Assembly (NCBI GenBank): GCA_945278685.1
Contig: CALYPW010000004.1
Location: 1 to 32,624 of the forward strand
DNA length: 32,624 bases
Origin: an uncultured Dolosicoccus sp.
GTDB taxonomy: Bacteria > Bacillota > Bacilli > Lactobacillales > Aerococcaceae
Reading direction: 5' to 3'
This document shows, one piece after another, positions 1-32,624 of the stretch. The notes beneath the pieces are model-generated. The model saw only the letters and a program-made list of their open reading frames with translations. It made no database searches and was not told the DNA's origin. The number at the start of each line of letters is the position of its first letter. Position 1 is the first letter of the stretch. The position numbers and the translations under genes are program-made.

Positions 1-946
1 TGTATAATAATTGTGTGTCGTATTCATTTCTATTTATTGCCTGATATTCTTTTGACATAAGCTTGCCAATAAATTTATCTTCTAATTTATCCCAATTCTC
101 AAGTACAAACTCCCACATAAGTTCATTCATGCTATCTAAATCATCACTATTCATCATATTCTTGATTGCTACGAACTCTTTTGGTATTGAGTTGTGATGA
201 GTACCTCCTCGCAGCTGTGCACTCATCTGTTCATTCCACGCTTTCAACGTTCTTTCTGCAATGGCGTTTAATCTAGCGTTCATATTATTCATTTTAGTAC
301 CTGTAATTCGTTCTATTTCAGCATTGCCAACTTCATACACATTAATGCTATTCAAATCATCAACAAGCTTCACTTGTGACTTTGTTAAAGTTTCATGTTT
401 ATTCCCCTCAAACCATTTGCTAAATTTAGACTTGTGCCATTTTAACTTTTGACTGTTATTGAATACATTCGACTCTTCTGACAATAAATCCATTATACTA
501 ATCTCTTCATTATCATTTGACAAATAATCAAGTGAATACGTATTCAATACTATTTTTGCTCTGTCCTCACCCTTACCAACTCTAACACGAACAACATCCG
601 TCTTTTCTTTTCGCTCACCCTTGATTGCTTTGAAAACGTATTTTGACAATACATTCATTTCTCTATTTGCATCATAATCTATTTCTTCATCACATTGCTC
701 AAGAATAGCTCTCTCAAACGCTACATCCGCTCCGCTGTACGCCATTAGCGCTTCAAACACACTATTCATGTAATCGACTTTAAACTGCTTAAAAGAGTGC
801 CTCTGCCCCATTCTAGAGTACTGACTAGAGCATTGACTTCGCAAAACATCATGTTTAATAACAACGTTTAGATCTAAATCTTTGTTCCTAATTACTCCTA
901 CTTCAAACCAAGTTTCTAGCACCTTTTCAATTGTTTCATTTTTCAC
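1..946 (-). CDS. Hypothetical element protein, partial (runs off left edge); not in the supplied ORF track
   Basis: Own translation of the minus strand from GTG at 946: VKNETIEKVLETWFEVGVIRNKDLDLNVVIKHDVLRSQCSSQYSRMGQRHSFKQFKVDYMNSVFEALMAYSGADVAFERAILEQCDEEID... open to base 1 (about 315 codons). Preceded by GGAGAGGATGATAA (good Shine-Dalgarno). Confidence 0.75.
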   Translation of the reverse strand, partial: MKNETIEKVLETWFEVGVIRNKDLDLNVVIKHDVLRSQCSSQYSRMGQRHSFKQFKVDYMNSVFEALMAYSGADVAFERAILEQCDEEIDYDANREMNVLSKYVFKAIKGERKEKTDVVRVRVGKGEDRAKIVLNTYSLDYLSNDNEEISIMDLLSEESNVFNNSQKLKWHKSKFSKWFEGNKHETLTKSQVKLVDDLNSINVYEVGNAEIERITGTKMNNMNARLNAIAERTLKAWNEQMSAQLRGGTHHNSIPKEFVAIKNMMNSDDLDSMNELMWEFVLENWDKLEDKFIGKLMSKEYQAINRNEYDTQLLY

Positions 947-995
947 TTATCATCCTCTCCATAGTTTATTTGTTTTAATTAGATACTTCTGTTTC

Positions 996-2228
996 TTAGA
1001 CTATTTTTAACCATGGGTTTTCATTTTCATAAGAGTGGTCATCAACATCTTCTTCATCTCTAGTCTCAAATAGGTTACTTATGCAATTGCCAGAACGTTC
1101 TGTACTTGACTCTTGCTGGTCATCATAACTGTCATAGGCTGAATCATCAGTGGCAGTCTCAAGGTCTTTTAGCTCTTCCCTGATTGTCTTTGGGTTATAC
1201 TCATCATTATAATGCTCTAATTCTGCACCATATTCCTCATTTATCTCATCTTTTAAGCTATTAGGAGCATACCCACCAGATAAAGCATCTTGAGCAAACT
1301 CTTCTTTAGCAACCTCTAACATCTGTTGGTTAACCTCTTTAGTCTTGTTCGTTGGGCTATATTCAAACACATCCTCTAGAACCTCTAAAGTTTTCTGTGT
1401 GCTGTTGAGGTTCATCCAATGTAACATTTGGTGAAGTATCTCTCTGTCTTCAAACTTTGTATAGTAATTAAATACTCGTTTATACTCTGCATCAGAGTTG
1501 TATTCTTCATGTGGGTGCTGAACTTGCATTATAAAGATTAGTTGTAATTCAAATAGTGTATCCATATACTTTTTATAAGTTTTCTCAGTTTTAACTCCAA
1601 TTGACTTCATAAGAGTTGATTGAGCTTTATAACAAATACCATCTCTTAAAGTGTTCATTCTAGTATAGGCATCTTGTGGTGAGGTGTTTTCAATTGCTTT
1701 ATCCCATCTTGCTCTAGTTATTCTGTTTGTTGATGTAGCAACTGATGCATAAGTGGCAATCAAGTGGATTTTCTCGCTATCTGAAACTTCATGGCTTACA
1801 AGAGACTTATATGCACTGTATGGGAAGCTGTACCATTCCTTTTTACCATCAACTAGAGCCTGTTTGATATAGTAAGCATTTCCATTTTCTTGTACCTTTT
1901 CGATAACACCTTTGTTAATCAAACCGTTCATTGCCTCTACTATATTGTCCTTTACCCTTCCTCTTCTACCTTTTAACTGTAAAGCATCGACTAAGAAGTC
2001 ATCTGTTATGGTTAATGTTGTTAATTGCTCATCACCTAACCAAGCTGTGTAAGATGAGATTGCCACATGTACCGCAACCTCCCAAACACTTTCATAGAGT
2101 CCATTTTTAAAGCCAAACTGTGATACAGGTATTCTATGTTGATTTGACTCTAGTGTTTTATAAAAGTCAGGTGCTCCTTCAAAAATATATTCTAGTCTTT
2201 CATCTATCCTTTCTTGTTTTTTTATCAT
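996..2228 (-). CDS. Putative replication initiator / replication-module protein (winged-helix-like), 410 aa
   Basis: Long ORF with acidic low-complexity C-terminus; its 5' end faces a repeat-rich iteron-like region (2298..2500). Family assignment is by context and general appearance only. Confidence 0.5.
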   Translation of the reverse strand: MIKKQERIDERLEYIFEGAPDFYKTLESNQHRIPVSQFGFKNGLYESVWEVAVHVAISSYTAWLGDEQLTTLTITDDFLVDALQLKGRRGRVKDNIVEAMNGLINKGVIEKVQENGNAYYIKQALVDGKKEWYSFPYSAYKSLVSHEVSDSEKIHLIATYASVATSTNRITRARWDKAIENTSPQDAYTRMNTLRDGICYKAQSTLMKSIGVKTEKTYKKYMDTLFELQLIFIMQVQHPHEEYNSDAEYKRVFNYYTKFEDREILHQMLHWMNLNSTQKTLEVLEDVFEYSPTNKTKEVNQQMLEVAKEEFAQDALSGGYAPNSLKDEINEEYGAELEHYNDEYNPKTIREELKDLETATDDSAYDSYDDQQESSTERSGNCISNLFETRDEEDVDDHSYENENPWLKIV

Positions 2229-2297
2229 AATTTTTCTAACTCCTTTTTCCTATGTCGTATTTCTAATTCCTCTTTTCTATTTTTAAGGACTATAATC

Positions 2298-2317
2298 AAT
2301 TCGCTTTTTAGCGAATT
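2298..2317. repeat. Perfect inverted repeat AATTCGCT-TTTT-AGCGAATT upstream of the putative rep gene
   Basis: 8-bp arms, 4-nt loop, read directly. Confidence 0.85.
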
Positions 2318-2325
2318 AAATGTAT

Positions 2326-2376
2326 TTACTTTACTACTGTTCGGGTTACTTTACTCCTATAATGGGTTACTTTACT
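2326..2376. repeat. Iteron-like direct repeats TTACTTTACT x3 (2326, 2346, 2367); the last two extend to GGGTTACTTTACT
   Basis: Spacing 20 and 21 bp, about two helical turns. Confidence 0.8.
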
Positions 2377-2389
2377 AGATAGTAAAATC

Positions 2390-2499
2390 TGGTCGATTTT
2401 GACCACATTTTTTTCAAATCTTAAAAATAATGTGGCAGAATTTACCACTTTATTTTAAGGTATAGGAATAATGTGGCAGAATTTACCACATTTTTTTCA
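2390..2499. repeat. Three ~41-bp-spaced palindromic repeats (TGTGGcagAATTtaCCACA type)
   Basis: AATAATGTGGCAGAATTTACCAC exact at 2426..2448 and 2467..2489; diverged copy TGGTCGATTTTGACCACA at 2390..2407; ACCACATTTTTTTCA exact at 2402..2416 and 2485..2499. Confidence 0.85.
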
Positions 2500-2503
2500 C
2501 CCC

Positions 2504-2707
2504 TTATATTGCTACCTTTTCCATCTTTTTTTCATCAAGGTACTCATCAGCAATACTTGCTACATTTTCGCTCTTATAAAACAACCAGAATCTCTTCAAT
2601 GAGCTAACTGCATGGGCTGTAGTTATGTATTTTTCCCCACTGTCAATGATTCTATTTCTTAACTCTTTATCATAAACGAATAAAAAATCTTGCTTATCCA
2701 TTATCAT
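2504..2707 (-). CDS. Small hypothetical protein, 67 aa (phage/plasmid-type accessory ORF)
   Basis: ORF in the same orientation as its neighbours; pattern YITTAHAVSSLKRFWLFYKSENVASIADEYL; possibly DUF5659-like by memory, not verified. Confidence 0.5.
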   Translation of the reverse strand: MIMDKQDFLFVYDKELRNRIIDSGEKYITTAHAVSSLKRFWLFYKSENVASIADEYLDEKKMEKVAI

Positions 2708-2739
2708 TCCTCTCCTTGCTATATGTCTGTTTTGATTTC

Positions 2740-3015
2740 TTACTCTGTCATCTCTAACATTGCATCAAATATTTTCTTGTTTTTATTAGCCTTCTTCATT
2801 ATTTGCTGGGATAAACTATCTGCTGCTTGCCTTGTAATCCCTAACTCTCTAGCAATCTCAGCATTGTACATTCCCTTTAATCTCATGTCGTAGTATTCCT
2901 TCTGCTTCTCTGTTAGTTGTTCTAGGATGACATGTTTGTATAACTCTTTGGCTTGTCTGATGTTTTTCTCAATTCTTTTTCTCTTGTTTAATTCTTTTCT
3001 GCTTAGTTCTTTCAT
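2740..3015 (-). CDS. Small HTH protein, sigma-70 region 4-like
   Basis: LTEKQKEYYDMRLKGMYNAEIARELGITRQAADSLSQQIMKKANK matches a sigma-r4-type helix-turn-helix pattern. Confidence 0.6.
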   Translation of the reverse strand: MKELSRKELNKRKRIEKNIRQAKELYKHVILEQLTEKQKEYYDMRLKGMYNAEIARELGITRQAADSLSQQIMKKANKNKKIFDAMLEMTE

Positions 3016-3138
3016 TTCTTAGCACTCCTTTTTTATATATCTCCCTCACTTCTGTAACTACAGTATACCACACTGGCAATCAAATGTCAAGACCTTTTTG
3101 TATGACAATCCAATTGTATCAACGTTTCTCACCTAGTA

Positions 3139-3225
3139 TTCTATATAAATAGAATTGTTACATTTGTGTTACAAATTAAAGTAACATTCTTTCTTTAACT
3201 ATTACTCACAATTATTTCACAATTA
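3139..3225. promoter_or_regulatory. Operator-like repeats in the long leader upstream of the HTH ORF
   Basis: TTCTAT-ATAA-ATAGAA (3139..3154); TGTTAC at 3156..3161 and 3167..3172 with inverted GTAACA at 3181..3186; TCACAATTA at 3206..3214 and 3217..3225. Confidence 0.45.
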
Positions 3226-3230
3226 GGCAT

Positions 3231-3256
3231 AAAAAAAAGAGGGCTTATAGCCCCCT
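3231..3256 (-). terminator. Rho-independent terminator after the secreted-protein fragment
   Basis: Minus strand reads GGGGGCTATAAGCCCTC then TTTTTTTT. Confidence 0.8.
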
Positions 3257-3275
3257 AGTGAATAAGTGTATATTT

Positions 3276-3848
3276 TTAGTAATCACTACCTTTGATAAGT
3301 ATCTCATGAATAAAAATAAGTGGTGTTGTGTTTTCGCTACCTAATACTGTCTCATACCCCTTTAACCCAGCCAATAGTCCATAAACATCTACTTCATCGC
3401 CTTCTACTAGTCTATTCTCAGGTAGTGAAGAAAAGTACGCTTGATATATCATATCAGAATTGGCATCTCTCATTAGCATAGCCATGGCATTATCCCCATC
3501 TTCATAGTACTGAAGGACTTCAGCATAGAATGTGTGTTTAGTTCCAAGTTTACCACTTCGGTCTCGCATAATATCTTCATACGCGATGATTTCATATGAA
3601 TCTGGATTAAATGCTTCTTCTTCAGGTTCATATGATTTTTCAGTCTGAGATGATTCTTCAGTCTGAGATGACTCTTCTGTCTGAGATGATTCTACAGAGT
3701 CTCTTAATCTATTTAATTCACTACTGTCAATTGGTAAGTATTTCCTAATCATAAGTTTATTTTTTCCTTCATTATCGGTCTTATAACTTATAATATAGAT
3801 AATATCATCAGAGTAATACAAGACAACTCTACTTGTTAAGCCATCTTA
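3276..3848 (-). pseudogene. C-terminal part of a secreted element protein (OB-fold-like end, 3x ESSQTE repeats), in frame with the upstream ORF beyond TAA TAA
   Basis: Same frame as 3849..4325; continuous sense sequence DGLTSRVVLYYSDDIIYIISYKT... directly follows the two stops; no convincing Shine-Dalgarno/ATG of its own. Confidence 0.55.
3640..3693. repeat. 18-bp tandem repeat x3 encoding ESSQTE
   Basis: TCAGTCTGAGATGATTCT / TCAGTCTGAGATGACTCT / TCTGTCTGAGATGATTCT. Confidence 0.9.
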
Positions 3849-4325
3849 TTAAACAGAATTAGCATCTACAAGATTCAAATCAGGATAAAACTCATTTACT
3901 TCATAAATTACAGAATCATTGGCTGATACTTCTGAGTCAAATGAATCTACTTTATCATTTTGAAGAAACTCATTTTCACTATCAGGATTTTCTTTTAACA
4001 TAGCTACTCTTTTTTTAGAGATATGACTGTCAGCACTGTTATTGAAACTTTCATAACCCACTTTAATTATGTCCTCAATCTGAGTTTTAAAGCTACTATC
4101 AAGAGTTATATCTTTAAAATTTTTAATATACATTTTATGGGTATCATACAAACCTATCTCACCATAAGAAACCCATGTTTCCCCTTTAAACACATCATTT
4201 AATGATAAAGTCTCAGTGTCTTCAGCATAAACGTTTTTAATATCAAAATCATTTGCGATAGGTAGTGTCCCAACAACAGTCAATAAACATGAAGAAGTAA
4301 GCAACATTTTAGCTATTTTATTCAT
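3849..4325 (-). CDS. Secreted protein, N-terminal part (signal peptide MNKIAKMLLTSSCLLTVVGTLPIANDF...AYA-like)
   Basis: Internal ATG at 4325 with upstream GAGG, then K-rich and hydrophobic signal sequence; ends in TAATAA. Confidence 0.65.
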   Translation of the reverse strand: MNKIAKMLLTSSCLLTVVGTLPIANDFDIKNVYAEDTETLSLNDVFKGETWVSYGEIGLYDTHKMYIKNFKDITLDSSFKTQIEDIIKVGYESFNNSADSHISKKRVAMLKENPDSENEFLQNDKVDSFDSEVSANDSVIYEVNEFYPDLNLVDANSV

Positions 4326-4400
4326 TGTACACCTCATCAATATTTTATATATAAATATTATCAAATATAATCATCTTATTCTAGTACTATTTTGATATAT

Positions 4401-4426
4401 AAAAAAGAGAGCCCAAAGGCCCCCTC
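4401..4426 (-). terminator. Terminator after the integrase gene
   Basis: Minus strand GGAGGGGGCCTTTGGGCTCTC followed by TTTTTT; stem imperfect. Confidence 0.55.
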
Positions 4427-4432
4427 CATATC

Positions 4433-5374
4433 TTATAGTTTTCTATCCTTTATTAGCATCATCAGGGGAGTGGTGTCACTCTGCCCCTCCATCAACTCAA
4501 CATCAGTAATACTGTTTAGATATATTTGTGTCGTCTTAACACTAGAATGTCCTAACAATCTACTGATTGTAAAGAGGTTCACATTTGCTCTTAACAGGCT
4601 CTGAGCATAGTAGTGCCTGAATGAGTGACAGCTCTTCCTCTGCACATCATCTCTCACCCCTACAGCCTCACGTGCCTCTTTAACAAGTATCTCAATCATG
4701 GCATTGCTTTTCATTTCATTACCTGATTTAGTGAGTAATAGGCAATCTTCCAACTCTCTTTTCACCCTTAGATTATTGAAGTAGTCATATCTCGTTCTTC
4801 TATATTTTGCTATGGATTTTTGAATATAAGGTGAGAGTGGTACTATTCGCTCTTTGTCTCCTTTACCAGTGAACTGTAAGTATTCTCCTCTGATAGAGTC
4901 ATCCTTCAAACCCCTTACCTCAGACACTCTCAAGCCACAGTCAGCCATCAATTCTATGATGAGTTTATTTCTTCTGTTTAAGAATCCTTGTCCTGAAAAG
5001 TACTCGATTACTTTAGCTACTTCTTCATCTGTAAAAGTGTTCATCAATTTTCTTTCTGTCCTGAGAGGTTTTATCTGTCTCGCAAAATTATCTTCAATTA
5101 TCTTTTCATCTACTAAAAAGTCGAAGAATACCTTCACAATTTTAAGTATTTGATTAATATACGAGGCACTATAAGCAGAATCCTGCATACCAACAATAAA
5201 TCGTTTGATGTCTGTTCTGCTAATATCTTGAACATTTACACGCTCATCCTCACTAATTCTGCCAAAGAACACGTTCAGCTGAAACCCATATGTCTCAATC
5301 GTTCGTTTACTTAGATTTCTTATCCGACAATCTAATTGAAACTCATCCACCAATTCTTTATACAAAAAAACCAC
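4433..5374 (-). CDS. Tyrosine recombinase / phage-type integrase (likely GTG start)
   Basis: N-terminal core-binding pattern (LVDEFQLDCRIRNLSKRTIETYGFQL), catalytic GLRVSEVRGL, SCHSFRHYYAQSLL, LLGHSSVKTTQIYL. Confidence 0.95.
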   Translation of the reverse strand: MVFLYKELVDEFQLDCRIRNLSKRTIETYGFQLNVFFGRISEDERVNVQDISRTDIKRFIVGMQDSAYSASYINQILKIVKVFFDFLVDEKIIEDNFARQIKPLRTERKLMNTFTDEEVAKVIEYFSGQGFLNRRNKLIIELMADCGLRVSEVRGLKDDSIRGEYLQFTGKGDKERIVPLSPYIQKSIAKYRRTRYDYFNNLRVKRELEDCLLLTKSGNEMKSNAMIEILVKEAREAVGVRDDVQRKSCHSFRHYYAQSLLRANVNLFTISRLLGHSSVKTTQIYLNSITDVELMEGQSDTTPLMMLIKDRKL

Positions 5375-5409
5375 AACCTTCCTGTACTTTTACTCAGAAA
5401 GATTGTGGT
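5364..5409 (-). terminator. Rho-independent terminator of the eno (glycolytic) operon, overlapping the integrase start
   Basis: Minus strand ACCACAATCTT (5409..5399), 18-nt loop, AAGGTTGTGGT (5380..5370), T-run to 5364; 11-bp stem with one G-U pair. Confidence 0.8.
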
Positions 5410-5469
5410 GGTGTACTGTCAAATAGAAGCTTTTTAAGTTTAGCAATACTGTATTCAGTGCTAAAACGC

Positions 5470-6771
<1,302 letters not shown>

Positions 6772-6818
6772 TTAGTTCTCCTTTATTAAATACATTAACA
6801 TGAGTATACCGCAACTTC

Positions 6819-8341
6819 TTATTTGTCGGAAATTAAACTTTGACCCGTCATTTCTTCGGGCTGGTCGACCCCTAATAAGTCTAGAACCGTCGGTGCCAAA
6901 TCTGCCAAACGACCCGTTTCAGCAATGGCGATTGATTCATCCGTGATGATCACTGGCACTTCGTTGGTCGTATGGGCGGTCATTGGTGAATCATCACCGT
7001 TCAAGACTTGCTCAGAATTTCCGTGGTCGGCTGTAATTACAGCTTTACCACCTTTAGAAAGGATTAAATCCACAATCTTTCCTAAACACTCATCGACGGT
7101 CTCGATGGCTTTGATTGTTGGCTCCAAAAACCCACTGTGCCCGACCATGTCGGGGTTGGCGAAGTTTAGAACAATCAGGTCATGTTGATCAGAGTCAATT
7201 TCCTTGAGTAACTGATCAGTCAATTCATAGGCGGACATTTCCGGTTGCAAATCATAGGTCGCAACGTCTGGTGAATGTATCAAGAGATGCTCTTCTCCTG
7301 GATTCTTGTCATGGTCGCCACCATTTAGGAAGTAAGTCACGTGAGGATATTTCTCAGTTTCCGCAACACGTAATTGCTTCAAGCCTTCTTTCCCAACAAC
7401 TTCTCCCAGCGTATTAACCACGTCTTCTTCACCAAAAGCAACTTCTCCAACAACTGAATCATCGTAGGCAGCCATGGATGCAAAATTAATGGCTGTCGAG
7501 TAATCGCCACGATCGAATCCACCAAAGTCTGAATTCGTTAAGGCTGCTGACAGCTGGTTGGCGCGGTCTGGACGGAAGTTATAGAAGAAGATCGAATCTC
7601 CCTCTTCAATTCCGTGTCCACCGTCTACGACGAATGGCTTGACAAACTCATCGAAGACTTCGTCTTGATAAGATGCCTCGACACCTTCAACAGCTGAATC
7701 GAAATTCTGCGTTGCAGTCGCATGGGCGCTGGCATCAAAGGCAAGCTTTGTGCGTTCCCAGCGGCGGTCGCGGTCCATGGCGTAGTAGCGACCAGAAATG
7801 CTGGCAAATGAACCGACACCAACGTCAGCCATTCGAGCTTCTGCATCTTTGACAAAACCTAAGCCTGTATCAGGACCTACATCGCGTCCGTCAAGGATCC
7901 CATGAACATAGACTTCCTCTAGACCTTCTTGTTTGGCCAACTCGAGAACCGCGAACATGTGGTTCATGTGGGAATGAACCCCACCGTCGGAAAGTAATCC
8001 ATAGATATGGAGAGCCTTTCCTGCTTCCTTGGCTTCTTTCACCAAGCGAACAAGGACTTCATTCTTATGGAAATCTCCATCTTCCACCATCTTGTTTAAG
8101 CGCGTCAACATTTGGTAAACAATGCGACCGGCACCAATGTTCAAGTGGCCAACTTCTGAGTTCCCCATTTGACCTTCTGGAAGACCCACATCAAGACCAC
8201 TGGCTTTAATCGTGGTGTGTGGGAATTGTTCCCAATAACGGTCAAAGTTTGGTTTGTTTGCTTGGTGGAAAGCATTCCCATGCTCTTCTTCACGCAGACC
8301 AATACCGTCTAAAATAATTAATGCTACTGGACCTTTTGTCA

Positions 8342-8342
<1 letters not shown>
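6819..8342 (-). CDS. gpmI: 2,3-bisphosphoglycerate-independent phosphoglycerate mutase
   Basis: [18 protein letters not shown]...[18 protein letters not shown]...[10 protein letters not shown]. Confidence 0.99.
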
Positions 8343-9112
<770 letters not shown>

Positions 9113-9134
9113 TCATTTGATTTGATCATCAGAA

Positions 9135-10325
9135 TTACTTGTCAGCGATGGCGTCAATTCCTGGAAGTGGTGATCCTTCGAGGTAAGTTAATGACGCTCC
9201 TCCACCGGTGGAAATATGGGTGAAGTCTTCTTCGAAACCTAACTCTTTAACTGCCGCTGCAGAGTCTCCCCCACCAACAATGGTGGTCGCATCTTCAAGT
9301 TTAGCGGTGGCGGTTGCAACGCCAATGGTTCCGTGAGCGAAGGCAGGCATTTCAGAAACTCCCATCGGTCCGTTCCAGATCACTGTCTTTGCACCATCGA
9401 GAACTTCTTCGAATCGTTTGACAGTTGCCGGTCCACAATCCAATCCTTCCCAATCCGCTGGAATCGCATCAATCGCTACGACTTGTGTGTTGGCGTCATT
9501 GGAGAAATCATCCGCAACGACGACGTCTACTGGTAGAACCAATTTATCGTCAGCTTCTTCCATGACTTTCTTAGCGAAGTCAATTTGATCCTCTTCCAAT
9601 AATGACTTTCCAACTTCTAGGCCTTGAGCTTTTAGGAAGGTATAAGCCATTCCACCACCAACAATGACTTTGTCAGCTTTTGGTAACAAGTTTTCAATGG
9701 CACCAATCTTGTCAGAGACTTTTGCTCCTCCAAGAATCACGATCAATGGACGTTTCGGATGATCAATGGCTCCTCCAATAACTTCCAGCTCTTTTTGGAT
9801 TAAGAAACCTACCGCTGAATCTAAGTGAGAAGCAATTCCCACGTTTGAAGCGTGCGCACGGTGAGCAGTTCCGAAAGCATCGTTAACGAACACGTCTCCA
9901 AGAGATGCCCAGTACTTTCCTAATTCCGCATCGTTGCCGGATTCTTTGTTACCGTCAATGTCTTCATAACGCGTGTTCTGAACTAAAAGAACGTCTCCGC
10001 CCTTAAGAGCTTTAATAGCCTCTTCTAATTCTTGACCACGAGTCACTGGTGAGAAGGCAACTTCTTGATCCAGTAATTCACCTAAACGTTTAGCAACGGG
10101 CGCTAGGTCGTTTTTGGCTTTGTCCGCTTTTTCCTTGACACGCCCCATGTGAGCGAATAAAACAACCTTGGATCCTTGATCGATCAAGTAATTGATGGTT
10201 TCTAAAGCAGCGACAATTCTTCCATCGTCTGTGATGGTTTCGCCTTCCATCGGAACGTTGAAGTCTACACGTACAAGAACCGTTTGATCTTTTACGTTAA
10301 TGTCTTTCAGTGTTTTCTTGTTCAA
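9135..10325 (-). CDS. pgk: Phosphoglycerate kinase
   Basis: [11 protein letters not shown]...[12 protein letters not shown]...GGGDSAAAV. Confidence 0.99.
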
Positions 10326-10343
10326 TTAAATTCCTCCGTATAT

Positions 10344-10377
10344 TTAAAAAAGACGGAGAGATGCTTATCTCTCCGTC
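10344..10377 (-). terminator. Terminator-like hairpin between gap and pgk
   Basis: GACGGAGAGAT-GCTT(loop)-ATCTCTCCGTC perfect 11-bp stem (10352..10377), followed on the minus strand by a T-run. Confidence 0.85.
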
Positions 10378-10400
10378 AGCTGGATAGGCTCAGCTATCAA

Positions 10401-10420
10401 TGTTCATTGGAAAATGAACA
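10401..10420 (-). other. Stem-loop immediately after the gap stop codon
   Basis: TGTTCATT-GGAA-AATGAACA perfect 8-bp stem; no T-run. Confidence 0.75.
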
Positions 10421-10422
10421 AA

Positions 10423-11439
10423 TTATAGGTTACCGAAGTGTACAGCTGTTCTGATTAACTGTGACACGTATCCCATTTCGTTATCATACCATGAGACTGT
10501 CTTCACTAATTGCTTGTCACCAGCTTTGACAATCTTGGTTTGTGTTGCGTCAAACAATGATCCCACAGGGTAACCAACAATGTCTGAAGAAACGATTTGG
10601 TCTTCGTTGTAACCGAATGACTCGTTTGAAGCTTCTTTCATTGCTGCGTTGACTTCTTCAACTGTTACTTCTTTTTCAAGAACTGAGAATAGTTCTGTCA
10701 ATGATCCCGTAACTACTGGCACACGTTGAGCGGCTCCGTCTAATTTACCGTCTAATTCTGGTAATACGAATCCGATCGCTGCTGCTGCACCTGTTGTGTT
10801 AGGAACAATGTTTTCTGCTGCCGCACGTCCACGGCGGTAGTTACCACCTGCGTGAGGTGCGTCTAAGATTGCTTGGTCAGAAGTATAGGCGTGGATGGTT
10901 GTCATTTGTCCAGCTTCTAGACCAAAGTTTTTATGTAGGGCGTTAGCCATTGGTGCTAAACAGTTTGTAGTACATGATGCACCTGAGATAACTGTTTCTT
11001 CACCAGTTAATGTGTCATGGTTCGTATTGTAAACGATCATTGGCACGTCTGCTCCACCTGGTGCTGAAAGGATTACACGCTTCGCTCCAGCAGTAATGTG
11101 CTTTTCTCCGCCGTCTTTAGAGTTGAAGAACCCTGTACATTCAAGGACTAGGTCGACTCCTAAGTCTTTCCATGGTAGATTTTCTGGATCGCGCTCAGCA
11201 AAGACTTTAACTTCTTTACCGTTCACAACGAAAGCATCTTCTTCTACTTTAACATCTGCGTCAAAACGTCCCTGTGCTGAGTCATACTTTAATAAGTATC
11301 CAAGTGTGTCAGCATCAGTTAAGTCGTTAACTGCAACAACTTCTAAAGACTCTGCTCCTGAATCCAGGATGTGACGGAATGCTAAACGACCGATACGACC
11401 AAAACCATTAATTGCTACTTTCAATGCCATATTTGACAT
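10423..11439 (-). CDS. gap: Glyceraldehyde-3-phosphate dehydrogenase
   Basis: [16 protein letters not shown]...[12 protein letters not shown]...WYDNEMGY. Confidence 0.99.
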
Positions 11440-11443
11440 CCTC

Positions 11444-12487
11444 CTAATTATATAGTTGTAAACTTAATACTTCTTGCGCTAATTGCTCGTCACAGATTAA
11501 CCATCCATGGCGATTAATTAGTTTGTAGTAGGCAGTGACGGCTTCTGCTTTAGCCTTGCCTCCTACAATCGTCAGCAGTAAAGGGATCTTCTTCATATCC
11601 TCTAATTGCAGACCCGCGCGTGGTACACGAACGATTTCTTGGCCTTTCTTATCAAAGAAAACGCCAAAAACCTCTCCCACTGCGTGCCCCTCTCGAATCT
11701 GTTGTTTCTGCGTGAGTGTTACTTCACGACGTTCAGCCATAACCTCGGCCGTACCCACACTGACCAACAAACACTCGGCTTCTTGAACCATCTCAACCAC
11801 TTGGCGAATTGAGGGGTCTTCTAACAAAGCGTTGGTGGTTTGAGTGTCGATGTTTTCAGGGATGAATAGAGGAACATATTTGGATCTCGTTTCTCTAGCC
11901 ATTACAGCCCCAACACTATTCGATTGAATGTCGAAAGTCCCTTCCATTCCACCTCTGGCAGGTACAAAATAAATGTCACGACCTCTGGACAAGTCCGGCG
12001 TTAAATTGCTGGCAACCTTGGAGAGTGTCTCCCCACCGGTAACTGCAATGATGTGCCGTCCTTGTGACAGATGCTCCATCAACACTTCTTGGACCACCGA
12101 GGCAAAGGCTATCGCAACTTCCTCAGACTCCTTCAGACTCCCTGGAACAACCAAGCAATGCTCGACGCCCAAATGGGTCTTTACTTTATTGGCTAACAAT
12201 CTCAACTCTTCTGTATCGGTGAGATACCCGCCGACTTGATGAAGGATTCTCCGTCCCTGATCGGTAATCGCGATGCCCGCACTGGTAATGTCTACCAATC
12301 CCTGGTCACGCAACTGCTCGATGTTGCTACGAATCATCCGCTCAGTAAAGCCGACTTTCTGACTTAAGGCTTGTCGTCCAATTCTTTGAGTTTCATGAGT
12401 CAATTGCTTTAGAATAGCCAAACGCTGAAAAAATAACTCCTCCACTTCAGGAACAACTTGAGAGAAGGCTTTATAAAGCGTCTCCAT
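11444..12487 (-). CDS. cggR: Central glycolytic genes regulator (SorC/DeoR-type)
   Basis: N-terminal HTH plus sugar-binding domain pattern; first gene of the gap operon. Confidence 0.93.
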
Positions 12488-12550
12488 GGTTTCCTCCTGT
12501 TAATGGACAACTTATATCCAGCTAGGTGTTTTGACAACGACAGATTCTGA

Positions 12551-12575
12551 TAGAATTTGAAGAAGGATCTTCTTC
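12551..12575. promoter_or_regulatory. Palindrome cluster in the cggR/esterase divergent intergenic region
   Basis: GAAGAAG-GAT-CTTCTTC (12559..12575), adjacent to ATTCT-GAT-AGAAT. Confidence 0.4.
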
Positions 12576-12743
12576 TCTACCGTTGCATTTTCATTGTATC
12601 ACCCTAGTAAATTAAAAGCAACATCATTCGGATGTCTAATCTCAGCGTTGGCCAGAAATCGTCCAACACCGCGGTATGTACTTGCTAATAGCTTAAGGAA
12701 TATATAAGATGAGAGGTAACTAAACCTTTAAAGGAGATTTTCT

Positions 12744-13568
12744 ATGGATCCTTCTTACTATTACTTAGAAATGAAAGAACATTACCTCAATGTCCCTTAT
12801 TACGGCAGTAAGCGTCGCATTCGAGTGCTTCTACCTAGAGACTATCACGAGAGTGACGACCGTTACCCAGTCGTCTACATGCACGATGGGCAAAACGTCT
12901 TTCACAGTTCGGAAGCCTTCTCAGGACATTCTTGGAAAATTATTCCCACCCTCAAAAGAAACCCAGATCTGCCACCGATGATCATTGTTGCCATTGACAA
13001 CAGTGGCACTGATCGCGTCGATGAATATACTCCTTGGTCAATTACCAACGATGCCGTTCCGGAAGGAACGAGCTCTGGCGGACTGGGGAAAGACTATGCG
13101 AAATTTGTCATGGAAAATGTCAAACCTTTTATCGATGAACATTATCGCACCAAATCCCAGGCCAAATATACCGCCATGGCTGGCAGTTCTTTAGGAGGAA
13201 ATATCACCGCTTTCATGGGGATCGAATACAAAGATGAAATTGGAGGCCTGGGAGTTTTCTCCTTGGCCAACTGGATCACCCAACCCCAGTTCGACCGCTA
13301 CATTGCCCGTCATGAACTGAAGCCTCACCAGCGCGTCTACATTCAAGTAGGCACCAAAGAAGGCGACGCCACTGACCGTCCTTTCATGCAGGGAAGCATG
13401 CGACAAGGATACATTGATACCACATTGAAATATCACCACGACTTGCTGGCTTATGGACTCCCACTAGAGAACGTATCCTTGAATATTATCACGGGAGATA
13501 CACATACTGAATCAGCCTGGGCCCGTCAAATACCAGAGTGCTTGCGATTCCTCAGCGAAGAATGGTAA
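12744..13568 (+). CDS. Alpha/beta-hydrolase-fold esterase (EstD/Fes-like)
   Basis: RIRVLLPRDYHESDDRYPVVYMHDGQNVF, nucleophile motif AMAGSSLGGNI. Confidence 0.85.
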   Translation: MDPSYYYLEMKEHYLNVPYYGSKRRIRVLLPRDYHESDDRYPVVYMHDGQNVFHSSEAFSGHSWKIIPTLKRNPDLPPMIIVAIDNSGTDRVDEYTPWSITNDAVPEGTSSGGLGKDYAKFVMENVKPFIDEHYRTKSQAKYTAMAGSSLGGNITAFMGIEYKDEIGGLGVFSLANWITQPQFDRYIARHELKPHQRVYIQVGTKEGDATDRPFMQGSMRQGYIDTTLKYHHDLLAYGLPLENVSLNIITGDTHTESAWARQIPECLRFLSEEW

Positions 13569-13590
13569 CAAGAGTAAAGGAGACTTTGTT

Positions 13591-14754
13591 ATGAACTATA
13601 TCATTATCTCACCTTACTTCCCACAGAACTTCCAAAACTTCGCCCACAGATTGGCCGCCCATGGTGTGACTGTCTTAGGAATCGGCGAGGAACCCTACGA
13701 CATTCTTGGCGCAGATCTGCAAGGTTCCCTCACAGAATATTACCGCGTCCAGGACTTGAATGATTGGGAAGAGGTTAAACGCGCAGTCGCCCACCTCTTC
13801 TACAAACACGGTCCCATTGACCGCATCGAATCACACAACGAGCACTGGATGGAATTAGACGCCGCCTTGCGTGAACAGTTCAACGTTCTAGGAATCCAGC
13901 CTAAAGATTTGTTATCCACAAAGCTCAAATCCGAAATGAAGAAACGCTTCAGGCGCGTAGGTGTTCCCGTCACACCGGGTTACCGCATTGACAAGGAGAA
14001 AGATTTAACTGCCGCTATCAAAGCCGAAGGATTTCCTCTTATCGCCAAACCGGACACGGGAGTCGGCGCTGCGGGTACTTACCGTTTAGATTCGCAAAAA
14101 GATGTAAAAAAATTCTTGGAAGAGTGGGATCACCAAGAACCCTACTTCGTGGAGCCTTTTGTCACCAGCAAACGCATCGTTACCTATGATGGCTTATTAG
14201 ACCGTGACGGTAACGTCGTTTTTGAGACCAGTTACGAATTGAATATTCCACCTTTCGAAATTGCAACCAGTGGCAAGGACTTATACTTCACGGTTATCAA
14301 GGAAGTTGATCCTTTACTGTCAGAATATGGTCAAAAGGCCTTGAAAGAATTCGGAATGAAAGAGCGTTTCTTCCACCTGGAGTTCTTCAAGGAAGACGAT
14401 GACTACTTGGCACTGGAATACAATAACCGTCCATCCGGTGGCTACTCCATTGATACCTACAATTACGCCCATTCCATTGACCTCTTCGATCAGTATGCAC
14501 GCATTGTGATGGGCAACGACTTCCAGGTGTCACCTTTTGAACCAGAATACGCCATTTACATTGCGCGCTATGACGGTGTGGATTATGCCCATAGCCATGA
14601 GGAAATCCTCCATCAATTCGGAGACAATGTCAAAATATTCGCCCGAGTGCCTGGAGCTTTTGCACCAATGATGGGGAACGATTTCTACATTATCAACACT
14701 GACCAAGAAGACAACATTGAAAAAGTTGCGGACTTTGTTCAAGAAAGGAAATAA
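13591..14754 (+). CDS. ATP-grasp domain ligase-like protein, 387 aa
   Basis: GFPLIAKPDTGVGAAGTYRL, HLEFFKEDDDYLALEYNNRPSGGYSIDTYNYA; Shine-Dalgarno AAAGGAGAC. Confidence 0.85.
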   Translation: MNYIIISPYFPQNFQNFAHRLAAHGVTVLGIGEEPYDILGADLQGSLTEYYRVQDLNDWEEVKRAVAHLFYKHGPIDRIESHNEHWMELDAALREQFNVLGIQPKDLLSTKLKSEMKKRFRRVGVPVTPGYRIDKEKDLTAAIKAEGFPLIAKPDTGVGAAGTYRLDSQKDVKKFLEEWDHQEPYFVEPFVTSKRIVTYDGLLDRDGNVVFETSYELNIPPFEIATSGKDLYFTVIKEVDPLLSEYGQKALKEFGMKERFFHLEFFKEDDDYLALEYNNRPSGGYSIDTYNYAHSIDLFDQYARIVMGNDFQVSPFEPEYAIYIARYDGVDYAHSHEEILHQFGDNVKIFARVPGAFAPMMGNDFYIINTDQEDNIEKVADFVQERK

Positions 14755-14757
14755 ATT

Positions 14758-15498
14758 ATGCACGTTGAATTTTTAGAACACTGGAGTGGTCATTTGAACC
14801 GCCAGATGCCCTTCAACCGCTACGGATACGCCGGTATGCCGATTGTTGTCTTTCCTTCATCCGGAGGAAGTCACAATGAATATGCGGACTTTGGTATGAT
14901 TGATGCTGCTCGAGAATACATCGACCAAGGAAAAGTTCAATTCTTTACCTTGTCTTCAATGGATTCTGAAAGCTGGTTATCTACCGATCGCAATGCTTAT
15001 TATAAAGCTCTGACCCATGACGCCTACGACCGATATGTGATTCACGAAGCAGTTCCAGCCATTAAACACTTGGCACACTGGAACGAACCCATGATGACCA
15101 CTGGATGTAGCATGGGGGCTTTCCACGCCGTCAACTTCCTCCTCCAACACCCAGACGTGTTCCAAGGAACCGTCGCTTTAAGTGGTATCTATGATGTGGA
15201 AATGTTCGTCGGAGACGCCAAACATGATCCGGTCGTCTATTTGAACTCCCCCGCCGACTATCTTTGGGATTTGAACGATCCTTGGTTCTTGGACCGAATC
15301 CGTGAGGCACAGATTATTATCTGTACGGGCCACGGTGCTTGGGAACAAGACGGATTACCATCCTTCTATCGTCTGCGTGACGCCTTTGCTGCCAAGCAAC
15401 TACCTGCCTGGTTCGATGAGTGGGGAACAGATGTCGCCCACGATTGGAACTGGTGGAGAATCCAATTGCCTTATTTCTTAGGCCACCTATTCCACTAA
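14758..15498 (+). CDS. Second alpha/beta-hydrolase-fold esterase
   Basis: GMPIVVFPSSGGSHNEYADFG, nucleophile motif TTGCSMGAFHA; starts 3 bp after the ATP-grasp stop. Confidence 0.85.
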   Translation: MHVEFLEHWSGHLNRQMPFNRYGYAGMPIVVFPSSGGSHNEYADFGMIDAAREYIDQGKVQFFTLSSMDSESWLSTDRNAYYKALTHDAYDRYVIHEAVPAIKHLAHWNEPMMTTGCSMGAFHAVNFLLQHPDVFQGTVALSGIYDVEMFVGDAKHDPVVYLNSPADYLWDLNDPWFLDRIREAQIIICTGHGAWEQDGLPSFYRLRDAFAAKQLPAWFDEWGTDVAHDWNWWRIQLPYFLGHLFH

Positions 15499-15505
15499 TA
15501 TCTCC

Positions 15506-15540
15506 ACAGCTGGAGCTCTCGGAGCTCTAGCTTTTTTTAT
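15506..15540 (+). terminator. Terminator of the esterase/ATP-grasp cassette
   Basis: AGCTGGAGCTC-TCG-GAGCTCTAGCT then TTTTTTT. Confidence 0.85.
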
Positions 15541-15586
15541 CCAAAAAATCCCCTTCACAGCCTTCGGCTGCAAAGAGGATCTCTGG
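15541..15586 (-). terminator. Terminator of clpP
   Basis: Minus strand ATCCTCTTTGCAGCC-GAA-GGCTGTGAAGGGGAT (stem with G-U pairs) then TTTTTT. Confidence 0.8.
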
Positions 15587-15588
15587 AT

Positions 15589-16182
15589 TTATTTTTGTTC
15601 TTTGGCATTGACCATGACTGCGTCCACCAAGCCATAATCCACAGCTTCTTGGGCACTCATGTAATTGTCGCGATCCGTATCTTGTGCAATTACCTCAAGA
15701 GGTTGACCGGTGTTCTCACTCAAGATGATGTTCAATCGTTCGCGAATCTGCAAGATGTGACGAGCAGCGATCTCTATTTCAGTTGCCTGACCTTGCGCAC
15801 CACCCAGTGGTTGGTGAATCATCACTTCCGCATTGGGTAACGCAAAACGTTTACCTTTGGCTCCTGATGACAGAAGGAAAGCGCCCATGGAGGCTGCCAT
15901 TCCTATGACGATGGTTTACACATCGGCATTGATGAAATTCATAGTGTCATAGATGGCCATTCCGGCCGTGACGCTTCCACCTGGTGAATTGATGTAAAGA
16001 TAAATGTCTCGTTCCGGATCTTGGGCATCTAAGAACAATAATTGAGCCACAATGCTGTTAGCCATTTGATCATTTACTTGACCACTCAACATGATGATAC
16101 GATCCTTCAATAACCTCGAATAAATATCGTAAGCGCGTTCTCCGCGAGAAGTTTGTTCAATAACTGTAGGAATTAAGTTCAT
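15589..16182 (-). pseudogene. clpP: ATP-dependent Clp protease proteolytic subunit interrupted by an in-frame TAA (15916..15918)
   Basis: [32 protein letters not shown]...[58 protein letters not shown]...; both halves share one frame. Confidence 0.9.
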
Positions 16183-16220
16183 AAAATATCCTCCTAGGTG
16201 TCTTTAAATCATGCTCTATA

Positions 16221-16249
16221 AGTATATAACGTTCCTTGAAAAATATCAA
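16221..16249 (-). promoter_or_regulatory. Putative sigma-A promoter of clpP
   Basis: Minus strand TTGATA-N17-TATACT. Confidence 0.65.
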
Positions 16250-16269
16250 TCAATCCAAACAGGAGCTTC

Positions 16270-17274
16270 TTAGCGCTTTTTGTCAGGAACGAGCACTTTC
16301 CGGATGCTCTTCATCGTGCGGCGATACCAAGGATCGAAATATTTGCCCAAAATCACCGACACAGCCACTGAAAAGATGGTCAAAAGAATGAGCTGAAGAC
16401 CAAAATGTTGTAAGCGTAGTCCTTCACTGACCACTGTGGCATAGGTGTAAATGACCAAAGGGTGATACATGTAAATGAAGAAACTATGGTCTCGACCCCA
16501 GCGCGACAAAGGATTATCCTTACCGGGGAAAACTGCCAAAATCGGAAAAAGTGCCACCATGGTCAAGAAGAGCATCAAATTGGTCCATGAGGATTTCAAA
16601 CCAAAGTGCTGATGAACCTTGTAGTAAGGCACACTGGTTAGAACCAAAAAGAATAAAGATGGAAAAAGCATTCGGCGATAGGTTCCCATCCAATGCCCCA
16701 ATGCGATGAAACTCAAGGCTTTCCAGACACCGCCGTTGGCATGAGTGTCCCAGAAAACATTTTCCTCCACAGATTCCCAGGCCACAAACCAGATCAAAAC
16801 CGAGAAAAGAGTAATCAACCAGGAAGGCAATTTGAATCGTCGCAAAGAATAAAACAACCACAAAGCCAATGCTCCAGCCAGCAGATACCACAAGTGCAAG
16901 GCCGGAAAAGTACCATTAAAGAAATTGATCAGGGTCATTTGTTCGCCAATGACCTCTTTCATGGGAGCAAGACCTTGAAGATCTAAGGCCCAAGCCCTAA
17001 GTAAAGTAAAAATACTAAACAGAGGGAAATAGAGGGCATACAATTTGAAATGGCTCCAAGCCTGCCTTAGAATCCCTTCCTCTTTCTGGTCGCTTAAGAA
17101 GAAACCGGTCACCATGAAAAAGAAAGGCACTGCTAGATTACTGATCGGATAGAACCATTTTAGATTCTCGAAAGTTTGCTCACGCCAAGGAATATTAAAA
17201 ACAACCCCATGGAAGATAACCACCAAAATAGCTGCTAGTAGCCTACCAGCATCGATGGTCTGATTTCTCTTCAT
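16270..17274 (-). CDS. Acyltransferase-3 family membrane protein
   Basis: RNQTIDAGRLLAAILVVIFHG...VPFFFMVTGFFLS, multiple hydrophobic segments. Confidence 0.85.
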   Translation of the reverse strand: MKRNQTIDAGRLLAAILVVIFHGVVFNIPWREQTFENLKWFYPISNLAVPFFFMVTGFFLSDQKEEGILRQAWSHFKLYALYFPLFSIFTLLRAWALDLQGLAPMKEVIGEQMTLINFFNGTFPALHLWYLLAGALALWLFYSLRRFKLPSWLITLFSVLIWFVAWESVEENVFWDTHANGGVWKALSFIALGHWMGTYRRMLFPSLFFLVLTSVPYYKVHQHFGLKSSWTNLMLFLTMVALFPILAVFPGKDNPLSRWGRDHSFFIYMYHPLVIYTYATVVSEGLRLQHFGLQLILLTIFSVAVSVILGKYFDPWYRRTMKSIRKVLVPDKKR

Positions 17275-17293
17275 TTCTACCTTCCTTTCGATT

Positions 17294-17324
17294 AAAAAAA
17301 GACCAAGATTTGCATCTTAGTCTT
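17294..17324 (-). terminator. Terminator after rpmF
   Basis: Minus strand AAGACTAAGATGCAAATCTTGGTCTT then T-run. Confidence 0.75.
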
Positions 17325-17336
17325 CCTCATTTAAAA

Positions 17337-17513
17337 TTATTCAGTTTCTTCCACTGATTGTCCTTTGTAATTTCCACATGATGGGCAAACACGGTGGCTC
17401 ATTTTTAATTCACCACAATCAGGACAGTTGTTCATTCCTGGTACACATAATTTTTGGTGTGTACGACGTTGTCTCTTTTTCATTTTTGAAGTTCTTCTCT
17501 TTGGTACTGCCAT
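17337..17513 (-). CDS. rpmF: 50S ribosomal protein L32 (58 aa; below the ORF-track cutoff)
   Basis: Own translation: [58 protein letters not shown]; zinc-ribbon cysteines. Confidence 0.97.
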
Positions 17514-17547
17514 GTTGTTACACCTCCTAGTTTGCTCGAATAAATAA

Positions 17548-18093
17548 TCATTCTTCAGCTTCGTTAAATAGTGTTTTAAGTTGTGTCAGACGCGGATCCA
17601 CTGTTTCTTCTTTTTCTTTGGCACGTTGTGCAAGAAAATCGAATTCAGTGAGGACCACCCAAGCATTCCCCGAAGGCAAGGATTGGTCGTCTTCGTCTTC
17701 TCCAATGATGCGCGTTGGAATATTTAATAATATACCATCCACCACCGTTGGAATCAAATCAATGAAATCTTGTTCCAGTAAAATTGTAGTTTCTTCATAC
17801 TCGTCATTGTCGAAATCCTGATTTGGATAGACGTAACGTTCTTTGATGGGAAATTCCAAATCAAAGGTTACAGCGTCAGTGGTTCGCGTTGACGGCATGG
17901 TTAACTCACACGCTGCCTGGCAGTGCAAGATTATTTCATGGTCATGAGAAACTAAGTATCCTGAAACATGGACGGGCTCGGCATGGATAATGTCTGAATT
18001 ACGTGCTTGCAAATCTTTCATAAGATCCACGGTCTCTTCAAAAGACAAGGGCTCACGCGTGTAGCGACGAATTTCGCCTACTCCCCATTTCAT
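17548..18093 (-). CDS. yceD: YceD/DUF177 family protein
   Basis: Position next to rpmF; C-terminal [11 protein letters not shown] pattern and [16 protein letters not shown]. Confidence 0.85.
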
Positions 18094-18147
18094 AGTTAAT
18101 CACCTCTAAAACGATACACCAAATTATACCTATCAAATCTTTAGCTG

Positions 18148-19341
18148 TCAACCATTCTTGGCGCTTTGATCTGCTTTTATTCGGAAAGGATAGCGCCCCA
18201 TAATTTGGTCCTGAACAACTCCTCGAGCATTCATTTTGTAAATTCGATCGGCTCGTAAATTTAACCCATAACTTTTGGACAGGGGCTGAGTAAGATTTGC
18301 GAACAAATGAATCTTGCGATTTCGCTGTTGCTTTAAGAAAGTCTGTCCTTGCTTATTACAAGCCAGTACCCGCGCCACAGGATCATTCTGCCAATTCTCA
18401 CGGTAGGTTTGCCACTGGGCGTCCGTAATGTTTAAGAGCGTAGCCATCAATAATCTTTGCAAGGAAACACGAGTCCAACGCCTGGAGGTTCGTTGAGCCA
18501 CATACTCTTCAAAAGAGCCTGCCTGAGCCACTTGATTCAAGAGCAAATGTTCCACACCTTCGCGCATTCCAAATATTGTGCGCAAGGACTTCGGTTCGTG
18601 GCAAAGTAGTTGATACTTCAAAAAGGGCCAATAATCTTCCCAGGACACACCTTTCGAATTCTTCAGTCTCTGGAAAGTCAACGGCGGTAAATCATCCGGA
18701 AACAAGGAATCTTCTTGGTATTTTTGGCGGATCTGGCTGCCACTTAAGAGAACCCGACCAGAGAGGCCACTTATCCTGGGAAGTGCTATTAATTTCAAAG
18801 GCTGCTCCAGGAAGCGATTGGCTTTGGTGTATTGAATGCCTAAAGTATGATTGCTCGCGCTGTAATCGAAACTCAGGTCTGGATGTAACTCTTCCACCGC
18901 TTGGGACATAGCTGCTACATAGGAAGCCCCTGTTTTTAAACGTTGCCGAATCTGGGTCTGCAATCTATCATGGTGCTCATGCTCCCAGGTCAGAAAATCT
19001 TCCAAGTCTTGAGCACTGGCGGATTCCGTTCCAAAAAGACAATAAGTACAACCTATTAAAGACAAGCATTGCATGGACCAGGAGGCAAAATAATCAGCCC
19101 CTTGCAAACTAGCCAACAGCGGTGCTTCAACGACCAAATCAGCGCCTGATTGACAAGCAATATCAGCTCTTTGCCACTTGTCCAGAATGCCGAATTCTCC
19201 TCGTTGAACCACGTTGCCAGACATCAAAACAATGACCACGTCCGCTTGGGTCAAGGCCTTGGCTTCTTGTAGTTGGTAGTTATGACCATGATGAAAAGGG
19301 TTGTATTCAGCGATAATCCCTAGGATCTTCACAGACCTCAC
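18148..19341 (-). CDS. tmcAL: tRNA(Met) cytidine acetate ligase (YlbM)
   Basis: GIIAEYNPFHHGHNYQL...VLMSGNVVQRGEF. Confidence 0.95.
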   Translation of the reverse strand: MRSVKILGIIAEYNPFHHGHNYQLQEAKALTQADVVIVLMSGNVVQRGEFGILDKWQRADIACQSGADLVVEAPLLASLQGADYFASWSMQCLSLIGCTYCLFGTESASAQDLEDFLTWEHEHHDRLQTQIRQRLKTGASYVAAMSQAVEELHPDLSFDYSASNHTLGIQYTKANRFLEQPLKLIALPRISGLSGRVLLSGSQIRQKYQEDSLFPDDLPPLTFQRLKNSKGVSWEDYWPFLKYQLLCHEPKSLRTIFGMREGVEHLLLNQVAQAGSFEEYVAQRTSRRWTRVSLQRLLMATLLNITDAQWQTYRENWQNDPVARVLACNKQGQTFLKQQRNRKIHLFANLTQPLSKSYGLNLRADRIYKMNARGVVQDQIMGRYPFRIKADQSAKNG

Positions 19342-19344
19342 CCC

Positions 19345-20100
19345 TTACTTAATACAGCGATAAAAAATCCGATCAATGTCTGAATGTTTTTGTGGATCGT
19401 ATGCTTCTTGACCGAAATTCACCAAAACTTCGATCTGCTGGAAGCCAAGATCTTTTAACACTTTTGTGAAATCTTCCACCGGATAAGTCTTTTCCTGTAA
19501 ATGCACATCGCGCCGGGTATAAGACTCATCGGTGGATTCTTGATTAAAAACAGTCAGATAATGATCTACCATGTGCTTTCGCCCGTGGGTTTCGCTGTCC
19601 CAAAGAAGGGCCGCGGTTGGATCCGAATCAAAGTAATTAAAACCCTTGAAACCTTCTGTCAACATGTACACTGACCAGGCATCAAACAACAAGGTACCAT
19701 CTTCCTTCAAGCAATTGTACATTTCTTGAAGGGCGCAGGTGACCTGATCAAAATCTTCTAAGAAACACAAAGAATCCGCATAACAGGTCACCAAGTCATA
19801 AATACCCGCATAATCGGAAAGATCCAACATGTTGGCGTGCTCAAAGGTGAGTCCACACGTACTATCGGATTCCTTGCGCGCAATTTCCAACATTCCTTCA
19901 TCCACATCGATGGCGACGACTTCGGATACGAATGGCGCCAAAAGTTGAGCGAACATGCCCGTACCTGTTGCAACATCCAAAGCTTTCTCAGGGCGAGTAT
20001 CTAGGGAGTTCAGGGTAAAGTCCAACCAATGTTCATAGACAGATAAATCATTGAAACGGTCATAGACAGAAGCTATTTCTGAGAACTTGGCGTATTTCAT
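19345..20100 (-). CDS. yqeM: Class I SAM-dependent methyltransferase (YqeM-like)
   Basis: KALDVATGTGMFAQLL; ATGA overlap with rsfS. Confidence 0.85.
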   Translation of the reverse strand: MKYAKFSEIASVYDRFNDLSVYEHWLDFTLNSLDTRPEKALDVATGTGMFAQLLAPFVSEVVAIDVDEGMLEIARKESDSTCGLTFEHANMLDLSDYAGIYDLVTCYADSLCFLEDFDQVTCALQEMYNCLKEDGTLLFDAWSVYMLTEGFKGFNYFDSDPTAALLWDSETHGRKHMVDHYLTVFNQESTDESYTRRDVHLQEKTYPVEDFTKVLKDLGFQQIEVLVNFGQEAYDPQKHSDIDRIFYRCIK

Positions 20101-20465
20101 TCGGTTTCCTGAATCCATTCGTGAATCTCAACCAAAGGTGCATCTTCCCAGATACGCTCCAGGTTATAGTGTGATCGTTCTTCGTGATGGAAAATGTGGA
20201 CGACGACGTCGTTCAAATCTACCAACACCCAAGCTCCACCATTCTTACCTTCGATGTTCTTAATATCCAAACCAGCCTCCTCTGCTTTCTTAACGACCGC
20301 GTTGGTCAAAGCAGTGATTTGGCGATCATTATTGGCATGAGTAATGACGTAATAGTCGGCAAAAGGTGTCAAATCTCCAACTTTCAATGCCAGAATGTCC
20401 TGACCCACCGATTCATCCAAACTTCTAACCACTAACTCCAATGCTTGTAAACTCTTGTTTGACAT
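20097..20465 (-). CDS. rsfS: Ribosome silencing factor
   Basis: ALKVGDLTPFADYYVITHANNDRQ...GKNGGAWVLVDLNDVVVHIF. Confidence 0.96.
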   Translation of the reverse strand: MSNKSLQALELVVRSLDESVGQDILALKVGDLTPFADYYVITHANNDRQITALTNAVVKKAEEAGLDIKNIEGKNGGAWVLVDLNDVVVHIFHHEERSHYNLERIWEDAPLVEIHEWIQETE

Positions 20466-20474
20466 AATTTCCTC

Positions 20475-21110
20475 CTACTTTTTTGCAACTGAACGGGTGG
20501 AGTGTCTAGTCACCCAATTGTTATAAATTTCTAAAGACAAGGGGTAGACGTAAACGCCTCGACTGATGACATGTCGCAAAGATTCAATCATTTTAAAACG
20601 AACCGCCAAAGTGAGATCTTCAAAGGCTAGTTTTCTAGCCTTGTCCACTCCTGGAAAACTTCGCCCATCTTCAACATAATCCGCTACATAGATCACCTGG
20701 ACCAAAGGAGTCATATGAAACCACCCGGTGGTATGACAAGCAATCGCTTGAAGGATCTCTGGATCTTTGCAACCAAATTTCTCACGGGTCAAGTAAGCCG
20801 CTGCCGGTCCGTGCCAGATGGCTTCTCCGGCAGATTCAAGCCTTTCCTCCGGCCAATACTTTTGAGCATAGATGAACATTTTTCCCAGTTCCAATTCCTT
20901 GGCATAATCATGCAGAAGCGCCGCAATGCTGGCCTTCTCTTCATCAACTCCATAGCTCTGAGCCAGTTCGAGAGCTTTAGCTTCAACTCGTAAGACATGC
21001 TCATAACGGTTACTTGATAAGACTTGGCGCAACTCTTTCAACAAGGCTTCGCGCGTCAAAGAAAGGTAGTTTTGAGTATAGATCATACTTACCATGGCAA
21101 AGACCCCCAT
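20475..21110 (-). CDS. yqeK: HD-domain hydrolase YqeK (Ap4A hydrolase family); actual start probably a few codons inside the ORF
   Basis: RYEHVLRVEAKALELAQ...ALLHDYAKEL. Confidence 0.92.
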   Translation of the reverse strand: MGVFAMVSMIYTQNYLSLTREALLKELRQVLSSNRYEHVLRVEAKALELAQSYGVDEEKASIAALLHDYAKELELGKMFIYAQKYWPEERLESAGEAIWHGPAAAYLTREKFGCKDPEILQAIACHTTGWFHMTPLVQVIYVADYVEDGRSFPGVDKARKLAFEDLTLAVRFKMIESLRHVISRGVYVYPLSLEIYNNWVTRHSTRSVAKK

Positions 21111-21760
21111 TTGTGGGAATCTCGGTACAAACCATGAGCATCAATGTAATAACGCACAGCGTCCGGCACCTGGTAGCGAATCGATTGTTCTAAAAAGCAA
21201 CGCATGCGAATAGAGGACGAGCTAAAGTCGACGGTCGGCGAATCGATCCATAGGATCGGGTAATCCCCTTCATAAGGGAATTCTCCGGGACGTTGCACAC
21301 CGACAAAATTCACCAATTTCACCAAACGGTCAATGTCTCGCCAAGTATGCAAGTCATTGGCACTATCCGTCCCGATAATGAAATAAAACTCTGCTTCAGG
21401 GTGCCATTCTTGCAAGGTTGTGAGGGTATCGACGGTGAAATTGATTCCCCCACGATCCGTTTCAATGGTTTGAATCTTAAACAGAGGGTTAGAGTCAATA
21501 GCTAAACGAACCATTTCTAAGCGGTGCCGAGCAGCGATGGTTGTTTTGGTTTCTGCATGGGGTGGAGTAGCCGTTGGCATTAGCCACACCTCATCCAATT
21601 CCAATTGACAGCCCACCTGCTCGGCAATCAATAAATGTCCATAATGCGGTGGGTTAAAACTCCCACCTAGAATGCCTATGCGTCGTCTAGGGGACAAATT
21701 GTTCACACTTTGCGGATGGGTCAAAGGAATGGCTTGGTTAGATACTTCTTCTTCAATCAT
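21089..21760 (-). CDS. nadD: Nicotinate-nucleotide adenylyltransferase (ATG at 21760 preferred over the longer ORF)
   Basis: RIGILGGSFNPPHYGHLLIAEQ...SSSSIRMR. Confidence 0.95.
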   Translation of the reverse strand: MIEEEVSNQAIPLTHPQSVNNLSPRRRIGILGGSFNPPHYGHLLIAEQVGCQLELDEVWLMPTATPPHAETKTTIAARHRLEMVRLAIDSNPLFKIQTIETDRGGINFTVDTLTTLQEWHPEAEFYFIIGTDSANDLHTWRDIDRLVKLVNFVGVQRPGEFPYEGDYPILWIDSPTVDFSSSSIRMRCFLEQSIRYQVPDAVRYYIDAHGLYRDSHKWGSLPW

Positions 21761-21809
21761 TATCTTAAGAACCTTCTTATTCACCACTGACAACCTCCCT
21801 ATCCATGAA

Positions 21810-22121
21810 TTAGCGTGGCAATTCTTGACTGATAACCTGGTGTTTTTGAGTAGAGGAAGGACGGTAAAGGATCGCCGTATGGCCAACAATGTGAACAATG
21901 GCAGCATCTGTAGACTCAGCAATCTTCTGGGCCGCATCCTTAACGTCTTCCGAAGTATTTTGAAGTAAGTTAAATTTAATCAATTCACGCTTCTCCAAGG
22001 CTTGGTCAACTTGCGTAATGAACTCCTCGCTAAGTCCAGCCTTTCCCATTTGAAAAATCGGTTTGATGTCATGGGATTTCTTACGCAAAAACTTCTCTTG
22101 CGGTCTTGATAATTGTCTCAT
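21810..22121 (-). CDS. yhbY: Ribosome assembly RNA-binding protein YhbY
   Basis: FQMGKAGLSEEFITQVDQALEKRELIKFNLL. Confidence 0.94.
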   Translation of the reverse strand: MRQLSRPQEKFLRKKSHDIKPIFQMGKAGLSEEFITQVDQALEKRELIKFNLLQNTSEDVKDAAQKIAESTDAAIVHIVGHTAILYRPSSTQKHQVISQELPR

Positions 22122-22139
22122 AATAATAGGTACTCTCCT

Positions 22140-23258
22140 TTAAATAATGGAATCTCGAATGGATAATCCGACACCTTTCGGCACCCACAAACGCAGGCGA
22201 GCTTGATGGGTGGTTGTGAGCCAGCCCAATCCCGAAATAGCAATGTCCTGTCGTCCGTCAAGACGGAAATCACGGGATGTTAGCTCAGGGAAATCTTCTA
22301 TTTCTTGGGGTTTGGGAGGTGACAAAAGGTCACCGACATGCTTTTGGTAGAACGCATCGGCACCTTCGGTTTTGGTGCGGTGCAGATAGACATCGTTGCT
22401 GACATAGAAAGTTACCCCTGCCTTTTCAGGACCTAGATAATCCATACGCCCCACTCCGGCCAAAAAAATGGTTTGACCAGGGTTAAGCTGGAAAGTCTTG
22501 GGACAAATCACTCGCTTGGGCGTTAGGGCGTCCATGGAGGAAGCTTCCAAATAATGCCCCAATTGACTGCGGTGGATGACCCCAGGAGTATCCACAATGG
22601 CGTGATCTTCATTCAAAGGAATGCGAATCAAATCCAAGGTTGTTCCCGGACGATTAGAGGTCGTGATAATTTCCGCATCGCCCCCATAATGTTTGATTAG
22701 CTGGTTAATCAAAGTGGACTTACCCACGTTGGTTACACCTACGATGTAAACATTTCGGCGCTGAATATTTCTTTCAATCAAAGAAATAATGGGTGTTAGA
22801 GATTCCGGACGATTGGCACTGATCAGCATCACATCGTCTGGACGCAAACCGTGTTCATGGAGTTCAGTGGTTAACCAATGTCTAACGCGATTCTCACGGG
22901 TAATCTTGGGTAATAAATCGTATTTATTACCTGCAACCACAAAGGCTTGGTTGCCAATGAATCGTTGCAGACCACGAATGACACTCCCTTCAACGTCGAA
23001 AAGATCCACCAAGTTAATAACTAGCGCATCATCTTCCGCAATCTGACCCAGCTTCTTCAAGAACACATCATCGGAAATGTTGACGTCCTGCAGTTCATTG
23101 TAGTGCCTCAAGCGGAAACACCGCTGACAATAAAAATCTCCTGTATCTTGTCCCTTCTCAAAGGCAGATTTAGGTAAATAGCCCGGCGCGTCCGGAGAAT
23201 CTGTTTGAATGCCAGCCCCACACCCGATACATTGATACTCTAAATTTGGATTATCCAT
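22140..23258 (-). CDS. yqeH: Ribosome biogenesis GTPase YqeH
   Basis: Zinc finger CIGCGAGIQT...CQRCFRLRHYN; GVTNVGKSTLINQL. Confidence 0.96.
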   Translation of the reverse strand: MDNPNLEYQCIGCGAGIQTDSPDAPGYLPKSAFEKGQDTGDFYCQRCFRLRHYNELQDVNISDDVFLKKLGQIAEDDALVINLVDLFDVEGSVIRGLQRFIGNQAFVVAGNKYDLLPKITRENRVRHWLTTELHEHGLRPDDVMLISANRPESLTPIISLIERNIQRRNVYIVGVTNVGKSTLINQLIKHYGGDAEIITTSNRPGTTLDLIRIPLNEDHAIVDTPGVIHRSQLGHYLEASSMDALTPKRVICPKTFQLNPGQTIFLAGVGRMDYLGPEKAGVTFYVSNDVYLHRTKTEGADAFYQKHVGDLLSPPKPQEIEDFPELTSRDFRLDGRQDIAISGLGWLTTTHQARLRLWVPKGVGLSIRDSII

Positions 23259-23778
23259 CTAATGTTGTCCCCCCATCAGTAGTTGGATCGATACCGAGCC
23301 AATAAAAAACCAAACGCTCCAAACGACGATTTACAAAACTCCAAATAATGTCGGATTTAACTATCGGTTTTACCAGAATACTTCGCAAACCTTTACGGTT
23401 TGCACCAATCACGTCCGTCATGATTTGATCCCCAATCACTACAATTTCCTCTTTGGGCAACTGCATGTAATCGATGGCTATTTTGAACTTGTCTCGGCGC
23501 GGCTTTAAAGCATTGGCTTGAAAAGGTATATCCAAGGGCTCGGCAACCCGACGCACACGTTCAGTGGTGTTGTTGGATAACAAGAAGGCTTGGACGCCAC
23601 TATTTCTCAACTCCAGTATCCACTGCGATAATTCATCGGTGTGGTCCAAGACATTCCATGCCAATAAGGTGTTATCTAAATCGACAATGACCCCTTGAAT
23701 TCCGTGAGCCAATAGATCTGCGGCTTTTAGATCGTAAGGGGTGTTAATGGTCCATGTAGGTGTTAATAAGCCTTTCAT
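23251..23778 (-). CDS. yqeG: YqeG family HAD IIIA-type phosphatase
   Basis: GIQGVIVDLDNTLLAWN...VVIGDQIMTDVIGANR. Confidence 0.95.
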   Translation of the reverse strand: MKGLLTPTWTINTPYDLKAADLLAHGIQGVIVDLDNTLLAWNVLDHTDELSQWILELRNSGVQAFLLSNNTTERVRRVAEPLDIPFQANALKPRRDKFKIAIDYMQLPKEEIVVIGDQIMTDVIGANRKGLRSILVKPIVKSDIIWSFVNRRLERLVFYWLGIDPTTDGGTTLDG

Positions 23779-23967
23779 AACTACTCCTCTTCTGTGAATG
23801 AATTACTTTTCCAATTATACCACAGAAGTTGCCTTTAACGCCGTGAAAGCGCCAAAACAACAAAAAAATATTCAGTGTGATATGGTGGTAGCAAGTGTTA
23901 AAGCCCTTTTTCTTAACATGTATCCTTGCTACAAGATCAGGCATTTTTGTTTTGGAGGTGCTACAAA

Positions 23968-25707
23968 TTGCGTGTTTTTTCTTATCTAAAGCCTTATCGA
24001 CTAAGGATTTTATTGGTCATTTTACTGACGTTTGGAAACTCGCTGGGGGAATTATTCCTCCCCAAATTAATGTCCATCGTCATTGACCAGGGAGTCACTC
24101 GTGGAGATACTTCCTTTATTTTACGAATTGGACTTGTCATGATTGGCGTAGTCATCCTCACCGTGCTTTGTCGTGGATCAGCGGCTTATCACTCTGCCAA
24201 AGCGGCCATGGCTTTTTCCAGGGACGTACGCAAAGAACTCTATACCAAAGTCAACCATATGACCTTTGATGAGACTGAACATTTCGGCATTTCGTCTCTG
24301 ATCACACGAACGACGGATGACGTGGGACAAGTCGAACAAATGGCTCTCATGGGGATGCGACCATGGATTCGTGGTCCCTTGATGTTTATCGGAGGACTTA
24401 TCATGGCCTTAACCACCAACGTGACATTATCAGTCGTTATTCTCACTAGTTTACCTCTCTTACTCTTGGCCATGTGGTACATCATTAAGGTCGCCTTACC
24501 TTATTTCCCGAAAATCCAAGCCTATCTCGATCGGATCAATCGACTCTTTCGCCAACGTTTGACAGGTTTGAAGGTAATTCGCGCCTTTTCAAAAGATACT
24601 TATGAAGAAGAACTTTTTTCAAAAGCCAACAAGGACTACTATGAAATTTCCTTGAAAGTGAATCATCTGTTAGTCACCGTTTCGCCCATTCTTATGACTA
24701 TTCTAAACTTTGCTCTTGTTGCCGTGGCCTACTTTGGCGCACATCTAATCGATCAAAATAGTCTCCAAATCGGTGACCTCATGGCTTATCTCCAATACAT
24801 TTCTCAAGTGTTGATGGCCCTCATTATGATTTCTAACTTATTGACCATGACCCCTCGAACCGTCACATCGGCTGAGCGGATCGACGAAGTGTTGAGTTAC
24901 CCCTCTCGCTATGTGGGCGGAACGACACCTTTAATCCCTCCTTTGACCAAAATCGAAGCCAAAAACTTGACCTTCTATTACCCGGATGCGGAGGCTCCTG
25001 CCTTGAAGGACATTCATTTCCAAGTCGAACAAGGAGAAACCTTGGGAATTATCGGAGGAACAGGCTCTGGAAAATCTACTTTATTAAAATTACTGTTGCA
25101 ATTCTATGAACCGTCACAAGGAGAACTTCTCATCAATGATCTGCCCATTCAAGACTTAGAAACCAAAAGCTTGCGCCAAGAAATGAGTTATGTTCCCCAA
25201 CAAAATTTCTTCTTCACCAAAACCATTCGAGAAAATTTGGCCTATAGCAATGAATGGGTCCAAGACCGTGAACTCCTGGAGCAATTGGAAGTGTCCCAAG
25301 CCCTTGAATTCTTATCGGAAGAACCCTTGGAAGAAGAAATGACCCGCGGAGGTAGTAATTATTCCGGTGGACAACGTCAACGCTTGGCCATCGCCCGAGC
25401 CTTGAGTCGAAAAGTCTCGGTTTATATTTTTGACGATTCATTCTCAGCTTTGGATTATCAAACAGATTACCGTTTGCGACAACAATTAAAAACGACTCTA
25501 TCAGACGCTATTTTAATCTTAGTCGCCCAACGAATTGCCACGATTCGACACGCGGATAAGATTCTTGTGTTGGACGACGGTAAGGTCAGTGGATTCGGAA
25601 ATCACGAATCTTTAATGGCCACCAATGGCCTATACCGCGAAATTGCCCTTAGCCAAGGAGAGGAGGAAACTAGTCATGAAACACACAGAAAGACCAGCAA
25701 CCGTTAA
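23968..25707 (+). CDS. ABC exporter half-transporter A (TTG start at 23968 with GGAGGTG preferred)
   Basis: TM domain; Walker A GGTGSGKST; NYSGGQRQRLAIARAL; IFDDSFSALD. Confidence 0.93.
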   Translation: MRVFSYLKPYRLRILLVILLTFGNSLGELFLPKLMSIVIDQGVTRGDTSFILRIGLVMIGVVILTVLCRGSAAYHSAKAAMAFSRDVRKELYTKVNHMTFDETEHFGISSLITRTTDDVGQVEQMALMGMRPWIRGPLMFIGGLIMALTTNVTLSVVILTSLPLLLLAMWYIIKVALPYFPKIQAYLDRINRLFRQRLTGLKVIRAFSKDTYEEELFSKANKDYYEISLKVNHLLVTVSPILMTILNFALVAVAYFGAHLIDQNSLQIGDLMAYLQYISQVLMALIMISNLLTMTPRTVTSAERIDEVLSYPSRYVGGTTPLIPPLTKIEAKNLTFYYPDAEAPALKDIHFQVEQGETLGIIGGTGSGKSTLLKLLLQFYEPSQGELLINDLPIQDLETKSLRQEMSYVPQQNFFFTKTIRENLAYSNEWVQDRELLEQLEVSQALEFLSEEPLEEEMTRGGSNYSGGQRQRLAIARALSRKVSVYIFDDSFSALDYQTDYRLRQQLKTTLSDAILILVAQRIATIRHADKILVLDDGKVSGFGNHESLMATNGLYREIALSQGEEETSHETHRKTSNR

Positions 25708-27427
25708 ACGACTTCTGCGGGACTTGGCGAGTTTCAAAGCTCCTCTTTTCCTCGGAGTCCTCGCGACCATCGTGATTACAGTTTGTGACATTCTAGCACC
25801 ACGCATCATGGGGGACTTGACCAACCAGATCGCCGGAGATGTCGCCAGTGGCCAAACCATCGACTTCCAAGCATTGGCTAGAATCTGTCTGTGGTTAATC
25901 GCTATCTACGTGATCTTAGGACTATTCACCTTGGTTCAAGGACGTTTGTTAACTTTCATTTCACAACGTTTCGTCTTTAATTTGCGTCAAGAAATTTCCA
26001 AAAAGGTTCGACACATCCCATTGAGTTACTATGACCAACAACAAACAGGAGATCTTCTCAGTCGAATGACCAATGATGTAGAAATCCTTGGCAAGAACAT
26101 TCAACAAACCTTTAGCCAACTTCTCTACGGTGGCTTATTATTAATCGGTACTTTTGGAATGATGATTCGCATCAGCTGGATCATGACCGTGATTTTCCTC
26201 ATCACCATTCCTTTGAACTTCTTGGCCACCCGCTGGATCACCCGCCGTTCACAAAAGTACTTCAAAGCCAAAGCTGAAGGGCTGGGATACATGGTCAGCT
26301 ATGTGGAAGAAAGCTTTACTGGTACGGATCTTATCAAAGCCTATAGTTATGAAGAGAGAGCCGACCAGGAATTCTCTCAATACAATGATCATTTGTACCA
26401 TGTTTCTTACCGAGCCAGTTTCATCGTGGGCATCCTTCTACCGGTGATGACCTTCATTTCCAATGTAGGTTACGTAGCCATCAGTGTCGTAGGAGGACTT
26501 TTAGTCGTTGCCCGCGCCATCGGCATCGGAGATGTTCTTGCCTTCATCCAATACAGTCAAAAGATTACCCGCCCCATTGCCAGCATGGCTGAAATGGCCA
26601 ATCTGCTGCAAGAAACCATCGCCTCTGCAGACCGTGTCTTTCAATTTTTAGACGCGCCTGAAGAAGTCGACGAGCAGCAAGAAGAGATCCAAAGCCCTAT
26701 TCGAGACATCGTCTTTGATCACGTTGGCTTTAGCTACAAGGAAGACCAACCGATTATTCGCGATTTGAACTTAACGGTGAATCGTGGAGAAACAATCGCC
26801 ATCGTTGGACCCACTGGTGCTGGAAAGACCACACTGGTGAATTTACTTTTGCGTTTTTATGATGTATCCTCAGGCGCCATTCGTCTCAACGGTATTGATA
26901 TCCGGCATGCCACCCGCCACAACTTACGTGAACACTTCGCCATGGTGCTTCAAGATATCTGGCTTCAACAAGGAACCATCGCAGACAATATCCGCTACGG
27001 CAGTGAAGTGGCCACTCAAGAAGATATTGTCCAAGCAGCCAAACATGCCAACTGTTCTCATTTCATCCAAACTTTGCCCCAAGGATTCGATACCGTCCTT
27101 AATGAGGAATCAAGCAATATCTCCCAAGGACAGCGCCAACTTCTGACGATCGCCCGCGCCTTTATCAGCGACCCTGAGATTCTGATTTTGGATGAAGCCA
27201 CTTCTTCTGTGGACACCCGAACAGAACAGTTGATCCAAAAAGCCATGGCCAATTTGATGCGAGGACGAACGAACTTTGTCATCGCCCATCGCTTGTCGAC
27301 CATTGTCCATGCCGATAAAATCCTTGTCTTGGATCAAGGGGACATTGTGGAGCAAGGCTCTCATGAAGAACTTCTTGAAGCCAATGGACTTTATGCTTCA
27401 CTTTACCATAGCCAATTCGCTGAATAA
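25676..27427 (+). CDS. ABC exporter half-transporter B (ATG 25676 with AGGAGAGGAGG)
   Basis: Walker A GPTGAGKTT; NISQGQRQLLTIARAF; LILDEATSSVD; overlaps A by 32 bp. Confidence 0.93.
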   Translation: MKHTERPATVKRLLRDLASFKAPLFLGVLATIVITVCDILAPRIMGDLTNQIAGDVASGQTIDFQALARICLWLIAIYVILGLFTLVQGRLLTFISQRFVFNLRQEISKKVRHIPLSYYDQQQTGDLLSRMTNDVEILGKNIQQTFSQLLYGGLLLIGTFGMMIRISWIMTVIFLITIPLNFLATRWITRRSQKYFKAKAEGLGYMVSYVEESFTGTDLIKAYSYEERADQEFSQYNDHLYHVSYRASFIVGILLPVMTFISNVGYVAISVVGGLLVVARAIGIGDVLAFIQYSQKITRPIASMAEMANLLQETIASADRVFQFLDAPEEVDEQQEEIQSPIRDIVFDHVGFSYKEDQPIIRDLNLTVNRGETIAIVGPTGAGKTTLVNLLLRFYDVSSGAIRLNGIDIRHATRHNLREHFAMVLQDIWLQQGTIADNIRYGSEVATQEDIVQAAKHANCSHFIQTLPQGFDTVLNEESSNISQGQRQLLTIARAFISDPEILILDEATSSVDTRTEQLIQKAMANLMRGRTNFVIAHRLSTIVHADKILVLDQGDIVEQGSHEELLEANGLYASLYHSQFAE

Positions 27428-27439
27428 TCAAGACCACAA

Positions 27440-27475
27440 AGAAACCCCGACAAATTTGTCGGGGTTTCTTTTATT
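27440..27475. terminator. Bidirectional terminator between the ABC exporter and ptsI
   Basis: Perfect 30-nt palindrome AGAAACCCCGACAAATTTGTCGGGGTTTCT with a T-rich 3' side. Confidence 0.9.
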
Positions 27476-27491
27476 TGTATCGAATAAGAGA

Positions 27492-29219
27492 TTAATCGAG
27501 TTCAGCAACCGCCTTTTCGACTAATTCCATGACCTCTTCAACAGTTCCGCATTCGTTGATCGCTTTGTCAGCCAGGGCTTCCATTTCTTTGGAATCCAAT
27601 TTGCTGATTAAGCTTCTCGATTCTAAAACGCTAGAAGCGCTCATGGAGAACTCATCCAGACCCATTCCAATTAATAATGGAATCGCCATCTGGTCGCCAC
27701 CCATCTCTCCACACATACCGGTCCATTTACCTTCAGCGTGAGAAGCATCGATAACATTCTTAATCAAGGATAGAATGGCTGGGTTGTATGGCTGGTACAA
27801 GTAAGAAACTTTCTCGTTCATACGGTCCGCGGCCATTGTGTATTGGATCAAGTCGTTGGTTCCAATACTGAAGAAATCTACTTCCTTGGCGAATTGCTTA
27901 GCATTGACCGCCGCCGCTGGAATTTCAATCATGATTCCTACTTGGTAATCATCTGAAACTTTATGACCTTCGTCGACGAGCTCCTTATGAACTTCATCAA
28001 GAATGGCTTTGGCTTTGCGATATTCGTTCAAGGTTGCAATCATTGGGAACATGATTCGTAAATCTCCGTGGACAGAAGAACGTAACAAGGCACGTAATTG
28101 TGTCTTGAACATTTTTGGTTCAGCCAGAGAAATACGAATGGCACGATAGCCCAAGAATGGGTTCATTTCTTCTGGTAATGGAAGGTAAGGTAAGAACTTG
28201 TCTCCTCCAATGTCCATGGTACGAACAACGACGCCTTTACCGTCCATCTTTTCCAAGACTTCTTTGTAGGATTCATATTGCTCGTCTTCTGTAGGGAAAT
28301 CCGGTGAATCCATGTACAAGAATTCTGTGCGGTATAATCCAACGCCATCCGCACCGTTCTCAACGGCTCCTTCAGCGTCTTGAGGAGTTCCAATGTTAGC
28401 GGCGATTTCTACTTCCTTACCATCTTTGGTGACAGAAGGTGCATCGACCAACTTGGCCCACTCTGCACGTTGCGCTTCATAAGCTTTGGCTTTCTCCTTG
28501 TATTCCGCAATTTCTTCATCGGATGGATCGATAATGACAACACCTTCTAAGGCATCGACAATCATCATTTGTCCATCTTTGATTTCTTGTGTGATGGATT
28601 CCGTTCCAACAATGGCTGGAATCTCTAAAGAACGAGCCATGATGGCAGAGTGTGACGTACGTCCACCAATATCGGTAACAAACGCACGGACAAACTCTTT
28701 GTTCAATTGGGCAGTATCACTTGGCGTTAAGTCATTGGCTACAACGATCACTTGCTCATTGATTCCAACAGGACTTGGTAAGCGAATAGCCAATAAAGCA
28801 GCCATGACACGGTCAGAAACGTCGCGGATATCCGCAGCACGCTCTTGCATGTATGGGTTATCTTCCATGGATTCGAACATAGTGATGAACATGTCGGAGA
28901 CCTGTTTCAACGCATGCTCTGCATTGACCTTTTCATTGGTAATGATGTCTTTGACTTGGTCCATCATTTCCGGATCTGCCAAGACTAGAAGGTGCGCATC
29001 AAATACTTGAGCTTCTTCTTCACCAATGGATTTTGCCGCTGTTTCTCGAATTTGTTCGATCTCAGCTTGTGCTTGTTGCAAAGCTTTGTCTAGGCGAGCA
29101 ATTTCTTCGCTAGGCTCACGGTCAGTGACTGTTTCGAAAGATAGATCTGGTTCAACGAGTAAATAAGCAGGGGCAATAGAAATTCCACTACTTGCCGCAA
29201 TACCTGTTAAGCGACCCAT
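27492..29219 (-). CDS. ptsI: PTS phosphoenolpyruvate-protein phosphotransferase (Enzyme I; ATG at 29219)
   Basis: [16 protein letters not shown]...[25 protein letters not shown]...[17 protein letters not shown]. Confidence 0.98.
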
Positions 29220-29220
29220 A

Positions 29221-29493
29221 TTACTCAGATAACCCTTCGTTAACCATTGTTTCTTCGATAGCTGCCATGGCTTCTGCTTCGTCGTCACCTTCAACAGTGA
29301 TTGTAACGTCTGCGCCTTGGCCAACTCCTAAGGACATAACGCCCATGATTGACTTTAGGTTGACGGCTTTTCCTTGATATTCTAAGTTAATGTCGGATGA
29401 GAACTTGCTAGCGGTTTGAACCAATAAGGTTGCTGGACGTGCGTGAATCCCTGTATCCGCTACAATATTAAAATCTTTTTTCTCCATAATCAA
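29221..29493 (-). CDS. ptsH: Phosphocarrier protein HPr
   Basis: [12 protein letters not shown], Ser-46 region [12 protein letters not shown]. Confidence 0.98.
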
Positions 29494-29656
29494 AAACCCC
29501 TTTTATGTATGTATTTTGTAGAAAATTATCAATATGATAAGTCCCTTACATCACCATAAGGATAACACACTATGGGGTGGAAATCTAGAAAAATTAAAGC
29601 CTTTTCATAAAACGATCACAATTGACTAAGAATGGTGAAAGCAACAATGAAAGCAA

Positions 29657-31234
29657 TTACATTAATTTATGTAATTTCACGTCTGGCCAGCGGTCTTCGA
29701 ACCAATTCATGGCGAATTCATTCTCAAACAAAATGACTGGTTGATCAAAACGATCTTTGGCCAATATATTCCTAGAAGAGGACATTCTTGGATTCATATC
29801 TTCCGGATCGATCCAGCGGGTCACCTTGCTGCCAAGAGGTTCCATGGTCACTTCGGCCTTGTATTCATGTAAGAGACGGTGCTCAAAAACTTCAAACTGC
29901 AACTGACCGATGGCGCCTAGTAAATATTCATTCCCATGGTAGGTTCGGTACAACTGAATGGCACCTTCTTGCACCAGTTGTTCCATTCCAGTGTGAAAGG
30001 ATTTCTGGCGCATCACATTCTTCGGCGTCACTTTGACGAACATCTCTGGTGTAAATTCTGGCAAGGCTGGAAATTCCACATAATGATTGCCTTCGTAAAT
30101 CGTATCTCCAATTTGGAAGTTGCCTGTATCAAATAGTCCAATAATATCTCCTGCATAAGCGGTTTGGACGTTCTCCCGTTCATCGGCCATAAATTGGGTG
30201 GTATGGGCCAATCGAAGGCTTCGTTTGGTTCTGGACAAAGTCACAGTCTTACCCTTCTCAAACTGACCAGAAACGATGCGCGCAAATGCAATACGGTCGC
30301 GGTGAGCGGGGTTCATGTTGGCTTGAATTTTGAAAACAAACCCGGTGAGCTTCTCATCAGTTGCTTGTATTAATTCGCCATTAACATCTTCCATGGCACT
30401 TGGACAAGGAGCCAATTCCACAAAGGCATCAAAAAAGGTTTCCACGCCGAATCCTGTCAAAGCAGAACCAAAAAAGACAGGTGTCAGCTTGCCATTGTCA
30501 ATGCGTTCCCTGTCGAACTCATTTCCTGCAATGGAAAGCAACTGTGCATCTTCCATGGCATCTGAATAAACGGTGGATGTCTTGAAATCATGATCTCCTT
30601 GGGCTTCCCCATTCCCGTCCAGAGGCACGAACCGCTCATCGCCCTCTTTGCCACGAAGTTCCAAACGGTCATTGTACAAATCATACAAACCAAGCAAATG
30701 GCTCCCCATTCCCATGGGCCAATTCATGGGATAAGCATCGATACCAAGAACCTCTTCCAATTCTTCCACCAATTCCAAAGGAAAACGACCATCGCGGTCT
30801 AACTTATTAATAAAGGTAAAAACTGGAATCCCACGACGACTAACTACCTCGAAAAGTTTCTTGGTTTGCGGCTCGATTCCTTCGGTCGAATCCACTACCA
30901 TGACTGCCGCATCCACGGCCATTAAAGTACGATAGGTATCTTCTGAAAAATCATCGTGTCCGGGCGTATCAACAATGTTGACACGGTGTCCTTGATAATC
31001 CACTTGCATCACTGAACTTGTCACTGAGATTCCACGTTGTTGTTCGACTTCCATCCAGTCAGAAGTCGCAAAACCTGCAGAATTTCGACCCCGTCCTTGA
31101 ACCGTTCCTTTTTCGCGAATTACTCCACCCACCAATAAAAACTGTTCAGTAATGGTCGTCTTACCTGCGTCTGGGTGAGAGATGATCGCAAAAGTGCGTC
31201 TTTTTTCTACTTCTTCTTGTAGCAGTTGATTCAT
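29657..31234 (-). CDS. prfC: Peptide chain release factor 3
   Basis: [23 protein letters not shown]...[11 protein letters not shown]...[16 protein letters not shown]. Confidence 0.97.
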
Positions 31235-31256
31235 GATTACTCCTTTAAAAAACAAA

Positions 31257-31291
31257 CAATCGATAACGTCCATTCAAGGGGTTATCGATTG
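31257..31291 (-). terminator. Terminator after the DivIVA-domain gene
   Basis: CAATCGATAAC...GTTATCGATTG perfect 11-bp stem; T-rich on the minus-strand 3' side. Confidence 0.75.
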
Positions 31292-31300
31292 GTACAATGC

Positions 31301-31993
31301 TTACTTATTTGCTTGTTGAGGTTTGAATTTGACGAGATTACTTGCACGTTGAACCCCTTCAACCTCTTCAGCGGATTCGTGACTTTCATTCTTGATGACT
31401 TCTTGAATCAGGCGTTGAAGTTCGATTTTTTCTTCGGCAGTAATGCTGCTAGTTGCCCAGATCTTCTCTTGATCTTCTGGACGTGGCGCGGTCTCTAAAT
31501 ATTCCGCTTCATATTTATTAACTTCTTCGTTCCACGAATCCAAGGTAGCATCAGGAAACATGGCGTCGAAGTCCGTATTATCCAGCATGGCCTGGTAGGT
31601 AGTGAGAACTTCTTGCATTTGTTCTTTCATATCGTTGAGGTCATCGCGCAACCCAATCCCGTCATCCATTAAACGACGGCTTTCGTGAGTAAACTCTTCC
31701 TTGTATTGTGCGACACGCTCATTGGTATGTTCAATTAAGCGGTCTGCTTCTGTTGTTGAATCGTCAATGATCTTTTGACCGGTAACACGCGCGTCCAGGA
31801 TTCCATCTTTTAAAGCTTGCTCCATCCCAGTATATTTGATCAAAGCGTCTTCCACCTGGGTCAGTTGTTCCACTTGTTCTTCAAGCGCTTTTTCAAGTTC
31901 GCCAATGCGCGTCGCTTGCTCTTCCATGTATTGATCGACCTGTCGTCGGTTATAGCCAAATAAACTTAAAGACAATGATTTTGACGTGCTCAT
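31301..31993 (-). CDS. DivIVA/GpsB-like coiled-coil protein
   Basis: N-terminal FGYNRRQVDQYMEE followed by a long coiled coil. Confidence 0.75.
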   Translation of the reverse strand: MSTSKSLSLSLFGYNRRQVDQYMEEQATRIGELEKALEEQVEQLTQVEDALIKYTGMEQALKDGILDARVTGQKIIDDSTTEADRLIEHTNERVAQYKEEFTHESRRLMDDGIGLRDDLNDMKEQMQEVLTTYQAMLDNTDFDAMFPDATLDSWNEEVNKYEAEYLETAPRPEDQEKIWATSSITAEEKIELQRLIQEVIKNESHESAEEVEGVQRASNLVKFKPQQANK

Positions 31994-32134
31994 GGAACCT
32001 CCCTCTCTTCTTAAATGTGATCACTCTCAACAATCATACCAAAGTCTTGCAAATAAATCACCTTTGAAAAGACGATTTTCATAAAAAATACCAGAGTTCA
32101 TTGCTCGGGTCTTAAAATGTGAAACTATTGAAAG

Positions 32135-32585
32135 TTTTTTCCGAATGATCCTTCTTGTCGTTTGCGTGGATTCACTGCTCATCCACTACCAAGTGCTATT
32201 AAAAGAAGCCCTGCAAGCACCACTAAACCCTGGCCGGTGTGGGTGAAAGTTCTGGCTGAACATCTTCTGGCATTGCTGTTGGACGGTTATGGAATCAGGT
32301 GTCGAATTCGACCGCTTCTGCAGGAGCTTCAACCGATGCACTTGCTTACGCTATTGCTGTGAAGTCTCCGGCTGTTCCAACATGGGTATCTGCAATTGGT
32401 TCTGGAACCGAAACTGATTCTGCTTGCGCATGAGTAACTGCTGAATTTGCTGTAAAGAATAAAGTACTAGAAATCGCTACTGAGGCTACACCGACGGATA
32501 GTCGACGCAAGGCATGGCGATTAACTTTATCGGCTCGTTTCTGATGTAGTAGTTTTCTGTTGTTTGTTTCTACTATGTTTTTCAC
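32135..32585 (-). pseudogene. Remnant of a YSIRK-signal / LPXTG-anchored surface protein
   Basis: N-terminus RHALRRLSVGVASVAISSTLFFTANSAVTHAQA; downstream on the same strand, after stops and a frame change, HTGQGLVVLAGLLLIALGSG*AVNPRKRQE. Confidence 0.75.
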
Positions 32586-32624
32586 TCCAGATAGATTAGT
32601 AATTCGAATTTACCGCTTTATTTC

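What the first reader, a model, noticed from the sequence alone, without database searches (positions are those of the whole stretch)
5364..5409. Integrase start codon and Shine-Dalgarno nested in the eno operon terminator
On the minus strand ACCACAATCTT-(18 nt containing AGG)-AAGGTTGTGGT-TTTTTT forms an 11-bp terminator hairpin 60 bp after the eno stop. The integrase reading frame starts at GTG 5374 inside the 3' arm, its AGGAAGG Shine-Dalgarno spans the loop/3' arm, and the U-tract encodes Val-Phe-Leu. Integrase expression in the integrated state would therefore need terminator readthrough or melting, linking excision to glycolytic operon transcription. It also suggests the terminator's 3' half is the attachment site, so the int 5' end would be rebuilt at each integration. 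The hairpin and frame are seen directly; the regulatory and att roles are inference.
Basis: partly seen in the sequence, partly recalled or inferred. Interest (0 to 1): 0.72.

Follow-up and report, generated by a model that had tools for sequence, protein, structure and literature searches.

The report
Integrase start site inside a terminator
A mobile element sits at the end of the enolase gene and ends that gene's message with an RNA hairpin that also hides the ribosome-binding site of its own integrase; the same design recurs in a whole clade of Firmicutes integrases that target the ends of at least six different genes.

Summary
The hairpin is real and unlikely by chance (-22.5 kcal/mol, z = -3.95; 15 pairs rather than 11). 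The AGGAAGG Shine-Dalgarno lies in its 3' arm and a U-tract follows. The start codon, however, is more likely TTG 5365-5363, directly after the U-tract, than GTG 5374, only 2 nt from the Shine-Dalgarno. The attachment-site idea is wrong in location: relatives carry a second copy of the eno 3' end 7-18 kb downstream, which puts the crossover inside the eno coding sequence, about 100 nt before the stop. The element thus brings a new eno 3' end, the leader and the hairpin. The main result goes beyond the finding. In one clade of 51 tyrosine integrases (the window's family, Enterococcus, Vagococcus, Bacillus, other Bacilli, Clostridia), 46 have a terminator-like hairpin whose 3' arm holds the Shine-Dalgarno and whose U-tract abuts the start codon; outside the clade, 1 of 81. 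Hairpin sequences differ and covary. Wherever the upstream gene was identified, int lies just downstream of it on the same strand (eno, guaA, yebC, a DUF59-like gene, gapA, UPF0154). Best reading: one hairpin replaces the host terminator and insulates integrase translation from read-through. Regulation was not tested.

The parts
5470..6768 (-). eno (enolase), host gene; by homology its last ~100 nt are element-borne
   Evidence: TIGR01060 E 3e-209; the att core of relatives lies in this gene
5552..5576 (-). Inferred attachment core in the eno coding sequence (CAGACCGTACCGCGAAGTACAACCA, encoding DRTAKYNQ)
   Evidence: Position homologous to the left edge of the duplicated segment in L072, L074, L081, L086; coordinates. 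By homology only
5440..5449 (-). GTATTGCTAA in the leader, like the core of relatives; possible integrase-binding arm site
   Evidence: Sequence match; similar copies in relatives' leaders and far ends. Role inferred
5370..5409 (-). Terminator hairpin, 15 pairs, 10-nt loop, 3' arm holding the Shine-Dalgarno
   Evidence: Fold -22.5 kcal/mol, z -3.95; arms defined
5377..5383 (-). AGGAAGG Shine-Dalgarno inside the 3' arm
   Evidence: Sequence; anti-SD duplex -6.9 kcal/mol, all 8 nt of the scored site in the stem
5364..5370 (-). U-tract (7 T), spacer between SD and start
   Evidence: Sequence
5363..5365 (-). Likely integrase start codon TTG
   Evidence: Alignment of homologue N-termini; homologues start right after the U-tract
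4433..5365 (-). Tyrosine recombinase (integrase), same strand as eno
   Evidence: PF00589 E 1.6e-23, PF13495; phrog_1 integrase
1..4364 (-). Rest of the element within the contig: unknown 315-aa and 410-aa proteins, a sigma-region-4-like protein (2740-3015), 181-aa and 171-aa proteins of unknown role; the far end is off the contig
   Evidence: the window is the start of, and fills, contig G000:C4 as numbered

Best explanation
An integrative element of unknown type has integrated inside the 3' end of eno by tyrosine recombination. It supplies a replacement eno C-terminus, a short leader and one dual-use hairpin. SHOWN: in relatives, the eno 3' end is duplicated kilobases away with the core inside the gene; the hairpin, with the SD in its 3' arm, the U-tract and the start codon directly after, is a clade-wide feature kept despite sequence change and changes of target gene. 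INFERRED: the hairpin acts as the intrinsic terminator of the host transcript, replacing the displaced native one. In any transcript that reads through, it closes over the Shine-Dalgarno, so the strong host promoter upstream drives little integrase. Integrase then comes from rare read-through, hairpin breathing, or an unidentified signal. The hairpin is on the element side of the core, so it stays upstream of int in both the integrated and the circular form.
For: Hairpin real. All 15 homologues of at least 37% identity in 398 genomes sit directly downstream of eno on the same strand. A second eno 3' end lies 7-18 kb away in 8 integrase-bearing loci, and 11 of 14 non-eno relatives have a second copy of their target gene's 3' end. 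Nested hairpin in 42 of 50 distinct members at score >=24 and in 9 of 9 members found afterwards, against 9 of 648 other ORFs in the same loci and 1 of 82 more distant recombinases. On a tree, 46 of 51 in one supported clade against 1 of 81 outside. In six guaA-subclade hairpins 99% of pair cells are kept, with both-sided changes at 4 pairs; slid registers give 55-63%. Empty sites have unrelated ordinary terminators. Four of the five exceptions (L103-L105, L126) carry a separate terminator between eno and int, and their predicted folds still pair the SD.
Against: No RNA or protein data. The window's own far end is missing, so its att site rests on homology. The members are related, so the counts are not independent. 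A purine-rich 3' arm plus a U-tract is naturally a fair ribosome-binding site, so sequestration could be a by-product of compaction. L143 lacks the hairpin without any obvious replacement terminator. L106 has both a separate terminator and the nested one.
Confidence: 0.72

Rival explanations
1. Regulated switch: host-gene transcription, or a signal that melts or bypasses the hairpin, sets integrase levels, so excision reports on the target gene's activity.
For: int lies directly downstream of, and on the same strand as, housekeeping genes throughout the clade. A different eno-3'-end prophage, phage 20617 of S. thermophilus, alters eno transcription, and lysis of its host tracks energy status (PMC6237837).
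Against: Targets include non-glycolytic genes such as guaA and yebC. No anti-terminator structure was shown. Phage 20617 int is convergent with eno, so it is not the same design.
Confidence: 0.13
2. Internal promoter: int is normally transcribed from a start inside the loop or 3' arm, so the messenger lacks the 5' arm and the SD is free; only outside transcripts are closed.
For: This would let the element express int while insulated, in the manner of insertion sequences (established knowledge, not tested here).
Against: Sigma-70-like sites placed to start inside the hairpin are no better than in shuffled sequence: 1 of 39 at p<=0.1, median p 0.72. The window scan found none on the minus strand there. 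Other promoter types were not tested.
Confidence: 0.1
3. Compaction only: the element keeps a terminator for the host gene and the nearest usable ribosome-binding site happens to be the terminator's 3' arm; hiding the SD has no selected role.
For: Purine-rich 3' arm, U-tract and start codon make a natural initiation region; the leaders are short.
Against: Members that have a separate terminator and have lost the U-tract still fold the SD into a hairpin (L103-L105, L126-L127), which suggests separate selection on sequestration. These are few lineages.
Confidence: 0.2
4. The terminator's 3' half is the attachment site and int's 5' end is rebuilt at each integration.
For: The hairpin is close to the host-element boundary.
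Against: The duplicated core is inside the coding sequence in eno and in other targets. No exact second copy of the 3' arm is in the own genome, though that genome is incomplete.
Confidence: 0.03

Closest known systems
IS200 and Tn10/IS10 5' insulation (terminator and/or RNA structure upstream of transposase; discussed as 'mobile attenuators' in PMC2965389, which cites Davis 1985 and Beuzon 1999)
   Same: A recombinase gene is protected from outside transcription by a terminator and/or an RNA structure at its start
   Different: Here a site-specific tyrosine integrase; terminator and SD sequestration are one hairpin with the start codon abutting the U-tract; the hairpin also replaces a host gene's terminator. 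The word integrase does not occur in PMC2965389
Streptococcus thermophilus prophage 20617, integrated at the 3' end of eno (PMC6237837; NC_023503)
   Same: Target is the 3' end of eno, with a 43-bp duplicated site at that end
   Different: int is on the opposite strand to eno, so no nested arrangement
Streptococcal ICEs and IMEs inserted at the 3' ends of guaA, rplL, rpsI, rpmG, lysS (PMC4701971, PMC5357655)
   Same: Tyrosine integrases that use the 3' ends of conserved housekeeping genes with restoring direct repeats
   Different: Neither paper mentions enolase or a terminator in its main text; whether their guaA integrases belong to this clade was not tested

Membership tests
Tyrosine recombinase / phage-type integrase | Phage_integrase catalytic domain with R..H-x-x-R..H..Y | tested here: met
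   PF00589 E 1.6e-23; invariant R146, H247, R250, H273, Y282 in A1
Gene-3'-end integrating element | Host gene 3' end duplicated at the far end of the element | tested here: inconclusive
   Met in relatives; the window's own far end lies off the contig and was not found in the genome
Intrinsic terminator | Stable stem-loop followed by a U-tract | tested here: met
   Fold and 7-T run; the simple terminator scan, limited to loops of 3-8, did not list it; termination itself not testable here
IS200-type recombinase insulation | Terminator and SD-sequestering structure at the 5' end of the recombinase messenger | tested here: met
   SD within the 3' arm in the window and in 42 members; functional repression not tested
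IS200-type recombinase insulation | Belongs to an insertion sequence (IS) family | tested here: not met
   Tyrosine integrase with a site-specific target; works like it, is not a member
ICE / IME | Conjugation or mobilization genes (relaxase, coupling protein) | tested here: inconclusive
   None recognised in the 4.3 kb of element on this contig; the rest is missing
Prophage | Structural or packaging genes | tested here: inconclusive
   No structural or packaging family in the part seen; the rest is missing

The most novel reading that the evidence does not exclude
The hairpin is a regulated switch: integrase is made only when host-gene transcripts read through and the stem is opened by a specific factor or by ribosome/polymerase dynamics, so that this clade of elements uses its target gene's transcription to time excision.
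Probability: 0.13. Interest if true: 0.85.

Novelty: new variant of a known kind. Interest (0 to 1): 0.62.

Why it matters
Elements that land at the 3' ends of strongly expressed genes must give the host a working terminator and must avoid being driven by the host promoter. This clade appears to solve both with one hairpin that also contains the integrase's ribosome-binding site, and to keep it while switching between at least six target genes. It gives a simple, testable rule for finding integrase starts and element boundaries, and makes the control of integrase expression in these elements directly testable with small reporters.

Tried and rejected
Terminator as att site: rejected. Own-genome search for the hairpin arm, the eno end and the core: no informative second copy; the contig starts at base 1. 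Internal sigma-70-like promoter in the hairpin: no enrichment. GTG 5374 as start: disfavoured by spacing and homology. Plasmid search with the 410-aa protein: no match. Nearest phage integrases only about 34% identical. Single-sequence scan of named genomes: nothing. Literature searches for the nested design in integrases found none in the open-access library, which is not proof of absence. A three-sequence alignment of the DUF59-subclade hairpins was too uniform to be informative.

Full report
OBSERVATION. The minus strand carries ACCACAATCTTTCTG-AGTAAAAGTA-CAGGAAGGTTGTGGT-TTTT-TTG, 60 nt after the eno stop. The fold is -22.5 kcal/mol, z -3.95, with one of 200 shuffles as good. The stem is 15 pairs, longer than the 11 reported. 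AGGAAGG lies fully in the 3' arm. The GTG at 5374 is only 2 nt after it. TTG 5365-5363 is in frame, 11 nt after it, and directly follows the U-tract. The homologue alignment begins at that point, and homologues start right after their own U-tracts. I therefore take TTG as the start; this is inference from homology and spacing.

SETTING. The window is contig G000:C4 from its base 1, in a 1.26-Mb, 123-contig assembly. The integrase is a tyrosine recombinase. The 4.3 kb of element on the contig holds a sigma-region-4-like protein and otherwise proteins of unknown role. The element type is undetermined.

TARGET. In 398 genomes of the order, all 15 homologues with at least 37% identity sit directly downstream of eno on the same strand. 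Eight of these loci have a second eno 3' end 7-18 kb downstream. The left edge of the shared segment in several is TGACCGTATTGCTAAATACAACCAATTA, which encodes DRIAKYNQ inside the gene. Upstream of it the second copy is unrelated element DNA. So the element exchanges the last part of eno, and everything between the new eno stop and int, including the hairpin, is element DNA. The corresponding place in the window is 5552-5576. No second copy is found in the own assembly, which is incomplete. The same-genus genome G001 has no int there and an ordinary, unrelated terminator.

CLADE-WIDE DESIGN. I scanned for a stem followed by a T-run within 14 nt of an in-frame start. Of 50 distinct family members with upstream sequence, 42 score at least 24. 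In the first set the rates at that score were 33 of 41 family members, 1 of 82 more distant recombinases and 9 of 648 other ORFs of the same loci. Later searches covering 799 genomes gave nine new members; all nine have the hairpin and all lie behind eno, guaA or yebC. On a tree of 132 integrases, 46 of 51 rows of one supported clade (SH-aLRT 98) have it, against 1 of 81 outside (threshold 21). Hairpin sequences are unrelated between subclades. Within the guaA subclade, 99% of cells stay paired, with both-sided changes at 4 of 17 pairs; slid registers pair 55-63%. These counts are not phylogenetically independent, but the trait survives changes of target: eno, guaA (GMP_synt_C), a DUF59/MIP18-like gene (FeS_assembly_P), yebC, gapA and UPF0154. 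Eleven of 14 non-eno loci again show a second copy of the target's 3' end.

EXCEPTIONS. L103-L105 and L126 lack the U-tract version, and these have a separate conventional terminator between eno and int. Their predicted folds still pair the SD. This suggests two separable functions, termination and SD hiding. L143 is an unexplained exception, and L106 has both.

MECHANISM. Most likely the hairpin ends the host transcript and, in read-through RNA, closes the integrase ribosome-binding site. The position of the core implies that the hairpin stays upstream of int in both the integrated and the circular form. How int is turned on is unknown. A sigma-70-like promoter inside the hairpin is not supported. 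Coupling to host-gene transcription is possible, but no evidence here shows it, and targets outside glycolysis argue against a glycolysis-specific sensor.

KNOWN SYSTEMS. 5' terminators and RNA structures that protect transposases are known ('mobile attenuators', PMC2965389). Integration at eno's 3' end is known from S. thermophilus phage 20617 (PMC6237837), where int is convergent. Integration at guaA and similar genes is known in streptococcal ICEs and IMEs. I found no description of an integrase ribosome-binding site nested in the replacement terminator; the library is open-access only.

VERDICT. The design is a new variant of recombinase insulation, conserved across one integrase clade.

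Noticed in passing
window 2395-2500: Repeated GTGGCAGAATTTACCAC-like motifs upstream of the 410-aa protein (996-2228), reminiscent of replication iterons; the protein has no family match.
   Followed up: partly
L086 (G057) and L087 (G050), 3-4 kb after eno: Second eno 3' ends without any clade integrase between: apparent relics of eno elements in Vagococcus-family genomes.
   Followed up: partly
L083/L084 (G046) and L081 (G101): G046 has three eno 3' ends in a row and L081's second copy is followed by the same leader as the first, suggesting tandem or stacked elements at one site.
   Followed up: no
L044/L106 (G145) against L046/L047 (G135, G142): An element in an Enterococcus genome carries an eno 3' UTR and terminator like those of Vagococcus-family genomes, suggesting element transfer with captured host 3' UTR.
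   Followed up: no
L230 at about 187 +: A non-integrase ORF of Enterococcus innesii also has a strong hairpin with GGAGG in the 3' arm and GTG right after the U-tract; found as a control hit.
   Followed up: no
L143 (IMGVR_UViG_651324052_000001): Clade integrase behind yebC that lacks the hairpin, with an ordinary AAGGAG ribosome-binding site.
   Followed up: no
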